From: a virus
Strand: one strand, 5' to 3'
Virus record (IMG/VR): IMGVR_UViG_3300046755_000050
Location: 1-52,968 of that record
DNA length: 52,968 nucleotides
Below are positions 1 through 52,968 of this stretch, piece by piece. The position numbers and the translations under genes were made by a program. The notes beneath the pieces were generated by a model. That model saw nothing but the letters and a program-made list of their open reading frames with translations. It had not been told where the DNA came from and made no database searches. Numbering within the stretch: position 1 is the stretch's first letter; each line of letters starts with the position of its first letter.

Positions 1-1161
1 TCAAGTGCAATTCGAGGTGGTTCATTTAACATAATCTTCCTTGATGAGTTTGCGTTTATACCTGCCAATATAGCAGATCAGTTTTTTAGTTCAGTTTATC
101 CTACAATATCATCTGGTAAAAAATCTAAAATGATGATTGTATCTACTCCTCATGGAATGAATATGTTTTATAAACTATGGAATGATGCTGTAAATAAAAA
201 CAATGATTATATTCCTATTGATGTTCATTGGTCAGAGGTTCCTGGAAGAGATGAAAAATGGAAAGAACAAACTATAAGAAATACAAGTGAGGCACAGTTT
301 TCACAAGAGTTTGATTGTGAGTTTGTTGGATCAATTGATACGTTATTAAATCCGTCTAAGTTAAGAACACTATCTCATAGTTCACCGATTATATCAAGTG
401 GTGGATTAGATATGTATGAAAGACCACAAAAAGGTAAAGACTATGTTATAACTGTTGACGTTGCAAGAGGAACTATGAAAGACTATTCAGCGTTTGTAGT
501 TATGGATGTTTCAAAAATGCCATATAGAATGGTTGCAAAATTTAGAGACAATGAAATTAAACCTATTTTATTTCCTCACACAATTGAAAAAGTTGCAAGA
601 CAATATAACAAAGCATATGTTTGTGTTGAAGTGAACGATATAGGACATCAAGTGGCAGACGCATTACAATTTGAATTAGAGTATGACAACTTAATGATGT
701 GTATGATGAAAGGCCGTGCAGGACAAATACTAGGTGGTGGATTTTCTAAAAAAGGTTCTCAAATGGGTGTTAAAATGACAAAACAAGTAAAGAGAGTTGG
801 ATGCACAAACTTAAAATCTTTGATTGAAGCAGACAAGTTACTTGTTAATGATTTTAATATTATTGAGGAACTTTCAACATTTATTAGAAAGGGTCATAGT
901 TTTCAGGCTGAAGAAGGTAACACAGATGATTTAGTTATGTGTTTAGTTATATTTGCATGGATATCAAATCAAAGATATTTCAAAGAACTTACAGACCAAG
1001 ACGTTAGAGCAAGAATGTATGAAGATCAGGCAAACGCAATAGAACAAGATATGGCACCATTCGGATTTATGAATGACGGAATTAATGATATGGAATCAAT
1101 AGTCGATGATCAAGGAGAAGTTTGGACTCCTGTTAACATACGAAAAGGTGATCTTCTCTAA
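1..1161 (+). CDS. terL: Large terminase subunit gp17, 5'-truncated by window edge
   Basis: ATPase/nuclease motor that packages DNA into the prohead. The frame is open from base 1, so the gene starts outside the window; 386 residues are visible against about 610 in T4. The first codons hold the Walker B region (IIFLDEFAF) and then the coupling motif VSTPHGMN, matching the end of the gp17 ATPase domain. The RNase H-like nuclease follows: VDVARG with a nearby KDYSAF, then VEVND and GNTDDLVM, which supply the expected acidic metal ligands. The gene directly precedes the sheath gene, as in T4. The ATG at 130 is internal and not a real start. Identity is confident; only the N-terminal ATPase half is missing. 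Confidence 0.95.
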   Translation, partial: SSAIRGGSFNIIFLDEFAFIPANIADQFFSSVYPTISSGKKSKMMIVSTPHGMNMFYKLWNDAVNKNNDYIPIDVHWSEVPGRDEKWKEQTIRNTSEAQFSQEFDCEFVGSIDTLLNPSKLRTLSHSSPIISSGGLDMYERPQKGKDYVITVDVARGTMKDYSAFVVMDVSKMPYRMVAKFRDNEIKPILFPHTIEKVARQYNKAYVCVEVNDIGHQVADALQFELEYDNLMMCMMKGRAGQILGGGFSKKGSQMGVKMTKQVKRVGCTNLKSLIEADKLLVNDFNIIEELSTFIRKGHSFQAEEGNTDDLVMCLVIFAWISNQRYFKELTDQDVRARMYEDQANAIEQDMAPFGFMNDGINDMESIVDDQGEVWTPVNIRKGDLL

Positions 1162-1172
1162 AATCTCATTTA

Positions 1173-1180
1173 CATAAATA
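1173..1180 (+). promoter_or_regulatory. Late promoter upstream of gene 18
   Basis: CATAAATA is one mismatch from the T4 late element TATAAATA. Predicted +1 is near 1186, giving a leader of about 42 nt that contains AAGGAGA ahead of the sheath ATG. Confidence 0.6.
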
Positions 1181-1227
1181 GAAGTGAGAATTAATGATAC
1201 TTTATTAGCTAATAAGGAGAACAACAT

Positions 1228-3135
1228 ATGGCATTTCAAGTTTCACCAGGTGTTCTTGTAAAAGAAAAAGATTTGACAAATGTTATACCGGCAGTAGCAA
1301 CATCTATTGGTGCTTACGCAGGTGATTTCACAAAGGGTCCCGTTGATGAAATCGTTACTATTACTTCAGAGAAGCAACTAGTAGCAACATTTGGAAAACC
1401 TAACTCGGATAACTTTGAGCACTTTTTTAGTGCTGCTAGTTTCCTAAGTTACTCAAATAATCTTAGAATTGTACGAGCAACAAATACTGGTCTATTAAAC
1501 GCAACTGCTGAGACAGGTGGTTTACTAGTAAAAAACACAGATGATTACCAAACAAACTTCCAAGATGGTCAAGGTTCAGTAGGACTTTGGGCTGCAAGAA
1601 CTGGTGGTGCATGGGGTAATGGTCTAAAAATTTCAATGTGTCCAAGTGCTTCAGTATATGAAGAACTTGCTAAAACAACAGTGGCAAGTTCAGACTTAGC
1701 TGTTGCTGACACTACAATAACATTAGCAGACGCTACAGGATTTAATGTAGGCGATATAGTTAATTTTGGTGAAGACGGTGGTTACGAATACAGAGTAACT
1801 TCTATTTCAACAAATGATATTACAATCGTTAGACATCCATCAGGCGTTGGCGGATTACACACAGTAGTTGCTAACGGCGCTTCAGTAAGAAGAAGATGGA
1901 GATACTATGACCTAGTAAGTGCTGCTCCAGGAACATCAGCGTATGCTTCAGAGAGAAATGGATCAAATGATGAAATTCACATCGTAGTTATAGACGAAGA
2001 TGGAGATATTTCAGGTGCATTAGGTTCAATACTAGAAGTGTATGATGCTGTTTCAGTTGCTTCAGACGCAAAAACTCCACAAGGAGATACTAACTATTAT
2101 AGAGATGTAATATTCGCTAGATCAGAATATATCTATTGGATGGATCATCACGCTAGTGGTACTAATTGGGGTTCTGCTGTTTTAAATACAACTTTCACAA
2201 GTGTAACAACATTATCAGATATTAGTTTGACTAACGGTGCTGATGGCACAACTGCTACTATCGGACAAATGAAAACTGCTTATGAGAAGTTCCAAGATAC
2301 AGAATCAGTTGATGTAAATTTAATCATCGCTGGTCCTTGTTCATCTGCTCATATTGATAACTTAATCACAGTTGCTGAAGAAAGAAAAGACGCTATGGTT
2401 TTTGCTTCTCCAGAAAGAAGTGATGTTGTCAATGTTACTAACACTAACACAGCAACTTCAAATATTGTTTCATTCTTTAATAATATCAGATCATCATCTT
2501 ATGTAGTTTTCGATAGTGGTTACAAATACACTTACGACAAATACAATGATGTATTCAGATATGTTCCATTAAACGGAGACATTGCTGGATTATGTGCTAG
2601 AACTGATCTAGTGGCAGATTCATGGTTCTCTCCTGCAGGATTAAACAGAGGAAATATTAGAGGCGCTGTAAAACTTGCTTTCAATCCTAATAAAATTGAA
2701 AGAGATCAGTTATACAGAGCAAGAATAAATCCCGTTGTTTCATTCCCAGGACAAGGAACAGTATTGTTTGGAGATAAAACAGGACTATCAAAAGCTAGTG
2801 CATTTGACAGAATCAATGTAAGAAGATTGTTTATCGTATTAGAGAAGGCAATCTCAACTGCTTCTAAATTTCAATTATTTGAGTTTAACGATGAGTTTAC
2901 TAGAGCACAATTTAGAAACATCGCTGAACCATTCCTAAGAGACGTACAAGGTCGAAGAGGAATTACAGACTTCTTGGTTGTTTGTGACGAAACAAATAAC
3001 ACAGGAGATGTAATTGATAGAAATGAGTTTAGAGCAGACATTTATGTCAAACCAGCTAGATCAATCAACTTTATAACACTAACTTTCGTTGCGACTAGAA
3101 CAGGCGTTGCTTTCGAAGAAGTGGTAGGAGCTTAG
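1228..3135 (+). CDS. gp18: Tail sheath protein gp18
   Basis: Contractile sheath subunit; 635 residues against 659 in T4. The N-terminus (MAFQVSPGVLVKEKDLT) is the usual start of phage sheath proteins. The C-terminal third (SFPGQGTVLFGDKTG, then INVRRLFIVLEKAI and FRADIYVKPARSINFITLTF) is the conserved sheath core that packs against the tube. The central part is a variable Thr/Asp-rich insertion domain expected on the outside of the tail. AAGGAGA supports the ATG at 1228. It follows gene 17 and precedes the tube gene, the T4 order. Confidence 0.96.
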   Translation: MAFQVSPGVLVKEKDLTNVIPAVATSIGAYAGDFTKGPVDEIVTITSEKQLVATFGKPNSDNFEHFFSAASFLSYSNNLRIVRATNTGLLNATAETGGLLVKNTDDYQTNFQDGQGSVGLWAARTGGAWGNGLKISMCPSASVYEELAKTTVASSDLAVADTTITLADATGFNVGDIVNFGEDGGYEYRVTSISTNDITIVRHPSGVGGLHTVVANGASVRRRWRYYDLVSAAPGTSAYASERNGSNDEIHIVVIDEDGDISGALGSILEVYDAVSVASDAKTPQGDTNYYRDVIFARSEYIYWMDHHASGTNWGSAVLNTTFTSVTTLSDISLTNGADGTTATIGQMKTAYEKFQDTESVDVNLIIAGPCSSAHIDNLITVAEERKDAMVFASPERSDVVNVTNTNTATSNIVSFFNNIRSSSYVVFDSGYKYTYDKYNDVFRYVPLNGDIAGLCARTDLVADSWFSPAGLNRGNIRGAVKLAFNPNKIERDQLYRARINPVVSFPGQGTVLFGDKTGLSKASAFDRINVRRLFIVLEKAISTASKFQLFEFNDEFTRAQFRNIAEPFLRDVQGRRGITDFLVVCDETNNTGDVIDRNEFRADIYVKPARSINFITLTFVATRTGVAFEEVVGA

Positions 3136-3145
3136 GAGGATAATT

Positions 3146-3673
3146 ATGCCAAGTATTAATGATTTTAAAGCTAGATTAAAAGGTGGCGGAGCTCGTCCTA
3201 ATCAGTTTAGAGTTACTCTACCATTTCCTGGATTTGCAGCTATCGGTGCTGAGACGGAGACTATGTCTTACCTTTGTACTTCAACTAGTTTGCCAGGAAT
3301 GACTATTGGAGAAATTGCTGTTCCATTTAGAGGAAGAGAGTTATATGTTGCAGGTGAAAGAACATTTGCTACATGGACTACTACAATTCTAAACGATAGT
3401 GATTTCTTAGTAAGAAACGCTTACGAAAGATGGATGAATGGTATCAACAACATGTCAGATAACGAAGGATTAACAAATCCATCTGACTACCAAGTTGACG
3501 CTTTCATTGATCAATTAGATAGAAGTGGAAATGTTATTAAGTCATACACGTTTAGAGGTATGTTCCCAACATCAATAGATGATATTGGATTGGGATATGA
3601 TCAAAACAATGCTATCGAGGAGTTCACAGCAACTCATAGATATCAATATTTTGAAACAAATACTACAACTTAA
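3146..3673 (+). CDS. gp19: Tail tube protein gp19
   Basis: Subunit of the inner tail tube through which DNA passes; 175 residues against 163 in T4. The tube-fold signature is visible: RPNQFRVTLPFP near the N-terminus, TSTSLPGMTIGEIAVPFRGRELYVAGERTF in the middle, and a C-terminal strand HRYQYFE. It lies 10 nt downstream of the sheath gene behind GGAGGA, so the two are probably co-transcribed and translationally linked. A GC-rich hairpin follows the stop codon and is likely the end of the 18-19 unit. Confidence 0.95.
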   Translation: MPSINDFKARLKGGGARPNQFRVTLPFPGFAAIGAETETMSYLCTSTSLPGMTIGEIAVPFRGRELYVAGERTFATWTTTILNDSDFLVRNAYERWMNGINNMSDNEGLTNPSDYQVDAFIDQLDRSGNVIKSYTFRGMFPTSIDDIGLGYDQNNAIEEFTATHRYQYFETNTTT

Positions 3674-3693
3674 TACAGATTAAGTGATTATGG

Positions 3694-3710
3694 GGGCGCT
3701 TTTAGCGCCC
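3694..3710 (+). terminator. Hairpin after gene 19
   Basis: Perfect 7-bp stem GGGCGCT / AGCGCCC with a TTT loop, unusually GC-rich for this genome. Only two T's follow before the next late promoter, so termination may be partial. Confidence 0.65.
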
Positions 3711-3711
3711 T

Positions 3712-3719
3712 TATAAATA
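3712..3719 (+). promoter_or_regulatory. Late promoter upstream of gene 20
   Basis: Perfect TATAAATA placed one base after the gene 19 hairpin. Predicted +1 near 3725, with the gene 20 start at 3752 behind AAGGAG. Confidence 0.8.
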
Positions 3720-3751
3720 AAAGTATATATAATGTTAAAAAGGAGTATTAA

Positions 3752-5266
3752 ATGGCTGAATTATTTGGATTCAAAATAGAACGATTAGGTAGTAAAGAAA
3801 CTGATCCAAGACAAAATATAGTACCACCTCAAGCAGACGATGGCACACAAGTTGTTCCTGCTGGAGGTTTTTTTGCGTCTTATGGCGGATTTGAACAAGG
3901 TACAAGAAACGAATTAGATTTAATAAGAAGATACAGAGAAGTTGCTCTACATCCTGAATGTGATAGTGCTGTTGAGGATATAGTATCAGAGTCAATTGTA
4001 TCTAATGAGAATCAACAATCAGTTCAACTTGATTTATCAAAAGTTGAATATACAGACGCAATCAAAAAGAAAATAAGAGAATCATTTAAAGATGTTTTAA
4101 ATCTTTTAAACTTTGATATTAAAGGGCATGACATCTTTAGAAGATGGTATGTTGATGGAAGAGTTTACTTTCATAAAATTATAGACAAAGATTCTCCAAG
4201 ATTGGGTATAACAGAATTAAGATATATTGATCCTAGAAAGATCAAAAAAATAAGAGAAGTAAGAAAACAAAGAACAGATGGTGTTCCAAGTTCATTTGCA
4301 TTTGAAAATAAGTTCCAAGAGTATTATATCTTTAACGAAAAAGGAATACATCCAACTTCAACATCTAACGCAGGTGGATTGAGAATTGCCACAGATGCCA
4401 TTGCATATTGTCCATCTGGATTAGTAGATCAATCACACAATCAAGTTTTATCTTATTTACATAAAGCAATTAAACCAGTTAATCAATTAAGAATGATTGA
4501 AGACGCTGTTGTTATTTACAGAATTGCAAGAGCACCTGAAAGAAGAATATTTTATATCGATGTAGGTAACTTACCTAAAATCAAGGCCGAACAATATCTA
4601 AGAGATGTTATGGCAAGATATAGAAATAAAATGGTCTATGATGCTTCTACTGGTGAAATCAGAGATGATAGAAATCAGATGAGTATGTTAGAAGATTTTT
4701 GGTTACCTCGTAGAGAAGGTGGTAGAGGAACTGAAATTACTACATTACCTGGTGGTCAAAACTTAGGACAAATAGAAGATATAGAATATTTCCAAAAGAA
4801 ATTATATAGATCATTAAATGTTCCAATTAGTAGATTAGAAAGTGGATCAGGATTCAATTTAGGAAGAGCTGCTGAAATTAGTAGAGATGAAGTTAAGTTT
4901 ACTAAATTCATTGGCAGACTAAGAAAAAAATTCTGTATGTTATTCCATGATTTATTAAAAACACAATTAGTTCTAAAAGGTGTTATTGCACCTGAAGAAT
5001 GGGATGTGTTACAAGGTAACATTACATACAATTTCTTACAAGATGGATATTTTGCTGAACTAAAAAATTCAGAAATGTTAGCTGCTAGATTAAATCTAGT
5101 TAGAGATGTAGAACAATATGTTGGTAAATATTTTTCACATGAATATATTAGAACTAAGATATTAAAACAAAACGAACTAGAACAAGCAGAAATAGATCAA
5201 CAAATTAAATCTGAGGCACCAGAACAACCACAACAAGAAGTGCCACAGGATAATAAAGGAGAATAA
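3752..5266 (+). CDS. gp20: Portal vertex protein gp20
   Basis: Dodecameric portal that nucleates prohead assembly and forms the DNA channel; 504 residues against 524 in T4. Recognisable blocks include the acidic segment LHPECDSAVEDIVSE, RYIDPRKIKKIREV, the conserved YRIARAPERRIFYIDVGN, and FQKKLYRSLNVPISRLES near residues 350-370. The C-terminus is Gln/Glu-rich and probably disordered. It begins behind AAGGAG with 6-nt spacing and has its own late promoter. The next gene starts 2 nt after its stop, so the prohead genes form one unit. Confidence 0.96.
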   Translation: MAELFGFKIERLGSKETDPRQNIVPPQADDGTQVVPAGGFFASYGGFEQGTRNELDLIRRYREVALHPECDSAVEDIVSESIVSNENQQSVQLDLSKVEYTDAIKKKIRESFKDVLNLLNFDIKGHDIFRRWYVDGRVYFHKIIDKDSPRLGITELRYIDPRKIKKIREVRKQRTDGVPSSFAFENKFQEYYIFNEKGIHPTSTSNAGGLRIATDAIAYCPSGLVDQSHNQVLSYLHKAIKPVNQLRMIEDAVVIYRIARAPERRIFYIDVGNLPKIKAEQYLRDVMARYRNKMVYDASTGEIRDDRNQMSMLEDFWLPRREGGRGTEITTLPGGQNLGQIEDIEYFQKKLYRSLNVPISRLESGSGFNLGRAAEISRDEVKFTKFIGRLRKKFCMLFHDLLKTQLVLKGVIAPEEWDVLQGNITYNFLQDGYFAELKNSEMLAARLNLVRDVEQYVGKYFSHEYIRTKILKQNELEQAEIDQQIKSEAPEQPQQEVPQDNKGE

Positions 5267-5268
5267 TT

Positions 5269-5493
5269 ATGAGTAAAGATGATATTAAAAAATTTGTAAA
5301 TTCAGTCGTAGATAACGATAACATACAAGCACAAAAAGACTTTGCAGCTGCTGTATCAGATAAGATCGGATCAGCAATCGATGCCCAAAAACAAGAAGTC
5401 GGTAGATCAATGTTTACAGGACAACAAGGTGTTGATGCTCCAGAAGCAAATGTTTTTAGTGGAGGTAATATAGAAGGATCAACAGATGGTTAA
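5269..5493 (+). CDS. Small prohead core-type protein (gp67-like by position)
   Basis: 74 residues, short and acidic. It sits immediately downstream of the portal gene where T4 carries gene 67, a small internal prohead core protein processed by gp21. The central pattern, F-x3-V-x-DKI-x3-IDAQKQEVGRSMF, is reminiscent of T4-like core proteins, and the Gly/Asp-rich tail looks disordered. The last codons overlap the next gene by 8 nt. The assignment rests mainly on position and size; sequence similarity to gp67 is weak by eye. Confidence 0.55.
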   Translation: MSKDDIKKFVNSVVDNDNIQAQKDFAAAVSDKIGSAIDAQKQEVGRSMFTGQQGVDAPEANVFSGGNIEGSTDG

Positions 5494-5743
5494 GACGTTC
5501 AGTAAATTTAAAGATGATATTATAACTGAATCAAATGACTATAAGAGAACTAGGCAATATAACAAATTGAATCCTAGATTGAAACAAGCAGTAGATATGG
5601 TGTTTAAAGCCGCTGATAAAAGTGGTGACGTTATTTCAAACTTTGAAAAAAATGTTAATACTGCTGCTAAAAAATTCAATGTTAAAGTAGATGACTTAAT
5701 GAATTATTTTGATAAAGAAACACTAACCATTTTAAGGAGATAG
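5486..5743 (+). CDS. Small prohead protein with capsid-targeting-like N-terminus (gp68 position)
   Basis: 85 residues, basic and helical. It lies where T4 has gene 68, another prohead core component. The N-terminus MVKTFSKFKDDIITES resembles the short peptides that start many proteins at 40549-51514, and IITE|S fits the gp21 cleavage pattern (hydrophobic-x-E). The rest (LKQAVDMVFKAADKSGDVI, then FNVKVDDLMNYFDKE) has no enzymatic motif. It overlaps the preceding gene by 8 nt, and the following ATG begins 1 nt after its stop. A role inside the prohead is inferred from context. Confidence 0.6.
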   Translation: MVKTFSKFKDDIITESNDYKRTRQYNKLNPRLKQAVDMVFKAADKSGDVISNFEKNVNTAAKKFNVKVDDLMNYFDKETLTILRR

Positions 5744-5744
5744 A

Positions 5745-6920
5745 ATGGCGTTCACAAGAGTTCCTGGATCGGGAGTACCACCTGCTGTAGCTTATTATAA
5801 TGATAGCGATAGTTTTACTATTGCAGGTTCAAATTTAAATCCTGGTACTACTCAACGTACTTTTAATGCTTTACTTTTTAATCCTGATGGAACAAAAATG
5901 TACACATTAGGAACTGATCAAGGATATGGTGCAGATAAAGACCTCTTTCAATACACATTGTCAACACCCTTTGATGTATCGACTGCTTCAGTTTCAGTTA
6001 ATGATTATATTGAAGTTGGAGAATGGTCCAGAGGTAACATGGATGTGAGATTTAATAATGACGGAACAAAACTTTTTGTTCTTTTTGATGCAATGAATCA
6101 AAATCAGAGAAGTAGAATTTATCAATACACTTTAAGTGTTGCTTACGATATTACCAGCACTGTAACATCAGGTGGATCTTTAGTAGTAGGGGATCAGTAT
6201 GATCAATTTTCAGCAATTCTATTTAACCAAGATGGTACAAAGATGTTTGCTAGTAGGTATGGGTACATATACAAATATACTTTAAATACTCCTTTTGATG
6301 TTACAACTGTTACAAATACAGACGGAAGTTTTTATCTACCCACCACAATCACTGGTATGCAATTTAATAATGATGGTACAAAGTTATTTACAACTTATAA
6401 TACATCAACAATTGGTACTAAAGCAACAATAACAGAATGGGCATTGTCAACTGCTTATGATCCCACAACTGCAATACAACCTGCAACTGCTACCTTTGAA
6501 ACTGATGAAACTACAAATTCTAATGGTGAAGTTCCTCTTCAATTTATGACTTTTAACAATACTGGAACAAAATTCTTTAGTTTTAACGGTACTAATGGAA
6601 ATATTAATGGTGGATTAGCAAAAATTAAAGAATGGAATCTAGCTTCAGCTTTTAGTATGTCAAGCTCTTCTTCAGGATCATCAGGATCAGTTTCTGGTCC
6701 TTGGGAATACGATGATACTGCTACAGAATCAGATACTTATCCTGGATCAACTAGAGGTGCAAATATAACTATTTCTGGTGGTGTAAAAACGTATATAAAA
6801 CCAGTGTCAGGAACAGCGGAAGAAGTTTATATTAGTACAAGAAAACTTGGTGAAACTAAAAATCGTGGCGAAGTATCTAAAACTTTTTATGATGCTCAAA
6901 ACGCTAAAGGAACACCATAA
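5745..6920 (+). CDS. Beta-propeller-like repeat protein inserted in the prohead cassette
   Basis: 391 residues with at least five repeats of the form F-N-x-D-G-T-K-hydrophobic-aromatic. The best copies begin near residues 45, 103, 160, 207 and 269, each followed by an (I/L)YQYTLS- or WALS-type strand and a T-A-Y/F-D turn. This is the look of WD/YncE-type propeller blades found in some phage virion proteins. A Ser/Gly linker near 305-320 leads to a separate C-terminal region. No signal peptide or membrane segment is visible. It interrupts the usual 20-67-68-21 order and is co-oriented with it, so a capsid-surface or virion role is likely but unproven. Confidence 0.6.
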   Translation: MAFTRVPGSGVPPAVAYYNDSDSFTIAGSNLNPGTTQRTFNALLFNPDGTKMYTLGTDQGYGADKDLFQYTLSTPFDVSTASVSVNDYIEVGEWSRGNMDVRFNNDGTKLFVLFDAMNQNQRSRIYQYTLSVAYDITSTVTSGGSLVVGDQYDQFSAILFNQDGTKMFASRYGYIYKYTLNTPFDVTTVTNTDGSFYLPTTITGMQFNNDGTKLFTTYNTSTIGTKATITEWALSTAYDPTTAIQPATATFETDETTNSNGEVPLQFMTFNNTGTKFFSFNGTNGNINGGLAKIKEWNLASAFSMSSSSSGSSGSVSGPWEYDDTATESDTYPGSTRGANITISGGVKTYIKPVSGTAEEVYISTRKLGETKNRGEVSKTFYDAQNAKGTP

Positions 6921-6955
6921 AATGTACTTTTTTTGCATTTTAAAGATAAAAAATG

Positions 6956-6963
6956 TATAAATA
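6956..6963 (+). promoter_or_regulatory. Late promoter upstream of gene 21
   Basis: Perfect TATAAATA. Predicted +1 is about 6969, which leaves a 23-nt leader with an AGGAT-type ribosome site before the ATG at 6992. Confidence 0.8.
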
Positions 6964-6991
6964 GTATTAAGAGAAAAGAGAGATAGGATAC

Positions 6992-7639
6992 ATGAAACTT
7001 ATTACCGAAGAAATAGAAAACGCCGAGTACATTATTGAAGAATCAGGTAACGGCAAAAAAAATTACTCTATAAAGGGTGTCTTCATGCAAGCGGACATCA
7101 AAAATAAAAACGGTAGAGTTTATCCTAGAGAGACTCTTCAAAAAGAAATCGCTCGATATACAAGAGAGTTTATCGACAAAAGTAGAGCATTTGGCGAACT
7201 AGGTCATCCTGACGGTCCCACTGTCAACCTAGAAAGAGTATCGCACATGATCAAATCTTTAACTCCAGAAGGAAATAACTTTATAGGAGAGGCGAAAGTC
7301 TTAGATACCCCATATGGAAAAATTGTGAAGTCTTTAATTGATGAGGGTGCAAAACTAGGAGTTTCATCTCGTGGAATGGGAACATTAAAATCATCTAATG
7401 GAATGAATGTTGTCAATGACGATTTTTATCTTGCTACAGCAGCTGATATAGTTGCAGACCCCAGCGCTCCAGACGCTTTCGTAGAAGGCATTATGGAAGG
7501 AAAAGAATGGGTATGGAATAATGGAATATTGAAAGAGCAAGAGATTAAAAAATTAAAATTACAGGCAGAGAGTAGAGAGAGAATATTAAGAGCAGATAAA
7601 AATGCTCAAGTATTTGAATCATTTCTTAAAAAACTGTAA
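6992..7639 (+). CDS. gp21: Prohead core protease gp21
   Basis: Serine protease that matures the prohead by cutting scaffold, capsid and internal proteins after hydrophobic-x-E. It has 215 residues against 212 in T4. Features visible: NKNGRVYPRETL near 38-49, the catalytic-type His in GELGHPDG (H72), GVSSRGMG carrying the Ser (S125/S126), and a downstream acidic segment ADIVADPSAPDAF (D156). This arrangement matches the phage prohead protease fold. Its specificity matters here because gp23 and the capsid-targeted proteins downstream carry matching cleavage sites. Confidence 0.95.
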   Translation: MKLITEEIENAEYIIEESGNGKKNYSIKGVFMQADIKNKNGRVYPRETLQKEIARYTREFIDKSRAFGELGHPDGPTVNLERVSHMIKSLTPEGNNFIGEAKVLDTPYGKIVKSLIDEGAKLGVSSRGMGTLKSSNGMNVVNDDFYLATAADIVADPSAPDAFVEGIMEGKEWVWNNGILKEQEIKKLKLQAESRERILRADKNAQVFESFLKKL

Positions 7640-7642
7640 TTT

Positions 7643-7650
7643 TATAAATA
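7643..7650 (+). promoter_or_regulatory. Late promoter upstream of gene 22
   Basis: Perfect TATAAATA just after the gene 21 stop. Predicted +1 is near 7656, directly at the base of the hairpin at 7657-7679. Confidence 0.8.
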
Positions 7651-7656
7651 ATAACT

Positions 7657-7695
7657 GACTCATTCAATTAGAGTGAGTCTATTATTGCAATAATA
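7657..7695 (+). other. 5'-terminal mRNA hairpin and palindrome in the gene 22 leader
   Basis: GACTCATT (7657-7664) pairs with AGTGAGTC (7672-7679) over 8 bp with one G-U pair, placing a stem at the extreme 5' end of the late transcript. It is followed by the perfect 16-nt palindrome TATTATTGCAATAATA (7680-7695). 5'-terminal stems can protect mRNAs from decay; whether this one does is inference. Confidence 0.5.
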
Positions 7696-7723
7696 TAAAG
7701 TTAAAATAGAGGAGATAAAACCA

Positions 7724-9238
7724 ATGGAAAACGGTAAAAAAGAGATCAATGCTCAAGCTGATCTACCTAAAAAACATGCCGCTCCAGCTGAAGCACCTAA
7801 ATCATTAGCTGCAACTGTTCAACAAGTAATGACAAAAGCAATTACTTCACCAACAGATGCTAAACCAGATTTTGCACAAGGCGTTAAACCTGTATCAGGT
7901 GACGCACAACAAAAAAGTGCAGGTGCTGCTGATGCTATGAAGTCACTTCAAGCACAAGCGGATGCTGAAATCAAAAAAGAAACTTCTTACGAGTCTGAAG
8001 ACAAAGAGAAAAAACACGAAGGCAAAGAAGAAGTTAAAGAAACAGAAGCTGAAACTAAAGACAAAGAAGACGTTAAAAAAGAAGAAAAAGAGGAGAAAAA
8101 AGAAGAATTATCTCCTGCTCAGAAAAAACTTCCTGACGCTTTACAAAAGGCAATCGCTAAAAAAGACGAATCTGCTGACGAGAAAAAAGATGTAAAAGAA
8201 GAAGAAGAAAAAGAGAAAAAAGAAGAAGACGAAAAGAAAAAAGAAGTTTCAGAATCTGAAGAAGATAAAGAAAAAAAAGAAGAAGACGAAAAGAAAAAAG
8301 ATGAAATCAAAGAAGAAGATGAGAAAAAAGTAATTCAGGCTGCTAAAGAATATATGAAAGACTCAAGTTGTTCATATAAAGAAGCTGCTGAGAAATACGG
8401 TTGCTCTGAATCTGAAGTTAAAAAACAAGTAGAGTCTATGGAAAAAGAAATGGACGAAGCAGATGAAAAAGAAGTTAAAAAAGAAACTGCACAGGACAAA
8501 GTAAAAGACATGGATATGAAAGAAGATGTAGCTGCTCTAACTGATGGTGAAGGCCTTTCGGAAGAGTTCAAACAAAAAGCTGCAACTATTTTCGAATCTG
8601 CTGTTAAAGCAAAACTTGTAGATGAAATCGAAAAATTAGAAGCAGACTATGATAAAAAAGTCGAAAAGAAAAAAGACGAAGTCAAAGAAGAAATCGTTGA
8701 CAAAGTAGATGCTTATCTAAATTACGTTGTTGAATCTTGGATGAAAGACAACGAACTGGCTATCGAAAAAGGACTTAGAAATGAAATTACTGAGGAATTT
8801 ATCGGTGGACTTAAAAACCTATTTGAAACTCATTACATCAACGTACCGCAAGAGAAGTATGATGTATTAGAGAATCAATCTGCTGAAATTAATTCATTAA
8901 AAGATAAACTTAATGAATCAATTGAAAAGAACGTTGAGTTAAATCAGAAAATAAATGAATTTGCTAGAGAAGACATCATTAGTGATGTTGCTTCTGATTT
9001 AGCAGAAACTGAATCTGAAAAACTTAAAGGTTTAGCAGAAAGTATTGAGTATAAAGACGCTGGTAGTTTTAGAAAAAGTGTTGAGACATTAAAAAACTCA
9101 TACTACCCTAAAGCAAAAGTGAAAGATACTGAATCTAATGTCGTAGCAGAAAACAATCAGACTGTTGATTTATCTGAATCAATGGCTGCCTACACTGCTG
9201 CTATTAGTAAACAAGGAAAGAATCCTTACAAAAAGTAA
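7724..9238 (+). CDS. gp22: Prohead scaffold protein gp22, enlarged
   Basis: Internal scaffold around which gp23 assembles, later degraded by gp21. At 504 residues it is nearly twice T4 gp22 (269). The C-terminal part is recognisable scaffold: GLSEEFKQKAATIFESAV near 280, then long helices and LKNSYYPKAKVK near the end. The extra length is an Ala/Pro-rich N-terminus and a Lys/Glu-rich stretch at about 85-200 that includes a 19-residue tandem repeat. Between them and the core lies a compact segment, about 203-240, resembling a helix-turn-helix (SYKEAAEKYGCSESEVKK). The gene is placed between 21 and 23 as in T4. Confidence 0.9.
   Translation: MENGKKEINAQADLPKKHAAPAEAPKSLAATVQQVMTKAITSPTDAKPDFAQGVKPVSGDAQQKSAGAADAMKSLQAQADAEIKKETSYESEDKEKKHEGKEEVKETEAETKDKEDVKKEEKEEKKEELSPAQKKLPDALQKAIAKKDESADEKKDVKEEEEKEKKEEDEKKKEVSESEEDKEKKEEDEKKKDEIKEEDEKKVIQAAKEYMKDSSCSYKEAAEKYGCSESEVKKQVESMEKEMDEADEKEVKKETAQDKVKDMDMKEDVAALTDGEGLSEEFKQKAATIFESAVKAKLVDEIEKLEADYDKKVEKKKDEVKEEIVDKVDAYLNYVVESWMKDNELAIEKGLRNEITEEFIGGLKNLFETHYINVPQEKYDVLENQSAEINSLKDKLNESIEKNVELNQKINEFAREDIISDVASDLAETESEKLKGLAESIEYKDAGSFRKSVETLKNSYYPKAKVKDTESNVVAENNQTVDLSESMAAYTAAISKQGKNPYKK
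8216..8301 (+). repeat. Direct repeat within gene 22 encoding KKEEDEKKK
   Basis: Two near-identical purine-rich copies of about 28 nt are offset by 57 nt (19 codons), both encoding KKEEDEKKK. The copies lie inside the Lys/Glu-rich region, so slippage or recombination-driven expansion is plausible. Confidence 0.7.
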
Positions 9239-9241
9239 GGG

Positions 9242-9259
9242 TTTAGTTAATTAACTAAA
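9242..9259 (+). repeat. Perfect 18-nt palindrome before gene 23
   Basis: TTTAGTTAATTAACTAAA lies between the gene 22 stop and the AGGAGA ribosome site of gene 23. It could form a weak stem in the mRNA. I see no late promoter in this gap, so gene 23 appears to depend on the gene 22 transcript. Confidence 0.6.
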
Positions 9260-9275
9260 AAGGAGAGATAGAAAA

Positions 9276-10625
9276 ATGTTTTTATCTGAATCAATACAAC
9301 AGAAGTGGCAGCCCGTTTTGGACCATCCTGATCTTCCAGAAGTGAAGGACAGTTACAAAAGAGCCGTAACTTCAGTTATCTTAGAAAACCAAGAGAAGTC
9401 GTTAAGAGAAGACGCTGCTTTCTTATCAGAGGCTGCACCTACTAACGCTACTGGTTCTTCTATTCAAAATTGGAATCCTATCTTAATTAGTTTAGTAAGA
9501 AGAGCAATGCCTAACCTTATCGCTTACGATATCGCAGGTGTTCAACCTATGTCAGGACCAACTGGTTTGATATTTGCTATGAGAAGCAGATACAACAGTC
9601 AATCTGGCGGTGAAGCTCTTTTTGACGAAGCTGATTCTGATTTTTCTGGCAGAAACAAAGCCGGTTCATCAGTAGATGGATTCTCATCAACAGACCACGA
9701 CGGATCTAACCCGTCTGTTCTTAACGACTCAGCACCAGGAACTTACACAAAAGGTACTGGTATGACTACAGCTGCTGCTGAAGCTTTAGGAGATGCCGCT
9801 GGTAACTCTTTTGCTGAAATGGCTTTCTCAATTGAGAAATCAACTGTAACTGCTAAAAGCAGAGCGTTAAAAGCAGAATACACAATGGAACTTGCTCAAG
9901 ACTTAAAAGCAATCCATGGTTTAGATGCTGAAACAGAATTATCAAACATCTTATCTGCTGAAATCTTAGCTGAAATCAACAGAGAAGTAGTAAGATCAGT
10001 TTACATTACTGCTGAAAAAGGTGCTTCTGATAACGCTGGTAACGCTGTTAACACTACTAATGAAGGTATCTTCGATTTAGATACTGACTCAAACGGTAGA
10101 TGGTCAGTTGAGAGATTCAAAGGTCTTATGTTCCAATTAGAAAGAGACGCTAACGCAATCGCTCAAAGAACAAGAAGAGGAAAAGGTAATATAATCATTT
10201 GCTCATCTGATGTTGCTTCTGCACTTCAAATGGCTGGTGTTTTAGATTACACTCCTGCTCTTAACAACAACTTAAACGTTGATGATACTGGAAACACTTT
10301 CGCTGGTGTATTAAATGGTAAATATAAAGTTTACATTGATCCATACAGTGCAAACCAATCTGGTAAACAATTCTACGTTGTGGGTTACAAAGGTACTTCA
10401 CCATACGATGCTGGTATCTTCTATTGCCCATATGTACCTCTACAAATGGTAAGAGCCGTAGGTCAGGACACGTTCCAACCTAAAATCGGTTTTAAGACAA
10501 GATACGGTCTTGTTGCTAACCCATTTGCTGGTGCTTCTGCAAGTTCAAACATTACTGCTGATGGTCTAGGTGCTGCTAACGCAAATAGATATTACAGACG
10601 TGTTCAAGTTGCAAACATTATGTAA
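9276..10625 (+). CDS. gp23: Major capsid protein gp23
   Basis: HK97-fold hexamer subunit of the head; 449 residues against 521 in T4. The N-terminus is the expected propeptide, ending in AAFLSE|AAPTNATG near residue 52, which matches the T4 gp21 cut (hydrophobic-x-E). Conserved core blocks are LVRRAMPNLIAYDIAGVQPMSGPTG, AEYTMELAQDLKAIHGLDAE, and the C-terminal FYCPYVPLQMVRAV followed by GFKTRYGLVANPF. The ATG has AGGAGA upstream. No separate vertex gene 24 is seen in the window. A strong terminator follows. Confidence 0.97.
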   Translation: MFLSESIQQKWQPVLDHPDLPEVKDSYKRAVTSVILENQEKSLREDAAFLSEAAPTNATGSSIQNWNPILISLVRRAMPNLIAYDIAGVQPMSGPTGLIFAMRSRYNSQSGGEALFDEADSDFSGRNKAGSSVDGFSSTDHDGSNPSVLNDSAPGTYTKGTGMTTAAAEALGDAAGNSFAEMAFSIEKSTVTAKSRALKAEYTMELAQDLKAIHGLDAETELSNILSAEILAEINREVVRSVYITAEKGASDNAGNAVNTTNEGIFDLDTDSNGRWSVERFKGLMFQLERDANAIAQRTRRGKGNIIICSSDVASALQMAGVLDYTPALNNNLNVDDTGNTFAGVLNGKYKVYIDPYSANQSGKQFYVVGYKGTSPYDAGIFYCPYVPLQMVRAVGQDTFQPKIGFKTRYGLVANPFAGASASSNITADGLGAANANRYYRRVQVANIM

Positions 10626-10654
10626 TCATACATAAAGTTGTTATTACAACATTT

Positions 10655-10690
10655 AAAAGAGGGCGGCCGTAAAAAGTCGCCCTTTTTTTT
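10655..10690 (+). terminator. Rho-independent terminator after gene 23
   Basis: AAAAGAGGGCG pairs with CGCCC plus the first six bases of the following T run (one G-U pair), around a 12-nt loop. This is the clearest intrinsic terminator in the window and ends the capsid transcript. Confidence 0.85.
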
Positions 10691-10695
10691 GGTCT

Positions 10696-10703
10696 TATAA
10701 ATA
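10696..10703 (+). promoter_or_regulatory. Late promoter with +1 at the next ATG
   Basis: Perfect TATAAATA ends 5 nt before the ATG at 10709. T4 late transcripts start 6 nt after this element, so the predicted mRNA begins at the A of ATG. No Shine-Dalgarno is present. Confidence 0.8.
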
Positions 10704-10708
10704 AAAGT

Positions 10709-10942
10709 ATGAAAACACCATTTAAAGAACTTCTAGGCATACTCGTAGTAGGTGCCTTTCTTACGTTAGTTGCACATGGATTGAAATACTTAAATCCAGA
10801 ACCTAATATATTAGAAGAATTAGAAGAAAAAATAGAAAAAGTACAACAAAAAGAAATCATATTAACTGAATCTGAAAAAGAACTTGAAAAGAAATCTGTT
10901 GAAAAAGAGTGGCAAGAAGTAGATAAAGAAACAGATAAATAG
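10709..10942 (+). CDS. Small membrane-anchored coiled-coil protein
   Basis: 77 residues. Residues 8-25 (LLGILVVGAFLTLVAHGL) form one hydrophobic helix; the remainder is a charged heptad-like helix rich in Glu and Lys. I do not recognise a family. It lies between the major capsid and tail-tube-fold genes and has its own leaderless late promoter. Its last codons (GAT AAA TAG) form the core of the late promoter for the next gene. Topology suggests an inner-membrane anchor with a cytoplasmic or periplasmic coiled coil. Confidence 0.65.
   Translation: MKTPFKELLGILVVGAFLTLVAHGLKYLNPEPNILEELEEKIEKVQQKEIILTESEKELEKKSVEKEWQEVDKETDK
10934..10941 (+). promoter_or_regulatory. Late promoter overlapping the upstream stop codon
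   Basis: GATAAATA differs from consensus only at the first base and contains the first two bases of the upstream TAG. It ends 5 nt before the ATG at 10947, which places +1 on the ATG. Confidence 0.6.
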
Positions 10943-10946
10943 TAGT

Positions 10947-11543
10947 ATGACAAAACTAAACGCATTTGCTAGACAGCCATCGACTTACGACTTTGCAAGT
11001 CCTATACAATTTAAGTTTTCAATTGTTAAAATGCCATTGCTTAACTTTTTTTGTACATCGGTAAACTTGCCAGGTATATCAATAACACCACCTGAACAAT
11101 CAACATCTTTAAAGGATATTCCTATTCCTGGTGATAAGGTTGTTTTTGCTGATCTAAATTTGACTTTTATGGTTGATGAAAAATATGAAAATTATAGACA
11201 ACTACAAGACTGGATAACTGGTAAAGGTTTTCCTAAAGAACACGCACAGTTCAGAAATTATGCAAAAAGTAATGCTGATTTATTTCCTACTAGTGCTGAT
11301 GCTGGATATAGTACTGAGGTTGGTAAAGTTTCAAAACCTATACAAGATATAGCATTTTTGTATTCTGATGCTGAATTAACTTTTACTACTAGTAAAAACA
11401 ATCCTACTGTAAGGGCAAAATTTACAGATTTATTTCCTACATCTTTGAGTGGATTAAACTACACAACCCAGGCAACTGATGTGGACTATTTGTCGTGTGA
11501 TGCTACATTTCAATACGGCATATACGAATTAGAAACATTATAA
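10947..11543 (+). CDS. Tail-tube-fold protein, probable tail completion/sheath stabiliser (gp3 position)
   Basis: 198 residues with the same fold signature as gp19: IQFKFSIVKMP, then TSVNLPGISI, then PIPGDKVVFADLNLTFMVDE and NYRQLQDWITGKGFP. The C-terminal strand CDATFQYGIYEL is also tube-like. In marine T4-like phages a gene in this place, between 23 and uvsY, is usually called gene 3. The sequence alone supports a tube/terminator fold rather than gp3 specifically, so it may instead be a gp19 paralogue. It is translated from a predicted leaderless late transcript. Confidence 0.75.
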   Translation: MTKLNAFARQPSTYDFASPIQFKFSIVKMPLLNFFCTSVNLPGISITPPEQSTSLKDIPIPGDKVVFADLNLTFMVDEKYENYRQLQDWITGKGFPKEHAQFRNYAKSNADLFPTSADAGYSTEVGKVSKPIQDIAFLYSDAELTFTTSKNNPTVRAKFTDLFPTSLSGLNYTTQATDVDYLSCDATFQYGIYELETL

Positions 11544-11546
11544 ATA
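11539..11546 (+). promoter_or_regulatory. Late promoter upstream of uvsY
   Basis: Perfect TATAAATA overlapping the TAA of the preceding gene. Predicted +1 is about 11552, leaving a 17-nt leader with AGGAG. Confidence 0.75.
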
Positions 11547-11568
11547 TTTTATATTATAGGAGTATATT

Positions 11569-11997
11569 ATGACATTTGACGAGCTTCAGCTAATGGCTGA
11601 AAAAGATTTAAAAATAAACGATATTGAATTAGACATTGAGTCGCTTAAAACACCAGCACTTCATAACAAATATTCAAAATTTCACAATCAATACATTAAT
11701 CTATTAAAAAAGGCCGAACAAGAGTTGGCAAGAGAGACAAGAGATAAGTGGGAATATTATACAGGCAAATCTGATCCGTCTGTGTATCAATTAAAACCTT
11801 TTAATCTAAAAATATTAAAACAAGACGTTGACAAGTATATAAAGGCAGACGAAGAATTAAATAAGTTAGAAGCAAAAGTAACTTATATTCAAAGTGTGGT
11901 TGATTACTTAGATAAGACAATTCGTATTATTACAAATAGAACATTTCAAATAAAAAACGCAATCGATTGGAAAAAGTTTACATCTGGTGTTATCTAA
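11569..11997 (+). CDS. uvsY: Recombination mediator UvsY
   Basis: Loads UvsX recombinase onto gp32-coated single-stranded DNA. The 142 residues compare with 137 in T4. Typical UvsY features are ELDIESLKTPALHNKYSKFHNQYI near 20-44 and the helical C-terminus LDKTIRIITNRTFQIKNAIDWKKFTSG. Its stop overlaps the uvsW start (TAATG), implying coupled translation. The late promoter just upstream is notable for a recombination gene and fits recombination-dependent late replication. Confidence 0.93.
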   Translation: MTFDELQLMAEKDLKINDIELDIESLKTPALHNKYSKFHNQYINLLKKAEQELARETRDKWEYYTGKSDPSVYQLKPFNLKILKQDVDKYIKADEELNKLEAKVTYIQSVVDYLDKTIRIITNRTFQIKNAIDWKKFTSGVI

Positions 11998-13463
11998 TGG
12001 CAGAAATATTAGTTGATAAAATAGATGATGTGTATTTGAGAGTAGATGCTGATGCTGATATTCGTAGAGAACTTTCACAGTATTTTTCGTTTGATGTTCC
12101 AGGTGCAAAATTCTCTCCACAGTTTAGAAATAGAGTTTGGGATGGCAAGATTAGATTATATTCATATGCCACAGGACGTCTCTATGTTGGGTTGTTTCCA
12201 TATCTTAAACACTGGTGCTCAGAAAAAAATATAAAGGTAACTGAACTTAACGAGATTCTTACGCATAGGCCTGTCTCAGCCGTCGCCATACAAGAGTTAA
12301 TTGAGGAGTATGGCATATCTATTAAACCAAGAGATTATCAACTAGAAGCGTTTAAATTTGCATTAGAGAAAGAAAGAGGTCTTATACTCTCTCCTACGGC
12401 ATCGGGTAAGTCTTTAATTGCATATATGCTTACAAGACATTATTTGAATTCGATAAACAACAAAGTCTTAATCATAGTTCCAACTACATCACTTGTTGAA
12501 CAACTATACAAAGACTTTAAAGATTATGGTTATGATGTAGAAAATAATATTAGTAGAAAATATCACGGTTATGATATTGAAGATGATAAGAGAGTTGTCA
12601 TATCAACTTGGCAATCTCTATACAAATTACCTAAAAGTTTCTTTAATGGATTTGGTGCTGTAATAGGTGATGAAGCACACTTGTTCAAGGCAGTTTCATT
12701 AACAAAGATAATGACTAAATTAACTGATTGTAAATACAGAATAGGTATGACAGGAACTTTAGATGATAGTAAAACTCACAAACTTGTATTGCAAGGATTG
12801 TTTGGTCATGTAAACAAAGTTGTATCAACAAAAGAATTGATAGATAGAAAACAATTATCAAATCTTAAAATTGTCGCACTAATTCTAAAACATAAAGAAG
12901 AAGATTGCAAAAAAGTTCACGGTGTAAAATACCATGAAGAATTAGAATTTATTGCTCAAAGTTCCTCTCGTAATAAATACATACGAAATTTAACCTTGGG
13001 ACTAAATGGGAATACTTTATGTTTGTTTCAGTTAGTTGAAAAACATGGCGAGATTTTATATAATTTAATAAAAGAAAAAGCAGATCCAAATCGAAAAATA
13101 TTTTTCGTTTATGGTGGAACAGAAACAGATGATAGAGAAAAAATTAGAGCAATCACAGAAAAGTCGGATAACGCAATTATTGTCGCTTCTTTCGGGACCT
13201 TCAGCACTGGTATCAATATTCGTAATTTACACAACATTGTTTTTAGTAGCCCTAGTAAAAGCCCTATAAGAATATTACAAAGTATCGGTAGAGGTTTAAG
13301 AAAAGGTGATAACAAAGATAGTGCCACACTTTACGATATTGCTGATGATCTAAAGTTTAAAGACAAAGAGAACTTTACGCTGAACCATTTTAGAGAGCGG
13401 ATAAATATTTACAGTAGGGAAGACTTTACCTATGAAATTCACAATATAGGTTTAGATAAATAG
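11997..13463 (+). CDS. uvsW: DNA/RNA helicase UvsW
   Basis: Superfamily 2 helicase that remodels recombination intermediates and R-loops; 488 residues against about 500 in T4. Visible are the N-terminal DNA-binding region (RNRVWDGKIRLY), the Q-motif-like KPRDYQLEA, Walker A PTASGKS (133-139), DEAH (225-228), TGTL, and motif VI QSIGRGLRKG. The start at 11997 overlaps the uvsY stop and gives the family N-terminus MAEILVDKID; an in-frame ATG 30 nt upstream lies inside uvsY and is rejected. Its final GAT AAA TAG is part of the next late promoter. Confidence 0.95.
   Translation: MAEILVDKIDDVYLRVDADADIRRELSQYFSFDVPGAKFSPQFRNRVWDGKIRLYSYATGRLYVGLFPYLKHWCSEKNIKVTELNEILTHRPVSAVAIQELIEEYGISIKPRDYQLEAFKFALEKERGLILSPTASGKSLIAYMLTRHYLNSINNKVLIIVPTTSLVEQLYKDFKDYGYDVENNISRKYHGYDIEDDKRVVISTWQSLYKLPKSFFNGFGAVIGDEAHLFKAVSLTKIMTKLTDCKYRIGMTGTLDDSKTHKLVLQGLFGHVNKVVSTKELIDRKQLSNLKIVALILKHKEEDCKKVHGVKYHEELEFIAQSSSRNKYIRNLTLGLNGNTLCLFQLVEKHGEILYNLIKEKADPNRKIFFVYGGTETDDREKIRAITEKSDNAIIVASFGTFSTGINIRNLHNIVFSSPSKSPIRILQSIGRGLRKGDNKDSATLYDIADDLKFKDKENFTLNHFRERINIYSREDFTYEIHNIGLDK
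13455..13462 (+). promoter_or_regulatory. Late promoter overlapping the uvsW stop
   Basis: GATAAATA contains the first two bases of the uvsW TAG and ends exactly 5 nt before the ATG at 13468, again predicting a leaderless message. Confidence 0.6.
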
Positions 13464-13467
13464 TTAT

Positions 13468-13935
13468 ATGGCAAAAGAAATTCAAAAAACAAAGCCTCTT
13501 CAAGTTAAAATATTAAGACTAGTTACAGGTGAAGAACTGTGCTGTGTTATTCCAGAGAAACAACTTACATCAAAATCTAATCTAGTTAGATTGTTAGAAC
13601 CAATGTTAATTAAATACATTCCTCATATGACGGAAGTAGGAGTGTCTGATTATATTGCGTTAGTTAAATGGGTTGGTTTTACTGATGACAAAATTATATC
13701 TATTCCAAAAGATAAAATTGTTACTATTGCAAATGCCACGGCGCCGTTTTCTGTAAGGTATAAAAAACTAATAGATACTGTTAATTCTAAAAAGCAACCA
13801 TTACCTGATTATGTTGAAAGGAATCTATCTGAGGAAGAATATAAAAGCCTGGATGCTAAAGAAGAACTACAAAAGACAATAGATAAATTACATGATAATT
13901 CTGATGATCTAATGCCAAGCAAGAAGATACACTAG
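13468..13935 (+). CDS. Conserved hypothetical, small beta-barrel (Sm-like) domain
   Basis: 155 residues. The N-terminal half, QVKILRLVTGEELCCVI, then LLEPMLIKYIP and ISIPKDKIVTIAN, looks like a small beta-barrel of Sm-like type. The same LxTGE(D/E) signature starts the 97-residue protein at 30772, so the two are probably paralogous. The C-terminal 50 residues are charged and helical. No catalytic motif is seen. It lies between uvsW and gene 55 and has a leaderless late promoter. An RNA- or protein-binding role is possible, but I cannot assign one. Confidence 0.6.
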   Translation: MAKEIQKTKPLQVKILRLVTGEELCCVIPEKQLTSKSNLVRLLEPMLIKYIPHMTEVGVSDYIALVKWVGFTDDKIISIPKDKIVTIANATAPFSVRYKKLIDTVNSKKQPLPDYVERNLSEEEYKSLDAKEELQKTIDKLHDNSDDLMPSKKIH

Positions 13936-14005
13936 CTTTAAAGCATTCTCTGGCAAAACTGGACACCAGTATTATAACACCAAATCCCATATATGTCAAG
14001 TACCT

Positions 14006-14185
14006 ATGGAAGAATTTTATAAATTAACAGTAACAAGAAATAATAAGGAAGAAGAAATGTACTATGGATATCTCTCTTATGACCAGATAATCTGTGATGT
14101 TGATATACTCTATGAAGATGGCGCTGATGCTGTTGAAATGGAAATGATAACAGAGAAAGAGTTTGAAAAAGAGTTAGCTTATTGA
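14006..14185 (+). CDS. Small hypothetical protein upstream of gene 55
   Basis: 59 residues, acidic (MEEFYKLTVTRNNKEEEMYYGYLS...). The same frame is open upstream to about 13913 without any ATG, GTG or TTG, and reads as protein-like sequence (SFKAFSGKTGHQYYNTKSH). A single-base shift would join it to the ATG at 13912 (see findings). No clear Shine-Dalgarno precedes 14006, so the start is uncertain. The TGA stop lies inside the -35 hexamer of the gene 55 promoter. Function unknown. Confidence 0.45.
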   Translation: MEEFYKLTVTRNNKEEEMYYGYLSYDQIICDVDILYEDGADAVEMEMITEKEFEKELAY

Positions 14186-14209
14186 CAAATACACAAAATA
14201 GTATATAAT
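14182..14209 (+). promoter_or_regulatory. Sigma70-type promoter of gene 55
   Basis: TTGACA, 16-bp spacer, TATAAT: both hexamers are consensus. Predicted +1 (about 14216) is one base before the ATG at 14217, so the late sigma factor would be made from a leaderless early message. Confidence 0.85.
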
Positions 14210-14216
14210 ATATAAT

Positions 14217-14768
14217 ATGACTAGAACGAAAAAAAAACCAGAACATTATGTAGATAATAAATTATTTCTACAGGCAATGATCGAATATAAAGATAAATGC
14301 GATAAGGCAGATAAGTCAAAAAGAAAACATCCACCTGTAACTAATTATATTGGTGAATGTTTTTTAAAAATTGCTAATCATTTATCGTATAGACCTAATT
14401 TCATTAACTATACTTTTAGAGACGATATGATATCCGATGGTATAGAGAACTGTTTACAATATCTTAGTAATTTCAATCCAAAGAAATCAAATAACCCATT
14501 TGCTTATTTTACACAAATAATCTATTACGCTTTTATTAGAAGAATACAGAAAGAGAAAAAACAGGCAAATATCAAATACAAAATGATTGAACAAGCAGGT
14601 ATTGATGAATATGATACTCTACCAGGTGATACTAATTCTGAATACAAAAATCAGTTTTTAGAGTTTCTAAGAAAGAATAGACCTACTGAAGAACAACCTA
14701 AACCAAAAGAAATCAAAATCAGAAAGAGAAAAAGAAAAACTGCCGATATTAATTTAGAAGAAATTTAA
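14217..14768 (+). CDS. gp55: Late-transcription sigma factor gp55
   Basis: Divergent sigma factor that directs host RNA polymerase to TATAAATA late promoters; 183 residues against 185 in T4. Diagnostic blocks are YIGECFLKIANHLSYRPNFINYTFRDD, DGIENCLQYLSNFNPKKSNNPFAYFTQIIYYAFIRRIQKEKKQ, which is sigma region 2-like. The C-terminal 40 residues are Lys/Arg-rich, where T4 gp55 contacts the gp33 and gp45 machinery. Genes 47 and 46 follow with a 2-nt gap and then a 4-nt overlap. Its host-type promoter together with the many late elements here describes the early-to-late switch. Confidence 0.95.
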   Translation: MTRTKKKPEHYVDNKLFLQAMIEYKDKCDKADKSKRKHPPVTNYIGECFLKIANHLSYRPNFINYTFRDDMISDGIENCLQYLSNFNPKKSNNPFAYFTQIIYYAFIRRIQKEKKQANIKYKMIEQAGIDEYDTLPGDTNSEYKNQFLEFLRKNRPTEEQPKPKEIKIRKRKRKTADINLEEI

Positions 14769-14770
14769 TT

Positions 14771-15832
14771 ATGAAAATTGCAATGCTAAATGACACGCAT
14801 TTTGGTGTCAGAAACGATAGTGAAGCGTTTAGAGAATATCAATTAAGATTTTACAATGAAATCTTTTTCCCATACCTACAAGAACATAAGATTAAAACAC
14901 TTGTTCATTTAGGTGACGTAGTTGATAGAAGAAAGTTTATCAACTTTAATACTGCTTCTGTTTTTAGAAAACAGTTTTGGGATAGACTATATGAAGAACA
15001 AATTGATACGCATGTTATAATAGGTAACCATGATACTTATTATAAGAACACTAACGAAGTAAATGCAATTGAAAATCTTTATACTTCATTTGATAAAAAA
15101 CACGAACCTTGGATATACACAAGACCATCAGTTGTAGATTTTGATGGCACTAGTATATTGTTTATGCCTTGGATATGTGATGATACAAGAGAAGAGTCTA
15201 TGAAGATGATAGAAACTGCTAAGGCAGAAATTGTAATGGGACATTTAGAAATCAAAGGTGTTGAAATGCAAAATGGCGTGATTAATGATCATGGTTTAAA
15301 CAAATCAGATTTTAAAAGATTTGATAAAGTTATCTCTGGACACTTTCATAAACATACAGATGATGGACAAATATATTACAATGGTGCTCAATATGAAATG
15401 ACATGGTCAGATTATAAAGATCAAAAGGCATTTAATATATTTGATACAGAAACAAGAGAAATAACAAGAGTAAGCAATCCATTAACTATTCATAACAAAA
15501 TAATCTATGATGATAAAAAAAATAACTATGATAATTTTGATTTAAAACCATATCACAAACACTTTGTTAAACTTATTATACTTAATAAGACAGATGAGGA
15601 ACAATTTGATAGACTTGTTAATAGATTATATAAAGAAATACAAATACATGATTTAACAATACTAGAAGACTTTTCCGATATTAAAGCAAGTGTTAAAGAT
15701 GAGGCACTGGATATGGGCGAAGACACCATTACTTTTTTAAATAACTATGTAGATCAACTTGAAACAGATGTTGATAAACAAAAACTAAAAGAATATTTAA
15801 AATCTTTTTATGTAGAGGCAAACGATAGATGA
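14771..15832 (+). CDS. gp47: Recombination endonuclease subunit gp47 (Mre11/SbcD type)
   Basis: Metallophosphoesterase nuclease subunit that works with gp46 in DNA end processing and host DNA degradation; 353 residues against 339 in T4. Metal-binding motifs are in order: NDTHFG (D8, H10), HLGDVVDRR (D49), IGNHDTYY (N86-D88), MGHLEIKG, and SGHFHKH. Translation is probably coupled to gene 55 upstream (2-nt gap), and the ATG of gene 46 overlaps its stop by 4 nt. Confidence 0.95.
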   Translation: MKIAMLNDTHFGVRNDSEAFREYQLRFYNEIFFPYLQEHKIKTLVHLGDVVDRRKFINFNTASVFRKQFWDRLYEEQIDTHVIIGNHDTYYKNTNEVNAIENLYTSFDKKHEPWIYTRPSVVDFDGTSILFMPWICDDTREESMKMIETAKAEIVMGHLEIKGVEMQNGVINDHGLNKSDFKRFDKVISGHFHKHTDDGQIYYNGAQYEMTWSDYKDQKAFNIFDTETREITRVSNPLTIHNKIIYDDKKNNYDNFDLKPYHKHFVKLIILNKTDEEQFDRLVNRLYKEIQIHDLTILEDFSDIKASVKDEALDMGEDTITFLNNYVDQLETDVDKQKLKEYLKSFYVEANDR

Positions 15833-17538
15833 TACAATTTCAAAAGATAAGATGGAAAAACTTCCTATCAACAGGTAATAATTTTATTGAAGTAGATTTA
15901 GAGAAATCAAAATCAACTTTGATTATAGGTGCCAACGGTTCTGGTAAGTCAACTTTGTTAGACGCCTTATGTTATGTTTTATTTAATAGGCCATACAGAA
16001 ATATTAAAAAAGATCAACTTGTTAATAGTATTAATGGTGGTGATTGTGAAATAGAAATAGAGTTTATTGTTAATAGAAGACAATATAAAGTTATTAGATG
16101 TATCAAACCAAACAAGTTTGAGATTTATTGTAATGGTGATTTAGTAGACCAAGATGCTTCTGCTGTAGATTATCAAAAGTCTTTAGAAGAAAATATATTA
16201 AAATGTAACTATCGTGCTTTTTGCCAAACAGTAATACTTGGTTCTTCTTCTTATGAACCATTTATGAAAATGAGAGATCAGTATAGACGTGAAGTTGTTG
16301 AAGAAATATTAGACATAAGAGTCTTTACTCATATGGATTATTTAATAAGACAGAAACAAAATGAACTAGGCAAGAGTGTTGTTGAAGTTAAACATAGATT
16401 TGATTTGTTAAATGAAAAATATAACCTACAGAAAAAACACTTTGAAGAAATACAATCAAAAGACAATACAGTTATAGAAGATAAAAAGAAACAGTTAAAA
16501 GAAAATGAAGTTAGTAACTATGAGTATAACCAGAAATTACAGTTACTCAATGAAAAAATTATATCAACAAAATCTGAAATATGGGGTGGTGAGAAACATA
16601 CTCAAAAATCAAATGAACTGGCAAAACTAGAAGCAAAGATTGAAACAAATTTATCAAATCACAAAAGAACTTTAGACTTTTTTCAAAACAATGATACATG
16701 CAACACATGTACACAACCAATAGATAAAAATTTTAAATTAAAAAAGATAAATGAAGAGGCACAGAAAATATCAGACTTAGAAACAGGCCTACAAGATTTA
16801 GAAAAAGAGATCAATAAAACAGATGAGAGAATAACTGAATACAAAGAAATAGAAAAAAGACTTAATAAGTTAAATCTATCTGTTGCTAAAATCAATACGT
16901 CTATTTCAGAAATCAATAGACACTCAAATAGATTAGATGTGGAAATTGCAAAACTAAATGGTGAAACAGATTCAACAAGCAATGTTGCTGAACAAATAGA
17001 ACAACTTAGAATAGATTTAGAACAAGTAAATATTGAAAAAGATGAAATCGTAGAGAAGAAAAAATACATTGATATTGCCAGAGAAATATTAAATGATACA
17101 GGAGTTAAGGCAAACATTATTAAAAAGTATATACCTATAATGAATGGTCTTATCAATAAGTATCTAAGAGCAATGGACTTCTTTGTTAACTTTCACTTAG
17201 ATGAAGAATTTAAAGAGACAATCAAAAGTAGATTTAGAGACGCCTTTGCATATAATAGTTTTAGTGAAGGTGAAAAACTAAGAATAGACTTGGCACTTTT
17301 ATTTACTTGGCGTGAGATTGCCAGAATGAAAAACAGTACAAATACCAATCTATTAATATTAGATGAGATATTTGATTCTAGTTTAGATGGTCAAGGAACA
17401 GATGATTTTTTTAGAATACTAAAAGAACTAACAAATCAAAATGCATTTATTATATCACACAAAGGAGATATACTATTTGATAAATTTACAAATATAATGA
17501 AGTTTAGCAAGGTCAATAACTTCTCAACCATGGAGTAA
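15829..17538 (+). CDS. gp46: Recombination endonuclease subunit gp46 (Rad50/SbcC type)
   Basis: SMC-like ATPase partner of gp47; 569 residues against 560 in T4. Walker A is GANGSGKST (34-42). Two long coiled-coil arms flank a zinc-hook motif CNTC at 291-294, followed by the ABC signature FSEGEKLRIDLALLF near 478 and Walker B LLILDEIFD near 510. The ISHKGD segment near the C-terminus carries the switch His. It overlaps the gp47 stop by 4 nt. Confidence 0.95.
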   Translation: MIQFQKIRWKNFLSTGNNFIEVDLEKSKSTLIIGANGSGKSTLLDALCYVLFNRPYRNIKKDQLVNSINGGDCEIEIEFIVNRRQYKVIRCIKPNKFEIYCNGDLVDQDASAVDYQKSLEENILKCNYRAFCQTVILGSSSYEPFMKMRDQYRREVVEEILDIRVFTHMDYLIRQKQNELGKSVVEVKHRFDLLNEKYNLQKKHFEEIQSKDNTVIEDKKKQLKENEVSNYEYNQKLQLLNEKIISTKSEIWGGEKHTQKSNELAKLEAKIETNLSNHKRTLDFFQNNDTCNTCTQPIDKNFKLKKINEEAQKISDLETGLQDLEKEINKTDERITEYKEIEKRLNKLNLSVAKINTSISEINRHSNRLDVEIAKLNGETDSTSNVAEQIEQLRIDLEQVNIEKDEIVEKKKYIDIAREILNDTGVKANIIKKYIPIMNGLINKYLRAMDFFVNFHLDEEFKETIKSRFRDAFAYNSFSEGEKLRIDLALLFTWREIARMKNSTNTNLLILDEIFDSSLDGQGTDDFFRILKELTNQNAFIISHKGDILFDKFTNIMKFSKVNNFSTME

Positions 17539-17540
17539 TT

Positions 17541-18101
17541 ATGAAATATGAATTGATACCACCAACTGATCCAAGAGTGCTTTCAAGTGTTGCACTCTTT
17601 GATATAGAGACATTTAAAAAAGAAGAAAAAATAGAACTAAAAGAATTTGTTGATAATCTTTTTCAGACTATGAAGAACTATGGTGGCATAGGCCTATCAG
17701 CAAATCAAGTTGGTAAACCATATCGTATGTTTGTTATGGGTGGTCATGCAGATATATCAAAAGGTAAAAAGTGGACTTGTATTAATCCTGAAGTTGTTGA
17801 GTTTAGTAAAGAAACAGTTAGATACAAAGAAGGATGCTTAACTTTTCCATTTCTATTCTTAGATATAGAAAGACCTAGATTAATAAAAGTAAAATATCTA
17901 AATGAAAAACTAGAAACAGTTGAAGAAACATTTGATGGTTTAGTTAGTAGATGTTATCAACATGAATTAGATCATATGCATGGATCAGTTTTTACAGAAA
18001 AAGTTACTAAGTTTAAATTAGACAGAGCAATAGCAAGAAGAAACAAAGAAATAAAAAGATTAGAAAAAGTTAGAAAGGCAATGGCAAGTGGAACCGTATA
18101 A
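17541..18101 (+). CDS. def: Peptide deformylase
   Basis: Removes the formyl group from nascent N-termini. All three metal and active-site motifs are present: GIGLSANQ (49-56), EGCL (97-100) with the metal-ligand Cys, and QHELDH (140-145) with two His ligands and the catalytic Glu. At 186 residues it is close to bacterial length, so it appears complete. Phage deformylases are known from marine viruses and are thought to help maturation of rapidly made proteins. The gene follows 46 by 2 nt and overlaps the next gene by 14 nt. Confidence 0.93.
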   Translation: MKYELIPPTDPRVLSSVALFDIETFKKEEKIELKEFVDNLFQTMKNYGGIGLSANQVGKPYRMFVMGGHADISKGKKWTCINPEVVEFSKETVRYKEGCLTFPFLFLDIERPRLIKVKYLNEKLETVEETFDGLVSRCYQHELDHMHGSVFTEKVTKFKLDRAIARRNKEIKRLEKVRKAMASGTV

Positions 18102-18840
18102 ATTTCCTAAATTAGTTATTGAAGAACATGATGGTTTTCATGTAGTAAGAGACGATCTATTAGAAGGTGGTTCTAAAAGACGTTTTGTTGATAGACTTAT
18201 TAGAGAAGAAGTTGCTAAAGGCGCCGAAGAATTTGTTTATGGTGGTTGCCCAGCAAATGGTTATGCTCAGTTATCATTAACTTTACAAGCAAAACATTAT
18301 GGCAAAAAGGCAATATTCTTTATGGCAAAAAGATCATTAGATAACTTGCATCCGTATCAGAAACAGGCACTAGAATATGGTGCTGACATTCGTTGGGTGC
18401 CAAATGGTATGTTGTCAGTTACTAAAAAAAGAGCAAGAGATTATTTTTACGAAGACCCTATAAAGAGAAGAATATTACCATTAGGATTAGAAGATCAAAG
18501 GGTATTTGAAGACATAAGAGATATTGCGTCAACAATAGAAAAAGATTATAATATAGAAGTTAGTGAAGTATGGTCAGTAGGATCAAGTGGAACACTAACA
18601 AGAGGATTGCAAATGGCATTTCCAGACAAAGAAGTAAATGTGGTTTCAGTTGGTCACAAAATGAAACAAAAAGAAATAGGTCGTGCTAATCTTTATATGT
18701 CAGATTATAAGTTTACGCAAGAAGTAAAAGAAGAAGATCAACCACCCTTTCCGTCAGTACCAACATATGACGCAAAAGCATGGCCAGTAATGAAAAAATA
18801 TGCTAAGAAAGGATCATTGTTTTGGAATGTGGGTAAATAG
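18088..18840 (+). CDS. PLP-dependent (fold type II) enzyme-like protein
   Basis: 250 residues, starting at GTG inside the end of the deformylase gene with AAAGG upstream. The segment RDDLLEGGSKRRFVDRLI resembles the PLP-lysine motif of ACC deaminase/D-cysteine desulfhydrase and cysteine synthase relatives, with K30 as the candidate Schiff-base lysine. VGSSGTLTRGL near 190 looks like the phosphate-binding glycine loop. It is shorter than typical members (about 330 residues), so part of the fold is missing or reduced. Substrate cannot be told. A non-enzymatic descendant remains possible. Confidence 0.6.
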   Translation: MEPYKFPKLVIEEHDGFHVVRDDLLEGGSKRRFVDRLIREEVAKGAEEFVYGGCPANGYAQLSLTLQAKHYGKKAIFFMAKRSLDNLHPYQKQALEYGADIRWVPNGMLSVTKKRARDYFYEDPIKRRILPLGLEDQRVFEDIRDIASTIEKDYNIEVSEVWSVGSSGTLTRGLQMAFPDKEVNVVSVGHKMKQKEIGRANLYMSDYKFTQEVKEEDQPPFPSVPTYDAKAWPVMKKYAKKGSLFWNVGK

Positions 18841-18848
18841 ACAGACTA

Positions 18849-18877
18849 TTGACAAAATAGTTAGTTTATGATATTAT
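18849..18877 (+). promoter_or_regulatory. Sigma70-type promoter, leaderless
   Basis: TTGACA, 17 bp, TATTAT. The predicted +1 falls exactly on the A of the ATG at 18884, and no Shine-Dalgarno is present. Confidence 0.8.
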
Positions 18878-18883
18878 TATATT

Positions 18884-19963
18884 ATGAGTGATATTTTACA
18901 GCAAACACACGATACAATAAAAGATAAAGGTTTTCCTTATTATCCAACAGATAAGAAGTGGAGAGACGATAAGTATAATCAATTATTGGCATTTAAAAGA
19001 GACACTATATTGGATAGACAACATAGAGTTATAGGTCAATCAACACATGGTTTAAATCTTGCATGGTCTTATATGACACACTCCTGGGGTATTCAGTGTG
19101 GTAAAATGAAAACACCTATGGAAGTATGGAATGACGAAGAACATCTTAAAAAAGGCATAAACAAAATACTTACAGGAACATTCTTTAAACAAAAGAAACC
19201 ACACGAAATAACAGACTCAGACATGAGATCAATGTTAAGAAGATATAGTGGTACTCAAATGGTTTCTAATTTTAGACCAACAGCGGCTGCAACTTTATAT
19301 GATATATTTGTTGATAAAGATTCGCCATTAGAAGGCACTGAAGCAGGAACAGTATGGGATCCAAGTATGGGTTATGGTGGTCGTTTATTAGGTGCAATCG
19401 CAGCTGGTGTAAATTATATAGGAACTGATCCATGCATTCCTACTTATAAGGGTTTAGAACAAATACGAGACGCATATGGTCATCCTCATAAATCATATAA
19501 ACTATTAAGACAAGGTAGTGAAACATATGTACCAATGCAAAATTCATTAGACTTTGTATTTACTAGTCCACCATACTTTGGTTGGGAAGCATATGGTGAT
19601 GAACCAGAACAATCAAGTATTAAATTCAGTAATAGTGATTTGTGGAAAGAAGGATTTTTAAGACAGACTATTAAAAATGCATACACAGGATTAAAGAAAG
19701 GCAAAAAACTTGCTTTAAACGTTGCAAACACAAAGCAATACAAAACATTTGAAGAAGATACACACGATCTAATGGTTGATGAGGGATTTGAAGATATGGA
19801 AATATGGTGGTTATCTCTATCAACACAACAAGGTGCTTCAACACAATCTACACTAGAAGGTGTAGAAACAGAGAAAAAACAATCACAGAAATACATAGGG
19901 CGATTCGAAAGACCTGACATTTCAGGTAGAAAATTCGAACCAATATTCATCGGAACCAAGTAA
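18884..19963 (+). CDS. DNA methyltransferase (TSPPYF type)
   Basis: 359 residues. The SAM-binding motif WDPSMGYGGRLLG sits at 158-170 and the catalytic motif TSPPYF at 227-232. This is the amino-methyltransferase order in which motif I precedes motif IV. Target base (N4-cytosine or N6-adenine) cannot be told from this motif. No partner restriction endonuclease is nearby, so a protective or epigenetic role is more likely than restriction. The gene at 34282 shares the same architecture (ScGWGDRLAG...TSPPYF) and is probably a diverged paralogue. It is expressed from an early leaderless promoter. Confidence 0.85.
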   Translation: MSDILQQTHDTIKDKGFPYYPTDKKWRDDKYNQLLAFKRDTILDRQHRVIGQSTHGLNLAWSYMTHSWGIQCGKMKTPMEVWNDEEHLKKGINKILTGTFFKQKKPHEITDSDMRSMLRRYSGTQMVSNFRPTAAATLYDIFVDKDSPLEGTEAGTVWDPSMGYGGRLLGAIAAGVNYIGTDPCIPTYKGLEQIRDAYGHPHKSYKLLRQGSETYVPMQNSLDFVFTSPPYFGWEAYGDEPEQSSIKFSNSDLWKEGFLRQTIKNAYTGLKKGKKLALNVANTKQYKTFEEDTHDLMVDEGFEDMEIWWLSLSTQQGASTQSTLEGVETEKKQSQKYIGRFERPDISGRKFEPIFIGTK

Positions 19964-20065
19964 AAAATCAAGTGTTCTCTTTTTGTTCTCCTGTGCAAAT
20001 TGGCACACCCTTAAAAAACCTAGTAAAATCAACAAAAATAAAAGCAAAAAAAAGCTATAGGTCTA

Positions 20066-20094
20066 TTGACTTTTTGATTGTTTTCCTATATACT
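20066..20094 (+). promoter_or_regulatory. Sigma70-type promoter of the VWA gene
   Basis: TTGACT, 17 bp, TATACT. Predicted +1 is near 20101, two bases before the ATG at 20103. An alternative ATG at 20118 would have a 17-nt leader. Confidence 0.8.
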
Positions 20095-20102
20095 TACTGA
20101 AT

Positions 20103-22214
20103 ATGAAAACAAATACTATGAATATGAAAAACACTATTGAAAATAAAAGTACACTTGCTAAACTACTTGCTACTGAAAATATTGAAGTACAAGAAAATGC
20201 TACACAAACTGCTTCATTTGATGTTGCGAATAGAATATTAACTATCCCAATATTTAAAGAAGAACACAAATCAAAACATGTTTATGATATGTTGATCGGC
20301 CATGAGGTATCTCATGCTTTACATACACCATCTGAATCATGGAAATCTATGTCTGATAGATCAAAAGAATTTAGATCATTTGTTAATGTTATTGAAGATG
20401 CTAGAATTGATAAACTTATTCAAAGTAAATATCCAGGTTTAACTGTTGATTATATTGAAGGTTTTAAAAAGTTATATGCTGATAACTTCTTCGGTACTAA
20501 AGACAAAGATATTAACAAAGATTATACATTAATTGATAAAATCAATCTATGGTTTAAATCTTCTAAAAATTTAGATATTAAATTTACATCTAAAGAAAAC
20601 AAATTCGTTGAGGCAGTTGATAACTGTAAATCATTTGATGAAGTTTTAAAACTTGCTGAAGAAATCTTAGGTCACTGTAAAGAAGAATTGAAAAAACAAC
20701 CTGAATTAACTAAGTCGTTTGAAATATCAAAAGAAAAATCTAAAGATGAAGAAACTGAAACCGAACAAGACTCTATGTCTGCTGATCAAAAATTAGATCA
20801 GTGGGTAGAAAAACAAGAAGGTGAAAGTGATGAAGAAGTTAAAAAAGAAAAAGATCAATCATTTTCAAATGGTGCTGGCGGTGATTTAGAAATTAGATCA
20901 TTGACTAATGAGGCATACGATAATGCTAGAAAGGATATGTCTGATGATAAACAAGAGGATAGAGTATATTCAACTCTTCCATCCGTTAATCTTAAAAATA
21001 TTATCATTCCTTATTCTAAGTATATTAGAGATCATTACATACATGACTCTAAGTTAGATTCTTATGACAAGGCATTATTAACTAATGCAAAGGAAGAAAC
21101 TAAAAAATTTATGAAAGAATCTAGTTCAGTTGTAAATTATCTAGTTAAAGAATTTGAAATGAAAAAAAATGCTAAGTTATATGCTCGTGCTTCACAAGAT
21201 AAAACAGGTATTGTTGATCCTTTAAAATTACATACTTATAAATTTGCTGAAGATATTTTCAAAAAAATTACTACTGTTCCTAATCAAAAAAATCATGGTA
21301 TGATTTTATTACTTGATTGGTCTGGTTCTATGGCAAAAAACTTATTGCCAACTGTTGAACAATTGCTAAACTTAGTTATGTTTTGTAAAAAGATCAACAT
21401 ACCTTTTTCAGTATATTCATTTATGAATCCTGATAAAACAGATAATAGTAATCCTTTTAAAATTACTAATACAACTTTACAGGCAGATCAAACTACAAGA
21501 TTAGTACAGTTATTCTCACACAATCAAAGTAAAGTTGATTTTACTAGAGTATGTGAATTGTTACACCGATCTGCTAAGTATTTTTCTGGATACAGATCAT
21601 ATTATAACCATGAGAGAGTTCCAAGTATTCCACATGAATATTACCTATCATCAACTCCTTTAAACGAGTCGTTGATTGCTATGGATACAATCATTAAAAA
21701 GTTTAAGAATGATTATAAAGTAGAAAAACTTGCTCTTGTTACATTAACAGACGGTGCTTCTAATTCACTTAGAGGCAATGGTGATGGTATGTATGGTAAA
21801 ACTTATCTTAAATTGCATAACAAATATGTTCCTGTATCTGATTATAGTAGAGACAAAGAATGTTTAACAAATACTTTGATTGGTTACTTAAAGAAAAAAT
21901 ATGATTTACAAACTGTTGGTTTCTTTTTGGCAGATAAGTTTAGAGAGTTACAATGGAACCTGCCAATAAGTCTTAACTATAAACAAACAGAAACATTTAA
22001 AAGGATGTTTACTAAAGATAAATTTGTGCCAGACTATACAACTGCTTATGATGTTTATTTTTATGTTAAGGCAGATACTAAAGTTGTAAATACTGATATG
22101 TCTAATGTTGAGACAACTGATAAGAGAACATTGAAAAAAATGTTTATGTCTGGTATGAAAAAAAGATTGACGAGTCGAATCTTATTACAGAATTTTATAA
22201 AGAGAATCGCTTAA
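20103..22214 (+). CDS. HExxH metallopeptidase-like / von Willebrand A protein (CobT-like)
   Basis: 703 residues. Near the N-terminus is a zinc-peptidase-like helix GHEVSHAL (HExxH at 67-71), followed by VIEDARID (96-103), which supplies a candidate third ligand. The middle (about 210-260) is acidic and Lys/Glu-rich. A VWA domain begins near 400 with the MIDAS motif DWSGSMA and has LTDGAS near 550. This pattern (acidic linker then VWA) matches CobT/ChlD-type partners of MoxR/CobS ATPases, and the next gene is that ATPase. The pair probably forms a chaperone or metal-insertion machine acting on an unknown client. Confidence 0.8.
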   Translation: MKTNTMNMKNTIENKSTLAKLLATENIEVQENATQTASFDVANRILTIPIFKEEHKSKHVYDMLIGHEVSHALHTPSESWKSMSDRSKEFRSFVNVIEDARIDKLIQSKYPGLTVDYIEGFKKLYADNFFGTKDKDINKDYTLIDKINLWFKSSKNLDIKFTSKENKFVEAVDNCKSFDEVLKLAEEILGHCKEELKKQPELTKSFEISKEKSKDEETETEQDSMSADQKLDQWVEKQEGESDEEVKKEKDQSFSNGAGGDLEIRSLTNEAYDNARKDMSDDKQEDRVYSTLPSVNLKNIIIPYSKYIRDHYIHDSKLDSYDKALLTNAKEETKKFMKESSSVVNYLVKEFEMKKNAKLYARASQDKTGIVDPLKLHTYKFAEDIFKKITTVPNQKNHGMILLLDWSGSMAKNLLPTVEQLLNLVMFCKKINIPFSVYSFMNPDKTDNSNPFKITNTTLQADQTTRLVQLFSHNQSKVDFTRVCELLHRSAKYFSGYRSYYNHERVPSIPHEYYLSSTPLNESLIAMDTIIKKFKNDYKVEKLALVTLTDGASNSLRGNGDGMYGKTYLKLHNKYVPVSDYSRDKECLTNTLIGYLKKKYDLQTVGFFLADKFRELQWNLPISLNYKQTETFKRMFTKDKFVPDYTTAYDVYFYVKADTKVVNTDMSNVETTDKRTLKKMFMSGMKKRLTSRILLQNFIKRIA

Positions 22215-22276
22215 AAAACATGAGTGTTGCAAATATGTCACACTATTTATTAAGTAAATCAATATAAAATAAGTGC

Positions 22277-22305
22277 TTGACTTTCATACGATTTTATGAT
22301 AGGAT
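22277..22305 (+). promoter_or_regulatory. Sigma70-type promoter of the CobS-like gene
   Basis: TTGACT, 17 bp, TAGGAT. Predicted +1 is about 22312, giving an A-rich leader of about 31 nt that contains AAGGAA before the ATG. Confidence 0.7.
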
Positions 22306-22342
22306 AGTACTATAAACAAATAAAAAAAAAGGAAAAAACACT

Positions 22343-23581
22343 ATGAAAAAAGTTGACTTAAATAAAAAACAAAAAGAATTTGTTAATTATGCTTTTAAGA
22401 AATACAAAAAAGTAGAATTGACAATTTCAGAATTAAAAGATGCTAATGCTCATTTTGGTTGCAAGTATGCACCACAATGGTTAGTTAAAAAACCTGAATT
22501 CAAAGTTGGTAAACAGTTATATAAGTTACCTGTTGATGGTAGTATTGAAGAATATGCTGAACCAACATGTCAAGGTTCTATGGAACATCATGTAAAGAGT
22601 AAAAAGGTTGAATCTAAACCTGATACTAAGGCTGCTTACATTGTTAGCTCCCTAACAGACAATGTAGTTCCTCAAAAAGATAATGACTTTGTTACCTTTG
22701 GTAACTTTGGTGATGTAAAAAACATTATCAAATCTAAAAAGTTTTATCCAGTATTCATTACAGGATTATCTGGTAATGGTAAAACACTTGCTGTAACTCA
22801 GGCATGTGCTGAGGCAAAACGTGAAATGATCAGAGTCAATATTACTATTGAAACTGATGAGGATGATTTACTTGGCGGATACAGACTAAGAGACGGTGCA
22901 ACTGTTTGGCAAAACGGTCCTGTTATTGAGGCAATGGAAAGAGGTGCTGTTCTTTTACTTGATGAGATCGACCTTGCTTCAAATAAGATTATGTGTTTAC
23001 AACCAATCTTAGAAGGTTCTGGTGTCTATGTTAAAAAGATTAACAAGTTTATCAAACCTAAACTTGGTTTCAATGTGATTGCAACTGCTAACACTAAAGG
23101 TCAAGGTAGTGATGATGGTAAATTCATCGGTACTAATGTTCTTAACGAGGCATTCCTTGAAAGGTTTCCAGTTACATTTGAACAACAATATCCTTCTGCT
23201 AAAATAGAAGAAAAAATTGTATCAAACAAACTAAAATCATTTGGTAAATCTGATGACAAGTTTGCTCATAACTTAGTTACTTGGGCAGATGTTATTAGAA
23301 AAACATATACCGATGGTGGTGTTGATGAAATTATATCAACTAGACGATTAGTGCATATTGCTGAGGCATATGGTATCTTTAGAAATAAGATGAAGGCTAT
23401 TTCAGTATGTACAAATAGATTTAACGATGATACTAAAAAATCATTTGTTGATTTATATTCAAAAGTTGATAGTGGCGTTACTGCTGAACAGATCATGGAT
23501 GATCAAAAGAAGGCTGAAGACGCTGCTATATTACAAGATACCAACGATAGTGAGGATGGTGAAGAAGACATAACTGTCTAA
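22343..23581 (+). CDS. cobS: CobS/MoxR-type AAA+ ATPase
   Basis: 412 residues. Walker A is GLSGNGKT (141-148), Walker B LLLDEID (204-210), with a sensor-type Asn in IATANTKG near 255 and the arginine-finger region NEAFLERFPV. The first 130 residues form a separate domain. CobS-like ATPases are carried by most T4-like cyanophages, where the name comes from the cobalt chelatase subunit. Here the neighbour upstream is a CobT-like VWA protein, so both halves of a CobS-CobT machine are present. Real substrate unknown; cobalamin synthesis itself is not implied. The C-terminus is acidic. Confidence 0.9.
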   Translation: MKKVDLNKKQKEFVNYAFKKYKKVELTISELKDANAHFGCKYAPQWLVKKPEFKVGKQLYKLPVDGSIEEYAEPTCQGSMEHHVKSKKVESKPDTKAAYIVSSLTDNVVPQKDNDFVTFGNFGDVKNIIKSKKFYPVFITGLSGNGKTLAVTQACAEAKREMIRVNITIETDEDDLLGGYRLRDGATVWQNGPVIEAMERGAVLLLDEIDLASNKIMCLQPILEGSGVYVKKINKFIKPKLGFNVIATANTKGQGSDDGKFIGTNVLNEAFLERFPVTFEQQYPSAKIEEKIVSNKLKSFGKSDDKFAHNLVTWADVIRKTYTDGGVDEIISTRRLVHIAEAYGIFRNKMKAISVCTNRFNDDTKKSFVDLYSKVDSGVTAEQIMDDQKKAEDAAILQDTNDSEDGEEDITV

Positions 23582-23605
23582 TCAGTAACCAAAAATCTAT
23601 CATTC

Positions 23606-23659
23606 ATAGTGTAAGTCCACCTGTGGAGTTCAACGCTCCACAGGTTTTAATTACACTAT
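23606..23659 (+). terminator. Two-tier hairpin, likely terminator of the cobS unit
   Basis: Inner stem ACCTGTGGAG / CTCCACAGGT (10 perfect bp, loop TTCAACG) is followed directly by TTTT. An outer stem ATAGTGTAA / TTACACTAT (9 bp) encloses it. The inner part looks like an intrinsic terminator; the outer stem is extra and extends to just before the next gene's ribosome site. Confidence 0.75.
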
Positions 23660-23674
23660 AACAAAGGAATAAAT

Positions 23675-23836
23675 ATGAAGGACAATAGAGATAAACATTT
23701 TTACATATCAATGACCAAGAGTATGTTAAGACTTGGTGGATGTTATGGGTTATTTTTAACCGAAGATAAACTATTAATGGGCGTTGCAATTGTATTTGCT
23801 TTCGCTGAAATATTAGGAATTGCTGAGGAGTTTTAA
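23675..23836 (+). CDS. Small membrane-associated hypothetical protein
   Basis: 53 residues (MKDNRDKHFYISMTKSMLRLG...). Residues 20-48 are mostly hydrophobic, ending in VAIVFAFAEILGIAEEF, suggesting one or two short membrane helices. AAAGGA precedes the ATG. The following gene begins directly after its stop (TAA then ATG at 23837). I do not recognise a family. Confidence 0.6.
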   Translation: MKDNRDKHFYISMTKSMLRLGGCYGLFLTEDKLLMGVAIVFAFAEILGIAEEF

Positions 23837-24148
23837 ATGGGAAAGTACGACTATGAATTAAACGCTAAACCTAAAATGACACAGGAAGAGCGTGACGAAA
23901 AAATGAAAAAGTTTTTAGAAAAAGGTGGTAAGATACAGAAACTTACTCCTGGTGCTGCTTATAATATGGGTTGCTTAGATAGAAGTGGTAAACCTGCTTT
24001 TACAAATGAAGAAATTAAAAAAGGTATTGGTGGCAAAACAGATATGCCAGATTATGATAATCATAAACCAAATACATACCACGATTTTGATTTAGGTGGA
24101 GACAACAAACCAGTGTTTCATCCTAACTCATTAAAAACAAACAAATAA
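23837..24148 (+). CDS. Hypothetical protein
   Basis: 103 residues, charged and probably partly disordered: the first 35 residues are rich in Lys and Glu, and the second half in Asp, Asn and Pro (PDYDNHKPNTYHDFDLGGDNKP). No motif of known function. It lies between a small membrane protein and ribosomal protein S21, both translated in the same direction with almost no spacing. Confidence 0.6.
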   Translation: MGKYDYELNAKPKMTQEERDEKMKKFLEKGGKIQKLTPGAAYNMGCLDRSGKPAFTNEEIKKGIGGKTDMPDYDNHKPNTYHDFDLGGDNKPVFHPNSLKTNK

Positions 24149-24160
24149 TAGGAGAATAAG

Positions 24161-24403
24161 TTGAGTATAAATGTTGAAGTAAGAGGCGGAAACTTAGAGA
24201 AGGCTCTAAGAGTTCTAAAACGTAAAGTTCAAAAGGAAGGTATAGTAAATACACTAAGAGATAAACAGTATTTTCAAAAACCATCTGAAAAAAAACGTGT
24301 AAAAGCAAAAGAACGTGCTAAAGTTTTAAGAAAAAAACAACACCAAAACGATGAAATGCTAGGATATCGTATGGTTAAGGGTGTCAAAGTAAGAAAAATT
24401 TAA
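24161..24403 (+). CDS. rpsU: Phage-encoded ribosomal protein bS21
   Basis: 80 residues, strongly basic. The S21 signature is clear: VEVRGGNLEKALRVLKRKVQKEGIVNTLRDKQYFQKPSEKK aligns with bacterial S21 (KVRENEPFDVALRRFKR...). The C-terminal tail is longer than a minimal S21. The start is TTG at 24161 with GGAG 6 nt upstream. S21 sits at the platform of the small subunit near the anti-Shine-Dalgarno, and phage copies are known in marine and Pelagibacter-type phages. It could bias translation toward phage messages, which is of interest given the leaderless mRNAs here. Confidence 0.9.
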   Translation: MSINVEVRGGNLEKALRVLKRKVQKEGIVNTLRDKQYFQKPSEKKRVKAKERAKVLRKKQHQNDEMLGYRMVKGVKVRKI

Positions 24404-24404
24404 A

Positions 24405-24550
24405 GAATTTCTACGCCGTTTGTGTTTTGTATATATATTATTACTACAAGGCGGTTCATAAGTCCTTGTAGAGGTGTAGGAAAAGGTGTTTAGGCACCTT
24501 TGAAATCGGTGATGTTTGCCAGTTTAACTCCGTGAAAAAACGAAACTGGC
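24405..24550 (+). ncRNA. Structured intergenic RNA with four stems
   Basis: No ORF fits this region. P1: CTACGCC (24411-24417) with GGTGTAG (24473-24479), 7 bp including one G-U, extendable to 10. Inside it, P2: CTACAAGG (24444-24451) with CCTTGTAG (24464-24471), 8 perfect bp, loop CGGTTCATAAGT. P3: AAAGGTG (24482-24488) with CACCTTT (24495-24501). P4: GCCAGTTT (24518-24525) with AAACTGGC (24543-24550), continuing through a 5-nt bulge into CGT/ACG closed by GAAAAA. It could be a riboswitch-like leader or a free small RNA, because a late promoter lies between it and hsp20. It does not match a tRNA. Confidence 0.7.
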
Positions 24551-24561
24551 GCTTGAAATTA

Positions 24562-24569
24562 TATAAATA
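24562..24569 (+). promoter_or_regulatory. Late promoter upstream of hsp20
   Basis: Perfect TATAAATA immediately after the structured RNA. Predicted +1 near 24575 leaves a leader of about 64 nt. Confidence 0.7.
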
Positions 24570-24585
24570 GTTATTATATAATATA

Positions 24586-24634
24586 TGAACGCCTTATAGG
24601 GTTCAGAAAATAAACTTTGCTTAACAAAAGGAGG
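24586..24634 (+). promoter_or_regulatory. hsp20 leader hairpin and strong ribosome binding site
   Basis: TGAAC (24586-24590) pairs with GTTCA (24601-24605), with CC/GG stacking inside after a one-base bulge. AAAGGAGGT (24627-24635) lies 4 nt before the ATG and is the strongest Shine-Dalgarno in the window. The same TGAAC can instead pair with the P2 loop of the upstream RNA. Confidence 0.5.
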
Positions 24635-24638
24635 TTAT

Positions 24639-25091
24639 ATGACCAATACAAAAGCACTATCTATTTTCAATCAATTAAGACCATTATCAGTAGGATTTGA
24701 CGACATGTTCGATCATTTCGAATCTATGTTTGATCACCCTACAGTTAATTATCCACCATACAATCTAGTTAAGACAGGTACTCATCAATTCGATATTGAG
24801 ATCGCTCTTGCAGGTTTCAATAAAAAAGATATTGAAATCACTAGTGAGAACAATATATTAACTATCGAATCAAAAGTTAAATCTGTTGTTGACGATTCAG
24901 TAGGTGTTGATAAACCAAAAGATCAGGCAATGATTCATAAAGGTATTTCAAAAAGATACTTTAAAAGATCGTTCACTATTGCTGATGATGTTGAAGTTAA
25001 AGGTGCCGAGTTAAAAGACGGCCTGTTAAAAGTATCAATGGAGAAAATTATTCCAGATGCTAAAAAACTAAAAACCATTAACATTAAATAA
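24639..25091 (+). CDS. hsp20: Small heat shock protein Hsp20
   Basis: 150 residues. Alpha-crystallin domain from about 45 to 140: YNLVKTGTHQFDIEIALAGFNKKDIEI, then NNILTIESK, RYFKRSFTIADDVEVKGAELKDGLLKVSMEK. This is the IbpA-like class; the N-terminal FNQLRPLSVGFDDMFDHFE also resembles IbpA. It holds unfolding proteins in solution. Hsp20 is a common accessory gene in T4-like marine phages. It has both a late promoter and a strong ribosome site, so high late expression is expected. Confidence 0.93.
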   Translation: MTNTKALSIFNQLRPLSVGFDDMFDHFESMFDHPTVNYPPYNLVKTGTHQFDIEIALAGFNKKDIEITSENNILTIESKVKSVVDDSVGVDKPKDQAMIHKGISKRYFKRSFTIADDVEVKGAELKDGLLKVSMEKIIPDAKKLKTINIK

Positions 25092-25101
25092 AAACCTAGA
25101 T

Positions 25102-25123
25102 AGGGCGGCCATTTGGCCGCTCT
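25102..25123 (+). terminator. Hairpin after hsp20
   Basis: AGGGCGGCC pairs with GGCCGCTCT over 9 bp (one G-U) around ATTT. No T run follows; the sequence goes straight into a TCTAAATA late-like element. Confidence 0.7.
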
Positions 25124-25128
25124 AAATA
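25121..25128 (+). promoter_or_regulatory. Weak late-like element before the sulfotransferase gene
   Basis: TCTAAATA has two changes from the late consensus, overlaps the 3' arm of the hairpin, and would start transcription about 2 nt before the ATG at 25136. Confidence 0.35.
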
Positions 25129-25135
25129 ATATATT

Positions 25136-25867
25136 ATGACACAAGGACGATCATATGTTATTAACTCAAAAGAAAAATGGATTTACAATGTAATTCCTAA
25201 AAATTGTTGTAGTAGTATAAAACTTTCAATAAGAGACAATTTATTTAAAAATTTTCCTGAATCAAAAGAGATAAAATATGATACTGATAATTTAGAATTA
25301 GTTTATGAGATTACTGCTGATCTTCATGTAAATTTTGAACAGACATTTGCTCCACATAAGATATACATATCACCAGAATTAAACAAATCAATTGAAAGTT
25401 TAAATATTAACTTAGAAGAATATTATAAGTTTACAGTTGTTAGAGATCCTTTTGCAAGATTTTCTTCCTTTTTTATTGACAAGATTCTTAATTCAAAATA
25501 TTATCCTAGATATAGAAAATTAAATAGATGGCTTCATGTTATAAATTCCGATGAAACAGATGAAAACAAACTACTACAAGTTTTAATTATATTAGATAAT
25601 GAAAGTAACGAAAAAAGAGAAGAACACACTAAGTCACAAACTTGGTTGATGGATTTAAAAAATATCAAATACGATAAAATTTTAAGAGTAGAAAATATAA
25701 ATGAAGACTTTGAATCTATTAGAGAAAAATATAACTTTAATCCTTTGAAAAAAATGAATAAAACATTTAAGGATCCTAAAGTATTAGAGTTATTAAACAA
25801 ACATAAAGATAGGATTCTTTCAATATACAAAGATGATGTTGAGTTATTGACAAAATTAAAATTTTAG
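25136..25867 (+). CDS. Sulfotransferase family 2-like protein
   Basis: 243 residues. The 5'-phosphosulfate-binding loop is IPKNCCSSIK (20-29), equivalent to the PKxGxTS motif, and the 3'-phosphate-binding motif is VVRDPFARFSSFF (101-113). These mark PAPS-dependent carbohydrate sulfotransferases. The remaining C-terminus (NPLKKMNKTFKDP) is consistent with the family. The acceptor is unknown; a cell-surface glycan or phage-modified molecule is possible. The gene lies between hsp20 and rubrerythrin, and no Shine-Dalgarno is visible before the ATG. Confidence 0.8.
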   Translation: MTQGRSYVINSKEKWIYNVIPKNCCSSIKLSIRDNLFKNFPESKEIKYDTDNLELVYEITADLHVNFEQTFAPHKIYISPELNKSIESLNINLEEYYKFTVVRDPFARFSSFFIDKILNSKYYPRYRKLNRWLHVINSDETDENKLLQVLIILDNESNEKREEHTKSQTWLMDLKNIKYDKILRVENINEDFESIREKYNFNPLKKMNKTFKDPKVLELLNKHKDRILSIYKDDVELLTKLKF

Positions 25868-25875
25868 TGTATAAT
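25847..25875 (+). promoter_or_regulatory. Sigma70-type promoter of the rubrerythrin gene
   Basis: TTGACA, 17 bp, TATAAT: perfect consensus. The -35 lies within the end of the sulfotransferase gene. Leader of about 27 nt with AGGAG. Confidence 0.9.
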
Positions 25876-25908
25876 AACAAACAATTTACATAATAGGAGA
25901 AATATATT

Positions 25909-26334
25909 ATGAGTGATTTAAAAGATACAAAAACAGCACAAAATTTAAGAGCTGCTTTTCAAGGCGAAAGTGAGGCAAATAGAAGATACCTTTACTTTGC
26001 ACAAAAGGCAGATATTGAAGGTGCGAATGAGGTTGCTTCTGTATTCAGATCAACTGCTGAAGGTGAAACTGGCCATGCTCATGGTCATTTAGAATACCTT
26101 GAAGAAGTTGGCGATCCTGCAACAGGAGAACCGATGGGTAACACAGAGCAAAATCTTCAATCAGCAATCAAAGGTGAAATACACGAATACACTGATATGT
26201 ATCCAGGTATGGCTAGAACTGCTAGAGAAGAAGGTTTTGATGAAATTGCAGACTGGTTTGAGACACTTGCAAAAGCAGAAAAATCTCATGCTGGTAAATT
26301 TCAAAAAACATTAGACGCCTATAAAGGTGAATAA
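25909..26334 (+). CDS. Rubrerythrin diiron protein
   Basis: 141 residues, a four-helix ferritin-like domain. Diiron ligands are visible as E20 (GESEAN), E53-x-x-H56, E90 (GEIHEY) and E124-x-x-H127. The usual C-terminal rubredoxin domain with its Cys pairs is absent, so this is the short, rubredoxin-lacking type. The likely role is peroxide or oxygen detoxification during infection. It has a perfect consensus early promoter plus a ribosome site, and a hairpin just downstream, so it looks like a single-gene unit. Confidence 0.92.
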
Positions 26335-26338
26335 TTAT

Positions 26339-26361
26339 GTGGGTGGCGATTTGTCACCCAT
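26339..26361 (+). terminator. Hairpin after rubrerythrin
   Basis: GGGTGGC (26341-26347) pairs with GTCACCC (26353-26359), 7 bp with one G-U and extendable by two pairs, loop GATTT. It abuts the next promoter's TTGACA. Confidence 0.65.
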
Positions 26362-26388
26362 TGACAAATTAAAAAAATGTGATATAAT
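26361..26388 (+). promoter_or_regulatory. Sigma70-type promoter, leaderless, for the DUF3310 gene and gene 45
   Basis: TTGACA, 16 bp, TATAAT. The predicted +1 is the A of the ATG at 26395. It is also the nearest promoter for gene 45. Confidence 0.85.
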
Positions 26389-26394
26389 AATATT

Positions 26395-26658
26395 ATGAAA
26401 TTCAGTGAAGATAAAATTTTAAAAGAAGTCCAAGACTATATTAAATCAACATACGGTCAACATTACTCCTCTGGTAAAGAGGGTATTCAGACATTAGATT
26501 TATTAAAGTCTATTGGAATTAAAAGTGATTTTTGTTTAGGTAACGCTATAAAATATCTTAGTCGTTATGGCAAAAAAAATGGTAAAAATCGTAAAGACTT
26601 GCTTAAGGCAATTCATTACATTGTACTATTATTAAATAATGAAGGAGAAAATAAATAA
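26395..26658 (+). CDS. DUF3310-like small protein
   Basis: 87 residues. The signature HYSSGKEGIQTLDLLKS...FCLGNAIKYLSRYGKKNGKNRKDLLKAIHYIVLLL matches DUF3310, a small phage family sometimes annotated as a nucleotide-kinase-related protein of unknown function. It directly precedes the sliding clamp gene: the stop and the gene 45 ATG overlap by one base (TAATG). Expression from the leaderless early promoter suggests a replication-time role. Confidence 0.8.
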   Translation: MKFSEDKILKEVQDYIKSTYGQHYSSGKEGIQTLDLLKSIGIKSDFCLGNAIKYLSRYGKKNGKNRKDLLKAIHYIVLLLNNEGENK

Positions 26659-27323
26659 TGAAAATAAGTGATAACACAGTTAGTATCTTAAAAAACTTTT
26701 CAGATATTAATAACAATATACTTTTCAAACCAGGTAAAAGTATTTCAACAATGTCAACTATGAAAAACATCATGGCAAAGGCAGATGTTGAGGAAGAGTT
26801 CGAACAAGAATTTGGTGTATATGATTTGCCAGAATTTCTAAGAGCAATCGACTCATTCAAAAAACCAGTTCTTAAATTTAACGGTGCTGCTAATCTAAAA
26901 ATAAATGATGAAGGTACTTCTTTATCAGCTAGATATGCATTTGCTGATAAATCAACTTTGGTTACACCACAAAAAGAAATTAACATGCCAGATCAAACAG
27001 TTTCTTTCACTTTAAAAAATAGTGATTATGAATCTGTAAAAAGATTATATACTAATCTAAGTCTACCTGATATTGCATTTATAGGTGAAAAAGGTAAAAT
27101 CAAATTAGTTGCGTTAGATAAGAAAAATAATAACTCTAACGAAACATCAATTACAGTTGGTGAAACAGATGTTGATTTTACTGCTTACATCAAGGCAGAG
27201 AATATGAAAATTATTCCTGGTGAATATGATGTTGCATTGTCTAAGGCTAAGATCGCACATTTCATAAACAAACAAGTAAAAGTTCAATATTGGATTGCTT
27301 TAGAAGCAGATAGTGTATTTTAA
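26658..27323 (+). CDS. gp45: Sliding clamp gp45
   Basis: Trimeric processivity clamp of the phage polymerase, also a co-activator of late transcription with gp55; 221 residues against 228 in T4. Recognisable from MKISDNTVSILKNFSDINNNILFKPG at the start, FGVYDLPEFLRAI, and the C-terminal half (DFTAYIKAENMKIIPGEYDVALSKAKIAHF). It starts the classic 45-44-62-regA-43 replication cluster, here interrupted by a glycosyltransferase. AAGGAG lies upstream within the preceding gene. Confidence 0.94.
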   Translation: MKISDNTVSILKNFSDINNNILFKPGKSISTMSTMKNIMAKADVEEEFEQEFGVYDLPEFLRAIDSFKKPVLKFNGAANLKINDEGTSLSARYAFADKSTLVTPQKEINMPDQTVSFTLKNSDYESVKRLYTNLSLPDIAFIGEKGKIKLVALDKKNNNSNETSITVGETDVDFTAYIKAENMKIIPGEYDVALSKAKIAHFINKQVKVQYWIALEADSVF

Positions 27324-27327
27324 ATAG

Positions 27328-28668
27328 ATGAGTTTATTTGTTGAAGAACAAATAAAACCCAAAAAAACTATCAGAATTTTAGTATATCCAAATATTACAT
27401 TTGGTAAAGACTTAGAAAAAGATAGTTACATACAAGTTATTAAAAAGCAAATATCTCTTTTAAACTCTATACGAGACGACTTGTGGTTTTATTTGATATT
27501 ACCTAAGGAAGTTCCATCTTTACAATTTGATAATGTAAGTCAATTGTATTTAGATTTGCCGACTCATCCTCCTACAATGAGAGTTCATTTTGATACAAAG
27601 GCAATTAAGTCTTTATGTTCAAAAGACCTTGATTTTGATTTGGTAATGTCACATCTTCCAGAACATACCTGTGAATTAAAAAATGTTTTGTATAATGTAA
27701 CACAACATATTCCAAAATTCTTTGGATATTGCCATTGGTTTGATTTGAAAAAAGTTGCTAACTGGCCTATGAATAGTTTTAGAAAAAACATTGTAGGCCT
27801 ATTAGAAATGGATAGATGTTATTTAAATACTCAATCTCAAAAGAATCTTGTTTTAGAAGAAGCAAAAGAAACTTTTAGTGATGATACAATAAAAAGATTA
27901 GATAAAATCTTAACAGTACAACATTTAGGTGTGGATAAAAAAGATATTATTAACACTGTAAAAAAAGTAAAAGAAAAAATTATTGTATTTAATCATAGAC
28001 CTGATACTTATAAACACTATAAAGAATTTCTACAGGTTTGTGATAAGTTATATAAACAAAGACAAGATTTTAAAGTATGGGTTCCTCTATCAAGTAAACC
28101 AGATAGGGATTATATTATTACTGATAGTGGAGACAAAGATTTTTACTATAAGAAATTACAAGAATGTTATATAGGATATTCTCCTAAACAAACTTATGGT
28201 GGATGGTCTGTTGCAACAACAGACGGAATGATGAATGGTGTTCCGTATTTAATGTATGATGCTGATTATTATAGAGAACTTTGGAATGAAGGTGCATTTA
28301 TAAAAAATGATAATGAGTTAATAGATAAATTAAATTTTTATTTAGATAATGAAGATCAAAGAAATAAATTGGCAAAAGAAAGTTTACAATATATTAAAAC
28401 TGAATTAGTCTTTAAAAATGAAATAGAACAAATGAGTAATTATATAAATGAGTTATATAACAAATTACCACTTGTTAAAAAAAGTGAAAAATTAAAAGAA
28501 ATGACTTCTTGGATAAAAGAAGAAGGAAGTCTTTCTAAACAAGAAATTATAAACCGTTTAGGATGGGGAGTTGGTATTAAGTGGACACAATATCGCCACA
28601 CATTATTGACTAATCCTAACATTTATGATACAATGAGTAAAAATCCAATATACAATTGGGTTAAATAA
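27328..28668 (+). CDS. GT-B-fold glycosyltransferase-like protein
   Basis: 446 residues. The C-terminal half has the group-1 glycosyltransferase layout: IVFNHRPDTYKHYKEFL near 216, a strand-loop VWVPLSSKPDRD, then YGGWSVATTDGMMNGVPYLMYDADYYREL near 285-320 with the Gly-rich donor site and acidic residues. The final 50 residues are an added helical segment (LSKQEIINRLGWG). It sits between the sliding clamp and the clamp loader, 5 nt after gene 45, so it is made with the replisome. Modification of DNA bases (as by T4 glucosyltransferases) or of glycans is possible; the substrate is unknown. Confidence 0.7.
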   Translation: MSLFVEEQIKPKKTIRILVYPNITFGKDLEKDSYIQVIKKQISLLNSIRDDLWFYLILPKEVPSLQFDNVSQLYLDLPTHPPTMRVHFDTKAIKSLCSKDLDFDLVMSHLPEHTCELKNVLYNVTQHIPKFFGYCHWFDLKKVANWPMNSFRKNIVGLLEMDRCYLNTQSQKNLVLEEAKETFSDDTIKRLDKILTVQHLGVDKKDIINTVKKVKEKIIVFNHRPDTYKHYKEFLQVCDKLYKQRQDFKVWVPLSSKPDRDYIITDSGDKDFYYKKLQECYIGYSPKQTYGGWSVATTDGMMNGVPYLMYDADYYRELWNEGAFIKNDNELIDKLNFYLDNEDQRNKLAKESLQYIKTELVFKNEIEQMSNYINELYNKLPLVKKSEKLKEMTSWIKEEGSLSKQEIINRLGWGVGIKWTQYRHTLLTNPNIYDTMSKNPIYNWVK

Positions 28669-28683
28669 ATTGAGGAATATATT
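28656..28683 (+). promoter_or_regulatory. Possible weak promoter before gene 44
   Basis: TTGGGT, 16 bp, TATATT, with predicted +1 next to the ATG at 28689. The -35 is poor, but the spacing repeats the leaderless pattern seen elsewhere. Confidence 0.3.
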
Positions 28684-28688
28684 ATATT

Positions 28689-29633
28689 ATGAGTGACTTT
28701 TTATGGGTCGAAAAATATCGACCAAAGCGTATTGAAGATTGTATATTAAGTGAAGACTTAAAAAATACTTTTTCAAAGTTCTTAAATCAAAACGAGATTC
28801 CAAATCTTCTCCTTTCAGGCACAGCAGGTACGGGCAAGACAACAGTTGCTCGTGCCTTATGTGAAGAATTAGGTTGTGATTATATCATAATCAATGGTTC
28901 AGATGAAGGTAGACATATTGATACATTAAGAACGACAATTAAAAACTTTGCATCCACAGTATCTTTAGACGATACAAAAAATCATAAAGTTGTTATAGTT
29001 GATGAGGCAGATTATATGAATCCTGACTCAGTTCAACCTGCATTAAGAAACTTTATGGAATCGTTTCATAAGAATTGTAGATTTATTTTTACTTGTAACT
29101 TTAAAAACAAAATCATACCTGCGTTACATAGTCGTTGCACAGTTATTGATTTTCGTATTACAAATGGTCAAAAAGTAAAAACAGCACAGGCATTGCTTAA
29201 AAGACTTGGTAATATACTTGACGATGAAAGTATCGAGTATGATAAAAAGGTACTTGCCGAGTTGATACAAAGACACTATCCAGACTTTAGAAGAACGATC
29301 AATGAATTACAAAGATATTCTGTAAGAGGTAAGATTGATAGTGGCATACTTGTATCATTGTCTGAAATTAACAATAAAGAGTTAGTGAAGTTGTTAAAAG
29401 AAAAACGATTTACCGATATGAGAAAATGGGTTATTCAAAACTTAGATCAGGATCCGTCTTCTTTATTTACGGCTATCTATGATATTCTTTATAAGTCACT
29501 TCATCCACAATCGGTACCAGCTGCTGTATTAACAATTGCTGACTATCAATACAAATCTGCTTTTGTGGCAGACCATGAGATCAATATGGTCGCATGTTTA
29601 ACCCAAATTATGGCTGAATGTAAGTTCAAATAA
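28689..29633 (+). CDS. gp44: Clamp loader ATPase subunit gp44
   Basis: AAA+ subunit that loads gp45 onto primer-template; 314 residues against 319 in T4. Walker A is GTAGTGKT (44-51), Walker B VIVDEADYM (102-110), and the SRC motif LHSRCTV near 147-153 completes a clamp-loader active site. The N-terminus WVEKYRPKRIEDCIL is typical. It pairs with gp62 encoded slightly downstream, separated by two very small genes. Confidence 0.96.
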   Translation: MSDFLWVEKYRPKRIEDCILSEDLKNTFSKFLNQNEIPNLLLSGTAGTGKTTVARALCEELGCDYIIINGSDEGRHIDTLRTTIKNFASTVSLDDTKNHKVVIVDEADYMNPDSVQPALRNFMESFHKNCRFIFTCNFKNKIIPALHSRCTVIDFRITNGQKVKTAQALLKRLGNILDDESIEYDKKVLAELIQRHYPDFRRTINELQRYSVRGKIDSGILVSLSEINNKELVKLLKEKRFTDMRKWVIQNLDQDPSSLFTAIYDILYKSLHPQSVPAAVLTIADYQYKSAFVADHEINMVACLTQIMAECKFK

Positions 29634-29641
29634 AACTCAAA

Positions 29642-29785
29642 ATGACTACCAAGAAAAAACATAATCCATTCGCTTGTGAATTGAGACAAACTAAATACAA
29701 GCAAAGAGTTGTAAAACCTAAGAAAGGTAAAGGTTCTTTCAAAAGAAAAACAAAAGAAGACGAAGATTGGAGTGGAATAGTATAA
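29642..29785 (+). CDS. Small basic hypothetical protein between 44 and 62
   Basis: 47 residues, very Lys/Arg-rich (HNPFACELRQTKYKQRVVKPKKGKGSF...). It starts 8 nt after gene 44, and its stop overlaps the next ATG (TAATG). Similar short HNPFA...QRVVKPKKG proteins occur beside the clamp loader in marine T4-like phages, as I recall. The charge suggests nucleic-acid binding. Confidence 0.6.
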   Translation: MTTKKKHNPFACELRQTKYKQRVVKPKKGKGSFKRKTKEDEDWSGIV

Positions 29786-29937
29786 TGGCACGAAGAACAT
29801 TTTTGAGAAAACTCATCGTAAGATGTAGAATGTTTTGGGCTGACGTGAGAGGTCATCATGGTAAAGTTTGGGATTATGAACCAGGCGATTACTATATGGG
29901 TTCACACAAAGGACATAAAAAACACGAAAAACATTAA
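29785..29937 (+). CDS. Small basic His-rich hypothetical protein
   Basis: 50 residues, basic with a His/Lys-rich tail (GSHKGHKKHEKH) and a central WDYEPGDYYMG. Its ATG overlaps the previous stop, and gene 62 starts 2 nt after its own stop, so it is fully embedded in the clamp loader operon. Function unknown. Confidence 0.6.
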   Translation: MARRTFLRKLIVRCRMFWADVRGHHGKVWDYEPGDYYMGSHKGHKKHEKH

Positions 29938-29939
29938 TA

Positions 29940-30338
29940 ATGATTGAATATAAATTAGGTGATTACTTAAATGCCATCAATTGGTCTAAGATAAACTTAC
30001 TTGATGGTGATGATATAGTATGGGAAAAGAAGTTTGCTCCATTTATTATTAATCGTTGTTTATCACAACACGTTGATACAATAATGATGGCAAATGAAAT
30101 GAATCAAAGACACGGCCTTCCTAAAAGGTTGCAATTTCATTTTTTACTAAATAGTATTCGTAAGAGAAAAAGATTTGGTGGTAAGTGGATATCTACCTCT
30201 AAATCTAAAAACTTAGAGTATGTAAAAGAATATTATGGTTATAGTAACATCAAAGCTAAACAGGCCTTAGACATACTTGATAATAAACAATTGAAACTTA
30301 TCAAAGAAAAACTTGATAAGGGTGGGAGAAGAAAATGA
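29940..30338 (+). CDS. gp62: Clamp loader small subunit gp62
   Basis: Non-ATPase partner of gp44; 132 residues, shorter than T4 (187) but similar in size to marine relatives. Recognised from YLNAINWSKINLLDGDD, WEKKFAPFIINRCLSQHVDTIMMANEMNQRHGLPKRLQFHFLLNSIRKRKRFGGKW, the conserved collar-interacting region. The last codons overlap the regA start by 4 nt, so expression is coupled. Confidence 0.88.
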   Translation: MIEYKLGDYLNAINWSKINLLDGDDIVWEKKFAPFIINRCLSQHVDTIMMANEMNQRHGLPKRLQFHFLLNSIRKRKRFGGKWISTSKSKNLEYVKEYYGYSNIKAKQALDILDNKQLKLIKEKLDKGGRRK

Positions 30339-30763
30339 GTGAAGGACTTAAATGGTCGCCTGACAGTATGTTAGAGGTTACCCTTAAACAACCCGATGAT
30401 TTTCTAAAAGTAAGAGAGACACTTTCCAGAATAGGTGTGGCAAGTCGTAAAGATAAAACTTTATTTCAAAGTTGTCATATACTACACAAACAAGGAAAGT
30501 ATTACATAGTTCATTTCAAAGAGTTATTTGCTTTAGACGGCAAACAAGCAACACTAGCTGAAAACGATATACAAAGAAGAAACACAATATCAATCTTATT
30601 ACAAGATTGGAATTTGATCTCTATCGTTAAACCTAATGAAGCAGAAAACAAAGCACCATTATCTCAAATAAAGATAATTGCTTTTAAAGAGAAGAGCGAA
30701 TGGAACTTACAGGCGAAATATAACATCGGTAAGAAAATAAATAAAGACGAAACAACTGAATAA
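30335..30763 (+). CDS. regA: Translational repressor RegA
   Basis: Binds the translation start region of many early messages and represses them; 142 residues against 122 in T4, with an extended C-terminus. Matches include LEVTLKQPDDFLKVRETLSRIGVASRK, TLFQSCHILHKQGKYYIVHFKELFALDGK and QRRNTISILLQDWNLISIV. In T4 it targets AUG-adjacent sequence. In this genome many starts have no leader, so the operator positions must be different or lie downstream of the AUG. Confidence 0.93.
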   Translation: MSEGLKWSPDSMLEVTLKQPDDFLKVRETLSRIGVASRKDKTLFQSCHILHKQGKYYIVHFKELFALDGKQATLAENDIQRRNTISILLQDWNLISIVKPNEAENKAPLSQIKIIAFKEKSEWNLQAKYNIGKKINKDETTE

Positions 30764-30771
30764 AGGATATT

Positions 30772-31065
30772 ATGATTAAATTATATAGACTCACAACAGG
30801 TGAGGACGTGATAGGAACGTTTGAAGAAGAAACAGATTTATACGAACACATAAAGAAACCTTATGTATTGATTCCAATGCAAGGGCAACCAGGACAACCT
30901 ATGCAAATAGGATTTCATTCTTACTTGCCATATTCAAAAGATGAAATAGTAAAGATCAAAAAAGTAAATATTGTTTGTGATTCAAATCCAACAGAAAACA
31001 TAATCGAAGCATATCAAAAAAATACTGGTGCGATTGTTACACCTAAAAAATCAATTATTACCTAG
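30772..31065 (+). CDS. Small beta-barrel (Sm-like) hypothetical protein
   Basis: 97 residues. LYRLTTGEDVIGTFEEE, then IKKPYVLIPMQ and KKVNIVCDSNP, resembles the N-terminal domain of the protein at 13468 (LRLVTGEELCCVI), with five or so beta strands. AAAGGA lies before the ATG. The TAG stop touches the -35 of the polymerase promoter. No catalytic motif; binding function is a guess. Confidence 0.6.
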   Translation: MIKLYRLTTGEDVIGTFEEETDLYEHIKKPYVLIPMQGQPGQPMQIGFHSYLPYSKDEIVKIKKVNIVCDSNPTENIIEAYQKNTGAIVTPKKSIIT

Positions 31066-31094
31066 TTGACTTTTTTACATTTCTGTGTTATAAT
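31066..31094 (+). promoter_or_regulatory. Sigma70-type promoter of gene 43, leaderless
   Basis: TTGACT, 17 bp, TATAAT. Predicted +1 is at the gene 43 ATG (31100), and there is no Shine-Dalgarno. Confidence 0.85.
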
Positions 31095-31099
31095 ATAAT

Positions 31100-33601
31100 A
31101 TGAATCTAGCGAGCTCTTTCTATACAAGTGTTTTAGAACACAAAGGTAAACTTCTTATAAGAGGCGTTGCCAACGGAGAGTCGTATCTAAGTAGAATCAA
31201 TTATCGACCAACTTTGTTTATGCCTAGCAAAACACAAACGGCATATAAGTCACTAGACAATATACAATTGGCACCTAAAAGATTTGATTCTATTTCAAAG
31301 GCAAAACATTTCTATGACGAGTATAAATCTATTCCGGAATACAAAATCTATGGAATGAATCGTTATCAATATCAATATATTGCTGACGAATATAAAGACG
31401 ACATAAGATGGAATAAAGATTATATTAAAATATTTACACTTGATATAGAGACCGAGTGTGAAAACGGTTTTCCCGATCCTGATACTGCAAAAGAAACTAT
31501 TATTTGTATAACAGTTAAGAACCATAGTAACAAACAAATTCTTACATGGGGAACTGGTGATTTCATTGCTAAAAAATCAAATGTAACTTATATCAAATGT
31601 CAAAATGAAAAACATCTTCTATTAGAGTTTCTAAAATTCTGGTGTAAAAATCATCCTGATATATTGACTGGTTGGAATGTTAGATTTTTTGACATGCCAT
31701 ATTTGATGAATAGAATGAGATACCTTTTTGACAATGATACTATTAACAAAATGTCACCTTGGAATTATGTTAATGCTGATCGTGTTCAAATGGGTCAAAA
31801 CAATAAACAGTATTGGAATATATTAGGTGTTTCTATATTAGATTACTTTGAACTGTATAGAAAATTTACCTATGTAAGGCAAGAGTCTTATAAACTAGAT
31901 TACATTGGTAAAGTAGAACTAGGCGAACAGAAATTAGAAAATCCTTACGATACATTTAAAGAGTTTTATACAAAAGATTATCAAAAGTTTGTAGAATATA
32001 ATATCCAAGACGTTGAACTTGTTGATAAACTAGAAGACAAAATGCGTTTGATTGAGTTGTGTTTAACTATGGCATACGATTACAAAGTAAATTATAACGA
32101 TGTGTATTCGCAAGTAAGATGTTGGGATACATTAATCTATAATCATCTAAGAAAAAAGAATATAGTAATACCACCAAGAGAAGACCATGAGAAGTCAACT
32201 CAATATGAAGGTGCGTATGTAAAAGACCCACAACCAGGATTGCATGAATGGATTTGTTCGTTTGATTTGAACTCACTATATCCACACTTGATTATGGAAT
32301 ATAATATTAGTCCTGAAATGTTTGCTGGTGTAGAACCTAGAGCGGTAGGTGTAGAAAACTTTTTAGCAGAAAAACTAAATCTTAAATTTGCAAAAGATAA
32401 AGATGTTACTATTGCACCAAACGGTGCCATGTTTAAAAAAGATAAACAAGGTTTCTTGCCTGAACTAATGGAAAAAATGTATACCGATCGTGTTGTTTAT
32501 AAAAAGAAAATGATCGAAGCAAAAAAAGAATTTCAAAAGACAAAGGATCCTATCTATTCAAATGAGATTGCAAGATGTAATAATATTCAAATGGCAAAAA
32601 AGATTTCTTTAAACTCTGCTTATGGTGCCATTGGTAATCAATACTTTAGATACTTTGATGTTAAACAGGCAGAAGCAATCACACTTGGTGGTCAGTTGGC
32701 AATTCGTTGGGTAGAACGTGATGTAAATGCATTTATGAATAAGATATTACAAACAACCAATGTAAACTATGTTGTGGCATCTGATACAGATTCTATCTAC
32801 TTAAAACTAGATAAGTTAGTTGAAAAAGTTTGTAAAGATAAATCAATTGATCAAGTTGTAGATTTTATTAACAAGGCCGCTGAAGATAAAATACAAAAAG
32901 TAATTGATAAGAGTTATGAAAAACTTGCCGAATATATTAATGCGTATGATCAAAAAATGATTATGAAACGAGAGGCAATTGCAAACAAAGGTATATGGGT
33001 TGCTAAAAAACGTTACATGATGAACGTATTTGATGAAGAAGGTATTAGATTTGAATCACCTAAGTTAAAGATTATGGGTGTTGAGGCAGTTAAGTCATCA
33101 ACTCCAGAGGTTTGCCGAGGTAAAATTAAAGACGCAATTAAAATTATTATGAACTCAACGCAAGATGATTTGATTAAGTTTGTTGCAGACTTTAAAAAAG
33201 ATTTCTTTAAATTAAAACCTGAAGACATTGCCTTTCCTAGATCATGTAATAATATTGACAAGTATATAGATTCTTCAAATCTGTATATAAAAGGCACACC
33301 AATACATGTAAAAGGTTCTTTAATATATAATCATTATCTAAGAACTCATAAATTAGAATCTAAATATCCATTAATTAAAGATGGTGAAAAAATAAAATTC
33401 TTAATGTTGAAGTTACCTAATCCTGTTAAAGATACTGTGATTGCATTTTCAACTAAGATACCAAAAGAATTTAATTTACATAAGTATGTTGACTATGATG
33501 TTCAATTTGAAAAAACATTTTCCGATCCATTGAAGTTTATCTTAAATGCTATCAACTGGAAACTTGAACATGAGGCAACTCTGGAGGCATTTTTCGGATG
33601 A
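31100..33601 (+). CDS. gp43: DNA polymerase gp43
   Basis: Family B replicative polymerase with 3'-5' exonuclease; 833 residues against 898 in T4. Exo I is FTLDIETEC (D115, E117), Exo II GWNVRFFDMPY, Exo III YNIQDVELVDKL. Polymerase motif A is SFDLNSLYPHLI near 388, motif B KISLNSAYGAIGN, motif C ASDTDSIY near 562. The C-terminus carries the thumb and a likely clamp-binding tail (LEATLEAFFG). It is complete and has an early leaderless promoter. The small membrane gene starts inside its stop (ATGA). Confidence 0.97.
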   Translation: MNLASSFYTSVLEHKGKLLIRGVANGESYLSRINYRPTLFMPSKTQTAYKSLDNIQLAPKRFDSISKAKHFYDEYKSIPEYKIYGMNRYQYQYIADEYKDDIRWNKDYIKIFTLDIETECENGFPDPDTAKETIICITVKNHSNKQILTWGTGDFIAKKSNVTYIKCQNEKHLLLEFLKFWCKNHPDILTGWNVRFFDMPYLMNRMRYLFDNDTINKMSPWNYVNADRVQMGQNNKQYWNILGVSILDYFELYRKFTYVRQESYKLDYIGKVELGEQKLENPYDTFKEFYTKDYQKFVEYNIQDVELVDKLEDKMRLIELCLTMAYDYKVNYNDVYSQVRCWDTLIYNHLRKKNIVIPPREDHEKSTQYEGAYVKDPQPGLHEWICSFDLNSLYPHLIMEYNISPEMFAGVEPRAVGVENFLAEKLNLKFAKDKDVTIAPNGAMFKKDKQGFLPELMEKMYTDRVVYKKKMIEAKKEFQKTKDPIYSNEIARCNNIQMAKKISLNSAYGAIGNQYFRYFDVKQAEAITLGGQLAIRWVERDVNAFMNKILQTTNVNYVVASDTDSIYLKLDKLVEKVCKDKSIDQVVDFINKAAEDKIQKVIDKSYEKLAEYINAYDQKMIMKREAIANKGIWVAKKRYMMNVFDEEGIRFESPKLKIMGVEAVKSSTPEVCRGKIKDAIKIIMNSTQDDLIKFVADFKKDFFKLKPEDIAFPRSCNNIDKYIDSSNLYIKGTPIHVKGSLIYNHYLRTHKLESKYPLIKDGEKIKFLMLKLPNPVKDTVIAFSTKIPKEFNLHKYVDYDVQFEKTFSDPLKFILNAINWKLEHEATLEAFFG

Positions 33602-33750
33602 CAAATGCCATAATACTATTGATGCTATTTTATATGAGTATCTGGTTATTTTTTCATTGGGGTGAAAGACTTGCAATGACAAGAATAGATACTAAAACAT
33701 TTTTAATTATAATATTGACAATATGGATATCGATAAAAAGTATAACGTAA
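33598..33750 (+). CDS. Small membrane protein overlapping genes 43 and MT-A70
   Basis: 50 residues: residues 4-20 (AIILLMLFYMSIWLFFH) and 33-49 (KTFLIIILTIWISIKSI) are two hydrophobic helices. Its ATG shares ATGA with the polymerase stop, and its 3' end overlaps the methyltransferase start by 28 nt. Such short two-helix proteins are common in phage early regions; the role is unknown. Confidence 0.5.
   Translation: MTNAIILLMLFYMSIWLFFHWGERLAMTRIDTKTFLIIILTIWISIKSIT
33708..33713 (+). promoter_or_regulatory. Possible -10 element for the MT-A70 gene
   Basis: TATAAT places +1 near 33720, about 3 nt before the ATG at 33723. No good -35 is present at 16-18 bp, so it is weak. Confidence 0.35.
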
Positions 33751-34265
33751 TATATGCCGACCCACCATGGTCGTTTAAAACTTATTCTGACAAGGGCAAA
33801 GATAGAAGTCCTGAAAATCATTATAACGTTATGTCTTTACAGGACATAAAAGATTTGCCAGTAAATAAGATTGCAAATGATGATTCAGTTTTATTAATGT
33901 GGGTCATTGATCCTTTATTAGATAAAGCATTTGAAGTAATAAACGCATGGGGATTTAAATATAAAACTGTTGCATTTACATGGGCAAAGACAAATAAAAC
34001 TAAACCTGGTTTCTTTACAGGATTAGGATATTGGACTAGAGGCAATCCTGAAATGTGTTTACTTGCAACAAAGGGTAAACCTAAAAGACTAAGTAAGTCT
34101 GTACCACAACTAGTCGTAGAACAACGTAGAGAACATAGCAGAAAACCAGATATAATGTACAACCATATAGAGAACTTACTAGAGGGACCTTATATTGAAA
34201 TGTTTGCTAGAACACAAAAACCTGGTTGGGATGCATGGGGCAATCAACTTGACAAATTTAAATAA
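33723..34265 (+). CDS. MT-A70-type adenine methyltransferase
   Basis: 180 residues. IYADPPWSF at 10-18 carries the catalytic DPPW. LPVNKIANDDSVLLMWV, TWAKTN and the C-terminal GPYIEMFARTQKPGWDAWGNQ are typical of the MT-A70/Dam-like group. It is an N6-adenine methyltransferase acting on DNA or possibly RNA. It overlaps the small membrane gene and lies just upstream of a second, TSPPYF-type methyltransferase, so the two modify activities are linked genetically. Confidence 0.88.
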   Translation: MDIDKKYNVIYADPPWSFKTYSDKGKDRSPENHYNVMSLQDIKDLPVNKIANDDSVLLMWVIDPLLDKAFEVINAWGFKYKTVAFTWAKTNKTKPGFFTGLGYWTRGNPEMCLLATKGKPKRLSKSVPQLVVEQRREHSRKPDIMYNHIENLLEGPYIEMFARTQKPGWDAWGNQLDKFK

Positions 34266-34276
34266 TGTGTTATAAT
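34249..34276 (+). promoter_or_regulatory. Sigma70-type promoter, leaderless, for the second TSPPYF methyltransferase
   Basis: TTGACA, 16 bp, TATAAT. The -35 encodes the last codons of the MT-A70 gene. Predicted +1 coincides with the ATG at 34282. Confidence 0.85.
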
Positions 34277-34281
34277 ATAGT

Positions 34282-35547
34282 ATGAATTATTTGAAAAAAT
34301 ACGCAAATGAAAACAAGTTGCCTATAATGGATCAACTTACGTTTGAGCGTATAACAAACACTATTGGCAAAGAGAAATTTAGAGAAGACCTAGCAGAATA
34401 TATTTCTGTTGTTAGGCCTGTATATCCTTTAAAACAAATCTCATATTACATAATGAGACAATCATTTAAGAGTTTACAAAAACAAGATGTTTGGGAATAT
34501 GTTAAACCATTAGAACAACTAGAAAAAAACGTTAAAGAAAAATATGATGATTTAAAATATAATTTTAAAGATCATGGTCTAGGTGTTATTGGTGCACCAT
34601 CTATTTACAATGATGTTTCAAATTATTTTCACCAAGATTTAAGATTAAATTGTTCAAGTTATGGATTTAAAGCACCATTAGATGTGTGGTACAACGGCAC
34701 AGCAAAAGATATATGGCGATGTTTAGGTCCTATATGGCGTGGTATCAATGGTATGAAACCTGCTATGATAGATGGCAAACAAGAACTAAGAGGTGGTGCA
34801 TTGCATGAAGCAAGTTACATGAGTGCATTTAGATTAGGAACTTATATTGCAACACAATTTAAACCTAATGTTGCAAAAGCAATATATCAAATGACAGACG
34901 CAAAAAGAGTATTAGATACTAGTTGTGGTTGGGGTGATAGACTTGCTGGTTTCTTTACTAGTGACGCTGAAGAATATATCGGTTGCGATCCTAATCCTAA
35001 CACTTATAAACTATACATGAAACAGATAGAAATTTATAATAGTTTTTTACCTGAAGATAAACAAAAAAAAGTTACTATCTATAATTGCGGTGCTGAAGAT
35101 TTGCCATGGGATGAAATAAAAGATATTGATTGTGCCTTTACAAGTCCACCTTATTTCTCAACTGAAAGATATAATGAAGGTGGTGAAAAAGAAGAAAATC
35201 AATCATGGTTTAAATTTGATGAATATGCTAAATGGCGTGATGACTTTTATTTACCAGTTGCACAAAAAAGTTTTGAGAGATCAAAACATATGTTTGTAAA
35301 CATTATGGATCCAACAATTAAAGGTAAGAGATATTTTAGTTGTGATGAATTAGTTGATAGTTTAAAAGAACACTTTGTAGGACAAATCGGTATGAGAATA
35401 ATGCAAAGACCTAAATCAGATAAACTATTTGAAAGTGAAGAAGCAAAAGCAGAATTTATGAATCGTATTTTTATTGAAAACGTTTGGTGTTTTTCAAAAG
35501 AAAAAATAGATTACTTTAGACACAGTAGAAAGGCAACCTTGTTTTAA
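34282..35547 (+). CDS. DNA methyltransferase (TSPPYF type), second copy
   Basis: 421 residues. SAM motif LDTSCGWGDRLAG at 211-223 and IGCDPNPNTYK, catalytic TSPPYF at 287-292. The layout (N-terminal region of about 200 residues, then motif I before motif IV) parallels the protein at 18884, where DPSMGYGGRLLG replaces DTSCGWGDRLAG. Divergence is large, so the two may recognise different sites. It has an early leaderless promoter, and its stop codon forms part of the following late-like promoter. Confidence 0.82.
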   Translation: MNYLKKYANENKLPIMDQLTFERITNTIGKEKFREDLAEYISVVRPVYPLKQISYYIMRQSFKSLQKQDVWEYVKPLEQLEKNVKEKYDDLKYNFKDHGLGVIGAPSIYNDVSNYFHQDLRLNCSSYGFKAPLDVWYNGTAKDIWRCLGPIWRGINGMKPAMIDGKQELRGGALHEASYMSAFRLGTYIATQFKPNVAKAIYQMTDAKRVLDTSCGWGDRLAGFFTSDAEEYIGCDPNPNTYKLYMKQIEIYNSFLPEDKQKKVTIYNCGAEDLPWDEIKDIDCAFTSPPYFSTERYNEGGEKEENQSWFKFDEYAKWRDDFYLPVAQKSFERSKHMFVNIMDPTIKGKRYFSCDELVDSLKEHFVGQIGMRIMQRPKSDKLFESEEAKAEFMNRIFIENVWCFSKEKIDYFRHSRKATLF

Positions 35548-35553
35548 TAAATA
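35546..35553 (+). promoter_or_regulatory. Late-like promoter overlapping the methyltransferase stop
   Basis: AATAAATA (one mismatch) contains the last two bases of TAA and ends 5 nt before the ATG at 35559, which is why 35559 rather than 35553 is chosen as the start. Confidence 0.5.
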
Positions 35554-35558
35554 TGATC

Positions 35559-35846
35559 ATGTCAATAACAAAAATAGATTACGAAGATAAAAAAGAATAT
35601 TGGGATTACCAAAGACTTTTAGAATACAATAGAGAACTATTGCAAAAAAGATTAAATAGAGTCGATGGTAAGATATTTGGTCCTTTAGGTAGAGTTGAAG
35701 CAGATGAATTTTATGATAACATTTGGGCAACAGTTTCAAATGAAGACTTAGAAGAGGCACCTAAAGAATGGGTACCAAAAGACCCTAAATTTAGATTTGA
35801 ATGGGAAGGTGAACCAGTTGACATTAATAATATACAAGAACTGTAA
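35559..35846 (+). CDS. Hypothetical protein
   Basis: 95 residues from ATG 35559 (MSITKIDYEDKKEYWDYQRLLEYN...). An in-frame ATG six bases upstream at 35553 lies inside the late-like element and is less likely. The protein is acidic with aromatic residues (YDNIWATVSNEDLEEAPKEWVPKDPKF) and no known motif. It precedes uvsX by about 100 nt. Confidence 0.6.
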   Translation: MSITKIDYEDKKEYWDYQRLLEYNRELLQKRLNRVDGKIFGPLGRVEADEFYDNIWATVSNEDLEEAPKEWVPKDPKFRFEWEGEPVDINNIQEL

Positions 35847-35881
35847 ACCCTTTGAACGATATAATTTTAACCCAAAGGATA

Positions 35882-35910
35882 TTGACAAAGTAAAGAAAAT
35901 GTGTTATACT
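35882..35910 (+). promoter_or_regulatory. Sigma70-type promoter of uvsX
   Basis: TTGACA, 17 bp, TATACT. Leader of about 31 nt with AGGAG. A weak stem (CCTTTG / CAAAGG) lies just upstream of the -35. Confidence 0.85.
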
Positions 35911-35947
35911 AATAGTATAAAATGGTTTGTTATAATAGGAGAACAAG

Positions 35948-36967
35948 ATGAGTGATTTTTTAAAAGATATAATAAAAGAAACAGGTAATGAATACGCTAC
36001 ACTTATTAGTGAGGGTATTGAGGCAGGTGATGTAGATAGTTTTATTGATACAGGATCCCATGCTTTAAATGCTTTATTATCAGGTTCTATATATGGTGGT
36101 ATGCCATCAAATAAGATTACAGCGATTGCTGGTGAAGCTGCAACAGGTAAAACTTTCTTTGCATTAGGAATAGTAAAAGCATTTTTAGATAAGAACAAAG
36201 ACGCAGGTGTAATTTACTTTGAATCAGAAAGTGCGTTAACAAAAGAATTAGTTGAGGCAAGAGGTATTGATAGTAAAAGAATGGTAGTTGTGCCAGTTGC
36301 AACAGTACAAGAATTTAGACATCAATCAATAAAGGTTGTTGACAAATATTTAGAACAGGATGCTTCTAAAAGAAAACCTTTAATGTTTGTATTAGATAGT
36401 TTAGGTATGCTATCTACAACAAAAGAAATGGAAGACACAGCAGAAGGTAAAGAAACTAGAGACATGACAAGATCACAAATTGTCAAGGCCGCATTTAGAG
36501 TATTAACATTGAAATTAGGTAAAGCAAAAGTTCCTATGATTATGACAAACCATACTTATGATGTTATTGGTTCAATGTTTCCACAAAAAGAAATGGGTGG
36601 TGGTTCTGGTTTAAAGTATGCTGCTTCTAATATTGTTTATCTTTCAAAACGTAAAGAGAAAGATGGCAAAGAAATTGTGGGTAATATTATTCACTGTAAG
36701 AATTACAAGTCAAGGTTAACAAAAGAAAATGCTTTAATAGATGTTAGATTAACATATAAAGATGGCCTTGATAAGTATTATGGGTTGCTTGATCTTGCAT
36801 TGAAACATGAAATATTTAAATCTGTTTCAACAAGAATTGAGTTACCAGATGGTACAAAACAATATGCTAAGACAATTAATAACGAACCCGAAAAGTTTTT
36901 TACTAAAGACATTCTTAAGCAGATTGATGAAGTAGCTAAAAAAGAGTTTCTATATGGACAAGACTAA
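35948..36967 (+). CDS. uvsX: RecA-like recombinase UvsX
   Basis: Strand-exchange protein for recombination-dependent replication; 339 residues against 391 in T4. Walker A GEAATGKT (62-69), Walker B-type [21 protein letters not shown], the DNA-binding loop [19 protein letters not shown]. It has a good ribosome site and early promoter. The downstream gene overlaps its end by 14 nt. Confidence 0.95.
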
Positions 36968-37247
36968 GAAAAAATATCATTATGCTCAACGTGACGTTGA
37001 CGATTATTCGTGTATCAAAATCAGCGAAGGAAAATATGAAGGTGTTATTTACACTTATGGTAAGGTTATGTTTGCTTCTGAAGCAAATCAACAAGACAAG
37101 TTACCATTAAAGTTTGAATATACTGTTAAGAAAAATCCTAAAGATGTTGATACCGAATCTCAGGAATTTAGAACGTTGATCGGTGATATATTAGTCGATG
37201 AAATAGAGGAACAATTAAAAAATGGAAAGCTACAACTCAACAAGTAA
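36954..37247 (+). CDS. Hypothetical protein between uvsX and gene 41
   Basis: 97 residues, mixed beta and charged ([51 protein letters not shown]). It overlaps uvsX by 14 nt at its start and gene 41 by 26 nt at its end, so translation of the three is coupled. No recognised family beyond a conserved place next to the helicase in marine T4-like phages, as I recall. Confidence 0.6.
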
Positions 37248-38628
37248 ATTTGAACAAACAATTTTAACTAATCTTATTCATAATGAAGAATTTGCCAGAA
37301 AGGCAGTTCCTTTTTTAAAAGAAGAATATTTTAAAGATAGAGTTGAAATTACTTTGTTTAATATCATAAATACCTTTATAGGAAAATATAATAATCTTCC
37401 TACTAAAGAGGCGATCGGTATCGAGTTATCAAACTTAAAAACAATTACCGAAGAAGAACATAATCAAGCAAAATCATTATTGAATACTTTGACTTACGAA
37501 GAAGTTGACTCAAAGTGGTTGATCGATACAACTGAAAAATTTTGTAAAGATCGTGCTGTATATAATGCTGTATTATCAGGAATAAGGATTATAGATGGCA
37601 AAGATAAAAAACACACTCCCGAGGCGATACCGAGCATCCTTAGTGAGGCTCTTGCTGTTTCTTTTGATCAGCATATTGGCCATGATTATCTAAAACAACC
37701 AGATGTTAGATTTGATTATTATCACAAAGTTGAAGAACGTCTAAGATTTGATTTAAACTATTTCAATCGTATTACAAAAGGTGGATTACCACCTAAAACT
37801 TTAAATGTTGCTCTTGCAGGAACAGGTGTTGGTAAATCGTTGTTTATGTGTCATGTTGCTTCTTCAATGTTGGCACAAGGCAGAAACGTCTTATACATCA
37901 CTCTGGAGATGGCAGAGGAGAGAATAGCCGAGAGGATTGACGCTAACCTACTAGATGTGACTATTGATGATCTATATCAAATGCCAAGAGACCTATATGA
38001 GAATAAGATCAACAAAATGCAATCTAAGATAAATGGTCAATTAATCATCAAAGAATATCCAACTGCGTCTGCTCATAGTGGACATTTCAAATCATTATTC
38101 GATGAACTGTCTTTAAAGAAATCTTTTAAACCAGATATTGTATTCATAGATTATTTGAATATATGTACAAGTGCAAGATTTAAAGGTGGTAATATTAATT
38201 CATATACAATGATTAAATCTATTGCTGAAGAACTTAGAGGACTTGCTGTTCAATACAGTGTTCCTATCGTGTCTGCTACACAAACAACTAGAACTGGTTT
38301 TATGTCAAGTGATGTAGGACTAGAAGATACATCAGAAAGTTTTGGTCTACCTGCAACTGCTGACTTTATGTTTGCCCTAATCTCAAATGAAGAACTTGAA
38401 GAACTAGGACAAATGAAAGTTAAACAATTGAAAAATCGTTACAATGATCCTGCTATTAATCGTGCCTTTATCATTGGTGTTGATAGATCAAAAATGAGAT
38501 TGTATGATGTAGAAAACAATGCTCAACAAATAGTAGATAGTAACCAAGAGTCACAGGAGAAGATAGATACACCATCTGGTCCTCAACCTGTTGACCCTTA
38601 CGATAAATTTTCAGGATTTAAAGTATGA
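37222..38628 (+). CDS. gp41: Replicative helicase gp41 (DnaB-like)
   Basis: Hexameric 5'-3' helicase of the primosome; 468 residues against 475 in T4. N-terminal helical domain to about 150, linker, then RecA-like core: FNRITKGGLPPKTLNVALAGTGVGKS near 185-205, VLYITLEMAEERIAERIDANL, IVFIDYLNICTS, VPIVSATQTTRTGF, and an arginine-finger region LKNRYNDPAINRAFIIGVDRSKMRL. It overlaps neighbours on both sides. Primase gene 61 is not in this window. Confidence 0.95.
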   Translation: MESYNSTSKFEQTILTNLIHNEEFARKAVPFLKEEYFKDRVEITLFNIINTFIGKYNNLPTKEAIGIELSNLKTITEEEHNQAKSLLNTLTYEEVDSKWLIDTTEKFCKDRAVYNAVLSGIRIIDGKDKKHTPEAIPSILSEALAVSFDQHIGHDYLKQPDVRFDYYHKVEERLRFDLNYFNRITKGGLPPKTLNVALAGTGVGKSLFMCHVASSMLAQGRNVLYITLEMAEERIAERIDANLLDVTIDDLYQMPRDLYENKINKMQSKINGQLIIKEYPTASAHSGHFKSLFDELSLKKSFKPDIVFIDYLNICTSARFKGGNINSYTMIKSIAEELRGLAVQYSVPIVSATQTTRTGFMSSDVGLEDTSESFGLPATADFMFALISNEELEELGQMKVKQLKNRYNDPAINRAFIIGVDRSKMRLYDVENNAQQIVDSNQESQEKIDTPSGPQPVDPYDKFSGFKV

Positions 38629-38909
38629 TAAAAAAGAAACCATCAATATATTATAAGGCACAAATGGTAAAATTAAAAGGTAAGATTATCTGGCGTGCCG
38701 TAGAAATGCCTAGTAAACTTGTTTTCAAAGAGTCTTTTTTTGAAGAAGATATAAAAGAGATTGTCAAATTTCAAAATCAAAATAAGACATTTGGAGCGTT
38801 TGGGTTTCCACCATTTTTTGATTTAAGAAATAGTAGTGAAAAACTATTAGACAATGGTAAAAGTAAATACAACTCCCCACCAAGAACTAGAGGCCGAAGT
38901 CGTGCATAA
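38625..38909 (+). CDS. Hypothetical basic protein after gene 41
   Basis: 94 residues, basic with an Arg-rich tail (SPPRTRGRSRA). Overlaps the gene 41 stop by 4 nt (ATGA), so it is likely translated with the helicase. No motif recognised; the tail suggests nucleic-acid contact. Its final GCA TAA contributes to the late promoter of the next gene. Confidence 0.6.
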   Translation: MIKKKPSIYYKAQMVKLKGKIIWRAVEMPSKLVFKESFFEEDIKEIVKFQNQNKTFGAFGFPPFFDLRNSSEKLLDNGKSKYNSPPRTRGRSRA

Positions 38910-38912
38910 ATA
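38905..38912 (+). promoter_or_regulatory. Late promoter overlapping the stop, leaderless
   Basis: CATAAATA contains the TAA of the preceding gene and ends 5 nt before the ATG at 38918. Confidence 0.6.
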
Positions 38913-38917
38913 TATGT

Positions 38918-40447
38918 ATGTCAACATTCACATATGAAAAAGTCGGACAATACGGTAGCGAAGTAGTTGCTAGAATTGTAGCAGATAAAGGTAGAGTAAA
39001 AGTAAAAGATGGCAATTATTATGTCATTGACATTTCTAAAAATAGTACCTTTGATCAGTTTAAACAGCTTGTTAAACAAGGTAAATTTAGAAAATTACAA
39101 GATTGGTTAAAAAATCATCAATTTGAAGTTAAAGAACCAAAGTCTCGTTCACCAAAATTTCAAAAGATAGGGTGGACTGAAATAGAAAAAACTGTATTCA
39201 GTTCCAAAAGTGTTAAAATATCAACACAACAACAAGAACAAATAACTTTAGCAATAATCAAAGCAGTATTAGGGGATGATACCAAAACTTGGAAAACATT
39301 CTCTGAAATGTTTGAAGATAAAAAATCTCCAATAAAAAAAATATTTCCAGACTTAAAAAAACTTGATGACTGGTGGTCCCACTTTACGTTACAGTTTAAC
39401 GAAATATCAGGTTTAGGTAAGTTTCCTAATTCAAGTTATCAGGTTTACCTATATGATGGAAAAGGTTCTTTTATGGAATATATTAGTGACCTAGTTGTAA
39501 AAGAAATGAACTTATTTTCTAAAAAAGATTCTTGGAACCCTGCTGATATTTGGTTGGTAAAATCTGCTAAGATTCAAAAAGAGTATGTAGAAAAATTTGA
39601 TGATATAGCAAAAGAATTTAGTAAAGGTGACAAGAGTAAATATGCTGAGAATCCAGATGAAGCAATAAGAGAAATTAACGCTATATTAAAAATGGCATAT
39701 AATAAAAAAGATATAGTTGGTATATCTTTAAAGAAATCAGATGGTAAAAATATATATTATCAGGAGTTTAATCTACAAGCAAAATTTAAAGATCAAAAAC
39801 TACCTGATGTTGCATTTGATAGAATAGAGATTGATTGTACTTACAATAAAAAAACACATGCATTTGAATCAAAAACTTCCCAGGTCTATGTAAAAGATGG
39901 TGATAGAGGAGGATTTAAACTAGGATTTAAATCAAATACTGGTGCAGGTATAGGAAATATCACTTATGAATTTTTACCTGATGGAAAGGCATCTGCGTTT
40001 TTAGGTAAAGTACCTAAAGATAAATTAAAAGAATGGTTAGTAGATCATATTAATAAAAAAGTAAAAGGTAAATTAGTATCTGAAGATGTACAGATGCCAC
40101 AAGGAAATCTTTTACCAGAGAAATGGACTAAAGCGTATGAAACTGAATGGAAAGAAAAAATAAAATTTATTAATAGTATGTTTAATAAATCAGAATTAAA
40201 AGAAGAACGATTAGAAGACTTTGTTAGTAATTTAGCAGACTCATATAAACATGAAGGACTACATGGAAAAAATGCTTCAATGCAACAGATGGTAGATTTT
40301 GTATGGATTCTAGCAAAACTAAAATCTAACAAGGCAGAGGGTAAAAATAAAGGAAATAACCTTACAAGGTTTCTGACATTATGTTATTATTTTGCACAAA
40401 AGAAAGGGCAAATATATAACTTTGGACCATTCGCTAAAGTATATTAG
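38918..40447 (+). CDS. Large unknown protein, late expressed
   Basis: 509 residues, basic. I recognise no family with confidence. It has a block WNPADIWLVKSAKIQ near residue 207 and, about 55 residues later, NKKDIVGISLKKSDGK, a spacing and pattern that recalls PD-(D/E)xK-type nucleases (Asp then S/E-x-K), but the acidic residues are not decisive. The C-terminal 150 residues are helical. It has a leaderless late promoter, and the stretch after it holds both a late and an early promoter. A virion or late DNA-processing role is possible. Confidence 0.5.
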   Translation: MSTFTYEKVGQYGSEVVARIVADKGRVKVKDGNYYVIDISKNSTFDQFKQLVKQGKFRKLQDWLKNHQFEVKEPKSRSPKFQKIGWTEIEKTVFSSKSVKISTQQQEQITLAIIKAVLGDDTKTWKTFSEMFEDKKSPIKKIFPDLKKLDDWWSHFTLQFNEISGLGKFPNSSYQVYLYDGKGSFMEYISDLVVKEMNLFSKKDSWNPADIWLVKSAKIQKEYVEKFDDIAKEFSKGDKSKYAENPDEAIREINAILKMAYNKKDIVGISLKKSDGKNIYYQEFNLQAKFKDQKLPDVAFDRIEIDCTYNKKTHAFESKTSQVYVKDGDRGGFKLGFKSNTGAGIGNITYEFLPDGKASAFLGKVPKDKLKEWLVDHINKKVKGKLVSEDVQMPQGNLLPEKWTKAYETEWKEKIKFINSMFNKSELKEERLEDFVSNLADSYKHEGLHGKNASMQQMVDFVWILAKLKSNKAEGKNKGNNLTRFLTLCYYFAQKKGQIYNFGPFAKVY

Positions 40448-40448
40448 T

Positions 40449-40456
40449 TATAAATA
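40449..40456 (+). promoter_or_regulatory. Late promoter upstream of the capsid-cargo island
   Basis: Perfect TATAAATA. The leader would be about 87 nt, passing through the early promoter below, so the first gene of the island can be expressed in both phases. Confidence 0.6.
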
Positions 40457-40492
40457 GTAATAAAAAGATTGTATTTGTTGATGGAATAGTGC

Positions 40493-40521
40493 TTGACAAA
40501 TAGCACTAAATTTGATATAAT
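40493..40521 (+). promoter_or_regulatory. Perfect sigma70-type promoter of the cargo island
   Basis: TTGACA, 17 bp, TATAAT, both perfect. Predicted +1 is about 40528. A micro-ORF ATG begins at 40529, and the main ATG at 40549 has GGGAG. Confidence 0.9.
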
Positions 40522-40528
40522 ATATTAT

Positions 40529-40573
40529 ATGGATAACGTGGGAGAAACATGCAAAGTTTTAAACAATATTTAA
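40529..40573 (+). CDS. Possible leaderless micro-ORF overlapping the ligase-like start
   Basis: 14 codons (MDNVGETCKVLNNI) starting one base after the predicted +1, in another frame, overlapping the first 25 nt of the main gene. It could modulate initiation at 40549, or simply be chance. Confidence 0.25.
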   Translation: MDNVGETCKVLNNI

Positions 40574-41772
40574 GTGAGGCTAAAAATACTCACTTAGAAC
40601 ATTTAGAAGATTCTATCATTAATGATGGATATGAAGGTGGTGTTAATGCCATTACATTTCTTAAATCATTAAGAGATATGCTTATAGGATCGTCAAGTAG
40701 AGGATTAAACGTTTCAGTAAAATGGGACGGTGCTCCTGCTGTGATCTGTGGAATCAATCCTGAAAACGGCAAATTCTTTGTTGGATCAAAATCAGTATTC
40801 AACGTAACTCCCAAAATAAATTATACATCTGCTGATATTAGAAGAAATCACACAGGTGGACTTGCTGAAAAATTACAAGTCGCATTAGTAGAATTAAAGA
40901 AATTAGGAATCAAAGGTGTTGTTCAAGGTGACTTTTTATACACTAACAACGAATTAAAAAGTGCCAACATAAGAGGTGAAAGTGTTTTAACTTTTACACC
41001 TAATACAATCACATATGCTGTGCCTACAGAAAGTGCAATAGGTAAAAGAATTGCCTCTGCTAAAATGGGTATCATATTTCATACAACATATACTGGTAGA
41101 AAAATGGCAGACTTAAAAGCAAACTTTGGTGTGAACATAAGTTCATTTAGAAAAACATCATCTGTATTTTTTGATGACGCAGGATATAAAGACGCTTCAG
41201 GTGTTGCTACGTTTACAACTGCTGAAAGTGAAAGATATGATGCTATGTTAAGAATGGCATTTGGTTCTGTAAGTAAAGGCAAACCAATATTAAACTTATT
41301 AAGTAAACAACAAAATTTATATTCTGTTGGTGCTAGACTTAAAATATTTTTCAATGACTTTATTAGAAGAGGAAAATCAATAGAAAATGTAAGTAAGTTA
41401 GTATCACAATTTAGAACATATTACATCAGTGTTTTAGACAAAGAAATAGCGGCAAGAAAAACACAAAATGCAAAAGATAAATTTGAAGCAATAAAAAATG
41501 AAGGACTAAGATTTATGGAAAAAAATGAAGTCGGTATATATTTTGCCATTGCTAGTTATGTCACATTACAAAGAGTAAAAGATTTCTTAATAAACAAAAT
41601 GAATCAAATAAAAAGTATGGGAACATTTTTACAAAAAGATAATGGGTTTGAAGTTACAAATCCAGAAGGATATGTTGCCGTAGATAGAATGGGTAACGCT
41701 GTAAAACTAGTTGATAGATTAGAATTTTCAACTGCTAACTTTAATATTTCTAAGAACTGGATAAAAGGATAA
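40549..41772 (+). CDS. Ligase/nucleotidyltransferase-like protein with capsid-targeting N-terminus
   Basis: 407 residues. The N-terminus MQSFKQYLSEA resembles the T4 internal-protein targeting peptide and contains YLSE|A, nearly the same as the gp23 cut FLSE|A in this genome. The body has the covalent nucleotidyltransferase motifs: KWDGAPA (motif I, K58), GSKS near 79, VVQGDFLY near 125 (III-like), PEGYVAVD near 373 (IV-like) and AVKLVDRLEF near 384 (V-like). A helical insertion of about 150 residues separates III and IV. It is likely an ATP-dependent DNA or RNA ligase relative. Packaging inside the capsid is inference. The stop overlaps the adk start. Confidence 0.72.
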   Translation: MQSFKQYLSEAKNTHLEHLEDSIINDGYEGGVNAITFLKSLRDMLIGSSSRGLNVSVKWDGAPAVICGINPENGKFFVGSKSVFNVTPKINYTSADIRRNHTGGLAEKLQVALVELKKLGIKGVVQGDFLYTNNELKSANIRGESVLTFTPNTITYAVPTESAIGKRIASAKMGIIFHTTYTGRKMADLKANFGVNISSFRKTSSVFFDDAGYKDASGVATFTTAESERYDAMLRMAFGSVSKGKPILNLLSKQQNLYSVGARLKIFFNDFIRRGKSIENVSKLVSQFRTYYISVLDKEIAARKTQNAKDKFEAIKNEGLRFMEKNEVGIYFAIASYVTLQRVKDFLINKMNQIKSMGTFLQKDNGFEVTNPEGYVAVDRMGNAVKLVDRLEFSTANFNISKNWIKG

Positions 41773-42356
41773 TGAAAACATTTAGAACATATATTAAAGA
41801 GGCACAACAAAGACGAATAGTTATGTTAGGTGGTCCTGGTTCAGGTAAATCAACATACACTAAGTATTTGATGGATAGATATGGCATACCTCACATATAT
41901 CCAGGTGGTATGTTAAGAAAAGAAGTTGAGAAAAATACAGAAATAGGAAAACAAATTAAAGATTTAATTACAAAAGGTAAGTTTGCACCTAGTGAAATGG
42001 TTTTAAAACTTATTAAAGACAGAATTGCAGAAAGTCCAGACGGATATGTATTAGACGGATGGCCTAGATATATGAAACAAGTAAGAGAAATGGAACGAGA
42101 AAATATCGGACATGATGTTGCTGTGTTTTTAGATGTAAGTAAAGAAGAAGTAATGAAACGATTACTTGCAAGAGGTAGAGTTGATGATACCGAAGAAGTT
42201 ATCAACGATAGAATTAAACTATACAAAGAAGAAACTGGTCCTGTTGTAGAATACTTTAGAAATAAACCTGGTTTTATAAGTATTAAAGCAGAGGGTGATA
42301 CACCAGAAAACATTAGTAAAAAAATTATTAGAGAAATAGAAAATGAAAAGCTTTAA
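41772..42356 (+). CDS. adk: Adenylate kinase with capsid-targeting N-terminus
   Basis: 194 residues. After MKTFRTYIKEA, a peptide resembling the T4 targeting sequence (cut IKE|A), comes a complete short-form adenylate kinase: P-loop GGPGSGKST (20-28), GGMLRKEV (NMP-binding, usually GDMLR), GYVLDGWPR (usually GFLLDGFPR), and the short LID RGRVDDTEEVINDRI. It interconverts ATP+AMP and 2 ADP. The cargo peptide is fused cleanly ahead of the P-loop domain, as bacterial adenylate kinases start right at the P-loop strand. Neighbours are a ligase-like and a nucleotidyltransferase gene, both with the same tag. Confidence 0.88.
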   Translation: MKTFRTYIKEAQQRRIVMLGGPGSGKSTYTKYLMDRYGIPHIYPGGMLRKEVEKNTEIGKQIKDLITKGKFAPSEMVLKLIKDRIAESPDGYVLDGWPRYMKQVREMERENIGHDVAVFLDVSKEEVMKRLLARGRVDDTEEVINDRIKLYKEETGPVVEYFRNKPGFISIKAEGDTPENISKKIIREIENEKL

Positions 42357-45297
42357 ACAATTTAACGAGTCTATTATAGACATACCAAGAAAAACGTATG
42401 CAAAGGCAGTATTTGATAATCCAGATACATCTAATCCAGAGTTAAAAGCTTCAGTTAAAAAACAAGTATTAGACGGAATTAAGTCATTTGAAAAATTTGG
42501 AAAAATAGTTAAGTATGGTCTTATTGGATCAATACTAACAAAACAATATAGAGGTGACGCTGACCTTGATGTTAATATTTTATTTGATATACCTGGTTCA
42601 AAAGAAGAACAGGAAAAGATACATGAAAAAATAAAAGAACATCAATATGAAATAAATGGTAAAACAATACCAGGCAGTGAACATCCTATAAACTATTTTT
42701 CTATCATAGATCCTGCTATATTTGATAAGGCAAATAAGATGGCAGATGGTATTTTTGATATCGATAAGAACAAATGGATCAAAAAACCAGAACCAGGCAA
42801 GTTTGAACCTGAAAAATATATGGCGGATTTTCAGAAACGAGTATCTGAAATAGATGTTGTTAAGGGTGAATTGGCAAGAGACATGATTGATTATGAAGAA
42901 CTAAAAGAACTAGGTAAAGACGATATAGAAAACCTAGAAGGATTAGTTTCTAAAAAGTTAGCTGAGATTAAAGATTCCATTAACACATTAGTTGATATTG
43001 GTGCTAAAACTGTTACAGATCGTAAAGATGCTTTCTTAGCAGATATGTCACCAGACGAAGTAAGAAAATTTGGAGTAAAAAACCGACTTCCTAAAAACGT
43101 GATTTATAAGATGTTAGAAAAGTATCATTATCTCAAATTCTTTAAAACTTTGGAAGAAATTATGTCGGATGGTAAAATAACACCAGATGAACTTAAATCG
43201 TTATCTAAGATTAAAGAAGCCAAAGGTAGACATATAGCGTTTACCTTTGGCCGATTTAATCCACCTACAATAGGACATGGAAAATTATTACAAAAATTAT
43301 TTACAGTTAGAGCAGACAATCACTTTATATTTTTAAGTAGATCGGAAGACTCAGATAAGAACCCATTATCATTTAGAGAGAAGTCAAAAGTTATGAAACA
43401 AATGTTTCCTAGATATGCTTCAAACATAATAGTAAGTGGTTCAAATAGAGTATTTGATATAGTCACTGATCTTTATAATAAAGGTGCTACAGAATTATCA
43501 ATGGTTGTTGGTTCAGATAGAGTAAGAGAATTCGACACCACTATTAAAAAGTATAATGGTGTAAAAAGCAGACATGGTTATTATAACTTTGATAACATTA
43601 ATATAGTTTCTGCTGGAGAAAGAGATCCAGATGCTGACGGCGCTACAGGAATGTCAGCAAGTAAAATGAGAGCAGCTGCTAAATCAAATGATTTAGAGGC
43701 ATTTAAAAAAGGATTGCCATCTACTTTCAGTGACGCTGAAAGTTTACTAAAAAGATTAAGACAAGGCATGAGATTGGCTGCTTCAAACGATCCAGAAATA
43801 GAAGAAGGAACATTAAAGTTTAAACCATTTATAACTGCTTCTACAAAAGAGGAGTTAGAAAATATGATTATAAGAGACAAGTATTTAACAGAGCATTTAT
43901 ATGATGTAGGAGACATTGTTGATGATGTTGAAAATAAAGTTACAGGAGTTATCGTAAGACGAGGAACAAACTATGTAACACTTGAAGATGTTGATAATAA
44001 ATTGCATAAGTCATGGTTATTTAATATCATTGAATCGCCTGTTTATCCTAGAGAATTAGACGAGTCGGCAAGAAAATTAAAATACGACAAAGAGACAGAT
44101 CAACCTAAAAAATATGTTGCTGGTTTATCAGACAAAGAGAAGAAGTCACACGACAGACATTTAGAAAAACAAGGCAAAAAATCTGATGATGATAAAAGTG
44201 CTTACAAACAATCGCCAGCAGATAAAGTTGCTAAAACTAAACCAAGTGTTCATACAAAGAAATTCAAACAAATGTATGGTGAACTTAAAACTGAAAAAGA
44301 ACCACAAAAAAGAGGTGATGAATTTGTAGATACTGGATTGCCTGAAAGTTATGAAATAGGCCATGATTATGCAAAATACACTTCATCTATAACCCCAGGT
44401 CAAAAAAATTATGACCCTAAATTTCAAGGTGGATCATACAAACCAAGTGAACCTAAAAACAACTTAATCAACGTTAATGCTGATAAAAAAGTTGATTTAA
44501 AAGATATTGAAGAATGGATAAGTGACAGTGAAACAATAGATAAATATAAAGAAAGATACGGCGAAGATTGGCAAACTAAGTTAGACGAAGTATATAATAA
44601 GATGTTTAACAAAGTTGTGGATACTAGTGAAAACAGTTACACAACAAAAGTCAAAGACGTTAAAGGTGATTTGAAAACAATGCCTGAAGAAGACTTTGAA
44701 AGTAAATACAAAAAGTCTAAATCAGAAATGAAAATAGATGTAGGTGGAGATGATATGAAATTAAGAAGTTTTAAAGAATATGCTAATGTAAATGAGGCAA
44801 TAGATTATCATTTACAAATGAATGTTCCTATTTGTGAGAACATTTTTAGACATAATTCATCAGCATTCTTTGAGTTTTATAACAGACTTAGAGAAAAAGT
44901 TGAAAAAGAAAAAATTGAATTATCTGTTGAAGACAAAGAGTTTTTAAATACAGATATTGGAACCTTTGGATTATTTGAAGGCAATGAAGTTGCTTTAGAT
45001 TGTCCAATGCTTGATGAAGAGGATGAGAAAAATCCTCCAATAGGTAAACCAAAACGAGGCGGACCTAAAAAGTTTTATGTCTATGTAAAAGATGGAGATA
45101 AAGTTAAAAAGGTCACATGGGGTGATACATCAGGATTATCAGTTAAGATGAATGATCCTGAGGCAAGAAAAAGTTTTGCTGCTAGACACCAATGTTCTAC
45201 ACAAAAAGATAGAACAACGGCTGCATATTGGGCATGTAACACACCAAGATATGCTAAACAGTTAGGTTTATCTGGTGGTGGAAGTTTTTTCTGGTAA
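42343..45297 (+). CDS. 984-residue multidomain nucleotidyltransferase with two capsid-targeting-like peptides
   Basis: Domains in order: MKSFKQFNES tag (1-10); Pol-beta-like nucleotidyltransferase with GS (62-63) and DADLDVN (72-78); HIGH-type cytidylyltransferase/NMNAT-like domain with FGRFNPPTIGHGK (302-314), VVGSDRVREF (388-397) and GMSASKMRAAA (436-446); a small beta domain YDVGDIVDDVENKVTGVIVRRG (520-541); a basic segment KYVAGLSDKEKK...KKFKQMYGE (590-647) like DUF6321; a second tag-like MKLRSFKEY at 805; and a C-terminal domain VKKVTWGDTSG...AARHQCSTQKDRTTAAYWACNTPRY (920-970) like DUF5872. It overlaps adk by 14 nt. An internal start at 44755 is also plausible. Confidence 0.75.
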   Translation: MKSFKQFNESIIDIPRKTYAKAVFDNPDTSNPELKASVKKQVLDGIKSFEKFGKIVKYGLIGSILTKQYRGDADLDVNILFDIPGSKEEQEKIHEKIKEHQYEINGKTIPGSEHPINYFSIIDPAIFDKANKMADGIFDIDKNKWIKKPEPGKFEPEKYMADFQKRVSEIDVVKGELARDMIDYEELKELGKDDIENLEGLVSKKLAEIKDSINTLVDIGAKTVTDRKDAFLADMSPDEVRKFGVKNRLPKNVIYKMLEKYHYLKFFKTLEEIMSDGKITPDELKSLSKIKEAKGRHIAFTFGRFNPPTIGHGKLLQKLFTVRADNHFIFLSRSEDSDKNPLSFREKSKVMKQMFPRYASNIIVSGSNRVFDIVTDLYNKGATELSMVVGSDRVREFDTTIKKYNGVKSRHGYYNFDNINIVSAGERDPDADGATGMSASKMRAAAKSNDLEAFKKGLPSTFSDAESLLKRLRQGMRLAASNDPEIEEGTLKFKPFITASTKEELENMIIRDKYLTEHLYDVGDIVDDVENKVTGVIVRRGTNYVTLEDVDNKLHKSWLFNIIESPVYPRELDESARKLKYDKETDQPKKYVAGLSDKEKKSHDRHLEKQGKKSDDDKSAYKQSPADKVAKTKPSVHTKKFKQMYGELKTEKEPQKRGDEFVDTGLPESYEIGHDYAKYTSSITPGQKNYDPKFQGGSYKPSEPKNNLINVNADKKVDLKDIEEWISDSETIDKYKERYGEDWQTKLDEVYNKMFNKVVDTSENSYTTKVKDVKGDLKTMPEEDFESKYKKSKSEMKIDVGGDDMKLRSFKEYANVNEAIDYHLQMNVPICENIFRHNSSAFFEFYNRLREKVEKEKIELSVEDKEFLNTDIGTFGLFEGNEVALDCPMLDEEDEKNPPIGKPKRGGPKKFYVYVKDGDKVKKVTWGDTSGLSVKMNDPEARKSFAARHQCSTQKDRTTAAYWACNTPRYAKQLGLSGGGSFFW
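44755..45297 (+). CDS. Possible internal translation start yielding a separate 180-residue tagged protein
   Basis: In frame with the large gene, an ATG at 44755 is preceded by GGTGGAG with 5-nt spacing. It would give MKLRSFKEYANVNEA..., a capsid-targeting-like start, followed by the DUF5872-like domain. The full-length protein would then contain what is elsewhere a free packaged protein, suggesting gene fusion with a retained start. Confidence 0.4.
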   Translation: MKLRSFKEYANVNEAIDYHLQMNVPICENIFRHNSSAFFEFYNRLREKVEKEKIELSVEDKEFLNTDIGTFGLFEGNEVALDCPMLDEEDEKNPPIGKPKRGGPKKFYVYVKDGDKVKKVTWGDTSGLSVKMNDPEARKSFAARHQCSTQKDRTTAAYWACNTPRYAKQLGLSGGGSFFW

Positions 45298-45300
45298 GTT

Positions 45301-45591
45301 ATGAGTAAACCATATGATGATATAGTGATTGAAGAAAACCATTTTATAAGAACTATTGACAATACTGCCGATAATTCAGAAATGGAAATGGTTTGGCATA
45401 GAGATAGAGCAGACCGAAAGGTAGTTGCTTTAGAAGGTGATGAATGGTATTTACAAATGGATAATGAAATGCCTCAACTTATAGAATTAAATAAACCGAT
45501 GCATATTAAAAAGGGTGTGTATCATAGAGTAATAAGAGGAAAACAAAAATTAAAACTAGAAATTTGGGAAAGTAACCATGACAAAATATAG
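45301..45591 (+). CDS. Small cupin-like protein
   Basis: 96 residues. WHRDRADRKVVALEGDEWYLQMDNEMP (32-58), then PMHIKKGVYHRVIRGKQKLKLEIWE, is a compact double-stranded beta-helix pattern with candidate metal ligands H33, E45 or D47, and H75. Similar small proteins occur in marine phages. It starts 3 nt after the large gene, and its end overlaps the next gene by 14 nt. It lacks the targeting peptide. Function unknown. Confidence 0.6.
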   Translation: MSKPYDDIVIEENHFIRTIDNTADNSEMEMVWHRDRADRKVVALEGDEWYLQMDNEMPQLIELNKPMHIKKGVYHRVIRGKQKLKLEIWESNHDKI

Positions 45592-46546
45592 AACAAGTTG
45601 GCAAGAAATAATGGAGAGTGTAAACGAAAGTCAAACCGTTTATGTTGCAAGATGGACATCTAAACAGGATGGCAAAAGATATGCATCTCCTTTTAAAACA
45701 CAACCAGATGCTGATAAAAGAGCAAAAGAATTAAAATCACAAGGTAACAGAAATATATCTGTAACGAAAGACACTTTAAGGGCAAACGTTAAATGGAAAA
45801 AAGATGGGTCTCCTGATATAAAAGGAATGCAAGAAGAAGTGCTAGACGAGGCAGTTTCAAAACAAAGATTGGATCAATTAAAAAGGTCTTGGGCTTCTAT
45901 CAAAACAATGACACCTTCAAAGATTAATGACTTGAAAAAGTTTTTAGAAAAACAATCATCAGACGTGTTATTACAACTAAGTCAATATGGCATTAACTTT
46001 GTTTCTCACATGGCAACATCTGTATTGAAAAAAAGAAAACCTGGATCAATGGCACATGCTGGTTCTCACAAAACATATGATTTAAAAATGAGTGAGGCAG
46101 TATCATCAGAGAAAAATCCAGAAGCAAAATTTAAAGATGCTAGAGATGATATTTCAAAATCACAACAAGAATTAGATAAGTTAGATAAATCTAATCCTGA
46201 CAATAGACAACAAGTTGAACTAGGTCAGAAAGAAATAGAAGTGCAAAAGTTAAAACTTAAGCACGACATAGATAAAGAAAAAGAAAAACAATTAACTCGT
46301 TCTGAACAATTCTTAGAACAGATTGAAGGTTTAAAAAAGAAAGCTGAAAAATCTGGTATGCCATATTCAATATTAAAACAAGTTTATAATAGAGGAATGG
46401 CCGCATGGAAAGGTGGTCATAGACCAGGAACAACACCTCAACAATGGGCTTTTGCAAGGGTGAACAGTTTTATAACTAAGTCAAGTGGAACTTGGGGCAA
46501 AGCAGATTCAGATTTGGCTGATAAAGTAAGAGGAAGTAAAGACTAG
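45578..46546 (+). CDS. DUF5824-like protein, probable virion-internal
   Basis: 322 residues. The N-terminus MTKYRTSWQEIMESV is a looser variant of the targeting peptide (IME|S). The C-terminal domain, EGLKKKAEKSGMPYSILKQVYNRGMAAWKGGHRPGTTPQQWAFARVNSFI (250-300), matches the DUF5824 pattern seen in phages and large DNA viruses. The middle is charged, with a coiled coil near 190-240. Another segment (SHMATSVLKKRKPG...GSHKTYDL) has no known function. Probable packaged protein. Confidence 0.65.
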   Translation: MTKYRTSWQEIMESVNESQTVYVARWTSKQDGKRYASPFKTQPDADKRAKELKSQGNRNISVTKDTLRANVKWKKDGSPDIKGMQEEVLDEAVSKQRLDQLKRSWASIKTMTPSKINDLKKFLEKQSSDVLLQLSQYGINFVSHMATSVLKKRKPGSMAHAGSHKTYDLKMSEAVSSEKNPEAKFKDARDDISKSQQELDKLDKSNPDNRQQVELGQKEIEVQKLKLKHDIDKEKEKQLTRSEQFLEQIEGLKKKAEKSGMPYSILKQVYNRGMAAWKGGHRPGTTPQQWAFARVNSFITKSSGTWGKADSDLADKVRGSKD

Positions 46547-46555
46547 GAGAAAACA

Positions 46556-47551
46556 ATGGATAAAAAATATTTTGAAACAAAACAGGGCAGCTTAGAAGAT
46601 GTATCCACAAAGATCGCTAAAGAGCAGCCAACAATAACAAAACCAGAAACAAAAGTAAAACTAACAGCAGAAAAAAATTACTTTGAGAATAAACCAGGTT
46701 CGATTTCAGACATTGCTGCTAAGATTGTAAGTGAAGCAATTGATTCAGTAAACAAAGATGCTGTTAAAAAAGATTTTACAGATAGAAAAGATAAAGACCT
46801 TGATAACGATGGTGATACAGATTCATCAGACGAATACTTGCATAAAAAAAGACAGGCAATTTCTAAAAATATGAAAGAAAGTAAAGCTGATTTCCTTCGT
46901 TTAAACTTTGCAAATAACCAAACTGTTAAAAAAGCAGAAAAATGGTTATATAACAATATGGGTCATTCTAATCCAGGATATACAAGTATAATTGCTGATA
47001 AAAATTCTATTGAGTTTAAAGATATGAATGATGCTGATAGTGTTATGACAAAACTCAAAAGAGCAGGATTCAATTTTAAAGTAGATATGAGAGAAAGCAA
47101 AGCATACATGTTATCTTATGGCAAAAAAGGTGAAAAGGCAAAATTCTTTTATGGTGATACTATGTCAGTTATTCAAAACAAAGCACAAGAATTAAGAAAA
47201 CAAGGTATCGTTGTTGATAAAATGGGTAGAACTGAACCAACTCATAAGTTAAGACAAACTATTGAGGCAGTAAATCCAGATGATGCTGGTGAAAAAATAA
47301 ATGATAAGAAAAAAGAACTTGCTAAAAAAGGTGAGAAGTCTGTTATTAAACCTTTACAAGAATTAGAAAAAGAGTGTCCTCAATGTCAAGGTAAAGGATG
47401 TGACCATTGTGATGACAAAGGAACTCATACTGTAAAAGAAAATAAAAAGACATTTAAAGAGATTCGAATACAGGCTGGTGAAGGTCCAAAAACTGATACA
47501 GGTAAAAAAACTGCTGTAATAGATACTGAACCATCAACAAAACCAATATAA
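46556..47551 (+). CDS. Unknown protein with YFE repeats, EF-hand-like loop and Cys knuckle
   Basis: 331 residues, charged and probably modular. Two copies of YFExKxGS(L/I)xD(V/I)x(T/A)KI lie at 5-20 and 42-57. An EF-hand/dockerin-like Asp-rich loop DLDNDGDTDSSDE sits at 81-93. A Cys-rich segment CPQCQGKGCDHC near 273-285 resembles a DnaJ zinc finger repeat. No enzyme motif. It starts behind AGGAGA and ends the first tagged-gene run before an early promoter. Likely a virion-associated accessory protein. Confidence 0.55.
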   Translation: MDKKYFETKQGSLEDVSTKIAKEQPTITKPETKVKLTAEKNYFENKPGSISDIAAKIVSEAIDSVNKDAVKKDFTDRKDKDLDNDGDTDSSDEYLHKKRQAISKNMKESKADFLRLNFANNQTVKKAEKWLYNNMGHSNPGYTSIIADKNSIEFKDMNDADSVMTKLKRAGFNFKVDMRESKAYMLSYGKKGEKAKFFYGDTMSVIQNKAQELRKQGIVVDKMGRTEPTHKLRQTIEAVNPDDAGEKINDKKKELAKKGEKSVIKPLQELEKECPQCQGKGCDHCDDKGTHTVKENKKTFKEIRIQAGEGPKTDTGKKTAVIDTEPSTKPI

Positions 47552-47571
47552 AAAGTGCGTCAGAATAGCGC

Positions 47572-47600
47572 TTGACAAACACGCTCATATATGATAGTAT
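47572..47600 (+). promoter_or_regulatory. Sigma70-type promoter of the HAD nucleotidase gene
   Basis: TTGACA, 17 bp, TAGTAT. Predicted +1 is 47607, the A of the second in-frame ATG. Confidence 0.75.
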
Positions 47601-47606
47601 ATGAGT

Positions 47607-48107
47607 ATGAAAACAAACACTATGAATAAAATAATATATTGTGATATGGATGGTGTTCTTGCAGACTTTAAAAAAGGTGCTGAAAGAGCAACTAAAATGT
47701 CAATCAAACAATGGATGAATATCCCTTCTTCAAAAGAGAAGTGGAGACCTATTATAGAAATGCCTAATTTCTGGTCTTCTCTTCCTTGGATGCCAGGAGG
47801 GCAAAAATTATGGAGTTATATCTCTAAATTTAATCCACACATACTAAGTGCATATGTTGAGGAAGAATTTGACCCTAACTGTATACCAGGCAAAAGAGAA
47901 TGGTTAAGAAGAAATACAGGATTGTCAAGTCCTCAAAGAGTTAATTTAGTTAAAAGAAAAGAAAAAAAACAATTTTCTAAAAAAAATGCTATCCTAATAG
48001 ATGATTATCAAAAAAACGTTGATGAATTTACTAGATCAGGTGGTATTGGTATCTATCATACAGACACATCAAAAACAATCTCCCAACTCAAAAGACTAGG
48101 ATTTTAA
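47607..48107 (+). CDS. HAD-family 5'(3')-deoxyribonucleotidase-like protein
   Basis: 166 residues from 47607 (168 from ATG 47601). HAD motif I is YCDMDGVLADF, and the late segment ILIDDYQKNVDEFTRSGG is the motif IV region of 5' nucleotidases of the NT5C type. It probably dephosphorylates deoxynucleotides. Three candidate starts exist: 47601 is upstream of predicted +1; 47607 sits exactly at +1; 47622 gives the family-like MNKIIYCDMDG. The first 15 nt after 47607 (ATGAAAACAAACACT) are nearly the same as at 20103. Confidence 0.85.
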   Translation: MKTNTMNKIIYCDMDGVLADFKKGAERATKMSIKQWMNIPSSKEKWRPIIEMPNFWSSLPWMPGGQKLWSYISKFNPHILSAYVEEEFDPNCIPGKREWLRRNTGLSSPQRVNLVKRKEKKQFSKKNAILIDDYQKNVDEFTRSGGIGIYHTDTSKTISQLKRLGF

Positions 48108-48110
48108 TCT

Positions 48111-48118
48111 TATAAATA
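48111..48118 (+). promoter_or_regulatory. Late promoter upstream of the 48187 gene
   Basis: Perfect TATAAATA just after the nucleotidase stop. Predicted +1 is near 48124, and the ATG at 48187 has GGGAG. Confidence 0.75.
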
Positions 48119-48186
48119 GTCTAGTGTAAAACACGGTATAAATTTATATCAAAAATTGAGTACCTTTAACTAAGGGAGAGAATAAT

Positions 48187-48468
48187 ATGTCAAGTTGGGG
48201 AAAAACAGACGCTGCTGGATCAGCACCTTTATGGGCTACAGCACATGTAAATCAAGCGCCAACAAGTACGAATGCTTCGGACTTGTTTGAGAATAATACG
48301 CTTCCATTACCATATTTTAGTGATATGTTCGTGGCACTATTTAACTACACTTCAAGTGAAGTACCAGCTGGTGCTCACCAAGGGTGGGTTTTAACAAAGA
48401 CATTTACAGGTGGAAGATCAGGCAGATCACACCATGAGACACTTGTTGCATTAACAAGTAACTCGTAG
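48187..48468 (+). CDS. Probable structural protein, small
   Basis: 93 residues, Ser/Thr-rich without charged clusters (MSSWGKTDAAGSAPLWATAHVNQAPTS...). The ending GGRSGRSHHETLVALTSNS resembles small structural proteins of marine T4-like phages. It has a late promoter and a hairpin after it, forming its own transcription unit. Exact role unknown. Confidence 0.6.
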   Translation: MSSWGKTDAAGSAPLWATAHVNQAPTSTNASDLFENNTLPLPYFSDMFVALFNYTSSEVPAGAHQGWVLTKTFTGGRSGRSHHETLVALTSNS

Positions 48469-48483
48469 TAAATAAAATAACAT

Positions 48484-48505
48484 AGGGGTCGCTTTGGCGG
48501 CCCTT
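48484..48505 (+). terminator. Hairpin after the 48187 gene
   Basis: GGGTCGC (48486-48492) pairs with GCGGCCC (48497-48503), 7 bp with one G-U and extendable by two, loop TTTG. Confidence 0.7.
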
Positions 48506-48512
48506 ATATATA
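48505..48512 (+). promoter_or_regulatory. Possible degenerate late promoter
   Basis: TATATATA directly after the hairpin repeats the hairpin-then-TATAAATA layout at 3694-3719, but differs from consensus at position 5. Confidence 0.3.
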
Positions 48513-48524
48513 TTAACAACGTGA

Positions 48525-48560
48525 TGTAGGAATATACCTACAATAGCATTCCCGAAAGGG
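48525..48560 (+). other. Two small stems in the leader of the 48578 gene
   Basis: TGTAGG / CCTACA (6 bp, loop AATATA) and CCCGAAAGGG (3 bp with GAAA tetraloop) lie just before the AGGAG ribosome site. Confidence 0.4.
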
Positions 48561-48577
48561 TTTATAGGAGAATAAAA

Positions 48578-49030
48578 ATGGCAGATAAAAAAATAACACA
48601 ATTAACGGATTTAGGTGATTCACTGGCATCCGTAGATTTATTTCATGTAGTGGATGATCCATCAGGAACACCAATCAATAAGAAAATTGCAGCTGAAGAT
48701 GTTTTCAATAACATTCCTAGTTACTTAGGACTATCACAAACTAGTCAATCGTTAACTATGGATAGTTCATCACAAGTTGCAGATGTAACTTCGGCAATAA
48801 CTGAACTTAACGCTGCTTCGGCACCAGGAACAGTTACACTTGCTGACGGAACTAATGGGCAAATTAAAACTATCCTAATTACAACTGGATCAAATGCAGT
48901 AACAATAACACCATCTAATTTATCAGGACATACTTCGGTAGTTCTAAATGCTTTAGGTCAGTCTGTTACATTAATGTTCAAGTCTTCAAACTGGAACATT
49001 GTTGCTGGGCATGATTACACAGCAGTATAA
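48578..49030 (+). CDS. Virion protein with fiber/neck-type N-terminus
   Basis: 150 residues. KKITQLTDLGDSLASVDLFHVVDDPSGTPINKKIAAEDVFNNIP is a segment recurrent in phage tail fiber and neck-associated structural proteins. The rest is beta-rich (TVTLADGTNGQIKTILITTGSNAVTITPSNL) like a fiber or adhesin repeat. A late-type leader with stems and AGGAG precedes it. Likely a minor structural protein. Confidence 0.65.
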   Translation: MADKKITQLTDLGDSLASVDLFHVVDDPSGTPINKKIAAEDVFNNIPSYLGLSQTSQSLTMDSSSQVADVTSAITELNAASAPGTVTLADGTNGQIKTILITTGSNAVTITPSNLSGHTSVVLNALGQSVTLMFKSSNWNIVAGHDYTAV

Positions 49031-49045
49031 TTTTAGGAGTTAATT

Positions 49046-49300
49046 ATGATAGATAAGGCAAAACTTGAAAGTGAAAAGGCAACTTTGCAAAAAGATTATT
49101 CAGAGTTGTCTAATAAAATTGCTACCTTTGAAAAATCTTTGTTCAGTATGAAAAACAATTTACATGCTGTTCATGGTGCAATTCAACAAGTAGATAAATT
49201 TTTAAAAGATTTTGATGATGAAAAAAAAGTATTATTACAGGAGGGAGAACGTAGTGGTGAAAAACAAGATTACAAAGTCACATACAGTTTCGACGGATAA
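49046..49300 (+). CDS. Small coiled-coil hypothetical protein
   Basis: 84 residues, with a continuous helix from about 2 to 65 (heptad-like LESEKATLQKDYSELSNKIATFEK). Ribosome site AGGAG precedes the ATG. Its last 47 nt overlap the following gene in a different frame. Function unknown; possibly a chaperone or structural rod. Confidence 0.6.
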   Translation: MIDKAKLESEKATLQKDYSELSNKIATFEKSLFSMKNNLHAVHGAIQQVDKFLKDFDDEKKVLLQEGERSGEKQDYKVTYSFDG

Positions 49301-49466
49301 TTTTTTATCTGATCTTGCTGATAATACACCAAATGATAAACAATTTGAGGGAGTGCAATTAGAAGATAATTCTGAAGATTATGAATTGCAAGAAGTTGAA
49401 GAAGATTTATCAGGTGGTATAACATTTAAGTATTTAAAAAAAGAAGTAACGGAGAAAAAGAAATGA
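49254..49466 (+). CDS. Hypothetical acidic protein starting at GTG
   Basis: 70 residues from the first of two tandem GTG codons (49254, 49257), behind AGGAGGGAG. An in-frame ATG run at 49212 lacks a ribosome site, lies deep in the previous gene, and gives an implausible N-terminus (MMMKKKYYYRR). The protein is Asp/Glu-rich with a conserved-looking SGGITFKYLKKEV end. It overlaps the next gene by 4 nt. Confidence 0.55.
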   Translation: MVKNKITKSHTVSTDNFLSDLADNTPNDKQFEGVQLEDNSEDYELQEVEEDLSGGITFKYLKKEVTEKKK

Positions 49467-49897
49467 AAACTTTTAGACAACACATTAAAGAAGGTGGACA
49501 AATGGGTGTTGGAACAACTTCACACCATGACTCAGTAGAGAATGGTAGTGTAGGAGTTCATAACATACATGAACCTGCTATAATGCAAAGAGTTAACGCA
49601 TTTGTTGGTGCTGTTGCTGATAGAGAATATATTAAACCCGAAGGCGCTCTTGCTGATTTAGAAGAAAAATTAGGAAGACTTGGTATCGGTTTTAAATCAC
49701 CTATCAACATAGTAGGCAAAAACGGAAACTTTAAAACTGAATTGACACAACACGGCGGACGTTTTGGTAAAGATACTGACGGCTCTGATATTAATGATGA
49801 TGGTATAACACATAGAACAGGTAAAGCATTAACATTAAAAGGAAAATATGAGACGTTAGAGAACGGCGCTGTAAGAGTATATGCAGAGCTTGGCTAA
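49463..49897 (+). CDS. Capsid-targeted protein, unknown function
   Basis: 144 residues. MKTFRQHIKEGG is a clear targeting-type peptide (IKE|G). The body includes AIMQRVNAFVGAVADREYIKPEGALADLEEKLGRLG, then an Asp-rich DTDGSDINDDG loop like an EF-hand or dockerin. Similar proteins are common in marine T4-like phages. It overlaps neighbours by 4 nt upstream and 1 nt downstream. A packaged internal protein is inferred. Confidence 0.65.
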   Translation: MKTFRQHIKEGGQMGVGTTSHHDSVENGSVGVHNIHEPAIMQRVNAFVGAVADREYIKPEGALADLEEKLGRLGIGFKSPINIVGKNGNFKTELTQHGGRFGKDTDGSDINDDGITHRTGKALTLKGKYETLENGAVRVYAELG

Positions 49898-50259
49898 TGT
49901 TTACACAGATAACGAGTAAAAATTGGCTGTTTTATGCCATAAAAAACTATAATATTCCTAATCTGGATACAGAGCAGGAATTTTATGAAGATATAAAACG
50001 ATTTAAGTATATTAAACGTTTATTTCGAAAGTTTAAGTCAACAGGTGAGTTAAAAACTAGACTTATACTTAATCATATAATAGTTTTAAATAATGTATTT
50101 GGAAATGAAGCAGCTTCAACACTGCTACTGTTTAAGATAGAAAGAGAGTTTTGGCCTTTATTAAAAACTTTTTTGATATTCTTAAATAATATAAAAGATG
50201 AGGAGTTACCATTAGTGAAAACTAACAAGACTCTGTTATTAAGTTTGGAGAAAATATAA
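49897..50259 (+). CDS. Conserved phage hypothetical protein
   Basis: 120 residues. NWLFYAIKNYNIP...EQEFYEDIKRFKYIKRLFRKFKSTGELKTRLILNHIIVLNNVFGNEAASTLLLFKI is a helical family that I recall from many T4-like and other marine phages, without known function. The ATG shares its first base with the stop of the preceding gene, and its own stop shares a base with the next ATG. It has no targeting peptide. Function unknown. Confidence 0.65.
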   Translation: MFTQITSKNWLFYAIKNYNIPNLDTEQEFYEDIKRFKYIKRLFRKFKSTGELKTRLILNHIIVLNNVFGNEAASTLLLFKIEREFWPLLKTFLIFLNNIKDEELPLVKTNKTLLLSLEKI

Positions 50260-50849
50260 TGGGAAGAGCAATAGACCTTTTAATTACATATAGAGTTATT
50301 AAGTTATTAGTAACTCCATGGGAAAAACATGACGCTTATAAGTTAGGCATTATCGATGACACAGGTAAAGTAATAAGAAAAGCAAAAACACTAAAAACTA
50401 GTGAAGAAAAGAAATCTTATACTTTATTACATAGATTTGTTTTTAATTTAAAAAGACTTATAGGAATAGTTCCTGGTGGTAAATCAAAACTAGGATCATA
50501 TGCTGCCGCTTTAGGGTTATTATTAAAAGAAGAAAAAGAAATAAATTCTGTTGAGTTAGAAAAAGATTTATACAAACATCTTAGAGAAAATAACTTAATA
50601 GCATTAGATGATACATTGAATGAAAATGTTGGTTATGATTATCTACCTAAGTCTAAGTTCTTAATGATTGATGAACTAAGAGATTTAGAAGATAATGTTA
50701 TCGCTGAAGTTGGCGATGTGGTTGAAAATATAGTAGATCAAAAACCGATAGACAAATACTTTGGTGTAAATTTATATAAAGTTATAAATGAAGATACACA
50801 AAATACAATTGTTGTATCGGAAGATAACATAGAGAGGATAAAATTCTAA
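50259..50849 (+). CDS. Conserved phage hypothetical protein
   Basis: 196 residues. TYRVIKLLVTPWEKHDAYKLGIIDDTGKVIRKAKTLKTSEEKKSYTLLHRFVFNLKRLIGIVPGGKSKLGSYAAALGLLL is the conserved part; the following third is acidic. It recurs beside the previous gene in related phages, as I recall, hinting at a two-protein complex. One-base overlaps join it to both neighbours. No enzyme motif. Confidence 0.65.
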   Translation: MGRAIDLLITYRVIKLLVTPWEKHDAYKLGIIDDTGKVIRKAKTLKTSEEKKSYTLLHRFVFNLKRLIGIVPGGKSKLGSYAAALGLLLKEEKEINSVELEKDLYKHLRENNLIALDDTLNENVGYDYLPKSKFLMIDELRDLEDNVIAEVGDVVENIVDQKPIDKYFGVNLYKVINEDTQNTIVVSEDNIERIKF

Positions 50850-51514
50850 TGAAATCATTTAAGAACTGGTTTGAATCTTGTTGGGATGGATATAAACAAG
50901 TTGGTATGAAGAAAAAAGGTGACAAGATGGTACCAGATTGTGTGCCTGAAGAAGCACCAGCAAATTCAGTTGGTTCTGGTAATATTGCAGGAGTAGGAGT
51001 TGGACCTGATGGTGAACCAGGTGTTATGCCTGGCGCTGCTAACGTGTATAAGAAAAAGAACAAAGATGAATTTAAACAAAGATTATCTCAATTTCTAACT
51101 AAATTTAAAACTGTAAAAGAAGATAACGATACAAAAGTTTTAGAGATAGCACAACAGATACAAGATGATGAGAAAGTCTATTCAAAACAAATAGAACCTA
51201 TTTTAAAAAATCTAAGTAGAAAAAAAGTTAAAGACGAATATAACGAAGAAGAGGCAACAAAATTATTCAGATATGTTGTGGATAATAAAGTAAGAGAAGT
51301 TGCTAGAAACTCTAATATGAATAGTAGAATGATTCCTGGTACAGTAAGAAATGAAGTTGCAACAAAACTACTTTCATCGTATAGTAAAAAGATTGATGAA
51401 TATGTTGACACATATAGCCCAATGGCATCTATGGGATCGCAAGGGCAATTTCACCCTACTGGAAAAAGACGAGTAGTGGTAAACGCAGAAAACGAAAAAA
51501 ACAAAAAGGACTAA
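50849..51514 (+). CDS. Capsid-targeted protein with CWxGYxQxGMK motif
   Basis: 221 residues. MKSFKNWFES is a targeting-type start (FE|S), followed by CWDGYKQVGMKKKGDKMVPDCVPEE, a Cys-containing motif widespread in virion-internal phage proteins. A Gly/Pro-rich linker (50-65) leads to a helical region. The end (GSQGQFHPTGKRRVVVN) is basic. The two Cys might bind metal. Likely packaged. Confidence 0.65.
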   Translation: MKSFKNWFESCWDGYKQVGMKKKGDKMVPDCVPEEAPANSVGSGNIAGVGVGPDGEPGVMPGAANVYKKKNKDEFKQRLSQFLTKFKTVKEDNDTKVLEIAQQIQDDEKVYSKQIEPILKNLSRKKVKDEYNEEEATKLFRYVVDNKVREVARNSNMNSRMIPGTVRNEVATKLLSSYSKKIDEYVDTYSPMASMGSQGQFHPTGKRRVVVNAENEKNKKD

Positions 51515-51516
51515 CT

Positions 51517-52098
51517 ATGGAACTATTAATAGCTTTGGCAATGAAATTTTGGCAATGGTCATTGTTGATACTACTTGTAATAGTAGGGTTTGTTATAAAC
51601 TTATTAGACAAAAAGAAAGTTAATATAAAATTCTCTTATGAAGAATTACCACACTTACAACCAGTAAAGATTTCCACAAAGGGAAAAGGATTCTGGAAAG
51701 GTATAATTATGTGGTTAACTTCAACAAGAAATTGGGTTATTACTAAAGATTGGAAATATAAACTTAACGGTGTTAATTATGTAATACCAGCAGGTTTTCA
51801 ATTTGATGGTGCAAGTATACCTAAGTTTTTGAGAACATTTTTTTCACCTGTCGGTGTATTACTAATAGGTGGACTAGTGCATGATTACATGTACAAATAC
51901 ACTGCTTGCAAACCAGCAAGTAAAAAGAACGCATTATTAATAGTAAATCAAAAGAAGGCAGATCAAATCTTTAGAGATATTAATATTGGTGTAAATGGAT
52001 TTTATCTTATGAATTACTTAGCATACTGGTCATTAAGACTAGGCGGCTTTGTTGCGTGGAATGGTCATAGAAAAAGAAACGCTAAAATAGGAGACTAA
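51517..52098 (+). CDS. DUF1353-like membrane-anchored protein
   Basis: 193 residues. Residues 13-32 form a hydrophobic helix. The core, YVIPAGFQFDGASIPKFLRTFFSPVGVLLIGGLVHDYMYK, is the DUF1353 signature with a conserved His-Asp. Such proteins occur near lysis or tail genes in many phages. The following gene encodes a short membrane protein, and the spanin pair comes next, so a role in host envelope disruption is reasonable but unproven. Confidence 0.8.
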   Translation: MELLIALAMKFWQWSLLILLVIVGFVINLLDKKKVNIKFSYEELPHLQPVKISTKGKGFWKGIIMWLTSTRNWVITKDWKYKLNGVNYVIPAGFQFDGASIPKFLRTFFSPVGVLLIGGLVHDYMYKYTACKPASKKNALLIVNQKKADQIFRDINIGVNGFYLMNYLAYWSLRLGGFVAWNGHRKRNAKIGD

Positions 52099-52099
52099 T

Positions 52100-52210
52100 A
52101 TGTTTTTAACATTAGGATTAATTATAGGATTTATACTAGGTTGGTATGTAAACGAGAAGTTTGAAGACTTAGTTGAAATGTCTAACAAACTAAAGTTTTG
52201 GAAAAAATAA
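52100..52210 (+). CDS. Very small membrane protein
   Basis: 36 residues (MFLTLGLIIGFILGWYVNEKFEDLVEMSNKLKFWKK): one N-terminal hydrophobic helix and a charged tail. GGAG sits 6-9 nt upstream, and the next gene starts directly after its stop. It may be a holin-accessory or other lysis-related peptide by position, but the sequence alone does not decide. Confidence 0.5.
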   Translation: MFLTLGLIIGFILGWYVNEKFEDLVEMSNKLKFWKK

Positions 52211-52669
52211 ATGAGATTAATATTCATAGGCATTATCATCACGTCATTACTTGGTGCTGGTGCCTATGTTTTGAAGTTACAAAAAGATAATGTAATTTTG
52301 AAAGAGAACGCAGTTAAATTAGAGTCTGCTATTACTGAACAAAAAACTTTAATAGAAAATCAGAAAAAAGATTTTGAAGAAATATTAGATGCTAACAATA
52401 AGATGAATAAGTTAGTTAATGCTTTGAAAAAAGATTTAGATGATTTAGATAAAAGATTTAATAAAAAAAATAGAGACGTTGGCAAACTTGCAATTGCTAA
52501 AACGAAGTCTATTGAACGAATAACAAACGGTGCGTCAGCACTTGCTACAAGATGTATTGAGATCGCAAGTGGATCACCTCTAACTGAGGAAGAAAAAAAT
52601 GCTACGAAGAAGTCGGAAATTAACACTGAATGTCCTTCAATTAGTAATCCTAACTATATTCCTTACTAG
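52211..52669 (+). CDS. Inner-membrane spanin-like protein (i-spanin)
   Basis: 152 residues. A membrane anchor at 3-20 (LIFIGIIITSLLGAGAYVL) is followed by a long coiled coil (25-90) and a C-terminal ATRCIEIASGSPLTEEEK...ECP with two Cys. This N-anchor plus periplasmic coiled coil is the Rz-type layout that fuses the inner and outer membranes at lysis. The overlapping downstream gene encodes a lipoprotein in another frame, the classic Rz/Rz1 arrangement. Confidence 0.7.
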   Translation: MRLIFIGIIITSLLGAGAYVLKLQKDNVILKENAVKLESAITEQKTLIENQKKDFEEILDANNKMNKLVNALKKDLDDLDKRFNKKNRDVGKLAIAKTKSIERITNGASALATRCIEIASGSPLTEEEKNATKKSEINTECPSISNPNYIPY

Positions 52670-52968
52670 TTGTAGTGGAGTAAAACAGTTAAGTATATTT
52701 AAAGAAGAAGTACCAAGGGCAAAACTTAATTTAGAAAAACCCACACCATTAGAATTAGAAAACTTAAAATGGATTATTATAACATCTGAAAATGCCGAAG
52801 AAGTATTTAAGAAGTTAGAAGAACAAGGCATAGACCCGGTTTTGTGGGGTTTAACTGATAAAGACTTTGAACTATTGGCAAAAAACTTTGCTCAAATAAG
52901 AAATCAATTAAAAATTACAAATGACTTACTAGATAAGTATAAAGAATATTACGAAGAAGAGGACGCAT
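52599..52968 (+). CDS. Outer-membrane spanin-like lipoprotein (o-spanin), truncated at the window edge
   Basis: Frame +1 relative to the preceding gene, overlapping its last 71 nt; not closed before the window ends. The ATG at 52599 has GAGGA 8 nt upstream. The N-terminus MLRRSRKLTLNVLQLVILTIFLTSC ends in a lipobox-type LTS|C at residue 25. The mature part (PTPLELENLKWIIITSENAEEVFKKLEEQGIDPVLWGLTDKDFE) resembles phage o-spanin-like or Rz1-associated proteins. Together with the i-spanin it would bridge both membranes. Confidence 0.7.
   Translation, partial: MLRRSRKLTLNVLQLVILTIFLTSCSGVKQLSIFKEEVPRAKLNLEKPTPLELENLKWIIITSENAEEVFKKLEEQGIDPVLWGLTDKDFELLAKNFAQIRNQLKITNDLLDKYKEYYEEEDA

Follow-up and report, generated by a model that had tools for sequence, protein, structure and literature searches.

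A predicted five-bladed beta-propeller set within a small putative anchor protein encoded in the head cassette of a T4-like virus of the pelagiphage kind

Introduction

The marine virus record IMGVR_UViG_3300046755_000050, 52,968 bases in length and hereafter called the window, has a T4-like gene order of the pelagiphage kind, and among its head genes it encodes a 391-aa protein with internal repeats. The question raised by this locus is of what parts such a protein is made, and what it may do at a site devoted to head assembly. An earlier note on this DNA had described a propeller-like gene placed between genes 68 and 21. Here, the ORF, its structural model, its relatives on other viral contigs and its rate of change were analysed together, and the possible places of the protein on the particle were weighed.

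Results

In the window the genes run in the order sheath, tube, portal, prohead-core ORF, 85-aa ORF, 391-aa ORF, gene 21, gene 22 and gene 23, the first three being named from the matching place in Pelagibacter phage Mosig. From the portal gene to gene 21, the features of this slot lie on the + strand. The portal gene (3752 to 5266), an ORF at the place of Mosig's annotated portal gene, forms the upstream border of the slot, and it is followed by a gene 67-like prohead core gene of 74 aa (5269 to 5493; phrog_1064 prohead, E 1.4e-5). The next ORF, of 85 aa (5486 to 5743), gave no match in PHROG and Pfam searches and is called gene 68-like by position, with homologues at the equivalent place in relatives. 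Downstream, gene 21 (6992 to 7639) is clearly recognised as the prohead protease (PHROG head maturation protease, E 2.3e-82; Pfam Peptidase_S77, E 1.3e-33). The placement between genes 68 and 21 is thus secured by PHROG and Pfam on the gene 21 side and by position only on the gene 68 side. In the gene 22 scaffold, a long Glu/Lys-rich stretch (7962 to 8310) has further frames open on both strands.

The ORF itself (5745 to 6920) comprises 391 codons from ATG to TAA, its position and length agreeing with the earlier note, and encodes a small anchor protein with a predicted beta-propeller set in; AAGGAG stands a few bases upstream of its ATG, and one base separates it from the 85-aa ORF. It is a real gene and not a chance frame, because relatives are encoded at 79 viral-contig loci and because dN/dS is below 1 among the three distinct alleles (the window, L007 and L008). 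An Rfam search of 5200 to 7700 gave no match, promoter-like sites were not above shuffles, and terminator-like sites numbered 5 against a mean of 1.0, with none on the + strand between 5745 and 6991. The repeats of the protein begin at residues 45, 103, 160, 207 and 270; four of them hold an exact FNxDGTK and the remaining one reads FNNTGTK, so that the number of blades given earlier stands and the motif needs one exception.

Both ends of the protein belong to another small protein, and a stand-alone propeller gene was rejected on this ground. Residues 320-385 are 62% identical over 66 aa (tblastn) to part of Mosig_00041 (QOI69005.1, Pelagibacter phage Mosig EXVC030M), a 78-aa protein annotated as hypothetical that occupies the equivalent slot between a gene 68-like ORF and gene 21; it has a similar N-terminus but, unlike the window protein, carries no inserted domain. 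At the other end, residues 1-9, MAFTRVPGS (5745 to 5771), align with the start of the anchor family (consensus MAWVTVPGS), six of the nine being common to family members, and the alignment resumes at WEYDDT. Residues 1-9 and 319-391 (the latter encoded by 6699 to 6917 and assigned to the Mosig_00041 family by sequence identity and alignment) are therefore two halves of a 78-residue protein, which stands alone in Mosig and in dozens of related contigs. Similarity to the Mosig_00041 family thus extends across the 78 aa, and the window protein shares with Mosig_00041 the position between the gene 68-like ORF and gene 21, a position not general to every anchor-family member.

The N-terminal match is short, and its background was measured. 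Identities with the anchor family over the nine residues number 6 in the window, 7 in L007, 6 in L278 and 8 in L385; among 2280 distinct ORFs of the relatives' loci (family members and propeller proteins excluded), compared with 67 distinct family members, none shares six or more of the nine residues with any member, and nine reach five. This match, together with the alignment resuming at WEYDDT, places the propeller after residue 9 of the 78-aa protein, and at the level of sequence comparison the nested architecture, a propeller inside an anchor, is clear. In an AF2 model of the 78-aa anchor alone (54 sequences, mean pLDDT 86), strands 3-5 and 13-16 flank the insertion point, which is accordingly a predicted hairpin loop; inside the full-length model the anchor is modelled poorly (pLDDT blocks of about 37-71). 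No solved fold like the anchor was found (best E in Foldseek 3.2; none of 124 aligned chains reached Z 2), a result that shows neither a new fold nor its absence.

For the inserted part, the full-length AF2 model (built from 60 sequences; mean pLDDT 76; 149 of 391 residues at 90 or above) predicts a five-bladed beta-propeller of five four-stranded blades at residues about 20-318. Together with a Ser/Gly linker at residues about 307-318, it is encoded by 5802 to 6698, as delimited from the model, VIA-align and alignments. DSSP assigns 19 strands in five groups, the twentieth coming from the N-terminus (24-25); this candidate ring-closing strand has two residues and lies in a block with pLDDT of about 69. 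Foldseek returned 646 chains at E 0.001 or better, many of them propellers, with WD40-type chains in the top rows (TM about 0.35-0.4). In VIA-align the first match was the mannobiose phosphorylase 7fip (Z 18.1, 264 residues aligned, 3.4 A), and family-43 entries followed at Z about 15-16. We take 7fip to belong to GH130, and 7fip and the family-43 glycosidase chains to be five-bladed. The earlier description as propeller-like agrees with this predicted model.

The closest solved folds to the model are accordingly those of sugar-active enzymes, which raises the possibility that the propeller is itself an enzyme, such as a glycosidase or depolymerase, displayed on the particle and cutting surface sugars. 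The fold matches speak for this, but identity to 7fip and to the family-43 chains (e.g. 3k1u) is 5-9%, and a Pfam search of the 391-aa protein, including the WD40, PD40 and lactonase models, found no family at E up to 1. In addition, the five-bladed receptor-binding propeller of the Staphylococcus phage phi11 was likewise compared to carbohydrate-degrading enzymes (PMC4901313), and for this reason the fold alone does not point to catalysis. We consider an enzymatic role improbable.

Matches to known families are scarce for the window protein and more telling for its relatives. A known Pfam family or a clear PHROG was rejected for the window protein, whose two PHROG matches are weak (0.016 and 0.028), and a sequence search of solved structures gave one match at E 3.9, judged to be chance. 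Nine proteins from the relatives' loci were scanned, six of which carry a propeller. Three of these six, one of them weakly, match tail fibre PHROGs (L013, 1e-7; L040, 2e-29; L047, 9e-4), and the other three have no informative PHROG: L010 matches only a family of unknown function, and L038 and L026 gave no match in the PHROG scan. Among the scanned neighbour proteins, one matches a tape measure and two an unknown family. One of the predicted viral relatives bears the name baseplate wedge subunit.

The propeller is one of several domains carried by the anchor. Among the best matches kept, and leaving the window aside, five contigs encode propeller proteins; over the stretch that they cover, three of these contigs do not differ from the window. 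A tail-fibre-type domain was found on seven contigs, two of them cut before the N-terminus, and a laminin-G-like type on four, one of them cut, again among the best matches kept. The tail-fibre-type domain sits at the insertion point of the propeller, with the anchor N-terminus kept. For example, L269, L272, L278 and L279 start with MAFTNVVGS, continue with a domain of about 190 aa and then resume at GSDGIWEFDDAAT. In L272 this domain matches a tail-protein PHROG (7e-25) and shares about 30% identity with tail or tail fibre proteins, for instance the one from RcapMu; Pfam gave no family match, and the name "jelly roll", a guess by eye, was dropped. In L385 the same domain follows MAYVDIVGS, a start identical at eight of nine residues to that of L202, the closest stand-alone anchor, which is a baseplate-side member. 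A second domain, 36% identical, follows anchor residue 62 in L385, after which the anchor ends normally; this was seen in one contig. In L090, L235, L238 and L241 a further domain lies C-terminal to the anchor, and in L090 and L235, where it was scanned, it matches Pfam Laminin_G_3 at E 0.003, below the cut-off of that family. A 56%-identical copy of the laminin-G-like domain is fused in L318 to a protein like an 83-aa one of these loci, with no detected similarity to the anchor. The occurrence of other binding-type domains at this point in some relatives gives the small protein the look of a natural display stand. Because the propeller and tail-fibre-type forms share MAFT at the start, a single insertion followed by a swap of inserts is possible, and independent entry of the two domains is not claimed.

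The head slot was then compared among relatives. Of the best 80 relatives of gene 21, 63 hold both portal and gene 21, and the gap between these genes is 300 bases or less in 12 of the 63, with a median of 1294 and 1726 in the window; at least three non-overlapping ORFs of 70 aa or more lie in it in 40 of the 63. The cyanophages S-RIM2 and S-CREM1 do have a compact gap. The earlier statements that the prohead cassette is normally compact and that the gene interrupts it do not hold for much of this group, in which the slot is frequently filled, and insertion into a normally compact cassette was rejected. The anchor is not general in this slot: it was found by E-value in 3 of these 63 relatives, which carry portal and gene 21 on one contig. 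Among 80 loci fetched with the 85-aa ORF, it is present in 10 (7 bare, 3 with propeller), plus L008, where the propeller is cut before the anchor, and the 83-aa protein adjoins the 85-aa ORF in 51.

Other occupants of the slot were also seen. Mosig carries two extra small genes before gene 21 (Mosig_00040 and Mosig_00039), no counterpart of which turned up in the window. Proteins resembling Mosig_00039 (130 aa; L001:6537-6929) stand at the head slot in 39 of the 63 relatives; they gave no family match and are possibly decoration proteins. A 344-aa protein with SBP_bac_3 (Pfam, E 7e-15 and 3e-14) occupies the slot before gene 21 in L097:3965-4999 and L098:898-1932. Nitroreductase-family genes, which are metabolic-type genes in the head cassette, lie directly upstream of gene 21 in L136:1856-2518, L139:2859-3533 and L159:5295-5987 (E 5e-13 to 4e-9). 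Just upstream of the portal, an open frame cut by the contig end (L008:2-370) resembles by eye the tail of a homing endonuclease.

The neighbourhood of the window ORF, which adjoins a core gene, the gene 21 protease and the gene 22 scaffold, would also suit an internal prohead-core or packaged protein, the added domains being cargo ejected into the cell. The T4 internal proteins are the comparison case, and the cleavage motif of T4 gene 21 is [LI]xE. One LGE in the anchor part of the window protein (residue 368) fits this motif, but Mosig's anchor has none, and in the window protein the two remaining matches, at 229 and 294, fall in propeller strands. Moreover, the added domains resemble in kind those of tail adhesins, and the anchor also occurs beside baseplate genes. 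An internal location therefore seems highly improbable to us.

The genomic homes of the anchor gene bear directly on its place on the particle. Small-protein scans gave 225, 329 and 386 related stretches, the best 80 of each being kept, and 150 anchor-bearing entries were collected, including some contigs fetched twice (104 after removal of identical neighbourhoods). Among these best matches, 125 of the 150 entries lie by genes 68/21: 107 stand-alone (76 distinct), 7 with the propeller, 7 with the tail-fibre-type domain and 4 with the laminin-G-like domain. Eleven lie by the baseplate genes gp25/gp6. Of the remaining 14, 12 neighbour phrog_11617 and a deoxyribonucleotidase gene, L198 adjoins gene 67 and portal, and L236 is unplaced. 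In the three anchor scans alone (n=140, duplicates included), 115 entries are head-side, 11 baseplate-side, 12 by the deoxyribonucleotidase gene and 2 elsewhere; these scans hold best matches by likeness to Mosig or the window, which favours the head-side place. In L190:5001-5234, for example, a 78-aa anchor gene lies between gp25 and gp6, downstream of a PAAR gene, and L183:4159-4389 shows the third home, beside the deoxyribonucleotidase gene. A gene at 47601 to 48107 of the window resembles this deoxyribonucleotidase gene by eye, with no anchor copy at that place (47551 to 47601). Each of 20 records searched holds one anchor copy, and 14 have a gene 21 match; in the other six, all fragments with the anchor by baseplate or deoxyribonucleotidase genes or unplaced, neither gene 21 nor gene 23 was matched. 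Because the anchor also sits by baseplate and deoxyribonucleotidase genes, its place on the particle does not follow from gene position.

These baseplate-side copies, together with the tail-type relatives of the carried domains, would suit an adhesin of the tail or baseplate that happens to be encoded in the head cassette, its anchor docking on the baseplate or tail. In pelagimyophages, carbohydrate-binding-type proteins in the structural operon have been placed by their authors with the tail fibre or baseplate (PMC7029224). Against this, 115 of the 140 entries lie by genes 68/21, although among best matches whose ranking favours the head side, and the model has no long helix or stem before the propeller. 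We regard a tail or baseplate location as rather unlikely, though well worth keeping in mind.

The history of the locus was traced with a gene 21 protein tree built by a quick method from 126 distinct rows, reduced to 114 by leaving out 12 without an anchor and with little upstream sequence. The tree joins the window and L007 within a clade of 16 rows (98 at both nodes), which consists of 6 bare forms, 5 without an anchor, 2 with the tail-fibre-type domain, 1 laminin-G-like and 2 with the propeller; another laminin-G-like row, L238, falls in a different clade. Gene 21 is 99% identical between L088 (tail-fibre-type domain) and L284 (bare), and 97% between L090 (laminin-G-like) and L088. L284 and L278 are 97% identical over 264 bases ending just inside the gene start, and then about 74-80% identical outside the insert. 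From these alignments, the process looks like exchange of whole alleles, not fresh insertion.

Comparison of the window with L007 gave identities of 95-99% for portal, gp67, gp68, gp22 and gp23, 94% for the tube, 92% for gene 21, 89% for the anchor and 61% for the propeller. By the Nei-Gojobori method (own script), dN/dS for this pair is 0.76 in the propeller, 0.25 in the anchor, 0.42 in gene 21, 0.17 in gp22, 0.05 in gp23 and 0.03 in portal; for the propeller it is 0.64 between the window and L008 and 0.71 between L007 and L008. Among close relatives, the propeller thus stands at about 0.7 against 0-0.42 in its neighbours. Positive selection is not claimed, as dN/dS is below 1, and import of diverged alleles may explain part of the rate difference, because propeller dS between the window and L007 (0.37) exceeds that of all nine neighbour genes (0.04-0.29). 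At sequence level, these comparisons demonstrate different alleles at one site and a difference in rate.

The changes are concentrated on one face of the predicted propeller. With strand borders set by us from the model (with a few residues added to blade 1 strand d and to the closing strand), L007 differs at 54 of 79 residues in the b-c and d-a (top) loops versus 19 of 68 in the a-b and c-d (bottom) loops (Fisher 1.2e-6), and L008 at 44 of 79 versus 16 of 68 (9.7e-5). In 39 distant homologues the top-face loops are also the least conserved loops (identity 0.12-0.18 versus 0.45-0.68). The face bias may therefore be a general property of the fold, and on these alignments it appears to be partly a family trait.

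Discussion

Taken together, we lean slightly towards reading the 391-aa protein as a two-part virion-surface adhesin, an anchor with a propeller, most likely carried on the outside of the head. Its presence on the virion, its location on the head and its ligand are all inferred. First, the 78-residue anchor (residues 1-9 and 319-391) would attach the protein to the particle, most probably at the head exterior; we infer this location because the gene belongs to the head-assembly cassette, with core genes on one side and gene 21 on the other, and the baseplate-side copies of the anchor weaken it. Second, the propeller would hang from the first hairpin loop of the anchor, joined by a short N-terminal stretch and the Ser/Gly linker, and its face of b-c and d-a loops may bind a glycan or other surface molecule of a host that would be SAR11-like, by kinship with Mosig. 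This variable face may be exchanged or altered quickly. The anchor would then serve as a natural display stand, with phages of the same clade carrying bare, tail-fibre-type or C-terminal laminin-G-like forms.

The earlier suggestion of a head decoration or a cell-binding protein recruited to the capsid was a fair guess, and the recruiting part can now be named. Cell binding agrees with the five-bladed model, with the tail-fibre matches of some relatives, with the fast-evolving face and with the stand-alone anchor in the head cassette of relatives; the fold, relatives and rates of the propeller are consistent with a cell-binding domain. Head decoration is weakened by the anchor genes beside gp25/gp6.

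Known systems offer partial parallels. T4 Hoc and other adhesive head decorations would be alike in function, if the window protein is so placed, in combining a capsid-binding part with outer domains; such decorations with Ig-like domains are known, and their outer domains aid attachment with little effect on capsid stability (PMC7602432). However, Hoc is a chain of Ig-like domains whereas the window protein is a predicted propeller in a loop with a putative head location, and no Hoc or Ig-like match was found in it (Pfam E up to 1, PHROGs E up to 0.1). phi11 Gp45 likewise has a five-bladed propeller in a host-recognition protein, with a propeller cavity that could hold GlcNAc, but it is described as a baseplate trimer with a helical stem and tower (PMC4901313), unlike the window protein, which has a small head-cassette anchor and whose model has no helical stem; up to residue 336, no helix in this model reaches four residues. 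The mannobiose phosphorylase and family-43 glycosidases are close in fold and remote in sequence. In pelagimyophages, the structural operon has been reported to encode proteins with binding-type domains (PMC7029224). Among the titles and abstract openings searched, no report was found of this family, of its architecture or of a small protein with alternative adhesin-type domains at the head slot.

More broadly, we put forward, as a tentative proposal, that the 78-residue family of pelagiphage-like T4 relatives is a natural head display scaffold. Its C-terminus and two of its hairpin loops, one following residue 9 and one following residue 62 (the latter seen in a single contig), would take whole adhesin domains of the tail-fibre kind (propeller, tail-fibre-type and laminin-G-like). 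Recombination would swap the loaded alleles with little change to the remainder of the head cassette, so that binding to hosts or particles could be adjusted at the capsid as well as at the tail. Here, several unlike adhesin-type domains share the same attachment points on one small protein, and close phages differ in the domain. If the protein is on the head, the small protein could be a display scaffold accepting large domains, and the role of head-borne adhesins in marine phages would become testable with natural alleles.
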